From positions 124,001-188,000 of the forward strand of contig NZ_AUGO01000002.1 of NCBI RefSeq assembly GCF_000422705.1: a stretch of DNA of 64,000 nt, read 5' to 3'. A program made the position numbers and the translations under genes. Below the pieces are notes generated by a model. The model did no database searches and was not told the DNA's origin. It worked only from the letters and a program-made list of their open reading frames with translations. The stretch comes from Flavobacterium soli DSM 19725 (GTDB lineage: Bacteria > Bacteroidota > Bacteroidia > Flavobacteriales > Flavobacteriaceae). Positions 1 through 64,000 of this stretch are shown one piece after another (position 1 is the first letter of the stretch; each line of letters starts with the position of its first letter).

Positions 1-600
1 TATGTTTTTGATGTAGAAACGCCCTCGGAAACAATACAAAATATAAAATTCGGATTGCCAGGAAAACACAATTTGATGAATGCCCTGATAGCCTTGGCTA
101 TGGCCAAAACCTACGGAACATCAAACGAAGCGATAATCTCGGCTTTAGCTTCTTTCAAAGGAATAAAAAGAAGATTTTCCTACCAAATCAAAACGAATAA
201 TTTGGTGTATATCGATGATTATGCCCATCATCCAACCGAAATAAATGCAGTACATCAGGCGGTTTCTGAATTGTATCCAAACGAAAAAGTATTGGCGATT
301 TTTCAACCGCATTTATTCAGTAGAACGCGAGATTTTATTGATGATTTTGCAAAAAGTCTTTCGGCTTTTGACGAAGTAATCCTGTTGGATATTTATCCGG
401 CTCGTGAACTTCCAATTGAAGATGTAAATTCGGCTTGGCTGTTAGGAAAAATGACAAATGCAAACAAGAAATTAGTTTTAAAAGAAAATTTAATTTCAAC
501 GATTTTAAAAAGTGACGCAAAGGTTATCGTAACCATTGGAGCTGGAGATATTGGAGAGTTGGTAAAACCGATTAAAGAAGCATTGAATGAAAAAGCTTAA
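1..600 (+). CDS. murC: UDP-N-acetylmuramate--L-alanine ligase MurC, C-terminal part (5' end outside window)
   Basis: The reading frame is open from base 1 to the TAA at 598-600, so about 199 C-terminal residues of a roughly 450-residue enzyme are present. MurC adds L-alanine to UDP-MurNAc in cytoplasmic peptidoglycan precursor synthesis. Visible Mur-ligase features are the substrate-domain stretch LPGKHNLMNALIALAMA near the window start and the C-terminal-domain motif YIDDYAHHPTEI, followed by the FQPHLFSRT stretch typical of MurC. An internal TTG at 55 is not a real start because the conserved sequence continues upstream of it. It overlaps ftsQ by 14 bases, the usual murC-ftsQ coupling in the division/cell-wall cluster. 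Confidence 0.95.
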   Translation, partial: YVFDVETPSETIQNIKFGLPGKHNLMNALIALAMAKTYGTSNEAIISALASFKGIKRRFSYQIKTNNLVYIDDYAHHPTEINAVHQAVSELYPNEKVLAIFQPHLFSRTRDFIDDFAKSLSAFDEVILLDIYPARELPIEDVNSAWLLGKMTNANKKLVLKENLISTILKSDAKVIVTIGAGDIGELVKPIKEALNEKA

Positions 601-1321
601 TTGGAGAACTATTTGGACAAATGTGAGGTTACTGCTAATGTTTGCAGTGATTGTGTTCTTGTATTCCTTCACTTCCAAGCGAAATGAAGAACGAAAAATC
701 AAGAAACCAATAGTGGAATTTCTCGATGAAGGAAGTCTTTTTTTGACACACGAATCGGTTAATAAATTGTTAATAGAAAATAATCAAGAGCGACAAACTA
801 TTGGGAAAGTTAATTTAGATTTGAATAAACTGGAAAAATCCATCAATGAACACAATATGGTTGAGAAATCAGAAGTATTTGTGAGTATCGATGGTGTCCT
901 GAAAGCAGTCGTAAAACAGAAAACCCCAATCGCAAGAGTGTTTGATGAGAATGGATCTTTTTACATTGATTTAGAAGGGAATAGAATGCCCTTGTCTGAT
1001 GTAAATACGGCAAGAGTTCTATTGGTTTCTGGTGAAATTGAAGAAGCGAATAGTAAGGATTTATACGAATTGCTGAAGGTTATTTACAACGACGATTTTT
1101 TGAAAAAAAACATCATCGGTATTCAAGTTTTGCACGGAGGTAGCGTTAAAATGGCGAATAGAAATTTTAATTATGTCATCGATTTTGGAAAAACAATAAA
1201 TATTGAGAAGAAATTCAACAACTATAAAGCGTTTTTTCAAAAGGCAGTTCAAGATAGTTCGATTAGTAAATACAAGGAAATAAATCTGAAGTTTACGCAA
1301 CAGGTAGTGTGCACAAAATAA
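587..1321 (+). CDS. ftsQ: Cell division protein FtsQ
   Basis: A 244-residue single-pass membrane protein with a short cytoplasmic start (MKKLNWRTIWTNVR), a hydrophobic segment at about residues 15-28, and a periplasmic part with the POTRA-like beginning and FtsQ/DivIB region. FtsQ links the early cytoplasmic ring to the septal peptidoglycan synthesis proteins. Similarity to proteobacterial FtsQ is weak at sequence level. The call rests on topology, length and position between murC and ftsA, which is standard in Flavobacteriia. The ATG overlaps the murC end by 14 bases, suggesting coupled translation. The ftsA start follows the stop after 1 base. Confidence 0.9.
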   Translation: MKKLNWRTIWTNVRLLLMFAVIVFLYSFTSKRNEERKIKKPIVEFLDEGSLFLTHESVNKLLIENNQERQTIGKVNLDLNKLEKSINEHNMVEKSEVFVSIDGVLKAVVKQKTPIARVFDENGSFYIDLEGNRMPLSDVNTARVLLVSGEIEEANSKDLYELLKVIYNDDFLKKNIIGIQVLHGGSVKMANRNFNYVIDFGKTINIEKKFNNYKAFFQKAVQDSSISKYKEINLKFTQQVVCTK

Positions 1322-1322
1322 A

Positions 1323-2714
1323 ATGGTTATGGAAAAAGAAAATATTGCTGTTGGTTTAGACATTGGAACAACAAAGATTGTTGCAATGATTGGCAAGAAA
1401 AATGAATATGGAAAATTAGAAATTTTGGGCGTTGGAAAATCCAAAAGTCTTGGTGTGGCAAGAGGTGTTGTGAATAACATTACGCAAACCATCCAGTCGA
1501 TCCAACAAGCGATTGCAGAAGCGGAAACGAACTCAGGTTACAGGATTAAAGATGTTGTAGTGGGAATTGCAGGACAGCACATCCGTAGCATTCAACACAG
1601 CGATTACATCAGCAGAAATAATCCTGAAGAAGTAATTGGAGACAAGGATATTGATTTGTTAATCAATCAGGTACATAAATTGGCAATGCTTCCGGGTGAA
1701 GAAATCATCCACGTCTTGCCACAGGAATTTAAAATCGACGGACAATCTGAAATCAAGGAACCAATCGGAATGTACGGCGGAAGATTGGAATCTAGCTTTC
1801 ACGTAGTAGTTGGGCAAGCTTCTTCTATCAGAAATGTGGGAAGATGCATCCAAAGTTCAGGAATTGAATTGTCTGGATTGACTTTGGAACCTTTGGCTTC
1901 AGCCGATGCGGTTTTAAGTCAGGAAGAAAAAGAAGCAGGAGTTGCATTGATTGACATTGGTGGAGGAACAACAGATTTGGCCATTTTCAAAGACGGAATT
2001 ATTCGCCACACTGCCGTAATTCCTTTCGGTGGAAATGTGATCACAGAAGATATAAAAGAAGGATGTTCAATCATCGAAAAACAAGCCGAATTATTAAAAG
2101 TGAAATTTGGTTCAGCTTGGCCTGGTGAAAATAAAGACAACGAGATTGTTTCCATTCCAGGTTTAAGAGGAAGAGAACCAAAAGAAATTTCGTTGAAAAA
2201 CTTGTCAAAAATCATCCATGCACGTGTGGTTGAAATTATTGAGCAGGTTTTTGCAGAAATAAAAGCGTATGGTCACGAAGACCCAAGAAAAAAATTGATT
2301 GCAGGAATTGTATTAACTGGTGGTGGAGCTCAATTGCAACACATCAAGCAATTGGTGGAATATATCACAGGAATGGACACCAGAATTGGATATCCAAACG
2401 AGCATTTGGCGGGTAATTCAAGCGAGGAAATTTCTAGTCCGTTATATGCAACAGCAGTTGGTTTGGTAATGAATTCTATCCAAAACAATACGAAAAGTGC
2501 CGTTGCTATTGAGGTTGAAAAAGAAGTGAAGGTGGTTTACAGACAACCGGAACCTCAAGTTCAAACGCAATATGAAGAGGAAGTGCAAGTGCAGGAAGAA
2601 GAGCGTCCAGCAGCAAAAGCAAAAGAGCCTGAATCTACAGAAACAAAAATCAGAAAATCATTTTTTGATAAATATGTAGACAAAATCAGGGACTTTCTGG
2701 ACAATGCAGAATAA
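1323..2714 (+). CDS. ftsA: Cell division protein FtsA
   Basis: A 463-residue actin-family ATPase that tethers FtsZ filaments to the inner membrane. The N-terminal phosphate loop AVGLDIGTTKIVAMIG and the second phosphate motif ALIDIGGGTTDLAIF (around residue 205) are clear, as is the adenosine motif GIVLTGGGAQL (around residue 333). A Gln/Glu-rich linker (about 400-440) precedes a C-terminal amphipathic helix (KSFFDKYVDKIRDFLDNAE), the expected membrane-targeting sequence. ATG codons at 1323 and 1329 are both possible starts. Normally ftsZ follows immediately in this group, but here about 0.9 kb of unrelated sequence intervenes. Confidence 0.96.
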   Translation: MVMEKENIAVGLDIGTTKIVAMIGKKNEYGKLEILGVGKSKSLGVARGVVNNITQTIQSIQQAIAEAETNSGYRIKDVVVGIAGQHIRSIQHSDYISRNNPEEVIGDKDIDLLINQVHKLAMLPGEEIIHVLPQEFKIDGQSEIKEPIGMYGGRLESSFHVVVGQASSIRNVGRCIQSSGIELSGLTLEPLASADAVLSQEEKEAGVALIDIGGGTTDLAIFKDGIIRHTAVIPFGGNVITEDIKEGCSIIEKQAELLKVKFGSAWPGENKDNEIVSIPGLRGREPKEISLKNLSKIIHARVVEIIEQVFAEIKAYGHEDPRKKLIAGIVLTGGGAQLQHIKQLVEYITGMDTRIGYPNEHLAGNSSEEISSPLYATAVGLVMNSIQNNTKSAVAIEVEKEVKVVYRQPEPQVQTQYEEEVQVQEEERPAAKAKEPESTETKIRKSFFDKYVDKIRDFLDNAE

Positions 2715-2733
2715 TTTAGATTGAATTTATATC

Positions 2734-3071
2734 ATAATAAATAATAAAAAAGCAAATAATTATTTTGTCCAGTTATTGTTTTGTATAACAATAACCTTTT
2801 TTTTCGGTTGCGAAAAAGAAGATTCGGTTATTTTAAATAATGAAAAAAGTAATGTAAGAACTGTTTCCTTAAAAGATATTTTAGGAATCAATGAATCTAT
2901 AAATGCTAAAAAGTCTTCAAGTGCTAAAAATTCGAATGCGTATATTTTTGATAATATTATAGCCGACGGAATTATAGAAATTGAAAAAGAAGATGGAACA
3001 AAAACATATACATTATTGAAACAGCAATAAGTGAAAGTGATTATAATATTGAGGGTAGGGGGAAAATTTAA
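2734..3071 (+). pseudogene. Decayed lipoprotein gene fragment (no standard start, probable frameshift)
   Basis: From 2725 to 3030 one frame reads as a lipoprotein N-terminus: a Lys-bearing stretch NNKKANNYFVQ, a hydrophobic core LLFCITITFFF, then the lipobox-like GC followed by EKED. There is no ATG or GTG at the right place; upstream codons are ATA (2734, 2737) and ATT (2725), and the first TTG (2776) lies inside the hydrophobic core. At about 3015 the frame ends in KQQ-stop, while a shifted frame continues as IETAISESDYNIEG to a stop at 3069-3071. I read this as a gene that lost its start codon and then frameshifted. The family is not identified. A short intact protein starting at TTG 2776 is possible but would have a truncated signal peptide. 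Confidence 0.5.
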
Positions 3072-3085
3072 ATGAATCATAAAAA

Positions 3086-3556
3086 ATGAAAAGTTTCTTA
3101 TCAGTATTCATTATTGCAATTTTTTGTTCTATTCAACAGAAAAATATTTGTGGAAGTTACAGGGGTGCCCATAAAGCTATTGTATTGAATAAGGATTCTA
3201 CATTTTTTTATAATAGCGGAGTTGATATGTATGTTTCTTGGGCAAGCGGAAAATGGAAATGTAGTAATGATACTATTTATTTTGAAGTAATCCCTATATA
3301 TGACACAATAAGAATTGTTGGAGAAAAAGAGAGAGTGTATAGATCAACCGATAGAATAGCAAATCTATTTACAAATTCTGAAGATGTATATTCGGCATTT
3401 GCTTACCAACTTGAAACTTTGGATAGAATGTTTTATAAAAAGGATCGATTATATGAAGTTGATAATAAAGGAAAACTAATAAAGAAAAAAGAAAAGCACT
3501 CTTGGTACAGAGAAACTAATAATCCTTGGTTTGAAAAAATAATTGAAAAAGAATAA
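3086..3556 (+). CDS. Small exported protein of unknown function
   Basis: This encodes 156 residues, starting with a signal peptide-like segment (MKSFLSVFIIAIFCSIQQ) followed by CGSYRG. The mature part is polar and beta-rich in appearance, with an early stretch (GSYRGAHKAIVLNKDSTFFYN, then SGKWKCSNDTIYFE) resembling the small secreted 'threshold of expression' proteins of Bacteroidota in which a compound's effect on a printed value is described; no family can be assigned. It sits with the decayed lipoprotein gene between ftsA and ftsZ and has nothing obvious to do with division. It is AT-richer than the flanking fts genes, consistent with later insertion. Whether it has its own promoter is unclear. 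Confidence 0.6.
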   Translation: MKSFLSVFIIAIFCSIQQKNICGSYRGAHKAIVLNKDSTFFYNSGVDMYVSWASGKWKCSNDTIYFEVIPIYDTIRIVGEKERVYRSTDRIANLFTNSEDVYSAFAYQLETLDRMFYKKDRLYEVDNKGKLIKKKEKHSWYRETNNPWFEKIIEKE

Positions 3557-3608
3557 AAATTAGCTATAAAAAAAGAAAATAAAAACTAAAAATTAAATAC
3601 CAAATTAT

Positions 3609-5612
3609 ATGACAAGCAACTCAGATTTTGGAAGTATTTCATTTGATTTACCTAAAAACCAATCAAATGTAATTAAAGTAATCGGTGTAGGTGGAGGCGG
3701 TAGCAACGCCATCAACCACATGTTCCAGCAAGGCATCAAAGGAGTAGATTTCATCGTTTGTAATACTGATTCTCAGGCATTGCAAAACAGTTCTGTTCCT
3801 AATAAAATTCAGTTGGGTGTAAACCTTACTGAAGGTCTTGGAGCTGGAGCAAATCCGGAAGTTGGACAACAATCAGCAATCGAAAGCATTGCCGATATCG
3901 AGAAAATGCTCGACAGCAACACCAAGATGGTTTTCATCACTGCAGGAATGGGTGGTGGAACAGGAACGGGAGCTGCTCCAGTAATTGCTCAATTGGCAAA
4001 AGAAAGAGATATCCTAACGGTTGGTATCGTGACCATTCCTTTCCAGTTTGAAGGGAAAGTGCGTCAGGAACAAGCGCTTTTAGGTGTGGAAAGACTAAGA
4101 AAGCAAGTAGATTCACTTATCGTGATCAACAATAATAAGCTAAGAGAAGTTTACGGAAATCTTGGTTTCAAAGCTGGTTTCTCTAAGGCTGACGAAGTTT
4201 TGGCAACTGCATCTCGCGGTATTGCCGAAGTAATCACGCACCACTATACCCAAAACATCGATTTAAAAGATGCCAAAACGGTATTGTCAAACAGCGGAAC
4301 TGCCATTATGGGTTCTGCCATTTCAAGTGGCGAAAACAGAGCGAAAGAAGCAATTATTTCTGCTCTAGACTCTCCATTATTGAACGACAACAAAATCACA
4401 GGAGCCAAAAACGTATTGTTGCTTATCGTTTCTGGAACCAATGAAATCACGATTGACGAAATCGGAGAAATCAACGACCATATTCAGGTTGAGGCAGGTC
4501 ACAACGCCAATATCATTATGGGAGTTGGTGAAGATGAATCTTTGGGCGATTCAGTTGCCGTTACCATTATTGCTACAGGTTTCAATGTTGAACAACAAAA
4601 TGAAATAGTAAATACAGAGCCAAAAAAGATTATCCATTCTTTGGAAGATGAGCAAAAATTGACACACAATTTGTCTCAAAAAGTGATTGAGTCATTCGAC
4701 TTTTCAGCCCCAATTCCATCCGCAAAGAATGATGAAAAAATCGTTCACGATTTGATGGAAGACGAACCAACTTTTGAGCAGCCTCTAATTGTAGAAGCAG
4801 TAAAAGAAGAGCCTCTTTTCGACATGCCTTTGTTTACAGAGCCAGTTGCTAAAGAAGAGCCAGCTTTTGAATACAATTTGGTTCCAACAACCGAGTTTAT
4901 CAAGAATCTAGATGTGACTTTCGAAATCGTTTCGCCATCGGCTTCAAAGCCAGTTTCTTCAGATGATTTCTATTTCACTTCACCAGAAGTTAAGGAAATC
5001 GAAGTTCGTGAGCCAGAATTTGTAGTTCGTGAAGAAGAGCAAATCACTTTTTCATTCGATTTGCCAATCAGCAAGGTAGAGAAACCAAACGAGGACAGAA
5101 TGCTTTTCGAATTAACAAACGAAACGCGTGAAATCAAGGTAAACCAACCCGTTCAAGTAGTTCCAATGACCGAGTTGAACGAAAATGGTGTAATCCGTTA
5201 TTCTTTAGAGGAATATATGGAAGTCGAAAACAGCCTTTTGGAGTCGAAACCAGTTGCGAAAGTAGCAGAGCCAGAAAACGAAGAGTTGAAAATCACGATG
5301 AAAGTGAACGAACCTTCTAATTTTGGAAACAACTACGAAGCCATTTCTCCAACCGAAATGTCTTTGGAAGAAGCCTCAAGATTAAGAGCCGACGAAAGAA
5401 GAAGAAAGTTGAAAGAATTCAACTATAAATTTCACAACAATCCGTCTAGAGTAGAGGAATATGAAAAAGAGCCGGCTTACAAGCGTCTCGGAATCGACAT
5501 TTCAAGTACTCCTGCAAACAATAATAAATCCCGAACTTCATTGGGGACTGATAGTAACGATGACATTCAGTTACGTTCCAACAATTCATTCCTTCACGAC
5601 AACGTGGATTAA
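3609..5612 (+). CDS. ftsZ: Cell division GTPase FtsZ with long C-terminal extension
   Basis: A 667-residue tubulin-like GTPase forming the cytokinetic ring. The GTPase core covers about residues 20-320, with the nucleotide-binding start IGVGGGGSNAINHM (25-38) and the tubulin signature GGGTGTG (115-121). The T7-loop region around NVEIDLKDAKTVL-type sequence (IDLKDAKTVLSNSG) is present. Residues about 330-590 form a long acidic, Glu/Pro/Val-rich linker, and the protein ends in a conserved tail (EPAYKRLGIDI, then SFLHDNVD) typical of flavobacterial FtsZ, which is far longer than the roughly 380-residue E. coli protein. A strong terminator follows at 5638. No promoter was identified between it and the accessory insert upstream. 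Confidence 0.97.
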   Translation: MTSNSDFGSISFDLPKNQSNVIKVIGVGGGGSNAINHMFQQGIKGVDFIVCNTDSQALQNSSVPNKIQLGVNLTEGLGAGANPEVGQQSAIESIADIEKMLDSNTKMVFITAGMGGGTGTGAAPVIAQLAKERDILTVGIVTIPFQFEGKVRQEQALLGVERLRKQVDSLIVINNNKLREVYGNLGFKAGFSKADEVLATASRGIAEVITHHYTQNIDLKDAKTVLSNSGTAIMGSAISSGENRAKEAIISALDSPLLNDNKITGAKNVLLLIVSGTNEITIDEIGEINDHIQVEAGHNANIIMGVGEDESLGDSVAVTIIATGFNVEQQNEIVNTEPKKIIHSLEDEQKLTHNLSQKVIESFDFSAPIPSAKNDEKIVHDLMEDEPTFEQPLIVEAVKEEPLFDMPLFTEPVAKEEPAFEYNLVPTTEFIKNLDVTFEIVSPSASKPVSSDDFYFTSPEVKEIEVREPEFVVREEEQITFSFDLPISKVEKPNEDRMLFELTNETREIKVNQPVQVVPMTELNENGVIRYSLEEYMEVENSLLESKPVAKVAEPENEELKITMKVNEPSNFGNNYEAISPTEMSLEEASRLRADERRRKLKEFNYKFHNNPSRVEEYEKEPAYKRLGIDISSTPANNNKSRTSLGTDSNDDIQLRSNNSFLHDNVD

Positions 5613-5637
5613 TTAACTCAAACCAAACTCTAAATAG

Positions 5638-5674
5638 CCCGAAAAATCCCTGTGATTTTCGGGTTATTTTTTTT
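5638..5674 (+). terminator. Rho-independent terminator after ftsZ
   Basis: The stem CCCGAAAAATC / GATTTTCGGG (one bulged A) with a short loop is followed by TTATTTTTTTTT. It lies 25 bases after the ftsZ stop. Confidence 0.85.
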
Positions 5675-5681
5675 ACCTTCG
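5674..5681 (+). promoter_or_regulatory. Possible -7 box (TACCTTCG) for the intergenic RNA-like element
   Basis: TACCTTCG differs at one position from the Bacteroidota -7 consensus TAnnTTTG. It lies directly after the ftsZ terminator and about 35-40 bases before the conserved part of the structured element, so it could drive it as an independent transcript. No clear -33 TTG is visible. Confidence 0.35.
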
Positions 5682-5689
5682 CATCCGGT

Positions 5690-5824
5690 TTGTGTAGCAT
5701 AATTAGGAGCGAAAGGTTAGGGCATTTGTTCAATCCATTTTCCTGCTGGAGCCACTCGCTTTAAAACTGTTAGTCACAGTTTTAAGAGCTCAAACAATGT
5801 CACCATCAGGGCTAGAGGGCAAAT
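5690..5824 (+). ncRNA. Structured intergenic RNA-like element, copy 1 (Flavo-1-like candidate)
   Basis: This non-coding stretch contains a conserved core also found on the minus strand at about 46756-46843. The 5' half (5731-5757) carries ATCCATTTTCC and GCTGGAGCCACT. The 3' half (5801-5814) carries ACCATCAGGGCTA. Between them is a stem-loop at 5758-5789 whose arms GCTTTAAAACTGT and ACAGTTTTAAGAGC pair with one bulge around the loop TAGTC. The two copies keep the flanking core but have different central stems that both fold, which is what a selected RNA structure looks like. It resembles intergenic elements common in Flavobacterium; identity with the Rfam Flavo-1 motif is a guess that needs a covariance-model search. 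Confidence 0.5.
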
Positions 5825-5842
5825 CATAAACTGCGAAGCGAC

Positions 5843-5915
5843 AATCTAAAATCAAAAATATGTTTTTTAGAATCATAAATCTAAAATCAGCAATCTAAAA
5901 TCTAAAATCTAAAAT
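5843..5915 (+). repeat. Short degenerate tandem repeat (AATCTAAAATC units)
   Basis: AATCTAAAATC-type units recur about five times (5843-5853, 5871-5915) immediately before the yqeY start. A related stretch, CAATCTAAACTCTAAAATT, is found before the tRNA at about 6414-6432. This is AT-rich simple sequence with no evident coding content. Confidence 0.6.
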
Positions 5916-5917
5916 AA

Positions 5918-6367
5918 ATGAGTCTTTCAGAAAGAATAATGGACGAAATTAAAAATGCAATGCGAGCCAAAGACACCGTTGCATTAGAATCTTTAAGATC
6001 TATAAAATCGGAATTGCTTTTAGCACAAACGGCATCCGGTTCAAAAGAGGAAATCACTGAAGACGAAGAAATAAAAATCCTGCAACGTCTAGTAAAAACA
6101 AGAAAAGAAAGTGCAAGAATCTTCACGGAGCAAAACCGTATGGATTTGGCAGCACCAGAGTTGGCACAAGTTGCAGTAATCGAAAAATTCCTTCCACAAC
6201 AACTCTCTGAAGCAGAGGTAGAAGCTGTTATCGCAAAAATCATAGCCGAAACAGGAGCATCGGGAATTGCATCAATGGGAAAAGTAATGGGACTTGCTTC
6301 AGCACAATTAGGTGGAACAGCAGAAGGAAAAACAATATCCACAATCGTAAAAAAATTGTTGACATAA
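5918..6367 (+). CDS. GatB/YqeY domain-containing protein
   Basis: A 149-residue protein covering the full YqeY family length. It starts SLSERIMDEIKNAMRAKD, has the basic helix LRSIKSELLLAQ and the C-terminal domain KFLPQQLSEAEVEAVIAKII, followed by GKVMGLASAQLGGTAEGKTIS. The family shares its helical tail domain with the GatB subunit of the tRNA amidotransferase and is thought to interact with tRNA or assist amidation, but its exact role is unsettled. It stands alone between the structured intergenic element and tRNA-Arg. In many Flavobacteriia it follows ftsZ, which fits here. Confidence 0.9.
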   Translation: MSLSERIMDEIKNAMRAKDTVALESLRSIKSELLLAQTASGSKEEITEDEEIKILQRLVKTRKESARIFTEQNRMDLAAPELAQVAVIEKFLPQQLSEAEVEAVIAKIIAETGASGIASMGKVMGLASAQLGGTAEGKTISTIVKKLLT

Positions 6368-6435
6368 GAAAAAAGTTTTAGAATTCAGATTTTAGGTTTT
6401 TTTTTTTAATTACAATCTAAACTCTAAAATTAAAT

Positions 6436-6509
6436 GGCCTCGTAGTTCAACTGGATAGAATATCAGATTTCGGCTCTGAGGGTTGGGGGTTCGAATCCCT
6501 TCGAGGTCA
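6436..6509 (+). tRNA. tRNA-Arg (anticodon TCG)
   Basis: The 74-nt cloverleaf has acceptor arms GGCCTCG / CGAGGTC (one G-U pair), anticodon stem TCAGA/TCTGA with loop TTTCGGC giving anticodon TCG (reads CGA, Arg), and T arm GGGGG-TTCGAAT-CCCTT with the conserved TTCGAAT. The discriminator is A. CCA is not encoded. No integrase or duplicated tRNA end was seen nearby. Confidence 0.93.
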
Positions 6510-6520
6510 CTATCTTTTAA

Positions 6521-6548
6521 AGCTTGCATTTTTTGCAGGCTTTTTTTG
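6521..6548 (+). terminator. Terminator after tRNA-Arg
   Basis: The stem GCTTGCA / TGCAGGC (one wobble pair) with a T-rich loop is followed by seven T residues. It lies 11 bases after the tRNA. It could also end the convergent LRR gene on the minus strand, since A-rich sequence precedes it. Confidence 0.75.
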
Positions 6549-6551
6549 TTT

Positions 6552-7457
6552 TTAAAAATAAACGGCACAGTCAGGCAATGTTGCTTTTATACGTCTTTTT
6601 TCTTTTTCTGAAAATGGATTTCCGGTTAGGATCAGGGTTTTTAAGTTGGTGAGTTTATTTAAATCCTGAGGCAACTTTTTCAAGTTGTTATTGGAAAGCG
6701 ATAATAGGGAAAGTTTTTTGAGTTCTACAATGTTTTCAGGCAAGTTTTCAAGCTTGTTATAATTGAGTAACAATATTTCTAAATTTTCAAGTAGCTTTAT
6801 TTCTTCGGGAAACGATTGTAATTGGTTGTTTTCTAGATTGAGTTCCTTCAAAGAAGTTAGACCTAGCCACGCTTTATCAAACTCATAAAACTGATTTCCG
6901 GTCAGAATAAGATTTTTTAGTTGTTTTAAATTTGAAAAAGAAGAGGGAAGATAGCTCAATTGGTTGTGGTCGAGTTCTAAGGCAGTCAAGTTTTTGCAGT
7001 TTCCTATTTCTTCTGGTAACGTGATAATATTGTTAAGTGAAAGCCTCAAATACTCAAGTTGTTCTAGTTTTCCTATTTCTGCCGGAAGGCTCGAAAGATC
7101 ACAAATTGCCATATCAAGATCCTTGAGATGTTTCATTTTTTTGATGTCTTTCGGTACATACTTGATTGCATTTTGACGTAAGATGAGCGTTTCTAGCTTA
7201 TTGAGCTTAAAGAAAGAATTATCAAAGCTTTCAATGTCATTTTGCATCAGGTTTAGAAACTTCAGTCCGCCAAATTTTTCTAATTCTTTTGGAATCCTAA
7301 AAAAATTTTGATCACGTAGATTAATCCTTGTTACTTTTTTTTTAGATGCTTGGGCTTCTGTTAGGCTCGAATACATCACATCTTTGACTGGATTTTTATC
7401 TTGTGCTTTTAGCGTTAAAAAACAAAAAAATAAAGCAAGAAAAAATATTTTTTTCAT
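6552..7457 (-). CDS. Exported leucine-rich-repeat protein
   Basis: A 301-residue protein beginning with a clear signal peptide (MKKIFFLALFFCFLTLKAQ). The rest is an array of about nine LRR units of roughly 23 residues, of the pattern LxxLxLxxNxLxxLPxxIxxL, for example YLRLSLNNIITLPEEIGN and LTALELDHNQLSYLPSSF. The N-terminal cap contains SSLTEAQASKKKVTRINL. LRR solenoids bind proteins; no enzymatic domain is present and the partner cannot be read from sequence. It has neither a T9SS C-terminal sorting domain nor a lipobox, so a periplasmic location is the simplest reading. It is on the same strand as the T9SS-exported gene upstream, separated from it by a hairpin terminator. Confidence 0.85.
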   Translation of the reverse strand: MKKIFFLALFFCFLTLKAQDKNPVKDVMYSSLTEAQASKKKVTRINLRDQNFFRIPKELEKFGGLKFLNLMQNDIESFDNSFFKLNKLETLILRQNAIKYVPKDIKKMKHLKDLDMAICDLSSLPAEIGKLEQLEYLRLSLNNIITLPEEIGNCKNLTALELDHNQLSYLPSSFSNLKQLKNLILTGNQFYEFDKAWLGLTSLKELNLENNQLQSFPEEIKLLENLEILLLNYNKLENLPENIVELKKLSLLSLSNNNLKKLPQDLNKLTNLKTLILTGNPFSEKEKRRIKATLPDCAVYF

Positions 7458-7475
7458 CGTAAATGTTTAATTTAA

Positions 7476-7505
7476 AAAGGTCGGTATGCGATATACCGAC
7501 CTTAG
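7476..7505 (-). terminator. Terminator after the T9SS PhoX-like gene
   Basis: The perfect stem AAGGTCGGTAT / ATACCGACCTT surrounds a short loop. On the minus strand it is followed by UUUUUAAAUU-type sequence. It lies between the stop at 7525 and the LRR gene start at 7457. Confidence 0.8.
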
Positions 7506-7524
7506 TTTTAACTATAAATAAGAA

Positions 7525-10500
7525 TTAATTCGTTTTAACAACTTTATAAGTTCCTGATTTTTGACCTACATTAACACGGATTAAAAACACTTGTTCTCCA
7601 GTAAATTGAGAAAGGTTTAATTCGATGTTTTGGTTAGAACCAGTGGTTTGTGTGTTGTTTTCTAGCACTTTTCTACCTAAAATATCATATACTTCTATCA
7701 TAACTTTTTCGCCAGTGTTCTCGTTTAATGAAAGCGTAACCACATCTTTTGTAGGATTTGGATACAAACGAACAAAGCTGGCTAAATTATCATTCCCATT
7801 AGAAAGAGGCTCTTGAGCTCCAAGGAAAGCTTGATTAGAAAAAACTAACGCTGCTGAAGCATTAAACGCTATATTTTCTCCAGTAGCATCTTCTTGAGAA
7901 TCCGTATTTCCATTTGGATGCTGAACAGAAAAGAATCCGTATTTGAAATCTGGAGAAAAAGTAAGCCCTGTTGGCTCTGCACCAGCAGGTACTGAAGTGT
8001 GTAAAAGAACTTGAGGAGCACTTTGTCTGTGTCCTGGACGAACTACCCAGATATAGTTTCTTCCTCCATCTTGAACCACCCAAAGGTTTCCTTTATCGTC
8101 AAAGGCAAGGTTATCATTACCATCCGACCAAGATTCAGTAACAGTTCCTTCAGCAGTTTCGATAGGATAGCTCATTCCTCCTACGAAAGTTTCGAAATCA
8201 GAAACAGTGGTTCCATTATCTTTAAAACGAAATACGCGGTTTTTACCTTTTGTTGTAAAATAAATCATTCCATCAGGTCCGATTTCTACGTCTTCAACTC
8301 CGTTAAAATTAGTACCTCCCAAAGCCGCTGCATTAGATCGCATATTGTTACAATCTGCTGGAGTAATATTCGGCACTTGTATCCACACTGCAGTTGAAGA
8401 ACTCGGTTCATCATTAGAAAGTTCTAAATCTAATTTCAATACATATACATTTCCTGCTGTAATGTTTCCAGGAGTATTCGCTACAAATTTATATAAGCAA
8501 TGTGTTCCACCATCTTCTCCATAGTAAGCCAAAGCTCCATCATTACTAACCACAATGTTTTCGTGGTTCATTCGACCTAAGTGAAAAAGTTTATCTTTCA
8601 CACCATCATTGTTATAATCCATTACAGACGAAGTAACGGGATCAATTTCTACCAACCATCCCACATCTTCAAAACCATCACCATTGGTATCTCCAGCACT
8701 TGTACTTTCTTCTGCTGTAATTACAGTTCCCCAAGGTGTAATACCACCAGAACAGTTTCTTTCGGTTTTTACCAAATCTGGCGTGCTGAAATCTACTTTT
8801 CTAGAGTTGTTTACAGTCCAAAGCGGGTTAAGTGCATCATCATTCAATTCGATATCTACTATAGAAACTCCTCCTGGGTTATTTTCGTGATTTACGGATA
8901 ACCAGCCTAATGTATTTGCAGTTTCGCCAGTAGAAGGAATGTATCCTGTAAAGTCATGGTTTCCAGGAACGGTTCCTGATCCGTCCATATAAGCTGAACC
9001 TTGCTTGAATAATAATTGAAAGCGTTGTTCTTCTGGGATGATCAAAACAGGAGTTTGAGTCGTTGGGTTGATAGAGGTAAAACAGGCGATATGTCCTTCT
9101 TCACAAACATATTCTGGTGCTTTGTCCTGAATGTATAAATCAAATCCAAGATCAGAACTTTGACCATCTCTTTGGTGTATCTCAATTGAAATTCTGTTCA
9201 CACCATCTTGGAAGATCGTTTTTGGAAGAAAATAAGAAGTGTATCTTTTTTCATCAGCTCCATCAATAGTATTTACTGACCATGTAGTGTTGTCAATTGT
9301 TCCGGCAGGCATATTGTCACGCACAATTTCTACACCATTCACATAAATAATAGCTCCGTCATCTCTTCTTAGACCAAGCTCAACCTGATCTGCAACGTTT
9401 GCAAGCTCAATTTCTAAATCTCTTGAAAAATAATAGGTAATATATTTGTCTGATGAGTTTGGACCATAAGAAATAGTAGTAACTGCAGGATCTCCATATC
9501 CTAGTGGAGCAAAACCTGTAGCCCATGTAGAGTTGTCAAAAGTAAGCTCTTTCCAAGCAGTAGTACTTTGGTTGGTTCCATTATCTAAATACGACCATTC
9601 AGTACCTTTTTGCAATGGATATTGTGCAGGAGCTATTTTATTTTTTAGGAACATATCAAATCCAAGATCAGAACTTTGACCATCTTTTTGATGTAATTGT
9701 ACCGATATTCTATTTACACCGTTTTGGAAAACGGTTTTAGGAAGATCAAACAAAAAGTAATTGGTTTCATCGCCACTATTAACGGTATTTGAAGCACCAG
9801 TTGTATGAGTGATAGTTCCGCTTGGCATGTTGTCACGAATCACTTCTACACCATTTACATAAACGATAACCCCATCATCTCTCCTGATTCCAAAAGTTAC
9901 TTCTTCGCTAAGATTTGCTAGATTAACTTCGATATCTCTTGTAAAATAATAGGCGATATGTTTGTTGTTTGAATCAGATCCATATGAAATAGTTGTTGTC
10001 ATTGGGTCGCCATATCCAAGGGGAGCGGCTCCAATAGCCCAAGAAGAATTATCAAAAGAAGCCTGATTCCATCCTGTAGCACTTTGGTCAGTTCCATTGT
10101 CAAGATAAGACCATTCAGAACCTTTGGTTAAAGGAAATGCTCCAATTGCTGATGCTTCTTGGTATTCTATATACATGTCTACTCCCAAATCTGAACTATA
10201 AATATCTCTTTGGTGTAATTCGATAGCAATCCTGTTGGTACCATTTTGGAAAATAGTTTTAGGAAGCTCGAATGTAAAAAAGGTTGTTTCGTCACCACCA
10301 CCAATTGTGTTTGGAGCAAGTGTGGTGTTTGTAATTGGGCCTTCTGGCATATTGTCACGTAGCACTTCAACTCCGTTAACATACACCACAACTCCGTCAT
10401 CTCTTCTGATTCCGAATTTTACTTCATCCGGAAGGTCATTGAGATCTACTTCAATGTCTTTCAGGAAATAATACGTAATGTGCTTGTTGTTTGCATCCGA

Positions 10501-10725
10501 GCCATACGAAATGGTTGTGGTCATAGGATCGCCATATCCAAGAGGTGCCGCTCCAGTAGCCCATGTTGAGTAATCAAATGCTGGTTGTCTCCAGTTAGTG
10601 CCTTGATCGGTTCCATTGTCAAGATAAGACCATTGAGATCCGCTAGCCAAAAGTGTTTGTGGTGCCTGTGAAAATCCTGATAAGGAGGCCATCAGACCCA
10701 GAAAAAGTAGTTTTACTTTTTTCAT
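7525..10725 (-). CDS. T9SS-exported protein with three tandem beta-rich repeats and a PhoX (DUF839)-like domain
   Basis: The product has 1066 residues when started at ATG 10725; this start is preferred to 10758 because it begins the signal peptide MKKVKLLFLGLMASLSGFSQA. Three tandem repeats of about 173 residues follow, each with WSYLDNGT, a GYGDP motif, ISYG, RRDDG, VYVNGVE, RDNMP, LPKT and a closing SSDLG. The central part (from SINPTTQTPVLIIPEEQRF) looks like a PhoX/DUF839 beta-propeller, with NHENNPGG, CSGGITPWGT and GRMNHEN. PhoX enzymes are calcium-dependent phosphatases, but activity here is unproven. The C-terminus (from LYPNPTKDVVTLSL to GTYKVVKTN) is a type A T9SS sorting domain, so it should be exported by the machinery containing GldKLMN. 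A di-haem peroxidase gene lies upstream on the same strand. Confidence 0.85.
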   Translation of the reverse strand: MKKVKLLFLGLMASLSGFSQAPQTLLASGSQWSYLDNGTDQGTNWRQPAFDYSTWATGAAPLGYGDPMTTTISYGSDANNKHITYYFLKDIEVDLNDLPDEVKFGIRRDDGVVVYVNGVEVLRDNMPEGPITNTTLAPNTIGGGDETTFFTFELPKTIFQNGTNRIAIELHQRDIYSSDLGVDMYIEYQEASAIGAFPLTKGSEWSYLDNGTDQSATGWNQASFDNSSWAIGAAPLGYGDPMTTTISYGSDSNNKHIAYYFTRDIEVNLANLSEEVTFGIRRDDGVIVYVNGVEVIRDNMPSGTITHTTGASNTVNSGDETNYFLFDLPKTVFQNGVNRISVQLHQKDGQSSDLGFDMFLKNKIAPAQYPLQKGTEWSYLDNGTNQSTTAWKELTFDNSTWATGFAPLGYGDPAVTTISYGPNSSDKYITYYFSRDLEIELANVADQVELGLRRDDGAIIYVNGVEIVRDNMPAGTIDNTTWSVNTIDGADEKRYTSYFLPKTIFQDGVNRISIEIHQRDGQSSDLGFDLYIQDKAPEYVCEEGHIACFTSINPTTQTPVLIIPEEQRFQLLFKQGSAYMDGSGTVPGNHDFTGYIPSTGETANTLGWLSVNHENNPGGVSIVDIELNDDALNPLWTVNNSRKVDFSTPDLVKTERNCSGGITPWGTVITAEESTSAGDTNGDGFEDVGWLVEIDPVTSSVMDYNNDGVKDKLFHLGRMNHENIVVSNDGALAYYGEDGGTHCLYKFVANTPGNITAGNVYVLKLDLELSNDEPSSSTAVWIQVPNITPADCNNMRSNAAALGGTNFNGVEDVEIGPDGMIYFTTKGKNRVFRFKDNGTTVSDFETFVGGMSYPIETAEGTVTESWSDGNDNLAFDDKGNLWVVQDGGRNYIWVVRPGHRQSAPQVLLHTSVPAGAEPTGLTFSPDFKYGFFSVQHPNGNTDSQEDATGENIAFNASAALVFSNQAFLGAQEPLSNGNDNLASFVRLYPNPTKDVVTLSLNENTGEKVMIEVYDILGRKVLENNTQTTGSNQNIELNLSQFTGEQVFLIRVNVGQKSGTYKVVKTN
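9099..10659 (-). repeat. Three in-gene tandem repeats of about 520 bp
   Basis: Approximate units are 10140-10659, 9618-10139 and 9099-9617. They encode three copies of a roughly 173-residue module of clearly common origin. Units 1 and 2 keep the longest shared stretches (for example GAAPLGYGDPMTTTISYGSD in both); unit 3 is more diverged. Boundaries are estimated from the protein alignment. Confidence 0.8.
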
Positions 10726-10854
10726 AGTTGTGCAGGTTAAGTTGTTATTTTGACGCAAAGGTATAGGTCGCGTGTTGTGTTAGTCTTAATCCTGGTTTAT
10801 CAAATATGTAAAATAGTGTTAAGGATTTTAAACTATTGTTATTATAAGGCAGGT

Positions 10855-12684
10855 TTATTTCGATGGGTTATCAGTCAGGGATTTTAGAAAAGAAACAAGT
10901 TCGTTTTTTTCCTGTTCCGTAAGGTTTAGAACATCTGGAGATAGAGTTTGGTTTTCAACATGAAGCCCAATTCCTGCTCCACCGCCTTTTTCATAAAATT
11001 CAATCACTTCTTCAAGAGTTTTGTAGGCACCATTATGAAAGTAAGGACCAGTTAGTTCTACATTTCGAACAGTGGTTGTTTTAAACGATTTCTCATAGAT
11101 CCAAGCCTTCTCACTTCCTATAGTGTTAGCATATCGTCCTTGATCTGTATCAAGTTTTACAGTATTGGGAGCTTCTAAAACACCAAGAATTTCGCTTTCA
11201 TTTTCATTAAAAAGTGGCGGAACCAATCCGCTAAAAGTTGGAGCAAAATGACAGGTGGCACAATTTGCTTTTCCCATAAAAAGATTGAATCCTTTCTTTA
11301 CATCTTCGGGAATTTCTTTTTTTTCTCCTCTAACATATTGGTCAAACTCGCTATTGAACGATTTTAGCGAAAGCACAAAGGAAGTTAAGGCTTTGGAAAA
11401 ATTTTTACGATTGATGCCTTCCTTGCCAAAGACCTCTTCGAATTTTGCCCGGTAGGCTGCTTGATCGTTTATCTTTTTCAGTAGGATGTTGTAAGCTGTA
11501 TTGAATTCATCGGAATTAAAAATCACATGTTCTGCTTGTTGTTCAAGGGTAAAAGCTCTCAAATCATAAAAGAAGCGATCAGCATACACTGAATTTAGAA
11601 GGGTTGGTGCATTGCGTAATACTGTTTTTCCTTGAATATTGCTTATTGATTTTGAAACCCCATCAGTAAAAGCTTTTTCTGGCTGATGACATGAAGCACA
11701 ACTCATTTTGCCGTCGCTACTAACCAGCGGGTCATAAAACAATTCTTTTCCCAAGTTTCTCAAATCAGCCGTGTCTTCTTCTTTGCGGAGTTCAGTAAAA
11801 AAATAAGGATTTAAAAAATCTTCTGCAAAAATGGAGGTGCTGTTTGGATTCCAAGAAGTAGTATTTGACAAAAACTCGGTGTCAACATTTCCTTGTATGT
11901 TTCCCAATGCTTTATAAAGAGGGTCGATGTATTTTTTTAATAGTTCGAGTCGGTCAAGTTCTTCAAATGATGGTGCCTGTTCTAGATAGGCAATTGCTTC
12001 ATCCGTTAACTCAAGGATAGCTTCGTGTTTTTGTTTTTTTGGATTATTATCTTTTAAAAAATTCCGCATACCTTCCAGAGATGCAACTGCATCGTCGATA
12101 GAATTAAGTGAACCAGGAGTGTCAAACCCAGTAATTCCCATGCTGAATATCCGAACAAGTTGCAGCCTCATTGCTACGAAAGTATAACGAGTGTCGAAAT
12201 TTTGAAGGTTTATTTTTTCGTATAAAATAGCATAGCTGTCTTTCAATCGTCGGGATAAATTGGCGATTTCATTTTTTTGTTCCTCAATTTCATCGGAAAA
12301 AATCAATTCGTCCAATACTTGCAATCCAACAGGGTTGGCGACCAAGGGACGGGAATTTTCTTTTTCCAAATGGAGTAAAGGAGCTCCATTAATTGATTCA
12401 CTCACATATTCTGGATGAAAAAAAGCTAAAATGAATTCGGCCTTTTTGTAGCTTTTTCGAGCTTTTAGAAAAACATTTCTAAGTGAATCTTCTTCAATTT
12501 TATTGTTCCTATAATTTTCGGCTGCCAATTCTAATTGGCTAAAAGCTCTATTAATGTCAGAAAAATAATTTGATGCATATTCTGATTTTGTAGTGAACGA
12601 TTTTTGAGAAAAAGCAAATAGCAATAAAACGATCCCTACCATAAGAATAGGTAAAGTGCTTCTTTGTTGTATTTTGAGCATCAT
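10855..12684 (-). CDS. Di-haem cytochrome c peroxidase (CcpA/MauG family) with imelysin-like N-terminal half
   Basis: Of about 609 residues, the C-terminal half is a di-haem peroxidase with haem-binding motifs CASCH (residues 337-341 counted from an ATG at 12708) and CATCH (483-487). Flanking family sequence includes GKELFYDPLVSSDGKMSC, RNAPTLLN and FKTTTVRNVELTGPYFHNG. These periplasmic enzymes reduce hydrogen peroxide or modify proteins. The N-terminal 270 residues after the signal anchor are helical, with ANPVGLQVLDELIF, and resemble imelysin-type helical bundles. The start is ambiguous: ATGs at 12684 and 12681 give the better signal peptide (MMLKIQQ then a hydrophobic stretch); 12708 is also possible. 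It is on the same strand as the T9SS PhoX-like gene 129 bases downstream. Confidence 0.88.
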   Translation of the reverse strand: MMLKIQQRSTLPILMVGIVLLLFAFSQKSFTTKSEYASNYFSDINRAFSQLELAAENYRNNKIEEDSLRNVFLKARKSYKKAEFILAFFHPEYVSESINGAPLLHLEKENSRPLVANPVGLQVLDELIFSDEIEEQKNEIANLSRRLKDSYAILYEKINLQNFDTRYTFVAMRLQLVRIFSMGITGFDTPGSLNSIDDAVASLEGMRNFLKDNNPKKQKHEAILELTDEAIAYLEQAPSFEELDRLELLKKYIDPLYKALGNIQGNVDTEFLSNTTSWNPNSTSIFAEDFLNPYFFTELRKEEDTADLRNLGKELFYDPLVSSDGKMSCASCHQPEKAFTDGVSKSISNIQGKTVLRNAPTLLNSVYADRFFYDLRAFTLEQQAEHVIFNSDEFNTAYNILLKKINDQAAYRAKFEEVFGKEGINRKNFSKALTSFVLSLKSFNSEFDQYVRGEKKEIPEDVKKGFNLFMGKANCATCHFAPTFSGLVPPLFNENESEILGVLEAPNTVKLDTDQGRYANTIGSEKAWIYEKSFKTTTVRNVELTGPYFHNGAYKTLEEVIEFYEKGGGAGIGLHVENQTLSPDVLNLTEQEKNELVSFLKSLTDNPSK

Positions 12685-12892
12685 GATTTTTGATTGTGTA
12701 ATGCACAAAACTACTATTGCAAACAGCGATAAGCATTAATTGTAGATTAAGAAATGTTTATCTATGATAGAGTTTGATACAATAATTTCCGTTCATTTGT
12801 GTTTTGGAAATAGCTTTTAAAGACTAAGATGTTTAGAAGAAATAAAGTATTTTCTCTCATTTTTTTATACATTTAGCGTCAAAACATAAAAA

Positions 12893-13720
12893 ATGGATGG
12901 AGTGCTTTTATTTCTACTAACAATACTGCTTTCATTGGTTGTGGTGCTACTGCTATTCGTTGGTTTTTTCAAGTTTATGTTCGAGCCTGCTTTTATATTA
13001 ATCTTCAAGAGACCCGTTTTTTTATATTGGTATCCTATTCCTAAAAAATTAAACCAACATCAAAGGCAAATCTTAGAAAAAGAATTTTCGTTCTACAGGA
13101 AACTTTCGGATAAAAAGAAAACCTACTTTGAACATCGTGTGAAATCGTTTCTTCTCACTTATAAATTTGTTGGAAATGAGATTGTGGTTACGAATGACGT
13201 TCGGATCATTATTGCAGGAACCTATGTTATGCTTACTTTTGGTATGCGAAATTATTTGGTTCCACTTTTTAATAAAATTATAGTGTATCCAACAGTATAT
13301 TATTCTACGATAACGGAACACTACCACAAAGGAGAATTTAACCCTCGTCTAAAAGCAGTTGTTTTTTCTTGGGAGGATTTTGTTTCGGGACACCAGGTCA
13401 CTAACAATAACATCAACTTGGGATTGCATGAGTTTTCGCATGTGTTGCATTTTCATGCCCTAAAAGGTAAAGATTCTAGCGCCATTATTTTTTATGATGA
13501 GTTTATGGAAGTCATCAAATACTATAATGATGCAGGATTGAATGCTCAGTTGAACCAGAAAGCCTATTTTAGAGAATATGCCTATGAAAATCAATTTGAA
13601 TTTTTATCTGTTTTATTGGAACATTTCTTCGAAACGCCACATATTTTCAAGGCAGAATTTCCTGATTTGTTTCAAAGTGTAAGGAGGATGATTAATTTTG
13701 ACGAAAAGCTCCTTTGTTAG
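12893..13720 (+). CDS. MtfA-type zinc peptidase (M90 family)
   Basis: A 275-residue protein with an N-terminal membrane segment (about residues 4-28, LLFLLTILLSLVVVLLLFVGFF) and the zinc-binding motif HEFSHV (HExxH) in LGLHEFSHVLHFH. Upstream are the family stretches VVFSWEDFVSG and VTNNNINLG. A further glutamate region near YDEFMEV and FFETPHIF matches the MtfA core. MtfA in enterobacteria is an aminopeptidase that also binds the Mlc repressor; no Mlc homologue is visible here, so only the peptidase fold is claimed. It is monocistronic and followed by a bidirectional hairpin at 13739. Confidence 0.85.
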   Translation: MDGVLLFLLTILLSLVVVLLLFVGFFKFMFEPAFILIFKRPVFLYWYPIPKKLNQHQRQILEKEFSFYRKLSDKKKTYFEHRVKSFLLTYKFVGNEIVVTNDVRIIIAGTYVMLTFGMRNYLVPLFNKIIVYPTVYYSTITEHYHKGEFNPRLKAVVFSWEDFVSGHQVTNNNINLGLHEFSHVLHFHALKGKDSSAIIFYDEFMEVIKYYNDAGLNAQLNQKAYFREYAYENQFEFLSVLLEHFFETPHIFKAEFPDLFQSVRRMINFDEKLLC

Positions 13721-13738
13721 AATTGATTTATTGAAAAC

Positions 13739-13776
13739 TAAAAGGCTTGAGAGTAAATAGTCTCAAGCCTTTTAGT
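13739..13776. terminator. Bidirectional terminator between the MtfA-like and DinB genes
   Basis: The perfect stem AAAGGCTTGAGA / TCTCAAGCCTTT with a short loop is flanked by A-rich and T-rich sequence, between two convergent stop codons. Confidence 0.85.
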
Positions 13777-13784
13777 TGTGATAA

Positions 13785-14288
13785 TTAATTTTTTTGTTCG
13801 TCTTCATAGGTCGGTCCATATAGGCTAGGGACTTTATTTCCGGTAGCTCGAAGGTACACGATCATTTCTCCCCGGTGGTGATAAATATGGTTGAAAAGAA
13901 AACTTCGCACCACGATTCCTCTTGCCAAAGGACCTAATACAACACGGTCTCCTACTTTCATCGTCCAATCTGCTTTCAATTTTTCTTCAGTGAGTGTTTT
14001 TAGTGCAGCTCTTGCTTTTTCTACATTGCTTTCAAAAAGTTCCAACGTAGCTTTTATATCATTGGTGTCACCGCGTTTAAGTTCGTCGGCAGCCATGTCA
14101 TAAACATCTTGAGTTAGCGTGCCAACATACCAATAGTAAATAGTGGCAATGTGCTGTGCCAATTCACCCATCGACCATGAAATATGTGATGGTTTAAAAT
14201 CTAGGTCTTTTTCGGGAACAGCCTGTAGCAAGTTTCGTGTGCTTTTTACTTCCTGTTCAAATTCTTGTGTGAGGGATTCTAGTAGCAT
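13785..14288 (-). CDS. DinB family protein (four-helix putative metal enzyme)
   Basis: A 167-residue protein with the DinB/YfiT layout: a first helix SLTQEFEQEVKSTRNLLQAVPE, the metal-ligand motif SMGELAQHIATIY around residues 39-52, and the C-terminal pair in FLFNHIYHHRGEMIVYL (about 129-145). Three histidines in this arrangement bind a metal in family structures. Many members are bacillithiol- or mycothiol-type thiol transferases, but the substrate is unknown here. It is transcribed alone, convergent with the M90 peptidase gene and divergent from the DUF72 gene. Confidence 0.9.
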   Translation of the reverse strand: MLLESLTQEFEQEVKSTRNLLQAVPEKDLDFKPSHISWSMGELAQHIATIYYWYVGTLTQDVYDMAADELKRGDTNDIKATLELFESNVEKARAALKTLTEEKLKADWTMKVGDRVVLGPLARGIVVRSFLFNHIYHHRGEMIVYLRATGNKVPSLYGPTYEDEQKN

Positions 14289-14401
14289 AAATTTTTTTAC
14301 TTAAAGTTACAAAAAATAGAAATAAATTAAAATTAATTTTTTTTAATAAAAGGCTTATACATTGGTTTTCGTACCTTTAATTCTATAATAAAAAAGTAAA
14401 A

Positions 14402-15298
14402 ATGGAATTCGGAAAAGTAAAAGACCCTGCTTCAATTGATTTCAAGCTCCCGAAAGATGCTCCAGAAACCAAGCAAATCCTATCGGCAAATAAAACCAAT
14501 GATTTTGCAGCCTATGTTGGCTGTGCAAAATGGAATAAAAATGATCTAAAAGGTTTTTATCCAAGAGGAACAAAAGATGAATTGGCTTATTATTCCACCC
14601 AATTCAATTCTATCGAACTCAACGCCACTTTTTATGCAATGCCTTCTTGGCAACAAATCGAAACATGGAAAAATAAAACGCCCGATAATTTTAAATTTTT
14701 TCCGAAACTAACCAATACCATCAGTCATTTTAAACGCTTGATTGAGGTTAAGGAAGTAGTCGATGATTTTTGTAATGCCATCAGCAACTTTGATGAAAAA
14801 CTCGGAATGGCTTTCCTGCAACTTCATGACAATTTCAAACCAAAAGATTTCGACCGATTAAAAAAGGTAGTAGAAGAGTTTCCAAAAGGTGTTCCGCTTG
14901 CAATAGAGGTGCGAAATAGCGAATGGTTTGACAATGCCGAAATCCAGGAAACGTTTTGTCAATTCTTAGAAAAACATAAAGTAGCCAATATTATTGTAGA
15001 TACAGCCGGAAGACGCGACATGCTCCACATGCGATTGACAAGTCCAGTTGCTTTTATACGCTATGTTGGAGCCAATCATGCATCAGATGCTCAACGGCTT
15101 GAAGATTGGATTCCGAGACTTGAAAAATGGAAAGAGGAAGGTTTGCAAAAATTATATTTCTTTGTGCATCAGAATGCCGAAGTAGAATCACCTTTATTGG
15201 CTAAAGATTTTATAGAAAAACTCAACAAGGCTTTAAAAACAAATGTCCCGGTTCCAACTATAAAACCGGGACAAAATAATTTATTTGATTTTGATTAA
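14402..15298 (+). CDS. DUF72 domain-containing protein
   Basis: The product has 298 residues. The DUF72 TIM-barrel signature is clear: YVGCAKWNKNDLKGFYPRG, FNSIELNATFYAMPSWQQIETWKNKTP, then FFPKLTNTISHFKRL, and IEVRNSEW and IVDTAGRRD further on. The biochemical function of DUF72 is not established. Length is normal for the family. The stop codon overlaps the convergent rpe stop, sharing the TTAA at 15295-15298, so no terminator separates the two genes. Confidence 0.9.
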   Translation: MEFGKVKDPASIDFKLPKDAPETKQILSANKTNDFAAYVGCAKWNKNDLKGFYPRGTKDELAYYSTQFNSIELNATFYAMPSWQQIETWKNKTPDNFKFFPKLTNTISHFKRLIEVKEVVDDFCNAISNFDEKLGMAFLQLHDNFKPKDFDRLKKVVEEFPKGVPLAIEVRNSEWFDNAEIQETFCQFLEKHKVANIIVDTAGRRDMLHMRLTSPVAFIRYVGANHASDAQRLEDWIPRLEKWKEEGLQKLYFFVHQNAEVESPLLAKDFIEKLNKALKTNVPVPTIKPGQNNLFDFD

Positions 15299-15957
15299 GA
15301 AGCCAATAACTTCTTCAAATCAACAATAGTTTGAGTAGGATTTTCAGCTTTGAAAACAAAATTTCCAGCAACCAAGACATCAGCTCCAGCTTCGGCTAGT
15401 TGAACTGCGTTTTTGCTAGTTACTCCACCATCAATTTCGATTAAAGTTGAAGCTCCATTTCTGGTAATAATCTCTTTTAATTGTCTTACTTTCTTATAGG
15501 TGTTTTCAATGAAAGATTGTCCGCCAAAACCAGGATTCACACTCATGATACAAACCAAGTCGATATCATTGATGACATCTTCTAATAAACTCACATTCGT
15601 ATGTGGATTTATTGCAACTCCTGCTTTCATTCCTTCTGCCTTAATCGCTTGCAAGGTTCTGTGAAGGTGTGTTGTTGCTTCATAATGAACCGTTAGTACA
15701 TTAGCTCCCAAATCGGCAAAAGTTTTGATATAACGATCTGGATCAACAATCATCAAATGCACATCGATTGTTTTTTTTGCATGTCTTGAAATGGCTTCCA
15801 AAACTGGCATTCCAAACGAAATATTCGGAACAAAAACACCATCCATGATGTCAATATGAAACCAATCGGCTTCACTGTTATTGATCATTTCGATGTCGCG
15901 TTGCAAGTTTGCAAAATCTGCAGCAAGCACTGATGGTGCTATTAAAGTATTTTTCAT
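15295..15957 (-). CDS. rpe: Ribulose-phosphate 3-epimerase
   Basis: A 220-residue TIM-barrel enzyme that interconverts ribulose 5-phosphate and xylulose 5-phosphate in the pentose phosphate pathway. Diagnostic motifs are IAPSVLAADFANLQRDIEMI at the start, FHIDIMDGVFVPNISFG, DVHLMIVDPDRYI, SVNPGFGGQSFI and EIDGGVTSKNA, which include the metal ligands and phosphate-binding Gly residues. ATG 15957 is chosen because family sequence starts right after it; an in-frame extension to 16020 encodes a basic stretch overlapping the CGCAAAG repeat and is not conserved. It ends in a 4-base overlap with DUF72. Confidence 0.96.
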   Translation of the reverse strand: MKNTLIAPSVLAADFANLQRDIEMINNSEADWFHIDIMDGVFVPNISFGMPVLEAISRHAKKTIDVHLMIVDPDRYIKTFADLGANVLTVHYEATTHLHRTLQAIKAEGMKAGVAINPHTNVSLLEDVINDIDLVCIMSVNPGFGGQSFIENTYKKVRQLKEIITRNGASTLIEIDGGVTSKNAVQLAEAGADVLVAGNFVFKAENPTQTIVDLKKLLAS

Positions 15958-15992
15958 TGTAGTTAGTGTTGTTTTGGCAAAGGTACTTTTTA

Positions 15993-16030
15993 ACCGCAAA
16001 GTTCGCAAGGATTTACGCAAAGTTCATAAA
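15993..16030. repeat. CGCAAAG-type short intergenic repeat
   Basis: CCGCAAAGTTCGCAAGG is followed by TTACGCAAAGTTC: three degenerate CGCAAAG/TCGCAAGG units of the kind scattered through flavobacterial intergenic DNA. The stretch 15958-16275 otherwise holds only the rpoD terminator; nothing coding was seen. Confidence 0.55.
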
Positions 16031-16106
16031 GAATGGTTTAAGTAAAAATAAGAAGCTTTAGAAACCCGATCCGCATTGGCTGAAAACAGACCGAGAGTTT
16101 TTTTTA

Positions 16107-16139
16107 AAACAAAAAAACTCCGGTAATCAGCCGGAGTTT
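16107..16139 (-). terminator. Terminator downstream of rpoD
   Basis: The stem AAACTCCGG / CCGGAGTTT surrounds TAATCAG. An A-rich run at 16106-16117 supplies the U tract for the minus-strand transcript. It lies about 135 bases beyond the rpoD stop. Confidence 0.75.
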
Positions 16140-16275
16140 CAATCATCAATCAAAAAACGAACAGTTAATCAGACTGTTGTTGCTTTTACTATATTGGGTA
16201 ATTAGTGTAAAATTGGTTGTGCAAAATACAAATAAATTTGATAACACAAAAAATAAGTTTCAATTAGCGTGCCAA

Positions 16276-17139
16276 TTATCCTAAATAGGTTTTCAAGATC
16301 TTACTTCTAGAAGTGTGTTTCAATCTGCGGATTGCTTTTTCCTTGATCTGACGAACACGTTCTCTTGTCAAGTCAAAAGTCTCTCCGATTTCTTCCAAAG
16401 TCATTGGATGCTGGTCGCCCAATCCAAAATAAAGACGCACTACATCAGCTTCACGAGGTGTTAAAGTCTCTAATGAACGCTCAATTTCTGTACGTAAAGA
16501 TTCGTGGATCAACTCTCTATCAGGATTTGGAGATTCTCCAGAACGCAAAACGTCATAAAGATTAGAATCTTCACCTTCAACAAGTGGTGCATCCATCGAA
16601 AGGTGACGTCCAGAGTTTTTCATCGACTCTTTTACGTCGTTTACAGTCATGTCAAGTTCTTTTGCAATTTCTTCAGCAGAAGGTGGTCTTTCGTTAGATT
16701 GCTCTAACAAGGCATACATCTTGTTGATTTTATTGATCGAACCAATTTTGTTCAAAGGCAAACGAACGATACGAGATTGTTCGGCCAAAGCTTGAAGAAT
16801 CGATTGACGAATCCACCAAACCGCATAAGATATAAATTTAAAACCACGTGTTTCATCGAAACGTTGAGCAGCTTTGATAAGACCTAAATTTCCTTCATTA
16901 ATTAAATCTGGAAGTGTTAATCCTTGATTTTGATATTGTTTTGCAACCGAAACCACGAAACGTAAATTGGCTTTGGTCAATTTCTCTAATGCTCTCTGGT
17001 CTCCGGCTTTAATTCGTTGTGCTAATTCTACCTCTTCATCGGCTGTGATAAGGTCAACTTTTCCGATTTCCTGAAGATATTTGTCTAAAGAAGCAGTTTC
17101 ACGATTGGTTACCTGCTTGGTAATTTTAAGTTGTCTCAT
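16276..17139 (-). CDS. rpoD: Primary sigma factor RpoD (SigA)
   Basis: The product has 287 residues from ATG 17139 ([21 protein letters not shown]). Region 1.2 is [22 protein letters not shown]. Region 2 carries [41 protein letters not shown]-type sequence and the -10 recognition helix [12 protein letters not shown]. Region 3 follows, and region 4 ends in [29 protein letters not shown]. It lacks region 1.1, as expected for Bacteroidota primary sigma factors, which recognise -33 TTG and -7 TAnnTTTG promoters. A longer in-frame start at 17172 is not conserved. It is monocistronic, divergent from the DUF3857 gene. Confidence 0.97.
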
Positions 17140-17277
17140 TGTAGGGGTGTACTTAATTTGATAGGAGTACAAATGATTATACGTAATGAGTTGTAAAAAA
17201 GTTACAGTGAATAGAAATATTTTTCAAATTTTAATAATTGTTTTGATTATTTAGTATATTTCCGAAAAATATATCTG

Positions 17278-19200
17278 ATGAAAATTCGTATAATTTCAGT
17301 CTTTTTTTTCATATTTTTTTGTACCCCAGCTTTTGCTCAAAAAAATATAGACCCAACCCCAATTGATGTTCAAAATGCCAGAAAACTTCGAGAAAAATAT
17401 CCTAAAGATGATGTAGCCATCATGGAAAGTCGCGAAGTTATTTCTTTCGACTTGAATAAAAGTGATGGAAAAGTTACGGTTAGTAATATAACCAATGAGG
17501 AATTAGTTAACATCAATCACCGGGCTGATATCCGTAAATATGAATTTTACGACAATGAATCGGAGATAGAAAGTTTCAGTTTGAAATATCGAAATGATAG
17601 AACAACTCCTTTTGCAATCAAAGATGAAATGTATAAGGACAAGGATCTGTTTTATATGGATGCTCGTGTAAAATACATGACAATTGACTTTCCGGTTCAA
17701 GGATACTCCTATAATTATCAAGTCAAGAAAAAATATAATGACGTCAAGTATTTTACTTCTCTATATTTTAATGATGAATTTCCAGTCTTAAAAAAAGAAT
17801 TTTTGATCACAGTTCCGGAATGGTTAACGGTGGAGTTAAAAGAATTCAATTTTGAAGGTTGTAACATCAAGAAAACAAAATCGGTTGATCCCGCAACCAA
17901 GGCTACCGTATATAAATATACAATGGAAAATGTTCCTGCTCATTTTGATGAAGAAAATGCTCCAGGAAGAAGCTATTTGTATCCTCATATTTTGGTGATT
18001 GCTAAATCTTTTAAGAATAAGGACAATCAAGTAACTCTTTTTAATTCGACTGCTGATTTGTATAAATGGTACAAGTCGTTGATTGGCATGATGCAAGACG
18101 ATCCAAGTGTATTCAAGGACAAAGTTGCTGAACTAACTGCCACTGCTAAAACTGACGAAGAAAAAATCAAGAACATCTATTATTGGGTTCAGGACAATAT
18201 TCGCTACATCGCTTTTGAGGATGGAATTGCAGGTTTCAAGCCGGATGAGTCTAATAATGTTTTCAGTAAACGTTATGGCGATTGCAAAGGAATGGGGAAT
18301 CTAATCAAGCAAATGCTTACGGTTGCAGGTTTTGATGCCCGTTTGACATGGATTGGGACAAAACATATTGCCTATGATTATACCACACCATCTCTGGCAG
18401 TTGACAATCACATGATTTGTACGCTTTTTTACAAAGGGAAAAAATATTTTCTAGATGGTACTGAAAAGTTCAACTCCTTTGGTGAATATGCGGAGCGAAT
18501 TCAAAACAAGGAAGTGATGATTGAAAACGGCGACCAATTTCTGATCGAAAAGGTGCCAAGCGTTAGCAGTGAGTTCAACAAGGAAATCTTTAAAGCCAAT
18601 TTGAAAATTGTTGACGGGAAATTGCAAGGAACTTGTTCTAAAAGTTTTGCAGGAGAAAGTCGTTCGCAGCTTTTACACATCATGAATTCCCTTAAAAGTG
18701 ATAAAAAGGATGAGGCATTGGAACGCTATCTTTCAAAAAGCGATAAGAACATCAAGGTTCAAAACATCAAGAGTTCGGATTTAAAAAACAGGGATCAAAA
18801 GCTGACGATGGATTATGAAGTTGCAGTAGAAAACAGGGTTTCGGATTTTGATAATGACATGTATATCGATTTAGAATACATGAACGAATATAAAAACTTC
18901 GAGCTCAAAGACCGTAAAACCGACTACGAGTTTGATTATAAAACCAACTATGAATCGAATGTTTCGCTTGCAATTCCGGCGGGATACAAGGTGACCAAGA
19001 TGCCAGAAAACCTCGCCATCAATGAAAATAATTTTGCAGTTGATGTGAAATTTATTCAAACAGGCAATGAAATTTCGTACAAGAAATCTTTTGTATTCAA
19101 AAATGGCGTGATCAAGGCAAATGAAGTGGAGAAATGGAATGCATTTGTAAAAAACCTGCAAGAAACCTATAACCAACAAATTATCTTATCAAAACAATAA
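17278..19200 (+). CDS. Exported DUF3857/transglutaminase-like protein with intact catalytic triad
   Basis: A 640-residue protein with a signal peptide (MKIRIISVFFFIFFCTPAFAQ). A DUF3857-type beta-rich N-terminal region is followed by a transglutaminase-like domain, with YWVQDNIRYIAFEDGIAGFKP leading to YGDCKGMGNL (Cys in GDC), VDNHMI (His) and YFLDGTEK (Asp). The C-terminal third is a beta-rich DUF2569/DUF3858-like region ending KNLQETYNQQIILSKQ. Such proteins are common as pairs in Flavobacteriia; their substrate is unknown and peptidase or crosslinking roles are both possible. The paralogous gene starts 10 bases after the stop, so they are probably one operon. Confidence 0.85.
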   Translation: MKIRIISVFFFIFFCTPAFAQKNIDPTPIDVQNARKLREKYPKDDVAIMESREVISFDLNKSDGKVTVSNITNEELVNINHRADIRKYEFYDNESEIESFSLKYRNDRTTPFAIKDEMYKDKDLFYMDARVKYMTIDFPVQGYSYNYQVKKKYNDVKYFTSLYFNDEFPVLKKEFLITVPEWLTVELKEFNFEGCNIKKTKSVDPATKATVYKYTMENVPAHFDEENAPGRSYLYPHILVIAKSFKNKDNQVTLFNSTADLYKWYKSLIGMMQDDPSVFKDKVAELTATAKTDEEKIKNIYYWVQDNIRYIAFEDGIAGFKPDESNNVFSKRYGDCKGMGNLIKQMLTVAGFDARLTWIGTKHIAYDYTTPSLAVDNHMICTLFYKGKKYFLDGTEKFNSFGEYAERIQNKEVMIENGDQFLIEKVPSVSSEFNKEIFKANLKIVDGKLQGTCSKSFAGESRSQLLHIMNSLKSDKKDEALERYLSKSDKNIKVQNIKSSDLKNRDQKLTMDYEVAVENRVSDFDNDMYIDLEYMNEYKNFELKDRKTDYEFDYKTNYESNVSLAIPAGYKVTKMPENLAINENNFAVDVKFIQTGNEISYKKSFVFKNGVIKANEVEKWNAFVKNLQETYNQQIILSKQ

Positions 19201-19210
19201 ACAAAAACGA

Positions 19211-21358
19211 ATGAAAAAACTATTACTATGTTTTCTAGTACTGCTTTCTGCAGCGACATTTGCACAAGATAAAGCTGAAATCAAGGAATTTTTCTGGGGA
19301 AAAGGAGATGCCTTCAAAAATGCCAATACGGTTCCCGATAAATGGAAAGGCGAATCGGCTGTGATTATCTTTAAAAATGATTATTATAACTTCCATAAAT
19401 TCGGAAAAAGCGTTACCTATACTTCGGCGGTTAGAAAAAGAATTAAACTGCTTGATGCAGCTGCCGTTCTTGAGTTTTCGGAGTTTTCTTTTAATGAAAG
19501 ATTTTATACCAATAAAGGTTTTTCGTTTAAAAAAGGAACAACAACCATTGGTGTGAAAATTGTAAAGGCAAATGGCACCGAGATTGAAATTGATGTAGAA
19601 AAAGAAGCCAAAACAATTGATGACGAAAAGAAAGTAGCGATTGCAAATTTAGAAATTGGCGACATCATCGATTTTTATTATTATACGGTTGAACCTTTTA
19701 AATCGTTTTATGAAGTAGGTTTTGATCCAGTTGAAACTACTCTTGGCGATATTTATCCAACCATGGAAATGAAGGTGCAGTTTGAAACAGAGAATGATTT
19801 CTTCATCAATTTCAATACCTATAATGGAGCGCCAGAACTAAAAGAAACCTTCAATAAAGGTGGCGAAAGAAAGTATGAACTGGTTGCGAAAGATATAGAA
19901 AAAGATGAATTCCCGAGATGGTTTTATCCAGCGGTAGAATTGCCATTTTATAAATTCCAGGTTTATTTTGCACGCTCTTCACGTTTTGAGGCTGGAGCCG
20001 AAGCCTTCCTGTCGGAAAAGGAAAGTATCATCAAAAAAACAGTTACCAAAGACGATGTTTTCAATTATTATAGCAACAAATTTAGACCTTCCGGCGACAT
20101 CAGCCAGATTAATTCTTTTATAAAATCTAAAAACTTTAAGAGTGATGAGGAGAAAGTTAGGGAAGTCTATTATTATACCCGTCACATCTATTTTACTCGA
20201 TATTTTGAAGCCTTTGTAGCCAATGAAACCAACATGTTCTATCCTTTTGGGTTCTACAATAATCCTATTTTTATCAATACCGAGGAACAATTCATCAACC
20301 ATTTCATGGCCTTTTTGAAAAAGAATGAAATAGAATATGATATCATCATTGGAACGGCAAGGTATAACGGACCTATAAATGATCTATTGATCGAAAAGAA
20401 TGTAACCTTATTGTTGAAAGTGAAAACCAAGGAGCCTATTTATTTGGAGTTTTTCACGCCGTTTTCAAGTGCCCAACAGTTCAACTACAATTTGGAAAAC
20501 ACAGAGGCCTATTCGCTTCAGCTTTCAAAAGGGAAACGTGTTGTAGATGCTGAAAATGTGACATTGCCAAAGACAACTTCGGCAGATAATGTTTCGAAAA
20601 GAATTTCCAAAATCACTTTGGGAAAAAATCTATCTGACTTGAATGTTAGCCGGGTTTCCTCTTTCTTTGGGCATTTCAAGGAATATGAGCAATCGGATAA
20701 AATGGACTTCTATGATTTCGTTGATGAGGATTATAAAAAGTACAACACGGAGTCTTTGTTTGATTTGATCAAAAACAAAAAGAAGCAAGAGCAGTACAAA
20801 AAAGAATTCAAGTCCTTGATTGCGAAATTGAAAGACAAGAAAAAAGAAGAGCTAAAAAAATCGGTTTCACGAGAATTTGGTTTTGAAATCGATGAGGTGG
20901 CCTATGAAGTGGAAAACACGGGGCGTTTTGGTAGCAACCAAGCTTTTGTTTACAAAGAAGATTTCTCGGTAAAAAACAACCTTGTCAAGAAAGCTGGAGA
21001 AAATTATATCATCGAAATTGGTAAAATTCTAACTGACCAAATTGAGATTGACAAGAAAGAAAAAGAACGCGACAACAACGTCTATATGAGCTATCCGCGA
21101 TCGTTTGACAATGAAATTGTTTTTGAAATTCCAGCAGGTTATACCGTTACAGGTTTAGAAAAGCTGAATAAAAAGGTCGAAAACGAAACCGGAATGTTTA
21201 GCAGTACCGCTACTGTAAAAGGAAATCTCTTGACGATTAAAACATTCAAAGAATATAAAAACTATTATGAGCCAAATGCCAATTGGGGAAAAATGGTTGC
21301 GTTCCTGGAAGCGGCTTATCAATTTACACAGGAAAAAATCTTGTTGAAGAAAAGCTAA
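19211..21358 (+). CDS. Exported DUF3857-like protein, transglutaminase domain degenerate
   Basis: A 715-residue paralogue-like neighbour of the preceding gene, with signal peptide MKKLLLCFLVLLSAATFAQ. Architecture is the same: beta-rich DUF3857-like front, helical middle with SDEEKVREVYYYTRHIYFT, and a C-terminal beta region ending EAAYQFTQEKILLKKS, closely matching the ending of its neighbour. Where the neighbour has YGDCKGMGNL, this protein has NTEEQFINHFMAFLKK, with no Cys in the expected place, so the transglutaminase domain appears inactive or altered. It probably acts with the upstream protein, since they are 10 bases apart. The enzymatic function is not established. Confidence 0.8.
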   Translation: MKKLLLCFLVLLSAATFAQDKAEIKEFFWGKGDAFKNANTVPDKWKGESAVIIFKNDYYNFHKFGKSVTYTSAVRKRIKLLDAAAVLEFSEFSFNERFYTNKGFSFKKGTTTIGVKIVKANGTEIEIDVEKEAKTIDDEKKVAIANLEIGDIIDFYYYTVEPFKSFYEVGFDPVETTLGDIYPTMEMKVQFETENDFFINFNTYNGAPELKETFNKGGERKYELVAKDIEKDEFPRWFYPAVELPFYKFQVYFARSSRFEAGAEAFLSEKESIIKKTVTKDDVFNYYSNKFRPSGDISQINSFIKSKNFKSDEEKVREVYYYTRHIYFTRYFEAFVANETNMFYPFGFYNNPIFINTEEQFINHFMAFLKKNEIEYDIIIGTARYNGPINDLLIEKNVTLLLKVKTKEPIYLEFFTPFSSAQQFNYNLENTEAYSLQLSKGKRVVDAENVTLPKTTSADNVSKRISKITLGKNLSDLNVSRVSSFFGHFKEYEQSDKMDFYDFVDEDYKKYNTESLFDLIKNKKKQEQYKKEFKSLIAKLKDKKKEELKKSVSREFGFEIDEVAYEVENTGRFGSNQAFVYKEDFSVKNNLVKKAGENYIIEIGKILTDQIEIDKKEKERDNNVYMSYPRSFDNEIVFEIPAGYTVTGLEKLNKKVENETGMFSSTATVKGNLLTIKTFKEYKNYYEPNANWGKMVAFLEAAYQFTQEKILLKKS

Positions 21359-21370
21359 ATTTCTTAACTA

Positions 21371-22333
21371 CTAAAACATCAAATCAACCTGATTGTTTAA
21401 CCTTTCGGTATAATAGTCAATCTTTCGAATGGCCCTGTTAAAGAACAAGTTTTGCTCTTTTATGCCTGATTGGTTCAGGGCCTTTGAATTGTTGATTTGC
21501 TGTTTAAAAAACTGATGCACGTTTTTACAAGCGTTTTCATTATCTGTAATAAAATACCCCAACAACGTATAAGGTACAAACATCGTCAGTTTTTCCTCCG
21601 TTTCAATCAGCATATTGTTGTTGAGTAGTATCAATTCATTATAATAGATCGAAAAATTCCCATCAGGTTTGTTGCATTTGTCGTGAATCAAGCTGATGAT
21701 TCTTTTTAAATCTTTGCACAAGGCATTGGCACTTTTCAGGTTGAGCATTCCGGCTTCATAGAAATATAAAATCTGTTGCAAACTACTGTTAATCGTGGTG
21801 TCGTTCCAAACTTCCTTGACACTCACGGTTTCATATATGCGTTTGAGTTGTAGCATATATTCCAAAAAGGATTCATCCACGACAAAGTTTTCGAAGCTCA
21901 CCTTCTTCTGATTCGGGTTCAGCAAGTTCAACCAAACATAAGCTTTGAATTTGGATAGGATCGTGCTGTCCATAAAATAAAACAACGGAATATCCTTGGC
22001 AGAATAAAACAGGATGGCCTTTGGATGCTTGGCCAACAGATCAATCTGTTCGGCTGATTTCTTGAAATACTGCAGCATGTCTTTCAAGGTTTCAATCTCA
22101 ATGGTTTTCTCTACAATGATTTTTTCTTCCTTTAAAAATAAATGGTCCAGCGAAATGGTATAATGATTTGCCAGCTGGATAGTTTCGTCAATGGAAAACT
22201 TACTCTTCCCCGAAATCCTTCGGTGTGAGGCATCATAGCTGATGTTCAATACCGAAGCAATTTCATCAATTATCGAAACCGACTTCGGGATTTGTTTTCT
22301 AATAGCCTTTAAAAGTAGTTCTTGGTAGTTCAT
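21371..22333 (-). CDS. Helix-turn-helix transcriptional regulator (Bacteroidota type, long C-terminal domain)
   Basis: A 320-residue protein whose first 65 residues form an XRE-like HTH: IIDEIASVLNISYDASHRRISGKSKFSIDE, continuing TIQLANHYTISLDHLF. The remaining 250 residues are mostly helical with no recognised domain, a layout seen in many Bacteroidota regulators encoded beside surface or secreted-protein genes. It is divergent from the lipoprotein/beta-barrel pair at 22437-23625. The 103-base gap between them carries an inverted pair of TTGCGATAATCACA-like sites, which are the best candidates for its operators. The signal it senses is unknown. Confidence 0.8.
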   Translation of the reverse strand: MNYQELLLKAIRKQIPKSVSIIDEIASVLNISYDASHRRISGKSKFSIDETIQLANHYTISLDHLFLKEEKIIVEKTIEIETLKDMLQYFKKSAEQIDLLAKHPKAILFYSAKDIPLFYFMDSTILSKFKAYVWLNLLNPNQKKVSFENFVVDESFLEYMLQLKRIYETVSVKEVWNDTTINSSLQQILYFYEAGMLNLKSANALCKDLKRIISLIHDKCNKPDGNFSIYYNELILLNNNMLIETEEKLTMFVPYTLLGYFITDNENACKNVHQFFKQQINNSKALNQSGIKEQNLFFNRAIRKIDYYTERLNNQVDLMF

Positions 22334-22336
22334 AAT

Positions 22337-22403
22337 TTGCGATAATCACAAATATAAGAATTTATATAATTGATTTTCGCAATTTTATATGTGATAATCG
22401 CAA
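22337..22403. promoter_or_regulatory. Inverted operator-like sites between regulator and lipoprotein gene
   Basis: TTGCGATAATCACA at 22337-22350 and TGTGATAATCGCAA at 22390-22403 are inverted copies with one central mismatch. A third half-like TTTTCGCAA lies between them at about 22374-22382. The centre-to-centre distance of about 53 bp (roughly five helical turns) would suit a looping or tetrameric repressor acting on both divergent promoters. Read directly from sequence; binding by the adjacent regulator is inferred. Confidence 0.6.
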
Positions 22404-22436
22404 TAGGTTTGTGATGTGATTTTAATTCTACATCTT

Positions 22437-23018
22437 ATGAAAAGAATACTTTATGAAAATTTTGAATCGCTTTCGCAGTTCCTCAATTGGTGCTTAAAGC
22501 GAAAATGGCAATTTGCTGTAGTGTTGTGTTTTGCTTCCTGCACCGTTCACAATCATGTCAGTCGCGAGGATTATAAAAGCATCCCTAGCGATTTTTCAGG
22601 TAAATTCTATGATCAATTGGATACTATTGTAGCGCAATATAACAATAGGATTTATACCAAGAGCTTTATGAAAGAGCTTGCCAATATTGATAATATCAAC
22701 TATTCAAAACCTATAAAGATTGATATTAAGGAGAAGGAACTGTATTTGAGTTTTGAGGATGTCCATGCCAAGCAATATGTTTTGAAATTCTATGGGAAAC
22801 GGCACAAGAGCAAATTTGTGTTCTATACCAACTACCAAACCATTTCCTTTCCTATTGTTTTTATAACCAAGAGCGTTACCAAATATTCAGTCTTTATGCC
22901 TACGGACAACGAGATAATGTTTGAAGACAGTTATGTGAGCGAAGGAATGCTGCTGTTTTTTGGCGCGGGAAGTTCTTCTAAATCAGATAATAAATTTAAA
23001 CTTTTACAAAATGAATAA
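22437..23018 (+). CDS. Putative lipoprotein of unknown function
   Basis: The product has 193 residues from ATG 22437; an upstream in-frame GTG at 22416 is less likely. It has an unusually long polar N-region (MKRILYENFESLSQFLNWCLKRK) before the hydrophobic segment FAVVLCFASC, whose final Cys fits a lipobox. The mature part (VHNHVSREDYKSIPSDFSGKF) is not recognised. It overlaps the next gene by 8 bases, so the two are translationally coupled. The divergent HTH regulator and the operator-like sites upstream suggest specific control. Confidence 0.6.
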   Translation: MKRILYENFESLSQFLNWCLKRKWQFAVVLCFASCTVHNHVSREDYKSIPSDFSGKFYDQLDTIVAQYNNRIYTKSFMKELANIDNINYSKPIKIDIKEKELYLSFEDVHAKQYVLKFYGKRHKSKFVFYTNYQTISFPIVFITKSVTKYSVFMPTDNEIMFEDSYVSEGMLLFFGAGSSSKSDNKFKLLQNE

Positions 23019-23625
23019 AGTGATCCTTTTAGTTTTCATTGCCTTCAAGATGAATGCACAAGACACCATTGTTTTTCCAAAAATAGATTTATATAAACGA
23101 AACCTATTGGAGGTGAGTTATGGCATGCCTCTTGGTGATTTGGCCGATAAATATGAGGGCTCGATCAATACGGCTTTTTATATGCGAACAAAAATTGCAA
23201 AGCGACAATTTATAGATTTTGGGCTTGAACTTAGCGGTATAATCAAAGGAAGGAGTGTTGAATATAAACTCAATGATCAAACGATACTATTGGAAGGTAG
23301 CAGGACATCTTTTTTGTTGGGCTTTCGTTATACAAGATTTTTGTACCAATCACCGAATGAAAATTTCCACATCGAAACCAATTCTGGAATAGGCTGGAAA
23401 TACCTGCATTACAGCAAGCCCGAGGGTGAACCTTATGATGAAATAGATTTTAGTCCGACGCTAAATACTATTGGCTTGTCCCAAGGTGTGAAGATTATGT
23501 TCCATGGGTTTGGGGTGCAGTGTAGTTATCATTATGCACCATACGGTTTGTTCAACTCAAAAGCGGAGCGAAACTTTGGAGCTTCGTCTTTCAATATTGG
23601 TGTGTCAGGAAGTTGGAATTTTTAG
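23011..23625 (+). CDS. Putative outer-membrane beta-barrel protein
   Basis: The product has 204 residues from ATG 23011 (MNKVILLVFIAFKMNAQ, a signal peptide). The mature chain shows alternating hydrophobic/polar strands of barrel type, for example FIDFGLELSGIIKG, SFLLGFRYTRFLY, GVQCSYHYAPYGLF and the terminal FNIGVSGSWNF ending in Phe. This matches an 8-strand-sized outer membrane barrel. An in-frame start at 22960 would lie inside the preceding gene and spoil the signal peptide. Paired with the upstream lipoprotein, it probably forms a small envelope module of unknown role. Confidence 0.7.
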   Translation: MNKVILLVFIAFKMNAQDTIVFPKIDLYKRNLLEVSYGMPLGDLADKYEGSINTAFYMRTKIAKRQFIDFGLELSGIIKGRSVEYKLNDQTILLEGSRTSFLLGFRYTRFLYQSPNENFHIETNSGIGWKYLHYSKPEGEPYDEIDFSPTLNTIGLSQGVKIMFHGFGVQCSYHYAPYGLFNSKAERNFGASSFNIGVSGSWNF

Positions 23626-23675
23626 AAAGTATCTTGTCCTAAAATAAGGTTGCATTTTACACTTAATCACTACAG

Positions 23676-23719
23676 ACAAAAACCGCAAAACAACTTGCGG
23701 TTTTTTGTTTATATTCGCT
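23676..23719 (+). repeat. Direct repeat copy 1 (contains terminator hairpin)
   Basis: ACAAAAACCGCAAAACAACT continues to TTGCGGTTTTTTGTTTATATTCGCT. Copy 2 at 26652-26696 is the same with one extra A and two base changes. Within it, AACCGCAA / TTGCGGTT plus a T run is a good terminator for the beta-barrel gene (23682-23706). The two copies bracket the unknown-gene block. Confidence 0.75.
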
Positions 23720-23838
23720 ATGTGGATGGTAATGAGGTGTAGTAAAGAAAAAATTTTCGGCAACAGCCCTCTAACCACGAGATGTTTGGGATAATATGTT
23801 TTGTCAAAACGAACAAGTTATGAAAGAAAAATTTAGAC

Positions 23839-24225
23839 ATGATGATTAATGATATTGCAAATATCTTATCAAATAGCTGTGGTCTAGCAGGTATTTTTAT
23901 TTGCATATACAAACTGATCAAAATTTTTGAATCGAAGGATATTAGTGATGATTGGTTAAATGGAATTTGGCTTTCGGGCCTAATCGCTTTTTTAATTAGA
24001 CTAGCTGGACAGATGCTTAATATTGCGGATATGTTCAGAGCAGTATCAGACGCGAATCGACCTGATATAAATTCTGTTGCAGTTTCATTGAACAAGGCAA
24101 CTTTAAACATATTAAACGGTTTGATTATTTTGATCATCTTACTTATTTTATGGGGGCTTTTGAAAGGACTAATAACATATAAAAGACAAACACGGTCTAG
24201 GACACAAGCAGGAATTAATACCTGA
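23839..24225 (+). CDS. Small membrane protein of unknown function
   Basis: The product has 128 residues from the first of two adjacent ATGs. Three hydrophobic segments are visible (SCGLAGIFICIYKLIKIF, WLNGIWLSGLIAFLIRLAG, ILNGLIILIILLILWGLLKG), and the tail is basic (YKRQTRSRTQAG). No family was recognised. It lies just inside the left copy of the direct repeat flanking the unknown-gene block, and has no partner gene in an overlapping arrangement. Between 23720 and 23838 nothing else was seen. Confidence 0.55.
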   Translation: MMINDIANILSNSCGLAGIFICIYKLIKIFESKDISDDWLNGIWLSGLIAFLIRLAGQMLNIADMFRAVSDANRPDINSVAVSLNKATLNILNGLIILIILLILWGLLKGLITYKRQTRSRTQAGINT

Positions 24226-24262
24226 TTCTGTAAAATAATCTACTTTCTGTGAACGAGTGATA

Positions 24263-24297
24263 TACTAGCACAAGAAGTGTTAGTAACATAACGTTAT
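24263..24297 (+). repeat. Hairpin plus palindrome upstream of unknown gene
   Basis: The stem TACTAGCAC / GTGTTAGTA (one G-T pair, loop AAGAA, 24263-24285) is followed by the perfect palindrome ATAACGTTAT (24288-24297). It lies 24 bases before the start of the 24321 gene. It could be a terminator without a T tract or a recombination-type junction; function is unknown. Confidence 0.4.
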
Positions 24298-24320
24298 ATC
24301 TATTTATAAAAACGTCTTCT

Positions 24321-25145
24321 ATGAAAACAAACTTGACAGTTATATTGTCTTTTATTATTTGCTTCACTTTATCAGCCCAAAATTTAGAAGTAAAATATTT
24401 AAACCGATTTGTCGATACGCTTCATAATTATAAGCTATTACACCTTTTTGAATTAAAAATAGAAAATATATTAAATGACAATTCTCATGCTTTTAAAATT
24501 TTAGAAGCCGAGCTTGAAGATAGTTTATCTAGAAAACACAAATTGGATTATTTTTATTCGGATTGGCCTTACGAAGGAACGGATAGTATTTTGAGAATAT
24601 CTTTTGTAAGCAAAAAAGAAATAAAAGATGTTAAATCTATAAAAGGAAAAATAAAATACTTCTTTCCAGATTATGCTAATAATTCGATAATCATGATTGA
24701 TAAACTTAAGGAAAAACGTAACACAATAATTTTTCAAAATAACGATTTAAAGATTGCCATGATTGATTTAAGCAAATTAAGTATTTTAAAACAAACCAGT
24801 CAAAAATCTTATAATACAGAGGTAAAGCGTTTAATAGAGATCAATAACCTAAACAGCAAACTATTTAAATATTTTTTAGATGAACATTATAAAATGTTCA
24901 AAGGTTTTATTAATGAATTTATGCTATATGCAGAAGATCCAAAAGACATTTTGACAAGTATTGATACAAGTGAAAGTGAAAATATGTTATTGGGAGGAAC
25001 AGCTAATGCTAAAAACTCAAAAATAAAAGTTTTCTTTAGTAGAGTTGGGAGACCTTTCAATTCAGCTAAAATTTTTATAGAAAACAGTGTGTCGGTAAAA
25101 GAAATGTCATTTGAGTGTTACTTTAAAAATTCAAAAAATTTGTAA
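24321..25145 (+). CDS. Exported protein of unknown function
   Basis: A 274-residue protein with a signal peptide (MKTNLTVILSFIICFTLSAQ). The mature chain is polar, Lys/Asn-rich and probably helical (YLNRFVDTLHNYKLLHLFEL, ILEAELEDSLSRKHKLDYFY), ending in a beta-like tail IFIENSVSVKEMSFECYF. No domain was recognised. It is flanked on the left by the hairpin/palindrome at 24263-24297 and on the right by the large inverted repeat at 25175-25290, the arrangement expected of a mobile single-gene unit. Codon use is AT-rich relative to the housekeeping genes. Confidence 0.6.
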   Translation: MKTNLTVILSFIICFTLSAQNLEVKYLNRFVDTLHNYKLLHLFELKIENILNDNSHAFKILEAELEDSLSRKHKLDYFYSDWPYEGTDSILRISFVSKKEIKDVKSIKGKIKYFFPDYANNSIIMIDKLKEKRNTIIFQNNDLKIAMIDLSKLSILKQTSQKSYNTEVKRLIEINNLNSKLFKYFLDEHYKMFKGFINEFMLYAEDPKDILTSIDTSESENMLLGGTANAKNSKIKVFFSRVGRPFNSAKIFIENSVSVKEMSFECYFKNSKNL

Positions 25146-25174
25146 TCCGATAGTCGAATATCCACAACAGTTCC

Positions 25175-25290
25175 CCGATAACGTGCGAACAATGTCATTA
25201 AGTTAAGCCGTTTAGTTGTCGTTCCTCGGAAAGACAAAACGGACTGTTTATATCCTTAACTTAATGACATTGTGCTCTCGCTAGCAGGAG
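25175..25290. repeat. Large imperfect inverted repeat (MITE- or attC-like hairpin)
   Basis: Perfect 18-bp arms CAATGTCATTAAGTTAAG (25190-25207) and CTTAACTTAATGACATTG (25255-25272) enclose a second stem CCGTTTAGTTGTC / AGACAAAACGG (25208-25220, 25232-25242) around GTTCCTCGGAA. Outside the arms the pairing continues imperfectly (GATAACGTGCG against CTCTCGCTAGC). The whole can fold into one hairpin of about 100 nt. There is no T tract at the end, so it is not a standard terminator. It fills most of the 161-base gap between two unknown genes. Confidence 0.7.
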
Positions 25291-25306
25291 TACACTGATA
25301 ACTAAT

Positions 25307-26098
25307 ATGAGTAGAATTTTATTTTTAGTTTTGGTTTTTTTGAACGCAAGTTGGAGTTATGCTCAGCTTGAAAATCGTTGGCAGCCTGATAGTATTTACA
25401 TAAACAGGAATGTCAAAACAATTTACGTTTATGAAAATTCACCAAAGGACTTGTCAGAAATTGTTGAATTTGACAAAGCAGGTAAAAGAATTCGGTCGAT
25501 TAAATATAGTGCTTCATATAATCGTAGAACCCGAAAATTTAAATGGACTGATAAAGTCAATATTTACACATACAATACTACTGACCAATTGATAAATATT
25601 AAGGATTCAATTGGTATTGATTCAATGACCTTTGAGTACAACGAGAACGGAAAATTATATTTTTCGAGAAAAAACTCAGGTAATTTTATTTATGAGACAG
25701 AATACTTTTATGCTCCTTTAAAAACGATAACAACTAGAAAAAAAGATTCAATTATCCTTTATCAAAAAACTAAAGAATACGATAAGGAATTTTATATAAA
25801 TCGATTTTACAGATTTTCTTTAGAGCCAAAACTTAAAAGAGTGATTGACTCTGTTAACGGAAATCCTACTACTATTGCTTACAAAGATTATAAAGATTTG
25901 GAAAAATTTAATGATGATGTAGCTATTTCAAATTTTTTCAATGAAGAAGGTCAACTCATTAAGTCTTACATTCATTCGATATTTATGAACGACAGAGTAA
26001 ATAAATACGAACTGAAATACGAATATGACAAGAAAGGACTTCTGAAAAGCATAATAGGTTATGTTCCGTTATACTTTAAATATGAATACTTTGAATGA
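25307..26098 (+). CDS. Exported repeat protein of unknown function (YD/RHS-like repeats)
   Basis: A 263-residue protein with signal peptide MSRILFLVLVFLNASWSYAQ. The mature chain contains short repeated strands of the type YxYNxxxQLIxIKDS, FEYNENGKLYFSRKNS, NFFNEEGQLIKSYIHS and YEYDKKGLLKSIIGY, which resemble the YD/RHS-like or MORN-like repeats of many Bacteroidota secreted proteins. No C-terminal sorting domain or lipobox is present. It starts 17 bases after the large inverted repeat. Function is unknown. Confidence 0.6.
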   Translation: MSRILFLVLVFLNASWSYAQLENRWQPDSIYINRNVKTIYVYENSPKDLSEIVEFDKAGKRIRSIKYSASYNRRTRKFKWTDKVNIYTYNTTDQLINIKDSIGIDSMTFEYNENGKLYFSRKNSGNFIYETEYFYAPLKTITTRKKDSIILYQKTKEYDKEFYINRFYRFSLEPKLKRVIDSVNGNPTTIAYKDYKDLEKFNDDVAISNFFNEEGQLIKSYIHSIFMNDRVNKYELKYEYDKKGLLKSIIGYVPLYFKYEYFE

Positions 26099-26145
26099 AA
26101 AAAATACATTTGGTACGGCCATCTCACTCCTGCAAATGAAATAAT

Positions 26146-26153
26146 TATCTTTG
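26146..26153 (+). promoter_or_regulatory. -7 box (TATCTTTG) with start codon 7 bases downstream
   Basis: An exact TAnnTTTG match ends 6 bases before the ATG at 26160, implying transcription starts at or next to the start codon (leaderless). No good -33 TTG lies 19-21 bases upstream, which lowers confidence. Confidence 0.4.
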
Positions 26154-26159
26154 TCTATA

Positions 26160-26591
26160 ATGAAACTATTAAACGACCTTCAAAAAAAATATGCAATTGT
26201 GGATAGCAGAACGCAAAGAATTTTGAATGTTTGCGTTTTCTCTATTTTGCTTTTCTGGTATCTGTCTTTATTGCAAAGACTAAGAATGTCAAGCGATGTT
26301 ATGTTTTACCGTAAATCTGAATTGTTGTTTACGGTGACAATACTATTTTTCTTCCAAGCGATTTTTAATAAGCGCTTTATAAATACATTATTACTTGCAC
26401 TTGGCTTGTTGATAATTGGTTACTTTATTTACTCATACACATACTTTTTTTTCGATGACAATGATTGGTATAAGGCTAACTATCCAAAAACAGCCTTTTT
26501 AATTCAAACTGGCTTCCATGGCTGCAAAATATTTTTCATACTTATTTTATTGACATTTTTGAAGTTGTCGCGACCTCAAAAAGATAAATGA
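26160..26591 (+). CDS. Four-helix membrane protein of unknown function
   Basis: The product has 143 residues from ATG 26160; the in-frame TTG at 26151 overlaps the -7 box and is not used. Four hydrophobic segments can be seen: ILNVCVFSILLFWYLSLL, LLFTVTILFFFQAIF, FINTLLLALGLLIIGYFIYSYTYFFF and GCKIFFILILLTFLKL. No conserved motif was recognised. It is the last gene inside the direct-repeat-bounded block; the right repeat copy begins 60 bases after its stop. Confidence 0.55.
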   Translation: MKLLNDLQKKYAIVDSRTQRILNVCVFSILLFWYLSLLQRLRMSSDVMFYRKSELLFTVTILFFFQAIFNKRFINTLLLALGLLIIGYFIYSYTYFFFDDNDWYKANYPKTAFLIQTGFHGCKIFFILILLTFLKLSRPQKDK

Positions 26592-26651
26592 AAACCCCGT
26601 TCACTCTTATATCCAAAACAGTCAGCAAAGATTTTCAATCCTTACCGACAA

Positions 26652-26696
26652 ACAAAAAACCGCAAATCAACTTGAGGTTTTTTGTTTATATTCGCT
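26652..26696 (+). repeat. Direct repeat copy 2
   Basis: A near-identical copy of 23676-23719: AACCGCAAATCAACTTGAGG, then TTTTTTGTTTATATTCGCT. The hairpin is weaker here because one arm reads TTGAGG. Its end abuts the 5' region of the LytTR gene, as the original sequence downstream of the beta-barrel gene would if the block was inserted or the end duplicated. Confidence 0.75.
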
Positions 26697-26714
26697 TTTC
26701 AAATAGCATACACA

Positions 26715-27515
26715 TTGAATTCTTTAAAAAAGCAAATACACTTTACAGCATCAATAGGAAGAAAAGTACTGGTTGGCCTTATTTTGTGTCTGTATTTATC
26801 CTTTATCGTGATTGTTCTCCAGCCTTTTGATACAAGCCAGTTCGAAGCAGATCATAAAATAGCCCTACTTTCCGGTTATGGCATCCTGATTTTTGTTTTA
26901 TATTTTATCTATAGCAGTATTGAAAACAGGTGGTATTTTAGGGTAGATAAAGTTTGGGTGGTACGGTATGAAATCATTTCTACATTACTTTATTGTTTGC
27001 TTTCGGGAACGGTGCTCTATTTGTATAATCGAACTATAGTAAATAATGGCTTGGATTATACCTTAATAACCTATTGGCGTTTTATAAGCGTTACCACAGC
27101 CTGCATGCTTCCTGTTTTTGTTCCCCCAATGCTTTATTTAAGACAGAAGTTTGGCGAACGGATTATTCCGCTCCCTCAAAATTTTTTCCAATTAATTGGA
27201 GAAAACAAGAACGAAATCCTGAGCTTAGAAAAAGACGATTTATTATTTATCAGGGCTGTAGAGAACTATGTGGAAATTTGTTTTATGGATGAAAACAAAA
27301 AAGTCCTTTCCAAAACATTCCGGCAAACGCTCTCCAATGTTTGCCTCCAATTGCCTTTTTTAGAAAAATGCCACCGATCCTATCTTGTCAATAAGAGCAC
27401 GATAAAAGAAATAGTGGGTAATTCGCAGGGTGCAAAGATCATTTTTGTAGTGGGTGAAAAGGAAATTCCGTTATCGAAAACCTACTATAAGGCGATCAAA
27501 AATAGTAGGTCCTAG
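26715..27515 (+). CDS. Membrane-bound LytTR-family transcriptional regulator
   Basis: The product has 266 residues from TTG 26715 (MNSLKKQIHFTASIGRKVLVG); a TTG at 26682 would extend it into the direct repeat, and no ATG is available. Four membrane segments occupy about residues 15-135 (VLVGLILCLYLSFIVIVL, ILIFVLYFIYSSI, ISTLLYCLLSGTVLYLY, FISVTTACMLPVFVPPMLYL). The C-terminal 100 residues are a LytTR DNA-binding domain with LLFIRAVENYVEICF, KTFRQTLSNV, FLEKCHRSYLVNKSTI and EIPLSKTYYKAIK. There is no receiver domain; such one-component regulators sense through the membrane part. The target is unknown. Confidence 0.82.
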   Translation: MNSLKKQIHFTASIGRKVLVGLILCLYLSFIVIVLQPFDTSQFEADHKIALLSGYGILIFVLYFIYSSIENRWYFRVDKVWVVRYEIISTLLYCLLSGTVLYLYNRTIVNNGLDYTLITYWRFISVTTACMLPVFVPPMLYLRQKFGERIIPLPQNFFQLIGENKNEILSLEKDDLLFIRAVENYVEICFMDENKKVLSKTFRQTLSNVCLQLPFLEKCHRSYLVNKSTIKEIVGNSQGAKIIFVVGEKEIPLSKTYYKAIKNSRS

Positions 27516-27660
27516 TCTTTAGGAAGAAAAAGGGAATGCATAACCTATCCAGTCGTCAAAAAAGCTAATCGTTTCATCACATTTAATTGAATGACAAAGT
27601 ATTTCGCATTTACTTTGGACACTCATTTAAATCACTCAAGTCATGCACAGCAACACAAAA

Positions 27661-29037
27661 ATGAAATTCATCGTTTTGAATTTCGCACTGGTTTTTCTTT
27701 TTAATTCTTCTTTTGCACAAAACAATCCTAGGCATTTTAAAAGTGAAATAGATTTTGGTAATGGTACCGTAATTTCTACTTTTTTTGATGTTAGTGTAGC
27801 CCAAAATCAATTTACAATAACTTCTCCCAAAAATGCCGATGTACGAATGGTAGGTGGAGCTAAAGCAAAATTAGGGCGACTTTTAGGAAAGCTACCTAAA
27901 AAAGGAATCATTATTGCCATCAAAGGAACACAGAAAGCTGACAGTTTATTTGGTGACACAAAAATTCCGATGTTCGGAAAATTAAAATTTAAGGGAATTG
28001 TAAAGAATGAAATAGTAAGTGGAAAATTGCTAAATAGTGACGGGAAACCTGTAGGGACAGTTCATGGCGTACAATCTACCGAAGACAAGATTAGCTATAA
28101 TGAACTTTATCCCAAAATGCTAAAAACCATACAGGATAATATTTATTCGAAAGATGCCTTACAAACTAAAGGATGGGCAACATTCGAAAAGAAACTTGAA
28201 AAACTGTGTAAAAATGCCCATGATGATATTGAACTGTTTTTCGGCTTTAATATGCTCGCCCAAAAACTTCCATTTACCCATCTAACTTTAGTAATTACGG
28301 AGGATACAAAAGATGATAACGAAGTCGTAAGTGCTGACAAAGAGGAAACAGCAAGCACAAAGCAATCAGTTGTTTTTGAAGAAAAAAATACAACTACTGC
28401 TTATTTGCAAATTAAGAATTTCAGCAGTTCGACAGATGAATTGGCTGAAGTTTTACCCAAAATAGTTAAAAATACGGCCTATAAGAATCTTATCATTGAT
28501 TTACGCGACAATGGGGGCGGAGGGATCAGTGCTGCTTTTGCACTGGCAAAATACATAGTTACTGAAGATTTGGAAGTAGGTTATTTTCCAACAAATAAAT
28601 TGAAATATTCTGGCTATCAGCCCGAATCATTTAATACGTTAGCTGAACTGCAGCCCAAGAACACCGAAGATTTTGGCAATGAGCTAAAAGCAACATCAGG
28701 AGTTAAACTTATCTTTAAAAAACCAACCAATCCAGTGTTTTCAGGAAAGATATATGTTTTGACCAATGGCAATACAGGAAGTACCTGTGAGCCTATTGTG
28801 TATGCCATGAAAACGAACAAGAAAGCTACAATTATAGGAGAAAAAACCGCTGGAGCAATGTTGGCAGCTTCTCCTTTTGTGGTTTCAGGAAAATATATAC
28901 TTATGCTACCCATCGCCGATTTCTATACGTATGAAGGTGTTCGTTTGGACAAAGTTGGAGTGCAGCCTGATGTTGAGGTAAAATCAGAAAATGCTTTAGA
29001 TAAAGCATTGGAAATAATCAATGAAGATAAGAGGTGA
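27661..29037 (+). CDS. Exported S41-family peptidase (C-terminal processing type)
   Basis: The product has 458 residues from ATG 27661 (MKFIVLNFALVFLFNSSFAQ, a signal peptide); ATG 27643 adds six residues. The S41 core is in the C-terminal half: NLIIDLRDNGGGGISAAFALAKYI, then the nucleophile region LTNGNTGSTCEPIVYA (Ser in GST) and the general base Lys in IIGEKTAGAM, ending GVRLDKVGVQPDVEV. No PDZ domain is recognisable; the N-terminal 150 residues are beta-rich and unassigned. The substrate is unknown. It is monocistronic, followed by a strong bidirectional terminator. Confidence 0.87.
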   Translation: MKFIVLNFALVFLFNSSFAQNNPRHFKSEIDFGNGTVISTFFDVSVAQNQFTITSPKNADVRMVGGAKAKLGRLLGKLPKKGIIIAIKGTQKADSLFGDTKIPMFGKLKFKGIVKNEIVSGKLLNSDGKPVGTVHGVQSTEDKISYNELYPKMLKTIQDNIYSKDALQTKGWATFEKKLEKLCKNAHDDIELFFGFNMLAQKLPFTHLTLVITEDTKDDNEVVSADKEETASTKQSVVFEEKNTTTAYLQIKNFSSSTDELAEVLPKIVKNTAYKNLIIDLRDNGGGGISAAFALAKYIVTEDLEVGYFPTNKLKYSGYQPESFNTLAELQPKNTEDFGNELKATSGVKLIFKKPTNPVFSGKIYVLTNGNTGSTCEPIVYAMKTNKKATIIGEKTAGAMLAASPFVVSGKYILMLPIADFYTYEGVRLDKVGVQPDVEVKSENALDKALEIINEDKR

Positions 29038-29100
29038 AGATGCACTAACGGCACCACACATTAACAAGATTAGTGTTTTAGCATTTTCAATTATAACTTA

Positions 29101-29134
29101 AAAACCCCATTTCAAATTAATGAAATGGGGTTTT
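29101..29134. terminator. Bidirectional terminator between S41 peptidase gene and pnp
   Basis: The perfect 14-bp stem AAAACCCCATTTCA / TGAAATGGGGTTTT with a 6-nt loop lies between convergent genes. Confidence 0.9.
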
Positions 29135-29163
29135 AGTTGAATTAAACCTTTTACAGTTTTAAT

Positions 29164-31356
29164 TTATCTTCTGTCGTCTCTACGATCGTCACGTCTTTCT
29201 GGGCGAGGAGCTCTCTCTTCTCTTGGAGCATTTTCATCTCTTGGAGGTCTTGGTAAAAGTGCTTTTCTAGAAACTTTTTCTTTTCTTGTTTTTGGGTCTA
29301 AACCTAAGTATTTCACTTGGAAAACATCACCCATGTTTACCACATCGGTTACGTTTTCTGTTCTTTCCCAAGCCAATTCAGATACGTGTAATAAAACCTC
29401 GTTTCCTGGAGCTTCTGTATATTCTACAACTGCACCAAAATCTAGCATCTTGATTACTTTCACTTCATAAGCTTCTCCAACTTGTGGTTTGAAGATGATA
29501 GAATCGATTTTTGCCAATACAGCAGCGATTCCGTCAGGATCAGTTCCAAGGATTTCAACAACACCTTGCTCGTCAACCTCGTTGATCACGATAGTTGTTC
29601 CTGTAGCTTTTTGCAATTCTTGAATTACTTTTCCTCCAGGTCCGATCAATGCACCAATGAAAGCACCAGGAATGGTTCTCATGATGATTTTTGGAGCATG
29701 AACCTTAACGTCAGTTCTTGGTTGAGCCAATGTTTCAGTTAATTTCCCCAGGATGTGCAAACGTCCATCACGAGCTTGAGCCAAAGCTTGCTCCATGATT
29801 TCATATTTCAATCCGTCAATTTTGATGTCCATCTGGCAAGCTGTGATACCTTCTGAAGTTCCAGTTACTTTGAAATCCATATCTCCCAAGTGATCTTCAT
29901 CACCTAAAATATCAGATAAAACAGCAAAACGTTCTCCATCGGTAATCAATCCCATTGCAATTCCAGAAACCGGACGAATCATTTGAACTCCAGCATCCAT
30001 CAAAGCCAATGTTCCAGCACAAACTGTTGCCATTGATGATGAACCGTTAGATTCCAATACTTCAGAAACAATTCTGATGGTATAAGGATTTTCAGCAGGA
30101 ATCATGTTTTTCAAGGCTCTTTGTGCCAAGTTTCCGTGACCAACTTCTCTTCTTGAAGTTCCTCTCAACGGACGAGCTTCTCCTGTAGAAAATGGTGGGA
30201 AATTATAATGCAAATAGAATTTTTCTTCTCCTTGTTCAGATGGTGAATCAATTTGGTTCGCTTCTCTAGAAGTTCCTAAAGTTGCCGTTGCCAAAGCTTG
30301 AGTTTCACCACGTGTAAATAAAGCAGAACCGTGAACTGATGGTAAATAATCTACTTCACACCAGATTGGTCTGATTTCGGTAGTTTTTCTTCCGTCAAGA
30401 CGCGTTCCTAAATCTAAAGTAACATTACGAACGGCTTCTTTATTGGTTTTGTAGAAGTATTTAGAAACTAAATCTCCATTTTCTGCCAATTCTTCATCCG
30501 TAAACAATGCTTTTACTTCTTCTTTTACAGCATCAAATGCAGCCGAACGTTCGTGTTTAGCCGAACCTTTGCTTGCAATAGCGTAAATTTTATCATAAGC
30601 TGCTTCTCTTACTTTAGCGTAAATAGCATCATCTGATTTTTCAGTTTCATACGTACGAACTTCTTTTTTTCCAAAAGCTTGAGCCAATCTTTCTTGGGCA
30701 GCGATTTGTACTTTAATATGTTCGTGAGCAAATTTAATGGCTTCCACCATTTCTTTTTCTGAAATTTCTTTCATTTCACCTTCTACCATTGCGATAGAAT
30801 CGGTTGAAGCTCCAATCATCATGTCGATATCTGACAATTCTAATTGTGCACGAGATGGATTGATGATGAATTTACCGTCAATTCTTCCAACTCTTGCTTC
30901 AGAAATCAAAGTTTCAAAAGGAATGTCAGACAGCGCCAATGCTGCCGAAGCGGCCAAACCTGCCAATGCATCTGGCATAACGTCTTCGTCATGAGACATC
31001 AACTGAATCATAACTTGAACTTCTGCGTGATAATCTGATGGGAAAAGCGGACGTAAAACACGGTCAACTAATCTCATTGTCAATACTTCGCTGTCGCTTG
31101 GACGAGCTTCTCTTTTGAAGAAACCTCCTGGGAAACGACCAGCTGCAGCAAATTTTTCTCTGTAATCTACCGTTAACGGTAAAAAGTCGATACCTGGACT
31201 TGCTTTTCTTGCGGAAACAACTGTACCTAAAATTACAGTTTTTCCAATTCTTACTACTACAGAACCGTCAGCTTGTTTTGCTAAACGTCCTGTCTCGATT
31301 GTGATGCTTCTGCCATCACCTAAATCGATGCTTTCTACAAATAATTGTGGAATCAT
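29164..31356 (-). CDS. pnp: Polynucleotide phosphorylase
   Basis: A 730-residue phosphorolytic 3'-5' exoribonuclease of the RNA degradation machinery. Two RNase PH domains are visible (first from about residue 10 with [15 protein letters not shown] and [23 protein letters not shown]; second from about 330 with [16 protein letters not shown] and [17 protein letters not shown]). A KH domain ([19 protein letters not shown]) and an S1 domain ([19 protein letters not shown]) follow. The C-terminus is an Arg/Asp/Glu-rich tail ([13 protein letters not shown]) that could aid RNA binding. It lies downstream of rpsO, the classical gene order, and a long hairpin sits in the spacer. Confidence 0.97.
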
Positions 31357-31380
31357 AAATTAATTCTCTAATTGATTAAA

Positions 31381-31438
31381 CAATGGGTTTTAGTTGTGTT
31401 GTAGTTGTTGTGTGTAGTTATTGTTCTAAAACCCAATG
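31381..31438 (-). promoter_or_regulatory. Long hairpin in the rpsO-pnp spacer
   Basis: CAATGGGTTTTAG (31381-31393) and CTAAAACCCAATG (31426-31438) pair over 13 positions with one mismatch, around a 32-nt loop, in the leader of pnp. In enterobacteria a double-stranded hairpin upstream of pnp is cut by RNase III and used for PNPase autoregulation. A similar role here is inference from position. Confidence 0.5.
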
Positions 31439-31472
31439 AAAAACCAAACTTTTTCTGCAATAATGTAAAAAC

Positions 31473-31500
31473 AAAAAGAGGCGCGTGAGCACCTCTTTTC
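31473..31500 (-). terminator. Terminator/attenuator after rpsO
   Basis: The stem AAAAGAGG...CCTCTTTT with additional GC/GC pairs (AAAAGAGGCGC GTGA GCACCTCTTTT) ends 8 bases before the rpsO stop on the minus strand. The A run at 31468-31477 gives U residues in the transcript. It may partly uncouple rpsO from pnp. Confidence 0.7.
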
Positions 31501-31508
31501 TGTATGGA

Positions 31509-31778
31509 TTATTTTCTAATACCCAATTCTTTGATAATCTCACGGTATCTGTTGATTTCCGTTTTCTTAAGATAATCTAGTAAGCTTCTTCTTTTACCTA
31601 CCAATTTCACCAATGAACGCTCTGTATTATAATCGTGACGATTTTTTTTCAAGTGACCAGTTAAGTGGTTGATTCTAAATGTGAATAAAGCGATTTGCCC
31701 TTCAGCAGATCCAGTGTTTTCAGCTTTTCCTCCGTGTTTAGCGAAGATTTCTTCTTTAACTTCTTTAGTTAAGTACAT
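31509..31778 (-). CDS. rpsO: 30S ribosomal protein S15
   Basis: Full-length at 89 residues. S15 binds the central domain of 16S rRNA early in 30S assembly. Conserved family sequence includes GSAEGQIALFTFRINHLTGHLKKNRHDYNTERSLVKLVGKRRSLLDYL-type stretches (for example INHLTGHLKKNRHDYNTERS and LVGKRRSLLDYLKK). It is followed on the same strand by pnp after a terminator-like hairpin and a second hairpin. Confidence 0.98.
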   Translation of the reverse strand: MYLTKEVKEEIFAKHGGKAENTGSAEGQIALFTFRINHLTGHLKKNRHDYNTERSLVKLVGKRRSLLDYLKKTEINRYREIIKELGIRK

Positions 31779-31853
31779 GCTAATATTGTTTAATGATTAT
31801 TATGTAGTGAATAAGTTCGTCTTATTCGAGTGCAAAAGTAACCATTATTTTGG

Positions 31854-31889
31854 GATTGAAAAATTTAAAGGTTGAAAAATTTAATGATT
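31854..31889. repeat. Short A/T-rich repeat GATTGAAAAATTTAAAG
   Basis: GATTGAAAAATTTAAAG (31854-31870) is followed at once by a second unit, GTTGAAAAATTTAATGATT. The same 17-mer is found at 46580-46596. It is located between rpsO and the GAF gene. Confidence 0.5.
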
Positions 31890-31924
31890 ATTTAAAATTA
31901 AACAAATCGCTAAAAATTGTTACA

Positions 31925-32380
31925 TTAAAACAATTTGGCAATTTCTTCATTTACAAATTCTAAAAATCGCTCGTCCAGTTCTGTAAAAGGGTCAATCACA
32001 TTCGAGTCGATATCAATCTGCCCGATATTTTTTCCGTCTACAAAAAGCGGTACTACAATTTCAGATTTTACTGTAAAACTACAGGCGATATAATTATCTT
32101 GTGCTTTCACGTCTGGAACTACGAAATTTTCATTGGAAACCGCCACTTGTCCACAAATACCTTTGCCAAAAGGAATTACGGTATGATCTGTTGGCTCTCC
32201 GGCATAAGGACCTAGATGCAAGGTTTTTTCTTCATGATTGGCAAAGTAAAAACCAACCCAGTCATAATAATCGATGTTGTCTTTGAGCAAATGACAAATC
32301 TGCAATAGTTTTTCATCTCTCAAAATACTTGTATGATGTAAAATATCTTGTACTTTTGGTTTTAATTCTTCGAAAGTCAT
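31925..32380 (-). CDS. GAF-domain free methionine-(R)-sulfoxide reductase
   Basis: A 151-residue single GAF domain of the fRMsr type that reduces free Met-R-sulfoxide, part of oxidative damage repair. Family motifs are YDWVGFYFA, FGKGICGQVAV and NYIACSFTVKSEIVVPLF, followed by GQIDIDSNVIDPFTELDERFLE. Cys residues are visible in GKGICG and in YIAC, matching two of the active-site cysteines described for the E. coli enzyme. The third, resolving Cys is not in the usual place, so a two-Cys mechanism is inferred. It is monocistronic and divergent from xrtF. Confidence 0.85.
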   Translation of the reverse strand: MTFEELKPKVQDILHHTSILRDEKLLQICHLLKDNIDYYDWVGFYFANHEEKTLHLGPYAGEPTDHTVIPFGKGICGQVAVSNENFVVPDVKAQDNYIACSFTVKSEIVVPLFVDGKNIGQIDIDSNVIDPFTELDERFLEFVNEEIAKLF

Positions 32381-32450
32381 AATTTTATTTTTTACAAAAG
32401 TATTTAATTGGTTGATGCTAAAATTATATAAATTTGTTAAAAAGTAATTT

Positions 32451-33008
32451 GTGAAAGATATCTTTAGAGCTTATCGTCCTTTTTTGATGTTTCTTGGCAA
32501 ATTCTTGCTGAGCTATTTGATTTTGATTGTTTTGTATCAATGGTATTTAAGTCAATTTGATCAGCAAGCTTTCGAAGTAGATGGCATGACACACTTGGTT
32601 GCCGAACAAGTAAAATCAGTCTTGTCTTTTTTTGATTATTCGATTTCGTTGAGACCTTACTCAAAGGATGCTTCAATTTTAGTTGCCGTCGATGGTCGTT
32701 CAGTAGTGCGAATCATAGAAGGATGTAACGCAATCAGTGTCATGATTTTATTTGCAGCTTTCATCGTTTCTTTTAGTAGAACATTTGCCAAAACACTTGG
32801 TTTTATTGTTTTAGGTGTTATTCTGATTCATATTCTAAACGTCTTGCGAATTGTTTTGTTAATCATCGGAATCCTAAAATTACCTCAATACGAACATTTG
32901 CTTCACGGAGTTGTTTTTCCTTTAATTATATATGGTTTTGTGTTTTTATTGTGGGTGATTTGGGTTAACAAATTTCAATCTGATGCTAAAAAAAATCTTA
33001 GATCATAA
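32451..33008 (+). CDS. xrtF: Exosortase XrtF
   Basis: A 185-residue polytopic membrane protein starting at GTG 32451. Several membrane helices bracket the exosortase active-site sequence: EGCNAISVMILFAAFIVSF (the Cys nucleophile in EGCNA), then LNVLRIVLLIIGI (Arg) and LLHGVVFPLIIYGFVF (His). Exosortases recognise C-terminal sorting signals on exported proteins; XrtF is the flavobacterial branch and its substrate is poorly known. It overlaps the following gene by 26 bases, which encodes the XrtF-associated membrane protein and supports the assignment. No protein in this window shows an obvious exosortase target tail. Confidence 0.85.
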   Translation: MKDIFRAYRPFLMFLGKFLLSYLILIVLYQWYLSQFDQQAFEVDGMTHLVAEQVKSVLSFFDYSISLRPYSKDASILVAVDGRSVVRIIEGCNAISVMILFAAFIVSFSRTFAKTLGFIVLGVILIHILNVLRIVLLIIGILKLPQYEHLLHGVVFPLIIYGFVFLLWVIWVNKFQSDAKKNLRS

Positions 33009-33426
33009 AACTGAAACTTTTTCTATAATTGGCTTGATTTTGCTTTTGGCAATCATCAGAAATTATGAAAGCCAAATTTTTTATGACCCATTTCTTCATT
33101 TTTTTAAAGGGAATTATCAAAACCAAGCACTTCCTGAATTTGATAGCTTCAAACTTTTTGCAAGTTTCTTTTTCAGATATTTTCTCAACACGGCGATTTC
33201 ATTGGGTATCTTATATATAATTTTTAAACAAAGAGAAATTATAACAATTAGCTCTTTTTTATACTTAGTATTTTTTATAATACTTATAGTCTTATTCTTC
33301 TTGGCGGTTGCTTTTTATAAAGACAATTTTGTTATCTTCTACATTCGAAGGTTTATCATTCAGCCGATTTTTTTATTGCTTTTTATTCCAGGGTTTTATT
33401 ATCAACGTCAGGTTTTAAAAAAATAA
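32983..33426 (+). CDS. Exosortase F system-associated membrane protein
   Basis: A 147-residue membrane protein overlapping xrtF by 26 bases. It has four hydrophobic segments (FSIIGLILLLAII, FFRYFLNTAISLGILYII, FLYLVFFIILIVLFFLAVAFY, FIIQPIFLLLFIPGFYY) and conserved-looking loops FYDPFLHFFKG and YKDNFVIFYIRRF. It is known only by association with XrtF in Flavobacteriia. It may assist substrate recognition or processing, but there is no direct evidence for this in the sequence. Confidence 0.85.
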   Translation: MLKKILDHKTETFSIIGLILLLAIIRNYESQIFYDPFLHFFKGNYQNQALPEFDSFKLFASFFFRYFLNTAISLGILYIIFKQREIITISSFLYLVFFIILIVLFFLAVAFYKDNFVIFYIRRFIIQPIFLLLFIPGFYYQRQVLKK

Positions 33427-33460
33427 TTTTTTGTAAAGTGTTCAATATTAAAAAAATCAA

Positions 33461-33468
33461 TACTTTTG
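33461..33468 (+). promoter_or_regulatory. -7 box (TACTTTTG) for the metal-uptake-like genes
   Basis: An exact TAnnTTTG match with the ATG of the HYC_CC_PP gene only 5 bases downstream at 33473, so the transcript is probably leaderless. The -33 region has TTC rather than TTG 17 bases upstream. Confidence 0.5.
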
Positions 33469-33472
33469 TCGT

Positions 33473-33898
33473 ATGAACATTAAAAAATGCACCAGTCTTT
33501 TTTTAGCTGTCCTATTATTGGTTTCCAATTTTGGGTTGGCTTTCAATGTGCATTTTTGTGAAGGAGAAATCGCTTCTATTTCTTCTGTTTATAATGTCGA
33601 AGAAACGTGTGACGCCCCAGAAAAAATTGTTTCAGAAGAAAATTGTTGTGCTACAGCATCAAAAGATCACAAGCAATGTTGTGAAGATAAAGTTGTAGAT
33701 CTTGATGATAAATCTCCGGATACAATCATTAAGACCTTTTCCTTCCAAATTGATCTTCCTTTTTTATTGGAAGATTGGAAACCGTTACTTTTCAATGAGA
33801 TTGTTGCTTTGAAACGAGCAGAAAAGATTGTTTATTATTGTGATGCTAATGCACCACCTTTATTCAAACTCTACAGTCAATATATTTTTTATGCCTGA
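33473..33898 (+). CDS. HYC_CC_PP family exported protein
   Basis: A 141-residue protein with a signal peptide (MNIKKCTSLFLAVLLLVSNFGLA) and the family's three namesake features: NVHFCEG (HYC-like) after the signal, a Cys-Cys pair region (ENCCATASK and KQCCEDK), and APPLFKLY near the C-terminus (PP). The Cys arrangement suggests metal binding. The following TonB-dependent receptor and HMA protein, with only short gaps, suggest a metal-acquisition or homeostasis set, most likely copper, though the metal cannot be read from sequence. Confidence 0.8.
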   Translation: MNIKKCTSLFLAVLLLVSNFGLAFNVHFCEGEIASISSVYNVEETCDAPEKIVSEENCCATASKDHKQCCEDKVVDLDDKSPDTIIKTFSFQIDLPFLLEDWKPLLFNEIVALKRAEKIVYYCDANAPPLFKLYSQYIFYA

Positions 33899-33966
33899 TT
33901 TTAATGTTTAAAAGAAATCGCACTACTTCGCGATTCGACTTTTTTATTAAACATTAATACTACATC

Positions 33967-35982
33967 ATGCAAAAACACATTTCAATATTCTTATTGCTGT
34001 TTTTGTCTTTAAATTCCTTTGCACAGGATACTTTGCAAGCTGTTAAAGTCGAAACAAAAACAAAAAGTATAAGAAAATCTTATAAAGATGTTGCCAATTC
34101 GGCAACCATGACGGGCAAGGAGCTGTTAAAGGCAGCTTGTTGTAATTTGGCCGAAAGTTTCGAGACCAATCCTTCAATCGACGTCAATTTTTCGGATGCC
34201 TTGACGGGAACCAAGCAAATCAGAATGCTGGGTTTGACCAGTCCTTATCTAATGATTACCGAAGAAAATATACCTTCAGTTCGTGGTGCTTCTCAGGCTT
34301 ATGGACTTTCCTTCACGCCTGGAACTTGGATTGAGAGTATCCAAATAACAAAAGGAGCAGGTTCGGTTGTAAACGGTTATGAAAGTATTTCGGGCCAAAT
34401 CAATACCGAATTAATTAAGCCAATAAGCGATATACCATTCTTTTTGAATGCTTATGGTTCAACCGATTCTCGTTTTGAATTGAATACCCATTTCAACAAA
34501 AAGTTTTCAGAAAAATGGAGCAGTAGCTTGTTTGTTCATGGAAATACTAGGGTTTCCAAAAACGATATGAACGACGATGGTTTTCTTGATAATCCATTGG
34601 GAAAACAAATCAATGTGCTCAATCGTTGGCAATATACCAATGCCGAAAAAGGCTGGGTGAGTTTCATCAATTTTCGCTATATGAAAGATGAAAAGCAAAC
34701 AGGAGAACTTGATTTTGACAAAGACCGAGATCGAGGAACAACTAATTATTGGGGTTCAGAAATCAATACTGAAAAATTTGATGTTTCTTCCAAAATAGGG
34801 TATGTTTTTCCAGATATGCCTTTTCAAAGCATTGGTTTTCAGAATTCATTTAACATGCACAAACAGGATTCTTATTTTGGTTTGAATCAATATGATATCC
34901 ATCAAAAGAGTTTTTATTCGAATCTTATTTTCAATTCGATCATTAGCAATACCATGCATAAATTTGCAACGGGATTGAATTTCACTTATGATGATTACAA
35001 CGAATTCGTGAGTGTTCCAAATATTGATGGAAACTATGACCGAATAGACAATTCGATTGGTGCTTTTTTTGAATACACTTATGATAATACTGACGATTTC
35101 AGTATAGTTGCTGGAGGAAGAGTGGACAAGCACAATCGTTTGGGACTTTTTGCAACACCAAGAATTCACATGCGATACAATCCTTGGGACAAAGCTGTTT
35201 TGAGAGCATCGGCTGGAAGGGGAAAACGTTCTGCTAATATCTTTGCCGAAAATCAGCAGCTATTTGCAAGTTCAAGAGTTTTTGATGTTTTGAATGCAAA
35301 TGGCAGAATCTATGGTTTGGATGCCGAAATTGCTTGGAATTATGGTGTGAGCTTCATGCAAGGTTTCTATCTTTTTGAGCGTTCAGGTGATATTGGGTTT
35401 GATTTTTACAGAACCGATTTCGAAAATCAGGCAATTGTAGATTTGTATGCAGGACCACAACAAGCCTTGTTTTACAACGGGAAATCGTATGCAAACAGTC
35501 TTCAGGTGGAGTTGAATTATGAACTTGCGAAGCATTTCAATTTGAGAACAGCTTATAAATATTATGACATCCAAGCCGAATATTTGAGCGGAAGTGCCGA
35601 GAGACCTTTGCAAGCCAAGCATCGTTTTTTTACTAATTTGGCATACGAAACCCATATTGTAGAAGGAGGAAAGCAATGGAAATTCGATTTCACTTATAAT
35701 TGGATGGGGCAACAAAGGCTTCCAAACACGGCATCTAATCCAGTTGGCGAGAGGTTTTCAAATTATTCACCTTCTTTTTCATTAATGAATGCACAAATCA
35801 CAAGAACTTTTTCTTCTGTTTTTGAAATGTATACAGGTGTGGAAAATCTAGGAAATTATCAACAAGATAAAGCAATTTTGGGAAGCAATGATCCTTTTGG
35901 TTCCAATTTTGATACTTCAATAATTTATGCTCCAGTTTTCGGGCAGATGTTTTATGCAGGATTACGATTTAAAATCAAATAA
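33967..35982 (+). CDS. TonB-dependent outer membrane receptor (metal-associated)
   Basis: A 671-residue protein with a signal peptide (MQKHISIFLLLFLSLNSFAQ), a plug domain beginning around residue 50 (VANSATMTGKELLKAACCNLAESF, GYESISGQINTELIKP) and a C-terminal barrel of about 500 residues, for example RGTTNYWGSEI, FSIVAGGRVDKHNRLG and PFGSNFDTSIIYAPVFGQMFYAGLRF. There is no N-terminal carboxypeptidase-like domain, unlike many Bacteroidota SusC-type receptors. The CC pair in KAACCNL fits the Cys-rich neighbour. It lies between the HYC_CC_PP gene and the HMA gene, so copper or another metal chelate is the most likely substrate. Confidence 0.88.
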   Translation: MQKHISIFLLLFLSLNSFAQDTLQAVKVETKTKSIRKSYKDVANSATMTGKELLKAACCNLAESFETNPSIDVNFSDALTGTKQIRMLGLTSPYLMITEENIPSVRGASQAYGLSFTPGTWIESIQITKGAGSVVNGYESISGQINTELIKPISDIPFFLNAYGSTDSRFELNTHFNKKFSEKWSSSLFVHGNTRVSKNDMNDDGFLDNPLGKQINVLNRWQYTNAEKGWVSFINFRYMKDEKQTGELDFDKDRDRGTTNYWGSEINTEKFDVSSKIGYVFPDMPFQSIGFQNSFNMHKQDSYFGLNQYDIHQKSFYSNLIFNSIISNTMHKFATGLNFTYDDYNEFVSVPNIDGNYDRIDNSIGAFFEYTYDNTDDFSIVAGGRVDKHNRLGLFATPRIHMRYNPWDKAVLRASAGRGKRSANIFAENQQLFASSRVFDVLNANGRIYGLDAEIAWNYGVSFMQGFYLFERSGDIGFDFYRTDFENQAIVDLYAGPQQALFYNGKSYANSLQVELNYELAKHFNLRTAYKYYDIQAEYLSGSAERPLQAKHRFFTNLAYETHIVEGGKQWKFDFTYNWMGQQRLPNTASNPVGERFSNYSPSFSLMNAQITRTFSSVFEMYTGVENLGNYQQDKAILGSNDPFGSNFDTSIIYAPVFGQMFYAGLRFKIK

Positions 35983-36026
35983 TTTAATTATAATTTACGT
36001 TCAATTAAAACTTAAAAAATATAAAA

Positions 36027-36368
36027 ATGAAAAAATTAATGTTCGTGCTTTTTGTTTCCTTAATTGGACTTTCGTCCCAAGCACAAGAAAAAAAGAAAAA
36101 AAATGCCAGACACGATGTGGAAGTAAACGGTAGTTGTGAAATGTGTAAAAAACGAATCGAGAAAGCAGCTTATTCTGTTCCAGGTGTGAAATCGGCAGAG
36201 TGGCATGCAGATGATACGACTTTGCATCTTATCATTAACGAAGAGAAATGTTCTACTTTGGATGTGAAAAATGCTGTAGCAAAAGCAGGCCATGATACCG
36301 ATGTTGTGAAAGCTAGTGATGAAGATTATGAAAAATTGCACACCTGTTGCTCTTACGAAAGACTATAA
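36027..36368 (+). CDS. Exported heavy-metal-associated (HMA) domain protein
   Basis: A 113-residue protein with a signal peptide (MKKLMFVLFVSLIGLSSQA) and an HMA domain with the metal-binding motif GSCEMCKKRIE (CxxC) at about residues 36-46, followed by VPGVKSAEWHADDTTLHL and the ferredoxin-like second half VKNAVAKAGHDTDV. A CC pair near the C-terminus (LHTCCSYERL) may add ligands. As a periplasmic HMA protein it probably carries copper delivered by the adjacent TonB receptor. It is followed by a clear terminator. Confidence 0.85.
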   Translation: MKKLMFVLFVSLIGLSSQAQEKKKKNARHDVEVNGSCEMCKKRIEKAAYSVPGVKSAEWHADDTTLHLIINEEKCSTLDVKNAVAKAGHDTDVVKASDEDYEKLHTCCSYERL

Positions 36369-36376
36369 ATTATATT

Positions 36377-36406
36377 AAAACCGAGGCTTTTCCTCGGTTT
36401 TTTTTT
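36377..36406 (+). terminator. Terminator after the HMA gene
   Basis: The stem AAACCGAGG / CCTCGGTTT with loop CTTTT is followed by nine T residues. Confidence 0.9.
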
Positions 36407-36475
36407 AGATCATGAATATTTTTAAAGTGGAGTGTTTTCAAAGTGTTATAAAAAACTAAAAGTATCTGAATATAA

Positions 36476-36506
36476 TTGTACTTCAACTAAATAATTCTTA
36501 CTTTCA
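36476..36506 (+). promoter_or_regulatory. Putative promoter of the DedA gene
   Basis: TTG at 36476-36478, 20 bases, then TACTTTCA at 36499-36506 (one mismatch to TAnnTTTG), 24 bases before the ATG. Confidence 0.5.
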
Positions 36507-36530
36507 CGCTCGAATTTTAACCACCCAAAA

Positions 36531-37226
36531 ATGAGCAATTTCGACTGGAAAAACCTTATTGATCCGCTTTTTTATATACAGTTTGATATCAATGGAATCA
36601 AGCTTGGACTTTACTTAGTATTATTTATTGTATTTGCAGAAACAGGCTTGTTTGCTGGTTTCTTTCTTCCTGGAGATAGCTTGCTTTTCTTGGCAGGAAT
36701 CTACAATCGTGAATTGATTCAAAACGTTATGTTTATTGATAATGATTTGCTAAATGTAACATTGTTGGCAACATTTGTAGCTCTAGCTGGAATTTTAGGA
36801 AACATGGTTGGATATTGGTTCGGTTCTAAAAGTGGATATTATTTATATAACAAGCAAGATAGCTTTTGGTTCAAGAAAAAATACTTGGTGCAATCAAAGG
36901 ATTTTTTCGAAAAGCATGGAGGAAGAGCAATCATCTTTGCCCGATTTTTGCCTATTTTCAGAACTTTTGCACCAATTGTTGCAGGAATTGTGATGATGGA
37001 GAAAAAGAAATTCATGTTCTATAATATCATCAGTTCTTTTGTTTGGTCGTTTAGTTTGATTTTTGCCGGACATTATCTTTACGGATTTCTTTTGAAAAAT
37101 TATCAAATCGATTTGAAGCATCATATAGAGTTAATTGTAATCGTTTTGGTCTTGATTACTATTGTTCCTGTAATATTGAAATTCAGTAAGAAATCGAAAA
37201 CTGAAAATCCAGAGACAGAAGAATAA
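36531..37226 (+). CDS. DedA family membrane protein
   Basis: A 231-residue polytopic inner-membrane protein. The DedA/SNARE-associated signatures are clear: ETGLFAGFFLPGDSLLFLAG near residue 40, GNMVGYWFGSKSGYYLY, KHGGRAIIFARFLPIFRTFAPIVAG, and a last helix ending in a charged tail. DedA proteins take part in membrane homeostasis, recently linked to lipid carrier recycling. It is monocistronic, between the metal-uptake set and the MG2/plug-like gene, with its own promoter-like sequence and terminator. Confidence 0.92.
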   Translation: MSNFDWKNLIDPLFYIQFDINGIKLGLYLVLFIVFAETGLFAGFFLPGDSLLFLAGIYNRELIQNVMFIDNDLLNVTLLATFVALAGILGNMVGYWFGSKSGYYLYNKQDSFWFKKKYLVQSKDFFEKHGGRAIIFARFLPIFRTFAPIVAGIVMMEKKKFMFYNIISSFVWSFSLIFAGHYLYGFLLKNYQIDLKHHIELIVIVLVLITIVPVILKFSKKSKTENPETEE

Positions 37227-37247
37227 AAAAATAAGTTTGAAAAATAG

Positions 37248-37286
37248 AAAACTCCGTTTGAAACTATCAGACGGGGTTTCTTTATT
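37248..37286. terminator. Terminator between dedA and the MG2/plug-like gene
   Basis: The stem AAACTCCGT...ACGGGGTTT (one G-T pair) encloses a loop with a further short TGA/TCA pairing, followed by TCTTTATTTTTA. It lies between convergent genes. Confidence 0.75.
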
Positions 37287-37287
37287 T

Positions 37288-39666
37288 TTAATTTAAACTC
37301 ATAATCATTTGCTGTTGAATTATATTGCCATTTGGGTCAATTCCTTCTATATCAATTATTCCTTTTTGTTGATTTAGATTTAAAATTTCAAATGTAAATA
37401 GGCCATCTTTGTCTGATATGATATTTGGACACCATCCAATCACACCAAAGTTTTCAAAACCTTTTTCGGCAGTATTGGTATATTTTTCTCCTTTAAATTC
37501 TACAGGTTGGGAAAAACCTTTCTCTATCATAAAATTAAATGTGTTAGATTTTACCTCTTTGCCTGTGTTTTTTTTCATGTAGATTTTTATTTCTCCGGAC
37601 ACTAACCTTCCTCTTATGCCAGTAATCATTGCATTCGGATTTAAATAAATCTCGTCGATTTCGCTCATTTGGGTATAATCTAGTTCATTGAGAGAAAATA
37701 GTCTTCTGCCGTCAATTGTAACTTCTACTGTGACACCCCTATCAGTAAATGAACTTGCAGATTGTCGATTTGTTATTGTAACTTGGCCACCAGTTCTATC
37801 TACTCTAAACCCATTTGATGCAATAAAATGTAATAAAGTCATTGTGTAAGTTTCATCGATTTTAAATCCTCTAAAATTTAGATTTCCAAATTCATTTTTA
37901 AAAACCAGTTTCGGTTTTTTTAATTTATTTTCGATTTCAACTTCATCTAATTCAATCATGTTAGATGATAGTTTGGGATATTCAAATGATACAGTTTCGT
38001 ATTCAAATACATCACAATTTTTATCCCATTTATTTTTAAAAATTTTATAGAAGGGTCTGTTTCGGTTTGATACTTTTGGGTTCAATTGATACTTAATCCT
38101 TTCAAGAGATGGTAATTTTAAAAGAGAAAGATCAAGGGATGTGCTATCTACAATTATAAAATTTTCTATAGTATACTGACCTGTTTTGTCTACATCAGAA
38201 ATTTTGTTAATGAAATCAATATGTGATAAAAGTCTTACTTTATGCATGTCTTTATCTTTTATGTTTTCTTCAATTTTTCCAGCAAGATTTAGCCCAATAT
38301 CAAAACTATAATTTGATTTAGGAACATTCATTTTCATATTGTTCCAATTGTATTTCAAAGTAGATTGATTTAAAAGTGCTAAATCTAAATCCATTTTTTT
38401 TAACCTATTTCTTTTTTCAAAATAATAGGCTGCATTTTCAAGAGAATTTGTCAAGTAAGGATTAATGTTTATTCCAACATTAATATTAGTCTTGCTGTAA
38501 TCGTTGCTTTTGGATAGTTCCGGCAATAATGATAAGCTAACATTGGAATTCGGTAAATTATTGTAACCAACAAAATTGATTTGTCCTTGATCTATTTTAT
38601 TTTTTATGATAGAAATAGGTGTTTCAAGACTTTTGTTAATAGAATCTGAATAGATAAGTCTTTCACATATTTGGTTGAGTTCACTATCAATAATCCTAAC
38701 CGTATTAACACCTTTAAATAGCTTGTTGCTTTCTATTGTAAACCTTTTTTGCGTTTGGTTTTGAAAAGAAAATTCCTGTATGATTAATTTTTCATCTTTA
38801 TTGATTACAAGAAATAACTTTTTATCGCTTAACTTTTTGAGAGTTGCTGAATTTGTATTTAAATTGATAAAAGTTTTTTGCTCATTGCTGTAATTGTTTA
38901 CGGAAAGGGCTATTCCAAATTCTTGTAGTAAAGGAAGCTCTTTTTCTATTTTTTCACCATTTACTTCAAATGTTATTTTTAATTTTTCATCTGTTGGAGG
39001 TATCGTAATGGTTCCATGTCCAAATAGATTGAGTTTAAAGGTTCTTAAAATTTTATCATCAAGAGTTTTTAGCTGCCCTTCAATTTCGTTGACTGTGTTG
39101 TTTCTGCAATCTAAAAATGAAATCCCTATTGTGTTTTCAGTATCTCTTATATAGTTTCCTCCTTCAGGATTGATGGTAATTTGTAAAGCTTCAGGATTCA
39201 CTTTTTTATAATTTTTTAAGCCTTCAGAAGGATTGATAATTGCTATTTTAGAAATAGTTGATTCGTCTTCGCTGAAATTATTCATCCAGTTGGTATAGGC
39301 TTGAATATAATAATTTCCTGAATTCATATTATTTTCCAATTCTATTTTTCCTGAAAAATTTCCATTATTGGCATATATTAGTTGTTCGGAGATTTGATTT
39401 CCTTTTTCATCCAACAATAGGAGAAATACATTAGTTGTAAAAAATGGTTTTGAGTTTTTTCTATTTATTGCATATCCTTTGAACCAAATAGTTTCATTGT
39501 TTAGGAATATGGTTTTGTTTAGATGCAGATGTATTGTCTCTCTTTCTAAATTAAAGTAATTCTCAAAAACCGAAGCTATCTTTGCTTTGTTTTCATCTGA
39601 GCTATTTTGGCAATAACTAGTTGAAAATATCAATATAGCAATGAGATAAATATAATTTTTTTTCAT
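37288..39666 (-). CDS. Large exported protein with MG2-like and TonB-plug-like regions
   Basis: A 792-residue protein with a signal peptide (MKKNYIYLIAILIFSTSYCQ). An N-terminal region like the MG2 domain of alpha-2-macroglobulins starts at about 40 (ERETIHLHLNKTIFLNNETIWFKGYA). The C-terminal third contains a plug-like segment (DRTGGQVTITNRQSASSFTDRGVTVEVTIDGRRL, then RGRLVSGEIKIYM) without a following barrel. This combination is found in Flavobacteriia as outer-membrane-associated proteins beside or fused to plug domains; its role is unknown. No T9SS tail is present. It is monocistronic, preceded by a terminator on one side and the groL terminator on the other. Confidence 0.65.
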   Translation of the reverse strand: MKKNYIYLIAILIFSTSYCQNSSDENKAKIASVFENYFNLERETIHLHLNKTIFLNNETIWFKGYAINRKNSKPFFTTNVFLLLLDEKGNQISEQLIYANNGNFSGKIELENNMNSGNYYIQAYTNWMNNFSEDESTISKIAIINPSEGLKNYKKVNPEALQITINPEGGNYIRDTENTIGISFLDCRNNTVNEIEGQLKTLDDKILRTFKLNLFGHGTITIPPTDEKLKITFEVNGEKIEKELPLLQEFGIALSVNNYSNEQKTFINLNTNSATLKKLSDKKLFLVINKDEKLIIQEFSFQNQTQKRFTIESNKLFKGVNTVRIIDSELNQICERLIYSDSINKSLETPISIIKNKIDQGQINFVGYNNLPNSNVSLSLLPELSKSNDYSKTNINVGININPYLTNSLENAAYYFEKRNRLKKMDLDLALLNQSTLKYNWNNMKMNVPKSNYSFDIGLNLAGKIEENIKDKDMHKVRLLSHIDFINKISDVDKTGQYTIENFIIVDSTSLDLSLLKLPSLERIKYQLNPKVSNRNRPFYKIFKNKWDKNCDVFEYETVSFEYPKLSSNMIELDEVEIENKLKKPKLVFKNEFGNLNFRGFKIDETYTMTLLHFIASNGFRVDRTGGQVTITNRQSASSFTDRGVTVEVTIDGRRLFSLNELDYTQMSEIDEIYLNPNAMITGIRGRLVSGEIKIYMKKNTGKEVKSNTFNFMIEKGFSQPVEFKGEKYTNTAEKGFENFGVIGWCPNIISDKDGLFTFEILNLNQQKGIIDIEGIDPNGNIIQQQMIMSLN

Positions 39667-39707
39667 GTTTTATTTTTTTGTAATAAAATACAACCAAAAA
39701 TTATACC

Positions 39708-39745
39708 AAAAAAGGCGAGTATGAAATTAATCAAATTCGCCTTTT
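39708..39745 (-). terminator. Terminator after groL
   Basis: The stem AAAAGGCGA / TCGCCTTTT brackets an 18-nt AT-rich loop. The A run at 39708-39713 gives U residues on the minus strand. It lies 22 bases from the groL stop. Confidence 0.7.
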
Positions 39746-39766
39746 AAATTTTAACAAAGATAAATC

Positions 39767-41428
<1,662 letters not shown>

Positions 41429-41449
41429 TTACTTACTTCTTAATACCTT

Positions 41450-41725
41450 TTAGATAATTGCTAAAATATCGTCTTCACGCATAATCAAATAATCTTTTCC
41501 TTCAAATTTTAAGTCGGTGCCTGCATATTTTCCGTATAAAACAGTATCTCCAACTTTAACGGTCATAGTGTGATCTTTTGATCCATTTCCAACAGCAACT
41601 ACGGTTCCTTTTTGAGGCTTTTCTTTTGCTGTGTCAGGAATAAAAATACCCGAAGCTGTTTGGGTTTCGGCAGCAACAGGCTCAATTAAAACGCGGTCTG
41701 AAAGTGGTTTAATGTTTAATGCCAT
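41450..41725 (-). CDS. groS: 10 kDa co-chaperonin GroES
   Basis: The product has 91 residues from ATG 41725 ([17 protein letters not shown]). The in-frame upstream extension to 41833 is not conserved. GroES motifs are [29 protein letters not shown], the mobile loop, and [26 protein letters not shown]. It caps the GroEL barrel. It is cotranscribed with groL. An inverted repeat at 41783-41805 lies 58 bases upstream and is a candidate regulatory site. Confidence 0.97.
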
Positions 41726-41782
41726 AGTATTATATTTTTTTAAATAATTTAAATTAAGATGAAATCTGTTTTTCAGAAATTG

Positions 41783-41805
41783 TGCCAGTAACAGGTTTGC
41801 TGACA
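41783..41805. promoter_or_regulatory. Inverted repeat upstream of groES (candidate heat-shock operator)
   Basis: TGCCAGTAA and TTGCTGACA on the + strand (arms TGnCAGnAA / TTnCTGnCA) with a 5-nt spacer. On the minus strand it lies between an upstream TTG and the groS start. It is not the CIRCE element (TTAGCACTC-N9-GAGTGCTAA). Read from sequence; function inferred. Confidence 0.45.
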
Positions 41806-41818
41806 AATTTTCAGCTAA

Positions 41819-41849
41819 AAAAAATGCCAGCATTATAAGCTGGCATTTA
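41819..41849 (-). terminator. Terminator after secG
   Basis: The stem AAATGCCAGC / GCTGGCATTT with loop ATTATAA; the A run at 41817-41823 supplies the U tract on the minus strand. It separates secG from groESL. Confidence 0.8.
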
Positions 41850-41868
41850 CTTTTATGATAGTTAAAAA

Positions 41869-42225
41869 CTATTCTGCTGGTTGAGTAGCAGGAGTAGTTT
41901 CTGTAGCTGGTGCAGTTTCTGTAGCTGGAGTAGCAGGAGTTGCTGGTGTTGCAGGTTTTGGAGCTGCAATTTCAGAGTCGTCAATGATTTTAGTTTCTGA
42001 TCCAGATGTAAAGCTTAAGCTTGAGAATAAAATCAAAAGGATTAAAACTGTCGCTAAAGTCCAAGTACTTTTATCTAAGAAGTCAGTAGTTTTTTGAACA
42101 CCACCTAATTGTTGAGATCCACCTAATGTAGAAGACAAACCACCACCTTTAGGGTTTTGAACCATTATTACTACTACTAAAAGAAAACATACTATTGTGA
42201 TTAGTACTAAAAAAATTGAAAACAT
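41869..42225 (-). CDS. secG: Preprotein translocase subunit SecG
   Basis: The product has 118 residues from ATG 42225; an in-frame extension to 42285 overlaps the preceding gene and is not conserved. SecG has two transmembrane segments ([22 protein letters not shown] and [17 protein letters not shown]) joined by the typical loop [20 protein letters not shown]. The tail is a long low-complexity run of Ala-Thr-Pro-rich units. SecG assists SecYEG-mediated translocation. It starts 11 bases after the stop of the TPR gene, in an operon running from the sigma-54 activator or lptE. Confidence 0.92.
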
Positions 42226-42235
42226 AATGCTATAA

Positions 42236-43114
42236 TTAATTGTTATTTTGTTGTAAAGACTTAATATCCGAAATTCGGTCTGCAAATAAACTACTTTTTT
42301 CTGGATATTTCAAAATTAATATTTCATAAGCTTGAATTGCTCGTTGATATTTTTTTTGTTCGAGGTAAACCTTGGCTAAAGTTTCTGTCATCAGATAGGA
42401 AGTGTCGGCTTCATTTTGCGAAAATACTACAGGATTGGCGTTTGTTTGTTTGATTGGTGGAATTTTTGGGTTGGCTTCAATAAACTTGTCGATAATTTCT
42501 AATTTTTTCTTTTTTTCAAGTTCCAATGCATCTGATTTTTCCTCAACTTCTTGTTTTTCACGGTTTATTGGCGTGAAGCTGGCCAGTTGCAACCATTCCT
42601 GAAACGAATGTTTTTCCTCTTTAGAAAAGTCTAGCGGTTTTCCAATTTCGAGTTTTTCCTCAATTGTTTCTGATTCAGGCTCTTCTTGAATTTCTATTTC
42701 AGTTTCTATTTCGGGAATGGCTTCCTTGATAGAAGTTAAAATCGATTGCTCCAATTTATTGATGGGTTCAGAAATTTTTTCTTCAGAAATAGTAATCGCT
42801 ACAACTTCACTTTCATTGACCATGATATTATGGATCACGGCTTCTTTTTCTTCCAAAAAGGTTTTTTGAAGCGTTGCAAAATTTCCTGTCGTGATAAAAT
42901 CGAATAGAATGCTTCTGTCTGTTGTATAGGAAGCTGTCACTCTCAAAGCCTGATTGTATTTGAAGCTGTCCTGGTTGTAAAGTCCTTTCAAGTATAAAGC
43001 CCTTGCACTCTGAAAATATGGAAATTCCTCTACAATTCGTTCCAATACCAATGTATGCCTATCGCTGATGGCATTGGGTTTGTTGAGAAGATAAGTTAAT
43101 TCAGAGGTGTTCAC
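42236..43114 (-). CDS. Conserved TPR-like protein of the lptE-secG operon
   Basis: A 292-residue soluble protein conserved in this operon position in Flavobacteriia. The N-terminal 80 residues (NTSELTYLLNKPNAISDRHTL, then FPYFQSARALYLKGLY) look like helical repeats. A middle acidic Glu/Ile-rich linker (EIETEIEIQEEPESETIEE) follows. The C-terminus has a TPR-like motif, TLAKVYLEQKKYQRAIQAYEILILKYPEKSS. Function is unknown. It is 22 bases downstream of lptE and directly upstream of secG. Confidence 0.78.
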   Translation of the reverse strand: MNTSELTYLLNKPNAISDRHTLVLERIVEEFPYFQSARALYLKGLYNQDSFKYNQALRVTASYTTDRSILFDFITTGNFATLQKTFLEEKEAVIHNIMVNESEVVAITISEEKISEPINKLEQSILTSIKEAIPEIETEIEIQEEPESETIEEKLEIGKPLDFSKEEKHSFQEWLQLASFTPINREKQEVEEKSDALELEKKKKLEIIDKFIEANPKIPPIKQTNANPVVFSQNEADTSYLMTETLAKVYLEQKKYQRAIQAYEILILKYPEKSSLFADRISDIKSLQQNNN

Positions 43115-43136
43115 AGTTTCAAATTTTGGTTTTAAA

Positions 43137-43643
43137 TTACCATTTTGCTAAGGATTCATTGAAAATATCTTGTGTGATTCTTTCGAAAATGGCATCTAAT
43201 GCAGTTGTAAGTTGGCCTCCAGTTGGTAGTTCAGCACCTGGAAAATCATAAAAAAAACTAAATCCTTTTTCAAAATCATCGGCCTCTTTGTTCTTATTTG
43301 TAAAACGAACATTTATTCTAATATTCAATCGGTTTTGTGCAGCCCTTTGATCAGCAGTTGCAGTCATTGGACTAATTCGATAATCTACAATTTCACCTTC
43401 ATAAACTAAATCTCCACCTGAATTTGTTAAGCTTAAATTAGTTTGGTTTTGAATCAAATCCTGCAAAGCTCGGGTGAACTGTAGTTCTATTCCGGGTTCA
43501 ACCAAATCCGCATTGTTCTGAAAGTAATTTACTTGAAAAGTCTTTGCATCAATTTGTCCAGTTCCTGTAAAATTATAATAGCCACATCCATTAAAAGTCA
43601 AAACAATTATGGTTAGTAGAGAGATATGTTTTAATTTATTCAT
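43137..43643 (-). CDS. lptE: LptE family lipoprotein (LPS assembly)
   Basis: A 168-residue lipoprotein with a signal peptide ending in a lipobox (HISLLTIIVLTFNGCG). The mature chain includes GYYNFTGTGQIDAKTFQVNYF and LDAIFERITQDIFNESLAKW, the LptE-like fold of Bacteroidota. It is a partner of the outer membrane LPS translocon LptD; Bacteroidota LptE is diverged, and the call relies on the characteristic FTGxG start and length. It is encoded between the sigma-54 activator and the TPR gene, as in other Flavobacteriia. Confidence 0.82.
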   Translation of the reverse strand: MNKLKHISLLTIIVLTFNGCGYYNFTGTGQIDAKTFQVNYFQNNADLVEPGIELQFTRALQDLIQNQTNLSLTNSGGDLVYEGEIVDYRISPMTATADQRAAQNRLNIRINVRFTNKNKEADDFEKGFSFFYDFPGAELPTGGQLTTALDAIFERITQDIFNESLAKW

Positions 43644-43670
43644 TTTAATTTTTAAAAAGATTCAAATATA

Positions 43671-44933
43671 CTATAAATCGAATTGTTTTATTTTTCGGTA
43701 CAAGGTTCTTTCAGAAATTCCGAGTTCATCAGCGGCAGCTTTACGTTTTCCTTTGTTTTTTTCTAATGATTTCTTGATCATTTCGATTTCTTTCTGTTCT
43801 AATTTCAGAATTTCTTCTTCTTCAACCGTTTCTGCAAAAAGATAACTGTCTTCCTGCTCTTCAAAATCTTTTTTAGGAACAACATTCTGAACAGGAATTA
43901 CAGAAAGTTCATTCTGATCTTCATAATCAATTTCCGAATCGTCCTGATGTGAACCATATATTTTCTGAATCAGATTTTTATTGGTTTCCTGAACTTTCGA
44001 GCTTCCGTTTTGCATTAATTCCAACGTCAGCTTTTTCAAATCGTTCAAGTCACTTTTCATATCAAAAAGCACTTTGTATAAAATCTCTCTTTCAGTACTG
44101 AAGTCGTTTTCGCTCTTTTTGTCTTTAATTACCGAAGGTAAATTGTTTCCTTCAGTAGGTAAATACGATTGCAAGGTCAAAGCCGAAATATCTCTATTGG
44201 TTTCCAAAACCGAAATTTGTTCCGCAACATTTCGAAGTTGTCGGATGTTTCCGCTCCAACGAAATTTTAATAAAAATTGAATCGCATTTTCATCCAATTT
44301 AATCGGAGGCATTTTATATTTATGGGCAAAATCCGAAGCAAATTTTCTGAAAAGCAAATGGATATCGTCTTTTCTGTCACGCAATGGTGGCAACGGAATA
44401 TCAACCGTGCTCAAACGATAATATAAATCTTCACGGAATTTTCCTTTTTCAATAGCATCAAACATATTCACGTTTGTAGCAGCCACGATTCGCACATCTG
44501 TTTTTTGAACTTGGGAAGAACCTACTTTGATAAATTCTCCATTTTCCAAAACACGAAGCAAACGAACTTGTGTTGTCAAAGGCAATTCTCCCACTTCGTC
44601 CAAGAAAATCGTTCCGCCATCTGCTACTTCAAAATAACCTTCACGCGTTGAAGTTGCTCCTGTAAAAGCACCTTTTTCGTGACCAAAAAGCTCACTGTCA
44701 ATGGTTCCTTCTGGAATAGCACCACAGTTTACGGCAATATATTTTCCGTGTTTTCTATGTGAAAGCGAATGGATGATCTTCGGGATACTTTCCTTCCCGA
44801 CACCACTTTCTCCCACAACCAAAACCGAAATATCCGTTGGTGCAACCTGGATTGCTTTTTCAATCGCACGATTTAATTTCGGGTCGTTCCCGATGATTTC
44901 AAATCGCTGTTTTATGGCCTGAACTGATTCCAT
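43671..44933 (-). CDS. Sigma-54-dependent transcriptional activator (no receiver domain)
   Basis: A 420-residue bacterial enhancer-binding protein. The AAA+ domain starts almost at the N-terminus, with Walker A GESGVGKESIPK, the sigma-54 contact loop GHEKGAFTGAT, Walker B GGTIFLDEVGEL and RIVAATNV. Residues about 260-370 form a variable linker, and the C-terminus is a Fis-type HTH (KRKAAADELGISERTLYRKIKQFDL). There is no receiver, PAS or GAF input domain, so it is probably controlled by protein interaction or level. It lies just downstream of miaB and upstream of lptE. No -24/-12 promoter was searched for. Confidence 0.93.
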   Translation of the reverse strand: MESVQAIKQRFEIIGNDPKLNRAIEKAIQVAPTDISVLVVGESGVGKESIPKIIHSLSHRKHGKYIAVNCGAIPEGTIDSELFGHEKGAFTGATSTREGYFEVADGGTIFLDEVGELPLTTQVRLLRVLENGEFIKVGSSQVQKTDVRIVAATNVNMFDAIEKGKFREDLYYRLSTVDIPLPPLRDRKDDIHLLFRKFASDFAHKYKMPPIKLDENAIQFLLKFRWSGNIRQLRNVAEQISVLETNRDISALTLQSYLPTEGNNLPSVIKDKKSENDFSTEREILYKVLFDMKSDLNDLKKLTLELMQNGSSKVQETNKNLIQKIYGSHQDDSEIDYEDQNELSVIPVQNVVPKKDFEEQEDSYLFAETVEEEEILKLEQKEIEMIKKSLEKNKGKRKAAADELGISERTLYRKIKQFDL

Positions 44934-44953
44934 ATATGTTTTTGTTGTTTTTG

Positions 44954-45004
44954 TTTCAGGTTTAAAGTTTAACGTTTCGCGAACCTTAAACTTTAAACCT
45001 GAAA
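44954..45004. repeat. 19-bp perfect inverted repeat between miaB and the sigma-54 activator gene
   Basis: TTTCAGGTTTAAAGTTTAA (44954-44972) and its exact reverse complement (44986-45004) flank a 13-base loop that itself contains GTTTCGCGAAC, a near-palindrome. It folds into a long hairpin without a T tract on either strand. It is made of TTTAAAGTTT-type units. Terminator, mRNA stabiliser or repeat element are all possible. Confidence 0.7.
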
Positions 45005-45016
45005 CTTTAAACTTTT

Positions 45017-46462
45017 TTAATTCATTTCACTATAACCCACAACTTCTCCAATCAAAGTCCCGCTGGTGCAAGTATTGATTTTTACATTCACAAAGTCGCC
45101 AATCTTATAATTTTCTCTAGGAAAAACAACCGTGATGCTTTGAGAATTTCTTCCTGAAAATTGTGCTGCCGATTTTTTAGAAGTCTTTTCGATTAAAACT
45201 TCGACGGTTTTCCCGATGAATTCCTCGCTTCTAAACCAGCTGTGTTTTTGTTGTAAATCGACAATTTCTTGTAATCTTCTCGCTTTTGTTTCTTCTGGAA
45301 CATCGTCTTCCATTTTTCTTCCCGCCAAGGTTCCCGGACGTTCAGAATAGGAATACATATAACCAAAATTATATTTTACAAATTCCATCAAGCTCAAGGT
45401 ATCTTGGTGATCTTGTTCGGTTTCGGTTGGGAAACCAGCAATCATATCTTGCGAAATACTGCATTCTGGAATTATCGTTCTGATTTTTGTGATCAAGTCG
45501 AAATATTCAGCTCGTGTATGCAAACGGTTCATTTCTTTCAAGATTCTATCGCTTCCCGATTGCACCGGAAGGTGAATATGCTTGCAAATATTCGGATATT
45601 TTGCAATAACGTGCAACACACTTTCGTGCATATCTTGCGGATTCGATGTTGAAAATCGGACACGCATTTTTGGGAAAGTCGTCGCGACCATTTCCAATAA
45701 AGTATCGAAATTCACGGCAGTTGCTTTTTGCATATCCGACGCTTTCTCGAAATCCTTTTTCAAGCCACCGCCATACCACAGATAGCTATCGACATTTTGA
45801 CCCAAAAGCGTAATTTCTTTATAACCTTGATTCCAAAGATTGGTAATTTCGGTCATAATACTTTGTGGCTCACGGCTTCTTTCGCGACCTCGCGTGAATG
45901 GTACCACACAAAACGTACACATATTATCGCAACCTCTTGTGATGGAAACCAAAGCCGTAATTCCATTGCTGTTCAATCGAACAGGTGAGATATCACCATA
46001 CGTTTCATCTTTTGATAAAATGACGTTGATGGCATCATTTCCAGATTCAACTTCGGCTAGAAGATTCGGTAAATCTTTGTAAGCATCTGGACCAACGACC
46101 AAATCCACAATTTTTTCTTCTTCGAGGAATTGACTTTTCAAACGTTCAGCCATACAACCCAAAACCCCAACTTTCATCTTTGGGTTGATGCGTTTTACAG
46201 CGTTATATTTTTCCAGACGTTTTCGAATCGTTTGTTCGGCCTTGTCTCTAATGGAACAGGTGTTTACCAAAACCAAATCGGCTTCTTCGAGAATTTGGGT
46301 GGTGTTGAAACCATTTTCAGATAGGATGGAAGCCACGACTTCGCTGTCCGAAAAATTCATCGCACAACCATAACTCTCTATAAAAAGTTTTTTGGTATTC
46401 CCCGTTTTATGTTCTAAAACTAAGCTTTCGCCTTGTTTGTTTTCTTCAATAATCTTTTCCAT
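45017..46462 (-). CDS. miaB: tRNA-2-methylthio-N6-dimethylallyladenosine synthase MiaB
   Basis: A 481-residue radical SAM methylthiotransferase that modifies A37 in tRNAs reading UNN codons. An N-terminal UPF0004 domain starts at about residue 28 (KLFIESYGCAMNFSDSE, VLVNTCSIRDKAEQT, VGVLGCMAERL), and the radical SAM motif RGCDNMCTFCVVPFTRGRERS holds CxxxCxxC. A C-terminal TRAM domain ends the protein (GKTVEVLIEKTSKK, then FVNVKINTCTSGTLIGEVVGY). Cys residues needed for both clusters are visible. A short hairpin repeat separates it from the sigma-54 activator gene. Confidence 0.96.
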   Translation of the reverse strand: MEKIIEENKQGESLVLEHKTGNTKKLFIESYGCAMNFSDSEVVASILSENGFNTTQILEEADLVLVNTCSIRDKAEQTIRKRLEKYNAVKRINPKMKVGVLGCMAERLKSQFLEEEKIVDLVVGPDAYKDLPNLLAEVESGNDAINVILSKDETYGDISPVRLNSNGITALVSITRGCDNMCTFCVVPFTRGRERSREPQSIMTEITNLWNQGYKEITLLGQNVDSYLWYGGGLKKDFEKASDMQKATAVNFDTLLEMVATTFPKMRVRFSTSNPQDMHESVLHVIAKYPNICKHIHLPVQSGSDRILKEMNRLHTRAEYFDLITKIRTIIPECSISQDMIAGFPTETEQDHQDTLSLMEFVKYNFGYMYSYSERPGTLAGRKMEDDVPEETKARRLQEIVDLQQKHSWFRSEEFIGKTVEVLIEKTSKKSAAQFSGRNSQSITVVFPRENYKIGDFVNVKINTCTSGTLIGEVVGYSEMN

Positions 46463-46579
46463 AGGTCTTCCTTCAGCGGAATTTTTTCAAGCTACAAATA
46501 TAGTACAAATTTAAGCGATATGACAAGATGGCAGAATTAGATTTAACAATGTTTTTTGAGGAAGATTGAAATATTGAAG

Positions 46580-46596
46580 GATTGAAAAATTTAAAG
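46580..46596. repeat. Second copy of GATTGAAAAATTTAAAG
   Basis: The 17-mer seen at 31854-31870 recurs here. It is in the 0.5-kb gap between miaB and topA. A nearby ATATTGAAGGATTGAAAA shows a further partial unit. Confidence 0.5.
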
Positions 46597-46722
46597 ATTT
46601 TGGATGGAGCTAAATTTTGACTGAAAGATTATGTTTGAAAAATATTTATACCTTAATATATATCTTTTTAAATTTTTTTCGCCAGTCCAAATTTTCTACA
46701 ATATTGGTCTGGAAGATTCCAA

Positions 46723-46738
46723 TCCCGAAGCTTCGGGA
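46723..46738. terminator. 16-bp perfect palindrome at the 3' end of the RNA-like element
   Basis: TCCCGAAGCTTCGGGA is a complete palindrome lying just beyond the conserved core of the minus-strand element, so it could fold into a hairpin ending that transcript. It lacks a clear U tract. Confidence 0.4.
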
Positions 46739-46755
46739 CAAATGGATTTTCAAAT

Positions 46756-46843
46756 AGCCCCGATGGTTGCTACTATCCTTTTGTGGCGGTCCCGACGCTT
46801 CGGGAGCATAAAAGATAGTGGCATCCAGCGGGAAAATGGATTC
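46756..46843 (-). ncRNA. Structured intergenic RNA-like element, copy 2
   Basis: On the minus strand this reads AATCCATTTTCC, GCTGGATGCCACTATC, then a central stem, then AACCATCGGGGCTA. The flanking core matches copy 1 at 5690-5824 (ATCCATTTTCC, GCTGGAGCCACT and ACCATCAGGGCTA). The central stem is different: TCCCGA/TCGGGA (46790-46805) inside a longer pairing of ACTATCTTTT with AAAAGGATAGT. The gap from 46463 to 46990 holds this element, the palindrome, the 17-mer repeat and the topA promoter; no gene was seen in it. Confidence 0.5.
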
Positions 46844-46963
46844 ATGATAATCACTATCGATTTGCTTCTAATGAAAATAAAAAATCTTTATATTTTAGGA
46901 CGTTGGAAATCAGCGAATTTGAATTAAAAAAAATCTAAAAACGCAATATTTAAAAAATTCACA

Positions 46964-46971
46964 TACTTTTG
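46964..46971 (+). promoter_or_regulatory. -7 box (TACTTTTG) of topA
   Basis: An exact TAnnTTTG match 19 bases before the topA ATG. No clear -33 TTG is visible 19-21 bases upstream. Confidence 0.5.
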
Positions 46972-46990
46972 CGACAGAAATAGAAGCATT

Positions 46991-49510
46991 ATGGCAAAGA
47001 ATTTAGTGATAGTTGAGTCGCCTGCGAAGGCAAAAACCATAGAAAAATTTTTAGGAAGCGATTACCAGGTGGAGTCCAGTTATGGGCACATTGCAGATTT
47101 GCCTTCCAAGGAAATAGGGGTAGATGTGTTAAATGGGTTTAAGCCGAAATATGAAGTTTCCCCTGATAAAAAAGCGTTGGTGACGAAGCTAAAAGGACTT
47201 GCCAAGAAAGCCGATATGGTTTGGTTGGCGAGTGATGAGGACCGTGAGGGAGAGGCCATTTCGTGGCACTTGTCTGAGGAATTGAACTTGAAGTCAGAGA
47301 ATACAAAAAGGATTGTTTTTCACGAGATTACCAAAACGGCCATTTTGAAGGCGATTGATAATCCGAGGGGAATTAATTATGACTTGGTAAACGCTCAGCA
47401 GGCGAGAAGGGTTTTGGATCGATTGGTGGGTTATGAACTTTCGCCTGTGCTTTGGAGAAAAATAAAAGGCGGTTTATCGGCGGGAAGAGTCCAGTCGGTT
47501 TCGGTGCGATTGATTGTGGAACGCGAAAGAGAAATCCAGAATTTTAAAGCGGTTGCAAGCTATTCTGTCGTAGCTGAATTTGCCAATGAAGCGGGAAAAA
47601 CCTTCAAGGCAAAATTGCCAAAGAATTTTAATACGAAGAAAGAAGCCGAAGATTTTTTGAATAAAAATATTGGGTCTATATATAAGGTAGCGGATTTGGA
47701 AACAAAACCTACCAAAAAATCGCCTGCAGCACCGTTTACAACTTCGACTTTGCAACAGGAAGCGGCGAGAAAATTGTATCTTCCGGTAGGAATCACGATG
47801 CAGTTGGCACAACGTTTATACGAAGCCGGTTTGATTACCTATATGAGAACGGACAGCGTGAACCTTTCGGCAGATGCTATGAATGCAGCAGAAGCTGAAA
47901 TCATTAAATCGTATGGAAAAGAGTTTTCAAAACCTAGAAGTTTTGTAACGAAAAGCAAAGGAGCTCAAGAAGCTCACGAGGCGATTCGTCCGACGGATAT
48001 GTCGCGTCATACTGTGAATATCGACAGAGATCAAGCGCGTTTGTATGATTTGATTTGGAAAAGAACGTTGGCTTCCCAGATGAGCGATGCTCAATTGGAA
48101 CGAACCAATGTGAAAATCGAAGCGAACAATCACAGAGAATTATTTGCAGCAACTGGAGAAGTTTTGCTTTTTGAAGGTTTCTTGAAAGTATATCTTGAAG
48201 GAAGTGATGACGATGATGAAGAACAAGAAGGAATGTTGCCTGCGATGAAAGTGAATGAGAAATTACAAAATAATTTTATCACAGCAACAGAACGATATAC
48301 AAGACCGCCGGCAAGATATACGGAAGCTTCTTTGGTGAAGAAATTGGAGGAACTGGGAATTGGCCGTCCGTCAACTTATGCTCCAACAATTTCTACGATC
48401 ATCAACAGAAATTATGTTGAGAAAGGAAATTTGGAAGGACAGGAAAGAAATTATACGCAATTGACTTTGCAATCTGGAAAGTTAGGTGAAAAAATGTTGA
48501 AGGAAACTACAGGTTCTGACAAAGGAAAATTGGTGCCGACAGATATTGGAACAATTGTTACTGATTTCTTGGTTAAGAATTTTGAAAGAATCCTGGATTA
48601 TAATTTCACAGCAAAAGTAGAACAGGATTTTGATGAAATTGCAGAAGGAAATGTGAATTGGGCAAAAATGATGCAGGAATTCTACGATCAGTTTCATCCT
48701 AATGTGAAAGATGTAGAGGCAAATGCTGAAAGAGAATCTGGGGAGAGAATTTTAGGTAAAGATCCAAAAACAGGAAAACCGGTAAGTGTTCGTTTAGGGA
48801 AATTTGGTCCGATGGCTCAGATTGGCGATGCGGAAGATGAAGAAAAGCAGTTTGCTAGTTTGATGAACGATCAGAATATCGGGAATATTACTTTGGAAGA
48901 AGCTTTGAATTTGTTCTTGCTTCCGAAAAATTTGGGAACACATAAAGGAGAAGATGTAGAAGTGAACAATGGCCGTTTTGGTCCGTATGTTCGTTTTGGA
49001 AAAATGTTTATTTCTTTACCGAAAGGAGAAGATCCATTGGATGTGACTTTTGAAAGAGCCAAAGAATTGATTGCTGAAAAAGAAGAAGCCGATGCTCCAA
49101 TTGCAACTTATAAAAATGAACCCGTTCAAAAAGGTGTGGGTCGTTTTGGGCCGTTCATCAAATGGAACGGAATGTTTATCAATGTAAGTAAGAAATATAA
49201 TTTTGACAATCTTTCACAATCGGATATTGTTGAACTGATTGAAGATAAGCTTCAGAAAGAAATTGACAAGGTTTTGCATCATTGGGAAGACGAAGGAATC
49301 AAAGTAGAAAAAGCTCGTTGGGGACGTTCAGTTATTACCAAAGGGAAAATCAAGATTGAACTGAGCAAGGATGTTGATGCGACGAAATTGACTTTGGCAG
49401 AAGTTCAGGAAATGATCGAGAAAAAGTCGCCTGCCAAAAAAACAGCAGCGAAAAAAACTACAGCCACTAAAAAGCCTGCTGCAAAAAAAGCAGTAGCCAA
49501 AAAGAAATAA
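46991..49510 (+). CDS. topA: DNA topoisomerase I
   Basis: An 839-residue type IA topoisomerase relaxing negative supercoils. The toprim domain starts MAKNLVIVESPAKAKTIEKFLG with SSYGHIADLP and ASDEDREGEAI. The catalytic region carries GLITYMRTDSVN (Tyr nucleophile in YMRTDS). The C-terminal part has repeated GRFGPYVRFG / GRFGPFIKWNG units instead of zinc ribbons, then a Lys/Ala-rich tail (AAKKTTATKKPAAKKAVAKKK) that resembles a histone H1-like DNA-binding tail. The arginase-like gene begins 3 bases after the stop. Confidence 0.97.
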   Translation: MAKNLVIVESPAKAKTIEKFLGSDYQVESSYGHIADLPSKEIGVDVLNGFKPKYEVSPDKKALVTKLKGLAKKADMVWLASDEDREGEAISWHLSEELNLKSENTKRIVFHEITKTAILKAIDNPRGINYDLVNAQQARRVLDRLVGYELSPVLWRKIKGGLSAGRVQSVSVRLIVEREREIQNFKAVASYSVVAEFANEAGKTFKAKLPKNFNTKKEAEDFLNKNIGSIYKVADLETKPTKKSPAAPFTTSTLQQEAARKLYLPVGITMQLAQRLYEAGLITYMRTDSVNLSADAMNAAEAEIIKSYGKEFSKPRSFVTKSKGAQEAHEAIRPTDMSRHTVNIDRDQARLYDLIWKRTLASQMSDAQLERTNVKIEANNHRELFAATGEVLLFEGFLKVYLEGSDDDDEEQEGMLPAMKVNEKLQNNFITATERYTRPPARYTEASLVKKLEELGIGRPSTYAPTISTIINRNYVEKGNLEGQERNYTQLTLQSGKLGEKMLKETTGSDKGKLVPTDIGTIVTDFLVKNFERILDYNFTAKVEQDFDEIAEGNVNWAKMMQEFYDQFHPNVKDVEANAERESGERILGKDPKTGKPVSVRLGKFGPMAQIGDAEDEEKQFASLMNDQNIGNITLEEALNLFLLPKNLGTHKGEDVEVNNGRFGPYVRFGKMFISLPKGEDPLDVTFERAKELIAEKEEADAPIATYKNEPVQKGVGRFGPFIKWNGMFINVSKKYNFDNLSQSDIVELIEDKLQKEIDKVLHHWEDEGIKVEKARWGRSVITKGKIKIELSKDVDATKLTLAEVQEMIEKKSPAKKTAAKKTTATKKPAAKKAVAKKK

Positions 49511-49513
49511 TAT

Positions 49514-50665
49514 ATGGAATTTGATTTTTTATCGCCGTTAGAGGATGAAATTTTAGACTTTGTAAAGGGGCTTTCTTCGCAACATTTGGGAAGTAAGGTC
49601 GTGATGCATTCGTCCAAAGAATTTCCAGATCTTGATAAAATCAATATTGCTATTATTGGTGTTTTGGAAAATAGAGGTGGCTATAATGAAGTAAATGATG
49701 TCGATTTGATTCCTATTCGAAAAGAATTGTACAGTCTTTTTCCGGGTAACTGGCATGCTTCGATAGCCGATTTGGGAAATATTGAATCGGGTAATTCCGT
49801 TAATGATACCTATTTTGCTTTAAAGAAAGTAACTGCCGAACTTATCAAAAAGAAAATTATACCTATTATAATAGGAGGAACTCAAGATTTGACTTATCCT
49901 TTGTATAGAGCTTATGATGAGCTTGAGCAAATGGTCAACTTGGTGTCGATAGATAATAAGTTTGACTTTGGAAAGGAAGCTTCGGAATTATCGGCTACTT
50001 CTTATGTTACTAAAATGATAGTAGAAGAGCCAAATAATCTTTTTAATTACAGTAATATTGGCTTTCAAACCTATTATAACTCTCAAGAAGAGATTGATTT
50101 GATAGAAAAACTTTTTTTTGATGCCTATCGTTTGGGAGAGATTTCCAATAATATTTCGATTTCGGAACCTGTTTTTCGTGATGCTGATATAATATCTTTA
50201 GATTTAACATCCGTAAAGTCTTGTGATTCGGGTAATTTTATTACTTTTACCCCCAACGGATTTAACGGTAAGGAAATATGTTCTTTATCAAGATATGCTG
50301 GAATAAGCGATAAAGTGTCATTATTTGGGATTTTTAATCACAATAGTTCAAAACAGGAAGCAGTTTTGATTGCTCAAATTGTTTGGTACTTTATTGAAGG
50401 TTATCATTATCGATCAAATGAATACCCTTTTGGAAGTAAGGAGAGCTATTTAAAATACATTGTGCCTTTAGAAGACGAACAATTAGTGTTTTATAAGAGT
50501 GATAAAACCGAAAGATGGTGGATAGAAATACCATTTATTTCAAGTGTTAATAATAAATTAAAAAGAAATACGTTATTACCATGTTCCTATGATGATTATT
50601 TAGGAGCTACTAATCAAGAAATTCCAGAGAGATGGTGGAAGGCTCAAAGGAAAAATATCTTATAG
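49514..50665 (+). CDS. Arginase-fold protein lacking the metal-ligand motifs (formimidoylglutamase-like)
   Basis: A 383-residue protein with the overall arginase/agmatinase/HutG fold order, but the three manganese-binding motifs are altered. IIIGGTQDLTYPLY stands in place of GGDHS; SIDNKFDF stands where DAHxD would be; and ISLDLTSVK stands where SxDxD would be. A C-terminal tail (DYLGATNQEIPERWWKAQRK) is shared by relatives in this position. Homologues between topA and gldK are often named formimidoylglutamase by automatic pipelines, but with the ligands missing a catalytic role is doubtful. It starts 3 bases after topA and may be cotranscribed; gldK has its own promoter. Confidence 0.75.
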   Translation: MEFDFLSPLEDEILDFVKGLSSQHLGSKVVMHSSKEFPDLDKINIAIIGVLENRGGYNEVNDVDLIPIRKELYSLFPGNWHASIADLGNIESGNSVNDTYFALKKVTAELIKKKIIPIIIGGTQDLTYPLYRAYDELEQMVNLVSIDNKFDFGKEASELSATSYVTKMIVEEPNNLFNYSNIGFQTYYNSQEEIDLIEKLFFDAYRLGEISNNISISEPVFRDADIISLDLTSVKSCDSGNFITFTPNGFNGKEICSLSRYAGISDKVSLFGIFNHNSSKQEAVLIAQIVWYFIEGYHYRSNEYPFGSKESYLKYIVPLEDEQLVFYKSDKTERWWIEIPFISSVNNKLKRNTLLPCSYDDYLGATNQEIPERWWKAQRKNIL

Positions 50666-50729
50666 TGAAGTAGTTAATGAAAAAATAACGTTGATTTCAC
50701 ATAATTTTAAGTTTTTGTTAGTAAAAAAA

Positions 50730-50760
50730 TTGTTTTTTAGAAAAATAATAAATAGGTTTA
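50730..50760 (+). promoter_or_regulatory. Putative promoter of gldKLMN
   Basis: TTG at 50730-50732, a 20-base spacer, then TAGGTTTA (50753-50760; one mismatch to TAnnTTTG), giving a leader of about 30-35 bases before the gldK ATG. Confidence 0.55.
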
Positions 50761-50798
50761 CGGCCTTAAATTAAGAATATATTATAACCCAAATTTAT

Positions 50799-52193
50799 AT
50801 GAAGAAGTTCATTGCATTTGCAGCATTATCATCATTATTATTTAGCTGTGGCTCTAGCGACAAAGGGGAATTAGTAGGAGTAAAAGGAAAGAAATGGCAT
50901 CCGGAGAAACCTTACGGAATGACATTGGTTCCAGGTGGTTCCTATATTATGGGTAAATCAGATGATGATTTAGCTAATATTGGAGATGCTCCAACTAAAA
51001 CTGTAACAGTACGTTCTTTCTATATGGATGAAACGGAAATCACAAATAGTGAATACCGTCAGTTTGTGGAGTGGGTAAAGGATTCTACTATCAGAGTTCG
51101 TTTGGCTATTATGGCTGATGAGCAAGGTCAAACTGCTGGAACAGGTGGTGGTAAAAACGCTACAGGTATTGGAGATTTTGCTTTCGCCGATACTGATCCT
51201 GAAAAAATGACTCCATACGATAAGTATATGTATGAAAATTACTATAGTGTAGGTACGGAAGATGACATGTATGCTGGTAGAAAATTAAACAAAAAAGTAA
51301 AATTGATTACAGATACTTCTAAGTATCCTGATGAATTTTATACAGAAGTTATGGATTCAATGTATTTGCCTCTTGAAGAGTCATACAATGGATTGAGAAC
51401 TATCGATAATAGTAAGTTGAAATTCCGTTACACGGAAGTTGACTTAAATGAAGCGGTAAAGAAAAAAGGAAGAAAAGGATTTATCAAAAAGTCTGAGCCT
51501 GTAGAAATCTATCCTGATACTACTTCTTGGATTAAGGATTTCTCTTACTCCTATAATGAGCCAATGCATAATGACTACTTTTGGCACCAAGCTTATAGTG
51601 ATTATCCAGTAGTGGGTGTTTCATGGAAGCAATCTAAAGCATTCTGTGCTTGGAGAACTTTGCATAAAAATGCTTACATTAAATCTAAAAAGAAAAAAGG
51701 ACGTAACTTGATCAATTCATTCAGATTGCCAACTGAGGCAGAATGGGAGTATGCTGCTAGAGGTGGTCTTCAATCTGCAACTTATCCTTGGGGAGGTCCT
51801 TATACTAAAAATGATAGAGCTTGCTTCTTGGCAAACTTTAAGCCTAACAGAGGGGATTATGCTGCTGATGGAGCATTGTATACAGTAGAAGCAGAATCTT
51901 TTGATCCAAACGGATATAATTTGTACAACATGGCTGGAAACGTTGCAGAGTGGACAAACTCGTCATACGATGCTGGTGCTTATGAGTTCGTTTCAACAAT
52001 GAATCCAAATGTACCAGATGCTAAAAATCAACGTAAAGTTGTAAGAGGTGGATCATGGAAAGATGTTGCTTACATGTTGCAAGTGAGTACTCGTGATTTT
52101 GAATATGCAGATACTGCAAGAAGTTACATCGGTTTCAGAACAGTTCAAGATTATATGGGAACTGAAACAACAGGTAACGCACCAAGAAATTAA
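50799..52193 (+). CDS. gldK: Gliding motility / type IX secretion lipoprotein GldK
   Basis: A 464-residue outer-membrane lipoprotein. The signal peptide ends in a lipobox (AALSSLLFSCGSSD). The mature protein has the formylglycine-generating-enzyme-like fold used as a structural unit (LVPGGSYIMGKSDDD, SFYMDETEITNSEYRQFVEW, PTEAEWEYAARGG, YNMAGNVAEWTNSSYDAGAYEF, RKVVRGGSWKD). GldK with GldN forms the periplasmic ring of the T9SS. It is the first gene of gldK-gldL-gldM-gldN with the usual order. The complex exports cargo such as the sorting-domain protein at 7525-10725. Confidence 0.97.
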   Translation: MKKFIAFAALSSLLFSCGSSDKGELVGVKGKKWHPEKPYGMTLVPGGSYIMGKSDDDLANIGDAPTKTVTVRSFYMDETEITNSEYRQFVEWVKDSTIRVRLAIMADEQGQTAGTGGGKNATGIGDFAFADTDPEKMTPYDKYMYENYYSVGTEDDMYAGRKLNKKVKLITDTSKYPDEFYTEVMDSMYLPLEESYNGLRTIDNSKLKFRYTEVDLNEAVKKKGRKGFIKKSEPVEIYPDTTSWIKDFSYSYNEPMHNDYFWHQAYSDYPVVGVSWKQSKAFCAWRTLHKNAYIKSKKKKGRNLINSFRLPTEAEWEYAARGGLQSATYPWGGPYTKNDRACFLANFKPNRGDYAADGALYTVEAESFDPNGYNLYNMAGNVAEWTNSSYDAGAYEFVSTMNPNVPDAKNQRKVVRGGSWKDVAYMLQVSTRDFEYADTARSYIGFRTVQDYMGTETTGNAPRN

Positions 52194-52247
52194 ATTATTA
52201 AACCAAACTTTATAAACTATCTAATTAACTAAAAAACTATTATTATT

Positions 52248-52883
52248 ATGGCATTTTTAAGCAAAAAAGTAATGAATTTCGCTTACGGTATGGGAGCGGC
52301 AGTTGTAATCATCGGAGCTCTTTTTAAATTGCAACACTGGCCTGGTGCAAGTGCAATGTTGATCATTGGGCTTGGTGTAGAAGCGTTAATTTTCGGACTA
52401 TCTGCTTTTGACCCAGTTGATACTGAACTTGATTGGACACTTGTTTATCCTGAATTAGCAGGAGGAGAAGGGAAAAAGAGAGATGTAAAGAAAGAAAACC
52501 CAACTGAAGCTCAAGGTTTACTTTCTCAAAAATTAGACAACTTGTTAAAAGAAGCTAAAATCGATGGTGAATTGATGGCGAGCTTAGGAAATAGTATCAA
52601 AAATTTCGAATCTGCTGCTAAAGGAATTTCTCCAGCTGCTGATGGAATTGCTGCTACAAAAAAATACAGTGAAGAATTGTCTATGGCTGCTGCTCAAATG
52701 GAGTCTCTAAACAGTCTTTATAAAGTACAGTTAGAAAGTGCTTCAAGAAATGCTGAAGCTAACAAAGAAATCGCTGATAACGCTTCTAAATTAAAAGATC
52801 AAATGCAGTCTATGACAGCAAACATTGCTTCGTTAAACAATGTTTATGGTGGAATGCTTTCTGCAATGAGTAACAAAGGATAA
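52248..52883 (+). CDS. gldL: Gliding motility / type IX secretion protein GldL
   Basis: A 211-residue inner membrane protein with two transmembrane helices in the first 60 residues (KVMNFAYGMGAAVVIIGALFKL and GASAMLIIGLGVEALIFGLSAF) and a long cytoplasmic helical tail with LSMAAAQMESLNSLYKVQLE. GldL together with GldM forms the proton-motive-force-driven motor of the T9SS. The conserved Glu in the second helix (GVEALIF) is visible. It is 54 bases downstream of gldK. Confidence 0.96.
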   Translation: MAFLSKKVMNFAYGMGAAVVIIGALFKLQHWPGASAMLIIGLGVEALIFGLSAFDPVDTELDWTLVYPELAGGEGKKRDVKKENPTEAQGLLSQKLDNLLKEAKIDGELMASLGNSIKNFESAAKGISPAADGIAATKKYSEELSMAAAQMESLNSLYKVQLESASRNAEANKEIADNASKLKDQMQSMTANIASLNNVYGGMLSAMSNKG

Positions 52884-52938
52884 TTAGTTTTATTACTATA
52901 TTTTCATAAACAAAATAAACTAAACTAATTAAGAAAAA

Positions 52939-54486
52939 ATGGCAGGAGGAAAATTAACCCCTAGACAGAAGATGATTAACCTGATGTACTTGGTTTTCAT
53001 CGCTATGTTGGCATTGAATATGTCAAAAGAAGTACTATCAGCTTTTGGATTGATGAATGAAAAATTTGATGCATCTAACATCTCTACAACTGATTACAAT
53101 AAAAAACTTTTGTTGGTTTTAGAAACAAAGGCTTCTGAAGATCCTTTAAAATTTTCTGAACCAAATGATAAAGCAAAAAAAGTTTCTCAGTTATCAGAAT
53201 CTTTTTATTCCTATTTAGGAGGTCTTAAAAAGGAAATTTCTGGTGGATATGAAATTGATGAGAAAACAGGAAAATTGCCTTATGAGGCAATGGATAAAGG
53301 AGATAAAATTGATGAGCTTTGGTTTGAAGGAGACGGTTACTCTCCAAAAGGTAAAGAAATTGTATCTACCTTTAACAAGTTTGTAACCGATATGAAGTCA
53401 ATATTTGGTAATGATGTAAAATATCAACCTATCATTAAGGAACTAGAAGCTAAATTTTCAACAGCTGATGTAAAAGATGGTGATGGTGTAAAGAAAAAGT
53501 TTTTAGATTATCACTATAAAGGCTTTCCTGCAATTGCCTCATTAACAAAACTTTCAGCTTTGCAAAATGACATTAAAATGATGGAATCTGGTGTTTACAA
53601 CGTTTTAATGGGGAATACATTTAAAGAAGCTGCTTCTATGAAGAATTTCCAAGCGATTGTAGCTCTTGATAAAAATGTATATTTTCAAGGAGAACAAGTT
53701 ACAGGTAAAGTTGTTTTAGGGAAATATGATGCCAATACTAAGCCAACATCTTTTTCAGGTCCAGGTAAAATTGAAAACGGACAAGCTGTTATTTCTATGA
53801 CTGCAGGTAACATTGGTGAACAAAAATTTGGTGGTACCTTTACTTTCGTTGAAGATGGAGAAACTATTCCATTAAAGTTTGAAGGAACTTATGTTGTTGT
53901 GCCACGTCCAAATTCAGCTAATATTTCTGCTGATAAAATGAATGTTGTATATAGAGGCTTGCCTAATCCAATGACTATTTCGTTTGCGGGTATTTCTGAT
54001 GATAAGGTTACAGCATCTGCACCTGGACTTACTAAAGCTGGTGGAAATGGTAAATATAATCTTAATCCAGGTCAAGGTACTGAAGTTACAGTTAGTGTTA
54101 CTGGTAAAATGACTGATGGTAAATCTGTTTCAGATAAGAAAACATTCAGAATTAAAAATATTCCTGGACCACAAGGTGCAATTGGTGGTGTAATTGGAAA
54201 TACTAAAGGAGCTAAATCTCGTTTGGAAGTTTCTCAAATATCTGCTTTGCTTCCTGATTTCTTGTATGATTTATCATTCCAAGTTACCCAATTTACATTT
54301 AAAGTTCCTGGTCAAGCAGCAGTAATAGTAAATGGTGATAGAGTTAATGCACAATGTAAAGCTGCATTAGCAAAAGCAGGTAGAGGAGATGTTATTACTA
54401 TAACAGACATCAAGACTAAGATAGTTGGTGTAAGTGCCAATATTATTACAGGAAAAACTGCTCCTGTAGTTTACGAAATACAATAA
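52939..54486 (+). CDS. gldM: Gliding motility / type IX secretion protein GldM
   Basis: A 515-residue protein with one N-terminal membrane helix (KMINLMYLVFIAMLALNMS) and a large periplasmic part. Recognisable blocks are the start MAGGKLTPRQKMINLMYLVF, FDASNISTTDY, and the C-terminal domains with YIVVPRPNSANIS-like and GLPNPMTISFAGI sequence, ending KTAPVVYEIQ. It forms the shaft joining the GldL motor to the GldK/N ring. It is 55 bases downstream of gldL and 47 bases upstream of gldN. Confidence 0.96.
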   Translation: MAGGKLTPRQKMINLMYLVFIAMLALNMSKEVLSAFGLMNEKFDASNISTTDYNKKLLLVLETKASEDPLKFSEPNDKAKKVSQLSESFYSYLGGLKKEISGGYEIDEKTGKLPYEAMDKGDKIDELWFEGDGYSPKGKEIVSTFNKFVTDMKSIFGNDVKYQPIIKELEAKFSTADVKDGDGVKKKFLDYHYKGFPAIASLTKLSALQNDIKMMESGVYNVLMGNTFKEAASMKNFQAIVALDKNVYFQGEQVTGKVVLGKYDANTKPTSFSGPGKIENGQAVISMTAGNIGEQKFGGTFTFVEDGETIPLKFEGTYVVVPRPNSANISADKMNVVYRGLPNPMTISFAGISDDKVTASAPGLTKAGGNGKYNLNPGQGTEVTVSVTGKMTDGKSVSDKKTFRIKNIPGPQGAIGGVIGNTKGAKSRLEVSQISALLPDFLYDLSFQVTQFTFKVPGQAAVIVNGDRVNAQCKAALAKAGRGDVITITDIKTKIVGVSANIITGKTAPVVYEIQ

Positions 54487-54533
54487 TAATTGAGGTTTGA
54501 CGTTTTTAGGTTGAACTACTTATAATAAACACT

Positions 54534-55448
54534 ATGAATTGTAGAAATTTTTTATCATTAATCGTTTTGGTAGCAGGAAGTTTTTCTTCTTTCGCTCAAT
54601 CAAATCTGTTGAATGCAAAAACTCCTGACGAGATAGGAAAGAAAACTGCCGCTCAATTGGTTTCTGATAACGACAAGCCATTACCTTATGGTTTTGTTGA
54701 CGACAGAGATATCTTGATGGGTAAAGCGGTTTGGGAGATAATTGATTTGGATGAAAGAATTAATTTTCCTCTGTATTTTCCTGTAGATACCAATAATATT
54801 GGTTCTGATAGAAGGTCATTGTTTGATGTAATTATCAAAGGTATTAAATCTGGAGAGATTACTGAGGTTTATAGTGATAGCTATTTCAACACAAAAAAGA
54901 CGTTGAAAGAAATGGAGTCTTCTTTTACTTATATTGATACTATTCCATCAGGAATAGATGAAATCAATAACTACTTTGATGATTATAAGTCAGGTGCAAA
55001 AGTATTAGATCCTCAATATATCAACAAACAAGATTTAACAGGTTACCATATTTCGGGATATAAAATAAAAGGGTTTTGGTATTTTGACAAACGTCAAGGT
55101 GAGCTAAAGTATCGTTTGTTGGGACTTTGTCCTGTAGCTCCAGAAGCAAGAGAAATTGGTAGTGACAATCCAGATGTTATTGAATTGTTCTGGGTTTATT
55201 TCCCAGCAGCTAGAGATGTTTTACATGCTTCTTATGCTTTCAATGACAGGAATTCAGCAATGCCAATCTCTTTCGATAGATTGTTAAACTCAAGACGTTT
55301 TAATTCTACGATTTATCAAGAAGAAAATGTTTATGGAGATCGATTAATCGAAGATTATATGAAAGACAATTCGCAAATGCAGTTGTTAGAATCTGAAAGA
55401 GTGAAAGACAAAATCAGAGATTTCGAACAAGATATGTGGAACTATTAA
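54534..55448 (+). CDS. gldN: Gliding motility / type IX secretion protein GldN
   Basis: A 304-residue periplasmic protein with a signal peptide (MNCRNFLSLIVLVAGSFSSFAQ). Family sequence is clear: PLPYGFVDDRDILMGKAVWEIIDLDERINFPLYFP, FDVIIKGIKSGEITEVYSD, and RLLGLCPVAPEAREIG. GldN binds GldK in the ring that supports the translocon. It is the last gene of the operon, followed by a terminator with a perfect 9-bp stem. Confidence 0.96.
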   Translation: MNCRNFLSLIVLVAGSFSSFAQSNLLNAKTPDEIGKKTAAQLVSDNDKPLPYGFVDDRDILMGKAVWEIIDLDERINFPLYFPVDTNNIGSDRRSLFDVIIKGIKSGEITEVYSDSYFNTKKTLKEMESSFTYIDTIPSGIDEINNYFDDYKSGAKVLDPQYINKQDLTGYHISGYKIKGFWYFDKRQGELKYRLLGLCPVAPEAREIGSDNPDVIELFWVYFPAARDVLHASYAFNDRNSAMPISFDRLLNSRRFNSTIYQEENVYGDRLIEDYMKDNSQMQLLESERVKDKIRDFEQDMWNY

Positions 55449-55469
55449 TTAGTTTCGATTTTTAAACTA

Positions 55470-55501
55470 AAACTCTTACCATAACGGTAAGAGTTTTTTT
55501 A
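55470..55501 (+). terminator. Terminator after gldN
   Basis: The perfect stem ACTCTTACC / GGTAAGAGT with loop ATAAC is followed by seven T. Its T run merges into the -7 box of the next gene. Confidence 0.9.
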
Positions 55502-55507
55502 TTTTTG
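55500..55507 (+). promoter_or_regulatory. -7 box (TATTTTTG) of the DAO-type oxidoreductase gene
   Basis: An exact TAnnTTTG match with the ATG only 5 bases downstream (55512), implying a leaderless transcript. The -33 region would fall inside the gldN terminator stem. Confidence 0.45.
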
Positions 55508-55511
55508 TACT

Positions 55512-56570
55512 ATGATAGATTATTTAATTGTTGGTTCAGGTCTCGCAGGAATTGCTTTTGCAGAAACTTGCATTCAGAATGGGAAAAGTATTTTTGTTTT
55601 GGATGATCATTCTCAGAATTCTTCTAAAGTTGCCGGAGGGTTATACAATCCTGTTATCCTAAAGCGATTCAGCAAACTTGAAAATGCACAAGAACAATTA
55701 ATTTTGCTTAATTCATTTTATAGTTCCATCGAAAGGAGAATTGATGCTAAAATCAATTTCCCACTTCCTATCCTCAGAAAATTTTTTTCGATAGAGGAAC
55801 AAAACAATTGGTTTATTGCTTCGGATAAAATAGGATTGGCTCCTTTTCTTTCTACTAATTTGTTATTTAAACAGTATGATGGCATTGATGCTCCTTTTGG
55901 ATATGGAGAAGTTTTGCAGACAGGCTATCTTGACACGGCTTTGCTTTTAGATAAGTTCAGAAGTTATTTGGAAGAGAATAATTTATTTCGTGAAGTTACT
56001 TTTGATTATGCATTATTGGAAAGTAATGCTGATGGAGTTCGATATATGGATATAAAAGCGAAGCATATCGTCTTTGCAGAAGGGTTTGGGATGCATTTAA
56101 ATCCCTATTTTAGACATCTTCCGCTTGACGGAACTAAAGGCGAACTTTTTATCATCAAGGCTTCAGGACTCGATCTGGATGTGATCGTAAACACTAGTGT
56201 CTTTATTCTCCCTTTGGGGAATGATTTGTTTAAGGTTGGTGCAACATATAATTGGTCTGACAAAACCGATCAGCCAACTGAGGAAGGAAAGCTGGAGTTA
56301 ATTGCAAGAATTAAAGAAATATTAAATTGTGATTTTGAGATTATAGAACATTTTGCGGGAGTTCGTCCAACCGTAAAAGACAGAAGACCTTTAGTGGGAA
56401 CGCATCCTGACTACAGCAATATCCATATTTTAAACGGCTTGGGAACTAGGGGCGTGATGCTTGGACCTTCTATGGCGAAAGCGTTATTCGAGAGTATTGA
56501 AAATGGAATACCTTTAGAAAAATCCTGCGATATCAAAAGATTTGATAAAAAAAAATGGATTACTTTTTAA
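55512..56570 (+). CDS. FAD-dependent oxidoreductase (DAO family)
   Basis: A 352-residue protein with an N-terminal Rossmann FAD motif (MIDYLIVGSGLAGIAFAETC) and the DAO-type C-terminal half (FAGVRPTVKDRRPLVGTHPD, HILNGLGTRGVMLGPSMAKAL). This pattern matches the FAD-dependent oxidoreductase family that includes the C-terminal module of MnmC and glycine oxidase-type enzymes; the substrate is unknown. Length is normal. It converges on the DUF983 gene with an 11-base overlap. Confidence 0.85.
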   Translation: MIDYLIVGSGLAGIAFAETCIQNGKSIFVLDDHSQNSSKVAGGLYNPVILKRFSKLENAQEQLILLNSFYSSIERRIDAKINFPLPILRKFFSIEEQNNWFIASDKIGLAPFLSTNLLFKQYDGIDAPFGYGEVLQTGYLDTALLLDKFRSYLEENNLFREVTFDYALLESNADGVRYMDIKAKHIVFAEGFGMHLNPYFRHLPLDGTKGELFIIKASGLDLDVIVNTSVFILPLGNDLFKVGATYNWSDKTDQPTEEGKLELIARIKEILNCDFEIIEHFAGVRPTVKDRRPLVGTHPDYSNIHILNGLGTRGVMLGPSMAKALFESIENGIPLEKSCDIKRFDKKKWITF

Positions 56571-56961
56571 AATTTTTATCGTACGAAACGAACATATTGA
56601 TGTAAATACTTCTTGAAAGTCGCATGACAAGTGGAAATAATAAAATGATAGATCCAAATATTACTGCAAAATTTATAAGCATGCTTTTGCTAAACTGAAA
56701 GCAAATGATGAAAGCAATAATTCCAATCGCTACATTCAATCCGTAACTAACATACATGGCGCCATAAAAAAAAGATGGTTCAATCTGGTATTTTAAACCA
56801 CAATGGCTACATTTTTCCTTCATCTTGATAATTTTACTCAAATGCAGGAGGTTTTGATCCTCATACATACTCTCATTCTGACATTTAGGACAAGTTCCTG
56901 TTAAAATGCTATATAATTTGGATCCTTTTTTTAACATTTGCAAAAAATTTGGTTGAACCAT
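56560..56961 (-). CDS. DUF983 membrane protein
   Basis: A 133-residue protein with two zinc-ribbon-like Cys pairs (CPKCQNESMYE and CSHCGLKYQIE) followed by two to three hydrophobic segments (GAMYVSYGLNVAIGIIAFIICFQ and FAVIFGSIILLFPLVMRL). This is the DUF983 layout; function is unknown. It overlaps the convergent DAO-type gene by 11 bases at the 3' ends and is divergent from the ABC-F gene. Confidence 0.85.
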   Translation of the reverse strand: MVQPNFLQMLKKGSKLYSILTGTCPKCQNESMYEDQNLLHLSKIIKMKEKCSHCGLKYQIEPSFFYGAMYVSYGLNVAIGIIAFIICFQFSKSMLINFAVIFGSIILLFPLVMRLSRSIYINMFVSYDKNFKK

Positions 56962-57035
56962 TCATTGGTCATGCAAATTTACGACTTAATTGAGGTTTAC
57001 ATCTTAAATCTCGCAATCTTTTAATCAATACTTAA

Positions 57036-58943
57036 ATGCTTAATATACATAATTTGTCGGTTTCGTTTGGAGGAACTTATTTGTTCGAAGAAGTTACCTT
57101 TCGTTTAGGAGCCGGTGACCGTGTTGGTCTTGTTGGGAAAAATGGTGCAGGAAAATCTACTATGCTAAAAATTTTAGCTAAGGATTTTGCTCCAGATTCT
57201 GGTGCTATTTCTCAAGAGAAGGAAGTTCGAATGGGCTTTTTACGTCAGGATATTGATTTTGAACAAGGAAGAACTGTTCTAGAAGAAGCCTATCAGGCTT
57301 TTACAGAAATAAAAGAGGTCGAGAAAAAGCTTGAAGAAATCAATCATCAGTTGGTTACAAGAACCGATTATGAAAGTGACGAATACAGCCAAATTATTGA
57401 AGACTTATCAGATTATACCCATCGTTTCGAATTGTTGGGAGGTTATAATTATGTGGGCGATACTGAGAAAATTTTACTTGGATTAGGTTTTAAGAGAGAG
57501 GTTTTCAATAATCAAACCGAGACTTTTTCAGGTGGATGGAGAATGCGAATTGAACTCGCTAAGTTGCTTTTGCAATCAAACGATATCCTTCTTCTGGATG
57601 AGCCAACAAATCACTTGGATATCGAGAGTATTATTTGGTTGGAGAGTTTCTTAAGAAATTTTCCTGGCGTTGTGGTGATTGTGTCACACGATAAAATGTT
57701 CTTGGATAATGTAACGAACAGAACAATAGAGATCTCACTGGGTAAGGCTTATGATTTTAATAAACCCTATTCACAGTATTTGGAATTGCGTCATGAAATT
57801 CGCGAAAAGCAATTGGCTACACAAAAAAATCAGGCGAAGAAGATTGAAGAGACGGAAAAGTTGATTGAGAAATTCCGGGCAAAGGCTTCAAAAGCTTCAA
57901 TGGCACAATCTCTTATAAAAAAATTAGATAAAGTTGAAAGGATCGAAGTAGATGAAGATGATAACTCGGTTATGAATATTTCTTTTCCGGTTTCGAAAGT
58001 GCCAGGGAGAGTGGTGATTGAGGCCGAGAATGTAACAAAGAGCTATGGTGATAAAACCATCTTGAAAGATATTTCTTTATTAGTGGAAAGAGGTAGTAAG
58101 ATTGCTTTCGTGGGACAGAATGGTCAAGGAAAATCTACTTTTATCAAGGCAATTGTGAATGAGTTTGAATATGAAGGAAATATAAAACTAGGACATAATG
58201 TTCAGGTTGGATATTTTGCTCAAAATCAGGCGGAATATTTAGATGGTGAGATTACTTTGTTAAGAACAATGGAAGATGCTGCAACCGACACAAACCGATC
58301 AAAGGTGCGTGACATGTTGGGCTCTTTTCTTTTTAGAGGTGATGATGTAGAAAAAAAGGTCAAAGTACTTTCCGGTGGTGAGCGAAACCGTTTGGCATTG
58401 TGTAAATTGCTTTTGCAACCTATCAATGTCTTGGTAATGGATGAGCCTACGAATCACTTGGATATCAAATCGAAAAATGTCTTGAAAGCGGCCCTACAAA
58501 AGTACGAGGGAACATTACTTTTAGTATCGCACGACAGGGATTTCTTGCAAGGAATGTCTAATCTGGTATATGAATTCAAGGACCAGAAGATTAAGGAATA
58601 TCTTGGTGATATCAACTATTTCTTGGAACAACGTAATATGGAAAATATGCGTGAGGTAGAGAAAAGGGATATTGCAAAAAAAGAAAATCCAAAGGAAAAC
58701 AACAAGGCTTCCTATGAAGATCAGAAGAAAAATAAATCGTTGCAGAATAAATTAAGTAAAGTGGAAAGTCAGATCAAGCAACTAGAGATTGATATCCAGA
58801 AGGATGACAAGGCACTTGCTGCGAATTATGACAAGCATATCGAAGACGCTTCTTTTTTTATGGCCTATAACAAAAAGAAAAAAGATTTAGACCGTCTTCT
58901 AGAAGAATGGGAAGTGATACAAGAAGAGATTGATAATGCATAA
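57036..58943 (+). CDS. ABC-F family ATPase (Uup/EttA-like, ribosome-associated)
   Basis: A 635-residue protein with two ABC domains and no membrane part. The first has Walker A GKNGAGKSTMLK, signature FSGGWRMRIELAKLLL and Walker B ILLLDEPTNHLD; the second has GQNGQGKSTFIK, LSGGERNRLALCKLLL and VLVMDEPTNHLD. The linker between them (residues about 245-320) is basic and helical, as in ABC-F proteins acting on the ribosome, and the C-terminal 80 residues form a coiled coil. It could be involved in translation elongation or resistance; the subfamily cannot be fixed by eye. It is followed by a terminator. Confidence 0.94.
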   Translation: MLNIHNLSVSFGGTYLFEEVTFRLGAGDRVGLVGKNGAGKSTMLKILAKDFAPDSGAISQEKEVRMGFLRQDIDFEQGRTVLEEAYQAFTEIKEVEKKLEEINHQLVTRTDYESDEYSQIIEDLSDYTHRFELLGGYNYVGDTEKILLGLGFKREVFNNQTETFSGGWRMRIELAKLLLQSNDILLLDEPTNHLDIESIIWLESFLRNFPGVVVIVSHDKMFLDNVTNRTIEISLGKAYDFNKPYSQYLELRHEIREKQLATQKNQAKKIEETEKLIEKFRAKASKASMAQSLIKKLDKVERIEVDEDDNSVMNISFPVSKVPGRVVIEAENVTKSYGDKTILKDISLLVERGSKIAFVGQNGQGKSTFIKAIVNEFEYEGNIKLGHNVQVGYFAQNQAEYLDGEITLLRTMEDAATDTNRSKVRDMLGSFLFRGDDVEKKVKVLSGGERNRLALCKLLLQPINVLVMDEPTNHLDIKSKNVLKAALQKYEGTLLLVSHDRDFLQGMSNLVYEFKDQKIKEYLGDINYFLEQRNMENMREVEKRDIAKKENPKENNKASYEDQKKNKSLQNKLSKVESQIKQLEIDIQKDDKALAANYDKHIEDASFFMAYNKKKKDLDRLLEEWEVIQEEIDNA

Positions 58944-58948
58944 AGGAT

Positions 58949-58974
58949 AGCCGGAATTGATTCCGGCTTTTTTT
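58949..58974 (+). terminator. Terminator after the ABC-F gene
   Basis: The perfect stem AGCCGGAA / TTCCGGCT with loop TTGA, followed by seven T. Confidence 0.9.
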
Positions 58975-59082
58975 ATGAAATTTTGGAGGTAATCTGTTGA
59001 TTATTTTAGGGTAGGCTAAAGCAAATATGGGAGTTTTTTTATACATTCGTTTTACTTACTATTTTACAGCAACATCCAAAAC

Positions 59083-59877
59083 ATGAAACAAAAACTATAC
59101 TTCCTCTGGTTGATTTTAGTTGTATTTTCGGCTTTCGCCCAAGAAAGTTCGCGCAAATGGAACAACAAGAAATGTGCAGTAGTCCTCACGTATGATGATG
59201 CTTTGAATGTGCATCTAGATAATGTAGTTCCTTCGCTTGATCAATATGGCTTCAAAGGAACGTTCTACGTCATTGCTTCTTCACCAAATATAGCCAATAG
59301 ACTCGACGAGTGGCGAGCCATAGCTCACAACGGACATGAGTTAGGCAACCACACACTTAATCATCCTTGTGATGGAAGTTTGCCAGGACGTGAATGGGTA
59401 AACCCCGAAGCCGATCTTTCTCGTTATAGCATTGAAAGAGCTATCCATGAAATAAACATGACAAACACTTTCCTGAAAGCACTCGATGGCAAAGACGAAC
59501 GAACATTTGCCTATCCTTGTGTAGATCTAACAATCGGAGGAAAAACTTTTTATGATCTGGTAGAAAAGGATTTTGCGGGTGCAAGAGGTGCCACTCCAGA
59601 GTATCCAATTGCAAAGCAAGTCAACTTGTCAAATATTACCGGCTTTGTAGAAGTGAATTCCACCGCCGAACAAATGATAGCTGAGATTGAAGCCGCGGAA
59701 AAAGCTGAGTCGTTTGTTGTATTTGTATTTCATGGTGTAGGCGGAGAACACCCCATGAATGTTGACCTAAAAGAACATCAGAAACTATTAGACTATCTCA
59801 AGAAAAGAGAAAAAGACATTTGGGTGGCTACTATGCTTGATGTGGCAAAATACATTAAGAAAGAACAAACGAAATAA
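59083..59877 (+). CDS. Exported polysaccharide deacetylase (NodB-type)
   Basis: A 264-residue protein with a signal peptide (MKQKLYFLWLILVVFSAFAQ). NodB homology motifs are AVVLTYDDALNVHLDNVVPSL (catalytic Asp and metal Asp in TYDD) and GHELGNHTLNHPC (the His pair), followed by the C-terminal FVVFVFHGVGGEHP (catalytic His). The substrate of such secreted deacetylases varies (chitin, xylan, peptidoglycan). It sits alone between the ABC-F gene and the convergent ccoI. Confidence 0.88.
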   Translation: MKQKLYFLWLILVVFSAFAQESSRKWNNKKCAVVLTYDDALNVHLDNVVPSLDQYGFKGTFYVIASSPNIANRLDEWRAIAHNGHELGNHTLNHPCDGSLPGREWVNPEADLSRYSIERAIHEINMTNTFLKALDGKDERTFAYPCVDLTIGGKTFYDLVEKDFAGARGATPEYPIAKQVNLSNITGFVEVNSTAEQMIAEIEAAEKAESFVVFVFHGVGGEHPMNVDLKEHQKLLDYLKKREKDIWVATMLDVAKYIKKEQTK

Positions 59878-59941
59878 TTAATTATTAGACACGAATTTCC
59901 CACGAATTGATTAGTGAAAATTAGTGGAATTCGTCTCTTTG

Positions 59942-62329
59942 TTATTTCAAATTCCGAGCATAATAATTACTCATCAACGTCACAAAACTCACAATGGTAA
60001 TAGTACTCAAAGGCATTATGATTGCTGCAACTAGTGGCAATAAATTACCTGTGACGGCAAAACTCAGTCCGATTACATTATACAAAAGTGAAAGTGCAAA
60101 ACTCATCTTGATGGTAGTAATTGCTTTTTTAGAAAGTTTCAAAAAGTAATAGAGTTTCTTGAATTCACTCGCGTCAAGTATGGCATCACATGCAGGTGAA
60201 AAAACATTTACATTTTCCGAAACCGAAATCCCAACATTGCTTTGAGCCAATGCACCAGCATCATTCAGTCCATCGCCTATCATCATCACATTTCGACCTT
60301 TTTCTTGCAATTGTTTGATAAATTCTAGCTTCTGTTCTGGTTTTTGGTTAAATACCAGTTCGGTTCCTTTTGGTGCAACTTGTTCTAATGTTTCGCGTTC
60401 ACCGTCATTATCTCCCGAAAGTATTTTAATTTGATAGTCTGATGATAAGTTTTTAAAAAGTTGCTCGAGTCCTTCACGGTATTGATTCGTAAATATATAT
60501 TTCCCGAGATAATTTCCGTCGATACTAACATGGACTGAAGTCTGCTGATGCACCAATTCTTCTTTTTTTCCAACAAATGAAGCCGAACCTATAAGAACCA
60601 TACTTCCTTTAAGGGTTGCCATAATTCCTTTGCCAGTGATTTCTTCAAAAAAATAGGTATTGAGTTGTGCTGTCTCAGGAAGATAGTCATATAACATTCT
60701 GCTCAATGGATGATTCGATGAACGGAGTGTATTCTTAACCAATGCAACATTATGTTCAGTAAGAGGAGTTCCTTCAAAAGCAATAGTCGATTGTTTATTA
60801 GTTGTGATGGTTCCTGTCTTGTCAAATACCAATGTGTCTACTTTAGCAAGTTGTTCGATAACCAATGCATTTTTGAGGTAGAATTTCTTTTTGCCTAAGA
60901 TCCGCAATACATTTCCTGTAGTGAAAGGAGCGGTTAGGGCTAGTGCACAAGGACATGCTACAATCAATACGGCAGTAAAAACATTAAAAGCAATTCCGGT
61001 ATCAAAGAAAATCCAATAACCAAAACTTACAAAGGCTATTAGCAAAAGGAGAGGAGTGAAATACCTGCTGATACGATCGGTAATCGTTTTATACTGCTGG
61101 TCCATTTTTTTCTGGAAAACAGCATTGCTCCACAACTGGGTGAGGTAACTTTGTGAAACCGAATTCAGCACTTCCATTTCGACTTCTTTTCCAATTTGCT
61201 TACCTCCTGCAAAAATTTTGTCACCAGATTGCTTCGTGATCGGAATCGCTTCACCCGTCACAAAGCTGTAATCAATCGAAGCTTTTTCGCTAATCAAAAT
61301 GCCATCAACAGGGATTAACTCTTGGTTTCTAATTAGTAATCGATCTCCCTGTTCAATTTCATAAACGGGAACACTTTCTTCTTTTCTGTTGATGATTTTT
61401 GTAACTGCAATAGGAAAATAGGATTTAAAATCGCGTTCAAAACTCAGAAAACTGTAGGTTTTAATCTGGAACATTTTGCCCAGCAACATAAAGAAAATTA
61501 ATCCGGTCAAACTGTCAAAAAAACCTTGACCATAATCAAAAACAATATCAATCGTACTTCTGACAAACATCACGATAATCCCCAATGCAATAGGAATATC
61601 GATATTCAACATTCCCGATTTGATACTCTTATAAGCCGAAACATAATAGCCACTTGCCGAATAAAAGAAACTTGGAAGTGACAAGGCAAATATTAGCCAT
61701 CTGAAGAATCCTTTATATTGGTCAAGCCAAAATTCCTTATCCTCGAAATATTCTGGAAACGAAAGCAGCATGATGTTTCCAAAACAGAAAAAAGCTACAC
61801 CAAGCTTGTAAGTAAGACTTCGATCCGCTTGTGATTTGCCAGTTTCATAATGCTCTAAACTGATATAGGGTTCATATCCAATGCGACTCAAGAGATAGAC
61901 AATTTCTTTCAGTGAAAGTGTTTCGGGATTATAAACAATCCGTACTTTTTTTTCATGAAAGTTGACTTGCGAAGAGTTTATCTGCTTTTCAAGACGCTGT
62001 AGATTTTCCAGAATCCAAATACATGAACTGCAGTGTATATGCGGAATATTAAGTGAAACAATAGCCGTCGTATCTTCTCGAAACTCAAGAAGTTTTTCAA
62101 CAATCTTTTCATTGTCTAAAAAATCATACTTTCCTTTAATATCAAGTGGAGTCGCTCCTGGCGATTGCTCAAAATCATAATAGCAAGTAAGATCATTTAA
62201 GCTAAAAATTTCATACACGGTCTTGCAACCCTGACAGCAAAAATTTAATTCTTCAAAAATAATCTCCTCTTCTTTTATAATAGTAAGTCCACAGTGAAAA
62301 CAATTCTGTGTGTCCATAACTTTGCTCAT
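59942..62329 (-). CDS. ccoI: Copper-transporting P-type ATPase CcoI (cbb3 oxidase assembly)
   Basis: A 795-residue P1B-type ATPase. The N-terminus has a Cys-rich domain (CFHCG at 10-14 and CCQGC at 31-35), then a heavy-metal-binding motif HIHCSSCIW (about 98-104). The translocation helix has CPC (459-461, in IVACPCALALTAP). The catalytic core has TGE (358-360), DKTGTITTN (503-511) and GDGLNDAGAL near 690. This Cys-rich front plus CPC pattern is characteristic of CcoI/FixI, which delivers copper to cbb3-type oxidase. ccoS and ccoNOP are not adjacent, since the next gene is a deacetylase. It is divergent from the Crp/Fnr gene over an FNR-type palindrome. The start at 62329 is not certain; ATG 62317 is possible. 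Confidence 0.93.
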   Translation of the reverse strand: MSKVMDTQNCFHCGLTIIKEEEIIFEELNFCCQGCKTVYEIFSLNDLTCYYDFEQSPGATPLDIKGKYDFLDNEKIVEKLLEFREDTTAIVSLNIPHIHCSSCIWILENLQRLEKQINSSQVNFHEKKVRIVYNPETLSLKEIVYLLSRIGYEPYISLEHYETGKSQADRSLTYKLGVAFFCFGNIMLLSFPEYFEDKEFWLDQYKGFFRWLIFALSLPSFFYSASGYYVSAYKSIKSGMLNIDIPIALGIIVMFVRSTIDIVFDYGQGFFDSLTGLIFFMLLGKMFQIKTYSFLSFERDFKSYFPIAVTKIINRKEESVPVYEIEQGDRLLIRNQELIPVDGILISEKASIDYSFVTGEAIPITKQSGDKIFAGGKQIGKEVEMEVLNSVSQSYLTQLWSNAVFQKKMDQQYKTITDRISRYFTPLLLLIAFVSFGYWIFFDTGIAFNVFTAVLIVACPCALALTAPFTTGNVLRILGKKKFYLKNALVIEQLAKVDTLVFDKTGTITTNKQSTIAFEGTPLTEHNVALVKNTLRSSNHPLSRMLYDYLPETAQLNTYFFEEITGKGIMATLKGSMVLIGSASFVGKKEELVHQQTSVHVSIDGNYLGKYIFTNQYREGLEQLFKNLSSDYQIKILSGDNDGERETLEQVAPKGTELVFNQKPEQKLEFIKQLQEKGRNVMMIGDGLNDAGALAQSNVGISVSENVNVFSPACDAILDASEFKKLYYFLKLSKKAITTIKMSFALSLLYNVIGLSFAVTGNLLPLVAAIIMPLSTITIVSFVTLMSNYYARNLK

Positions 62330-62367
62330 TTACCTGAAGCAAAGTTCTTGTATGTGTGAGAATTATA

Positions 62368-62385
62368 ATATGATAATTGTCATAT
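62368..62385. promoter_or_regulatory. FNR-type palindrome between ccoI and the Crp/Fnr gene
   Basis: ATATGATAATTGTCATAT is an 18-bp palindrome with one mismatched pair. Its core TGA-N6-TCA is the Crp/Fnr half-site arrangement (TGA 62371-62373, TCA 62380-62382). It lies 39 bases from the ccoI start and 38 from the regulator start. Confidence 0.6.
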
Positions 62386-62400
62386 AAATTTGTAAATTTG
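62385..62400 (+). promoter_or_regulatory. Two overlapping-direction -7 boxes (TAAATTTG, twice) of the Crp/Fnr gene
   Basis: TAAATTTG occurs at 62385-62392 and again at 62393-62400, both exact TAnnTTTG. The second lies 23 bases before the ATG at 62424. The FNR-type palindrome touches the first box, placing the site where a regulator would block this promoter. Confidence 0.5.
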
Positions 62401-62423
62401 TACACCTTAATACCCCTTTTTCA

Positions 62424-63104
62424 ATGAGCAAATGTGAACAATGTATCGTTAGAGAATTCAGTTCCCTAAAGGCACTCGGTAAAGACGAGTTGCTCAAAAT
62501 GGCTGAATGCAAGACCTCAATGCAAGTAAAGAAGGGTGAAATTATCTTTGAAGAAGGAGAAAATGTGAATGGTGTTTTCTGTATAAAAGATGGTGTTTGC
62601 AAGATGACCAAATTGAGCCAGAACGGAAAAGACCAAATCGTAAAGCTTGTCAAGAAGGGCGAACTCTTGGGACAACGTTCTATGATTAGTGACGAACCAG
62701 CCAATCTTTCGGCAGTAGCGCTAGAGGATATGCAGGTATGTTTTATCCCCAAAAACGAAATCATGGGTTTCTTTAACCAAAACAATAATTTCTCGATGAA
62801 TGTCATGAAAACCATTTGTGGCGATTTGAAAGAAGCGGATGATATTTTGGTTGGCTTGGCTCAAAAAACTGTTCGAGAGCGTTTGGCCTATACTTTATTA
62901 TATTTAGAAGAAACCTTCGGAATTAATCCCGATAAATCATTAAAACTGCAATTGTCCCGTGAAGAAATCGCTGGTATGATTGGCACTGCTACCGAAAGCT
63001 GCATCCGTTTATTGTCTGAACTTAAAAAAGAGAATGCAATAGAGCTGATTGGAAAGAAAATCATCATCATCGACAGGAATAAGCTACTTCGAATAGCAAA
63101 TTAA
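62424..63104 (+). CDS. Crp/Fnr family transcriptional regulator
   Basis: A 226-residue protein of Fnr type. The N-terminus carries Cys residues (MSKCEQCIVREFSSLK, a CxxC), which could ligate an iron-sulfur cluster, but only two are near the N-terminus and a third is in EMAECKTS. The cyclic-nucleotide-binding-like domain (VKKGEIIFEEGENVNGVFCIKDGVCKM, GELLGQRSMISDEPANLSAVALEDMQV) is followed by a long helix and a C-terminal HTH (LSREEIAGMIGTATESCIRLLSELKKENAIEL). It is divergent from ccoI with a palindrome between them, typical of oxygen- or redox-responsive control. Confidence 0.9.
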   Translation: MSKCEQCIVREFSSLKALGKDELLKMAECKTSMQVKKGEIIFEEGENVNGVFCIKDGVCKMTKLSQNGKDQIVKLVKKGELLGQRSMISDEPANLSAVALEDMQVCFIPKNEIMGFFNQNNNFSMNVMKTICGDLKEADDILVGLAQKTVRERLAYTLLYLEETFGINPDKSLKLQLSREEIAGMIGTATESCIRLLSELKKENAIELIGKKIIIIDRNKLLRIAN

Positions 63105-63195
63105 GAATCCTATAACCTTTTATTACAATCGTATAAAATTTTCCTTTATGAAATCTTGAACTTTGATAGGAATTAAATTCTAAAAATCAAACGTC

Positions 63196-63513
63196 ATGGA
63201 AGATTTACGTAAAGAAGACAGCAAGGAACAATTAAAAGGGTTTAGTACAGAAAGTAATCCACTTGATACTTCTGTGGATGGAATTGCCGAAGATGAGACA
63301 ACCGGAAGCAGTTACACTGAAGCCGAGAGAGATACTAAAGATGCGATAAACACAGATTATCCAGCCGATGCTCAACATAGAGGTAGTCGTGAACTCATCG
63401 ATAAATACAACATCAATGACCAAGCCCACTCCGACAGTAGCAAGGATGATTTTGTGAAAACAATATCCAACAATAATCACGCTGACGGTTCTAAGAATAA
63501 AGGAGAGGAATAA
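63196..63513 (+). CDS. Hydrophilic, probably disordered protein of unknown function
   Basis: A 105-residue protein, rich in Asp, Glu, Lys, Ser and Asn, with no hydrophobic core or signal peptide (MEDLRKEDSKEQLKGFSTES, GIAEDETTGSSYTEAERDTK, KYNINDQAHSDSSKDDF). Such proteins are often stress-associated or intrinsically disordered; function is unknown. It sits 91 bases after the Crp/Fnr gene. The 63105-63195 gap holds no other clear feature. Confidence 0.65.
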   Translation: MEDLRKEDSKEQLKGFSTESNPLDTSVDGIAEDETTGSSYTEAERDTKDAINTDYPADAQHRGSRELIDKYNINDQAHSDSSKDDFVKTISNNNHADGSKNKGEE

Positions 63514-63516
63514 GAT

Positions 63517-64000
63517 TTATTTGAAAGGATTTCGTTCTTGCCATTCGGTTTTTGGTTCCAAATAATCAAAGATGACATCCATTTTCTTATTGATGAGCGA
63601 ATTACTGTGTTGGATGTAACCATACATAGCTACCGGTTTTGCTCCAACAGAACTCTTGATTTCCAAAGCTGTTCTGGCAAAAACAATTTCCTTGAAACCT
63701 TTGTTGATGGAATAGGCTACCATATCATATAGCATATTCAGATAAAGCATTTTTTCGCGTTGAATGGTTTCGTCATATCCAAGAAAATAAGTGTCCATTG
63801 AAGTTCCGTTTTTAATCAAGGTATTGAATCCAATCAGCTTTTCATCAATAAAATAGCCATAAAATAAGAATTTATCTTTCAGCATTTCCTTGAAAACCCT
63901 AAAGTGGTTTTTAGCTAGAAAAAAAGTATTAAATGGGGCATTCTTGGCTACGTGAAAATATAAATCATAAATAGTATCTTCATATTTAATGATATCTTCG
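63517..64000 (-). CDS. GNAT/acyltransferase-like protein, C-terminal part (5' end outside window)
   Basis: The frame is open to the window edge: reading from 63999 gives EDIIKYEDTIYDLYFHVAKNAPFNTFFLAK, so the ATG at 63885 is internal. About 160 C-terminal residues are seen. Motifs such as FYGYFIDEKLIGFNTLIKNG, YLNMLYDMVAYSINKG and FARTALEIKSSVGAKPV resemble the peptidogalycan-biosynthesis or GNAT-like acyltransferase family (PF04339-type), in which YIQHSN-like stretches recur. The substrate is unknown. It is convergent with the disordered-protein gene, separated by 3 bases. Confidence 0.7.
   Translation of the reverse strand, partial: EDIIKYEDTIYDLYFHVAKNAPFNTFFLAKNHFRVFKEMLKDKFLFYGYFIDEKLIGFNTLIKNGTSMDTYFLGYDETIQREKMLYLNMLYDMVAYSINKGFKEIVFARTALEIKSSVGAKPVAMYGYIQHSNSLINKKMDVIFDYLEPKTEWQERNPFK

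Follow-up and report, generated by a model that had tools for sequence, protein, structure and literature searches.

Flavobacteria carry a family of folded sequences, Flavo-1 (RF01705), that was described by Weinberg et al. in 2010; the accessible text of that paper (PMC2864571) gives it a common P1 helix, with TAGCCC on one side and GGGA on the other, around a variable hairpin. Rfam types the family as an sRNA, and a review ranks it among the most abundant sRNA families, no function being stated in the part of the article at hand (PMC9029176). According to the available portion of a transcriptome study of F. psychrophilum (PMC9723704), Flavo-1 matches lie sense or antisense to transcribed regions alike, many fall outside any such region, and several 5' transcribed regions coincide with a match. 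Other classes of repeats invite comparison. REP/BIME sequences and RAYT-associated repeats are likewise high-copy intergenic imperfect palindromes, and gene conversion has been suggested to take part in REP evolution (Higgins 1988, from its title as cited in PMC2267715). Flavo-1 differs from these repeats in having a core of about 76-144 nt made of several modules, and in that several high-copy Flavo-1 genomes have no detected Y1 transposase gene. MITEs are, like Flavo-1, short, non-coding, dispersed and mainly intergenic, but Flavo-1 has neither a target-duplication signal nor demonstrated transposase-like terminal repeats, and its sites are stable between close species. A further likeness comes from RNA hairpins created by template switching, for which the accessible text of PMC8794818 describes perfect stems that arise in one step and mimic compensatory change; that work concerns rRNA genes, whereas the sequences considered here are dispersed intergenic repeats whose interiors recur at many loci.

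The window, the whole stretch of 64,000 nucleotides analysed here from Flavobacterium soli DSM 19725 (the home genome), holds two elements of this kind. Copy 1 (5706-5814, minus strand, TAGCCC to GCTCC) lies between ftsZ (3609-5612, plus; Pfam PF00091, PF12327) and yqeY (5918-6367, plus; PF09424). Its putatively exchangeable interior, of subtype B, spans 5745-5807 (minus) and reads GATGGTGACATTG...CCAGC with a TTAAAACTG/CAGTTTTAA hairpin. The right arm (5706-5741, minus) ends in GCTCC and lies mostly beyond the Rfam model, and the weakly conserved left arm (5815-5850, minus), taken from the consensus of 67 long-class copies, has an approximate outer limit. Copy 2, of subtype A, runs from TAGCCC to GCTTC (46755-46868, plus), with a left arm in addition, and is followed by a DNA topoisomerase gene (46991-49510, plus; PF01131). 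A covariance model, R1, built from 56 home-genome copies with both window copies included, matches copy 1 at 5735-5817 and copy 2 at 46752-46839. Copy 1 has weak folding z-scores (RNA -0.83, DNA -2.44). For copy 2 the DNA fold is predicted to have a closing AGC/GCT helix around the two arms, which is absent from the RNA minimum-energy fold of the same strand.

The flanking blocks that the preliminary description had seen in both copies are present where it placed them, and a two-block pattern (CYGCTGGA-N30..60-ACCATCRGGGCTA) has 20 matches in the 4.0-Mb home genome against 0 for a backwards control, well above chance. The strand assignment of the preliminary description has to be reversed: copy 1 folds best on the minus strand and copy 2 on the plus strand. 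The central sequences, which it took for compensating variants of one stem, are instead the interior subtypes A and B, each of which recurs elsewhere in the genome. The window does hold two copies, but the element is longer than the blocks, and the home genome has at least 129 matches to R1, a lower bound obtained from 150 of 5558 candidates. The -7-like box TACCTTCG (5674-5681, plus), previously attached to copy 1, lies outside the element and belongs to the ftsZ-yqeY gap: any one of four close variants was found in 43 of the 56 gaps with no detected element, against 8 of the 24 with one.

Two 16-bp palindromes accompany copy 2, TCCCGACGCTTCGGGA (46790-46805) within its apical loop and TCCCGAAGCTTCGGGA (46723-46738) within its left arm. 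The latter is itself a repeat, with 48 exact sites in the home genome and 0 for a backwards control; 20 of these are no more than 100 bp from an R1 element, where uniform placement over the whole genome would give 0.47. It is found in loops, in arms and at the GCTCC end; at the ftsZ site, F. glaciei (L045) and F. sp. 11 (L058) have a variant of it within P1 in place of the ATG of relatives.

Rfam misses both copies at gathering thresholds and reports from the window just a tRNA and an S15-Flavobacteria ribosomal protein leader (31776-31840, minus, above its cut-off). At permissive settings both copies match RF01705, and on the strand read in the preliminary description they are reverse complements of Flavo-1, which upholds its suggestion of Flavo-1 or a close relative. 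Copy 2 scores 38.9 bits (E 1.8e-5) and copy 1 20.8 bits (E 1.7, alone not significant), so that by a score of at least 42 bits, the cut-off, neither is a member. Subtype A straddles this cut-off: six of its nine copies lie above it (47.4, 48.3, 42.8, 47.6, 42.7 and 50.2 bits) and three below (41.2, 39.3 and copy 2 itself), and a sister locus (L001) reaches 47.4. Copy 1 is a divergent relative of Flavo-1 and not a member by score. Subtype B is tied to the family by position, because three of its home-genome sites hold RF01705-like elements in the relative G638 (40.5, 38.2 and 36.4 bits, E 1.2e-5 to 1.6e-4, all under the cut-off), with flank homology that is two-sided at L018 and L010 and one-sided at L017. 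The home genome has at least 103 matches over the cut-off among the 110 listed, a lower bound with 150 of 1241 candidates scored. Strand and 76-nt core of the Rfam model agree with the elements found here; the differences are a subtype B under the cut-off, arms and a conserved GCTCC end beyond the model, interiors that vary at shared sites, and an sRNA typing that finds no support here. The home elements belong to a family of folded repeats that is already known, though without an explanation.

On the Flavo-1 strand the core reads TAGCCC(C/T)G-AT ... AGC(G/A)GGGA. Covariation, on which the preliminary description had staked its proposal of selected RNA structure, is strong. In a fitted alignment of 104 matches (100 distinct, eight of the matches from genome G042), 93.1% of the cells at 17 pairs are paired against 79.7% when shuffled, with 208 both-side changes against 51.8; an unfitted MAFFT alignment (A3) puts 92.0% of cells in pairs and yields 129 both-side changes, the shuffled value being 34.9. 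One P1 pair occurs as C-G in 56 of the 100 distinct rows, U-A in 25, G-C in 11, U-G in 4, A-U in 3 and otherwise in 1. The elements thus have the P1 helix of Flavo-1 with covariation, copies 1 and 2 being among the 56 training sequences. RNAalifold returned only 8 pairs from the full alignment, and the structure was set by hand instead.

Pairing is interrupted in a regular manner. P1 carries a nearly invariant A.G mismatch (out of 100 rows, 93 have the A and 98 the G). Two purine-rich 3x3 internal loops of the GNA/GGA type interrupt the classical interior, and in a further large subtype G.A oppositions extend over a longer run and leave one helix 61% paired; the mismatch and the purine loops are retained in most copies. 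Perfect arms, with loops of up to 20 nt allowed, exceed 16 nt in none of 118 home-genome cores. The Flavo-1 strand has 71 G.A oppositions against 9 T.C, and 25 G.U against 11 A.C (p 0.03 only), counts in which related copies are taken as independent and 68 of the 71 G.A fall in two column pairs, mostly of one subtype. From both excesses it follows that the Flavo-1 strand folds better than its complement.

The right arm beyond the Rfam model is absent, about 22-26 nt long, or longer, and ends in GCTCC or GCTTC. The conserved end, GCTCC(T), is often followed by a run of A. After the box the frequency of A rises to 0.6-0.8 and is back to background by position 13; five consecutive A occur in the first 14 nt in 56 of 100 copies, against a T-run in 5 (18 of 118 copies were dropped for a missing motif, a short flank or duplication). 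The run is seen in every gene context (17/24, 17/28, 19/41 and 3/7) and is weak after other closing motifs (8/27 after GGC, 3/14 after CGC). A 5' AGC and a 3' GCT could pair, as could GCC with GGC and GCG with CGC in other classes. Across 189 elements, AGC is accompanied by GCT in 97 of 127, GCC by GGC in 18 of 20, rows that come mostly from one orthologous locus, and GCG by CGC in 12 of 21, in classes picked after examples had been seen. The same table has 9 off-diagonal rows, 9 without a motif, 23 in which the decoy TGC comes first, and 21 with another 5' triplet.

Only 7 of 120 home-genome copies overlap a called ORF, in a window that is 92% coding. Among the 118 copies with two neighbours, 50 are antisense to both genes, 31 are sense to both, 30 lie between divergent and 7 between convergent genes. 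The scarcity in convergent gaps is near what gap lengths in the window give (651 bases convergent against 1192 divergent; 310 against 1019 for gaps of 100 or more). A rule of gene orientation, suggested by the first 80 copies (38 antisense to both against 17 sense to both), weakened at 118 copies to p 0.045 and was dropped; a contrast between subfamilies gave p 0.21 at 118 copies. Orientation counts are not far from what intergenic lengths give, with no clear gene-orientation rule, and the placement agrees with the both-sense and out-of-transcript matches in the accessible part of PMC9723704. A replication-strand bias was rejected in the one-contig genome G042 (34 plus against 30 minus, permutation p 0.63), as was a recurrent neighbour gene acting as an autonomous partner, no Pfam family being shared by more than 3 of the 118 neighbour proteins surveyed, out of 233 available. 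In G042, two rRNA operons (L203, L204) are framed by a pair of elements: one of the GCG class stands in sense orientation 95 nt past the 5S rRNA, and one of the TAGCCC class, antisense, 660-720 bp upstream of 16S; match spacing and sequence suggest the same bracketing at L205 and L206. At L184, two elements stand 40 bp apart in opposite orientation (1076-1163, minus; 1204-1287, plus), in a BIME-like arrangement. The occurrence of Flavo-1 is patchy: it was found in 92 of 101 genomes of the genus, with 0 to at least 41 matches per genome, and in 38 of 296 across the phylum. One pattern tried against viral contigs had no exact match.

Sites shared between genomes show how the elements change. Among 80 ftsZ-yqeY loci gathered via YqeY, most titled Flavobacterium and the home YqeY matching named Flavobacterium records at up to 91%, R1 matches the gap in 24, and every match has the minus orientation seen in the window. 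The interiors vary, at about 77, 100 and 143 nt, the window copy being an 83-nt R1 match of class B. Constant strand and varying length indicate that site and orientation are kept while the interior changes. Degenerate remnants missed by R1 were recognized by eye at some of these loci, and no element was detected in the gap of F. johnsoniae and others like it. F. turcicum and F. erciyesense, a close pair with 74 and 76 R1 matches, were compared over four contig pairs at 26 loci: six with unequal scores or an apparent absence in one species, and the 20 others. The element is present in both species at 25 of the 26, with L212/L213 not alignable and no clear empty site among them, and strand and subtype agree in all of the 20. 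Eight discordant loci, two of them on other contigs, were inspected, L220/L221 and L228/L229 being left out. At one, the 3' arm has been rewritten in full and now complements the 5' arm perfectly, giving 34-nt perfect arms and a loop of 16 against 8 nt in the sister. Elsewhere the interior is replaced (L214/L215), a loop palindrome and a right arm are gained (L218/L219), the apical hairpin differs (L224/L225), a 22-nt difference in the right arm had made the element seem absent (L210/L211), or the changes are mainly substitutions (L222/L223, L226/L227). Presence against absence of 123 bp, at 80% flank identity, separates L087 from F. johnsoniae L071. A 2.9-kb stretch with a boundary at the GCTCC end is also present or absent between L098:6195 and both L075:9060 and L090:9165; the difference resembled excision of a cassette, and a second element at the other end was not seen.

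Subtype B shows the same separation within one genome. Out of 398 genomes of the genus, 5 contain its pattern with at most one mismatch: the home genome has 13 matches, G638 has 5, G016 and G646 have 2 each, and G578 has 1, which does not resemble an element. The interiors of 11 home B copies are 93.3% identical, and 98.7% in the nine with the same hairpin, against 55.3% for left arms, 69.4% for right arms and 54.5% for outer flanks. The left-arm value is background, so that similarity drops abruptly at the P1 boundary. When the flanks of ten home B loci were sought in G638, nine were found, that of L020 over only 54 bases; comparison of whole loci gave two-sided homology at L008, L009, L010, L016, L018 and L020 and one-sided homology at L003, L011 and L017. 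Five of the six two-sided sites, and L017, are occupied in G638, four of these occupants having been found by R1 and two by eye. No element was detected there at the L008 site (L285), where other sequence lies between two conserved neighbours, nor at L003 and L011. Over the six shared sites interior similarity is 0.93 within the home genome, 0.63 at the same site across genomes and 0.62 between different sites. Left arms compare at 0.60 for the same site against 0.54 for different ones and right arms at 0.63 against 0.62, and the arms are too diverged from G638 to prove their descent. Two of the G638 occupants are perfect palindromes, of 27 and 35 nt. A third interior stands at the L018 site in G646 and at the L016 site in G578, both with two-sided homology, and yet another at the L003 site in G578, with one-sided homology. 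Copies 1 and 2 of the window are best read as ordinary sites now carrying amplified interiors, B and A respectively.

Flavo-1 as a structured RNA, an sRNA or UTR element in keeping with its Rfam typing, with a fold that acts after transcription and copies that are separate regulatory RNAs, would suit the strand-specific fold and covariation, the single orientation in 24 of 24 detected cases (24 of 80 gaps) at the ftsZ-yqeY site, the coinciding 5' transcribed regions in the available part of PMC9723704, and the GCG-class copy that follows 5S in the rRNA sense in two rrn operons of G042. It is nonetheless an unlikely account of the family, which follows no clear orientation rule (50, 31, 30 and 7 copies), exceeds 100 copies with bursts of near-identical interiors, and has no Pfam family recurring beyond 3 of the 118 neighbour proteins surveyed; the same portion of PMC9723704 has matches in both senses and many outside transcripts. 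Nor need pairing imply an RNA gene, because orthologous alleles show it being rewritten by palindrome correction and interior replacement. The selection on RNA structure proposed in the preliminary description thus survives as constrained structure, with covariation in its favour, but not as an RNA gene, its strand being wrong, its box unrelated and a clear orientation rule lacking. Some sites may still have an RNA role, for which the rrn placement in G042 leaves room. A classical non-autonomous mobile element, REP or MITE, with copies inserted in trans by, for example, a Y1 (RAYT) transposase, would explain high copy number, intergenic location, patchy occurrence, subtype bursts, the 123-bp case and the L008 site at which G638 has no detected element between conserved neighbours. 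We regard it as quite improbable. Four genomes with at least 41 Flavo-1 matches (G004, G019, G029, G030) have no detected Y1 gene, and Y1 mobilization as a general cause was rejected, the gene being found in 64 of 101 genomes, among them 4 of the 9 with no Flavo-1; the element does not depend on a Y1 transposase. The two home Y1 genes (L021:1441-1950 and L022:1396-1857) are flanked not by Flavo-1 but by different short REP-like repeats of their own, of CCGGATTAAAATCCGG and ATCCCGTAGGGATGACA type, unrelated to it. In 78 long and 22 short copies the longest word shared by the flanks equals that of shuffled pairs, giving no sign of target duplication, with the reservation that long-class ends are not sharply known. 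Strand does not change along the G042 chromosome, nearly all close-pair loci are occupied in both species, B-burst copies share an interior and not a left arm, and six sites of the young subtype hold other interiors in the sister genome.

Alternatively, Flavo-1 could be purely a product of mutation, with template switching making and spreading palindromes whose fold is not selected. Perfect palindromes with arms of 27-35 nt do occur at three loci where relatives have mismatched arms, and the accessible text of PMC8794818 offers a precedent. Such palindromes are the signature of template switching, polarized here by the family consensus only, and pairing can accordingly be rewritten in a single DNA step. 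As a complete account this is already disfavoured, and very improbable: mutation alone would tend to make all copies perfect palindromes, whereas no home core has perfect arms above 16 nt, the A.G mismatch and purine loops persist in most copies, and a strand bias is not expected of a strand-symmetric process. The absence of long perfect arms therefore points to mismatched internal motifs kept against palindrome-making, which is why selection is invoked.

The explanation we favour, at about even confidence, is that Flavo-1 elements are dispersed intergenic DNA repeats with fixed outer parts, whose interiors are exchanged by conversion and template switching. The folding strand would extrude as single-stranded DNA during replication or repair, and template switching could then rewrite one hairpin arm from the other. 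Strand exchange through the short identical P1 blocks may copy the interior of one element into another, in the manner of gene conversion, and selection on the folded strand, or a putative binding protein, would preserve the internal non-Watson-Crick motifs. New sites would be gained rarely. No conversion event with donor and recipient states both known was caught in the compared genomes; interior exchange would be mimicked by successive insertions into the same spot accompanied by loss of the earlier element, and the conserved G.A loops would fit an RNA role equally well. A more tentative and somewhat doubtful extension of interior exchange is that the P1 blocks (TAGCCC..GAT and AGC.GGGA) are docking sites for a cassette drive in which stem-loops displace each other via single-stranded DNA and interiors spread across the genome as they overwrite the residents of fixed sites, the outer parts being inherited vertically. 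In the literature searched, which leaves out most subscription journals, no description of the interior exchange, the arms or the A-run was found.

The pattern of fixed sites and changing interiors is directly testable in cultured Flavobacterium. If the cassette drive is real, it would amount to mobility within a genome that needs no insertion. If interiors move at the DNA level, covariation alone, the usual evidence for functional RNA, would be unsafe for high-copy palindromes, and many of the Rfam Flavo-1 sRNA matches in Flavobacteria would be structured repeats.
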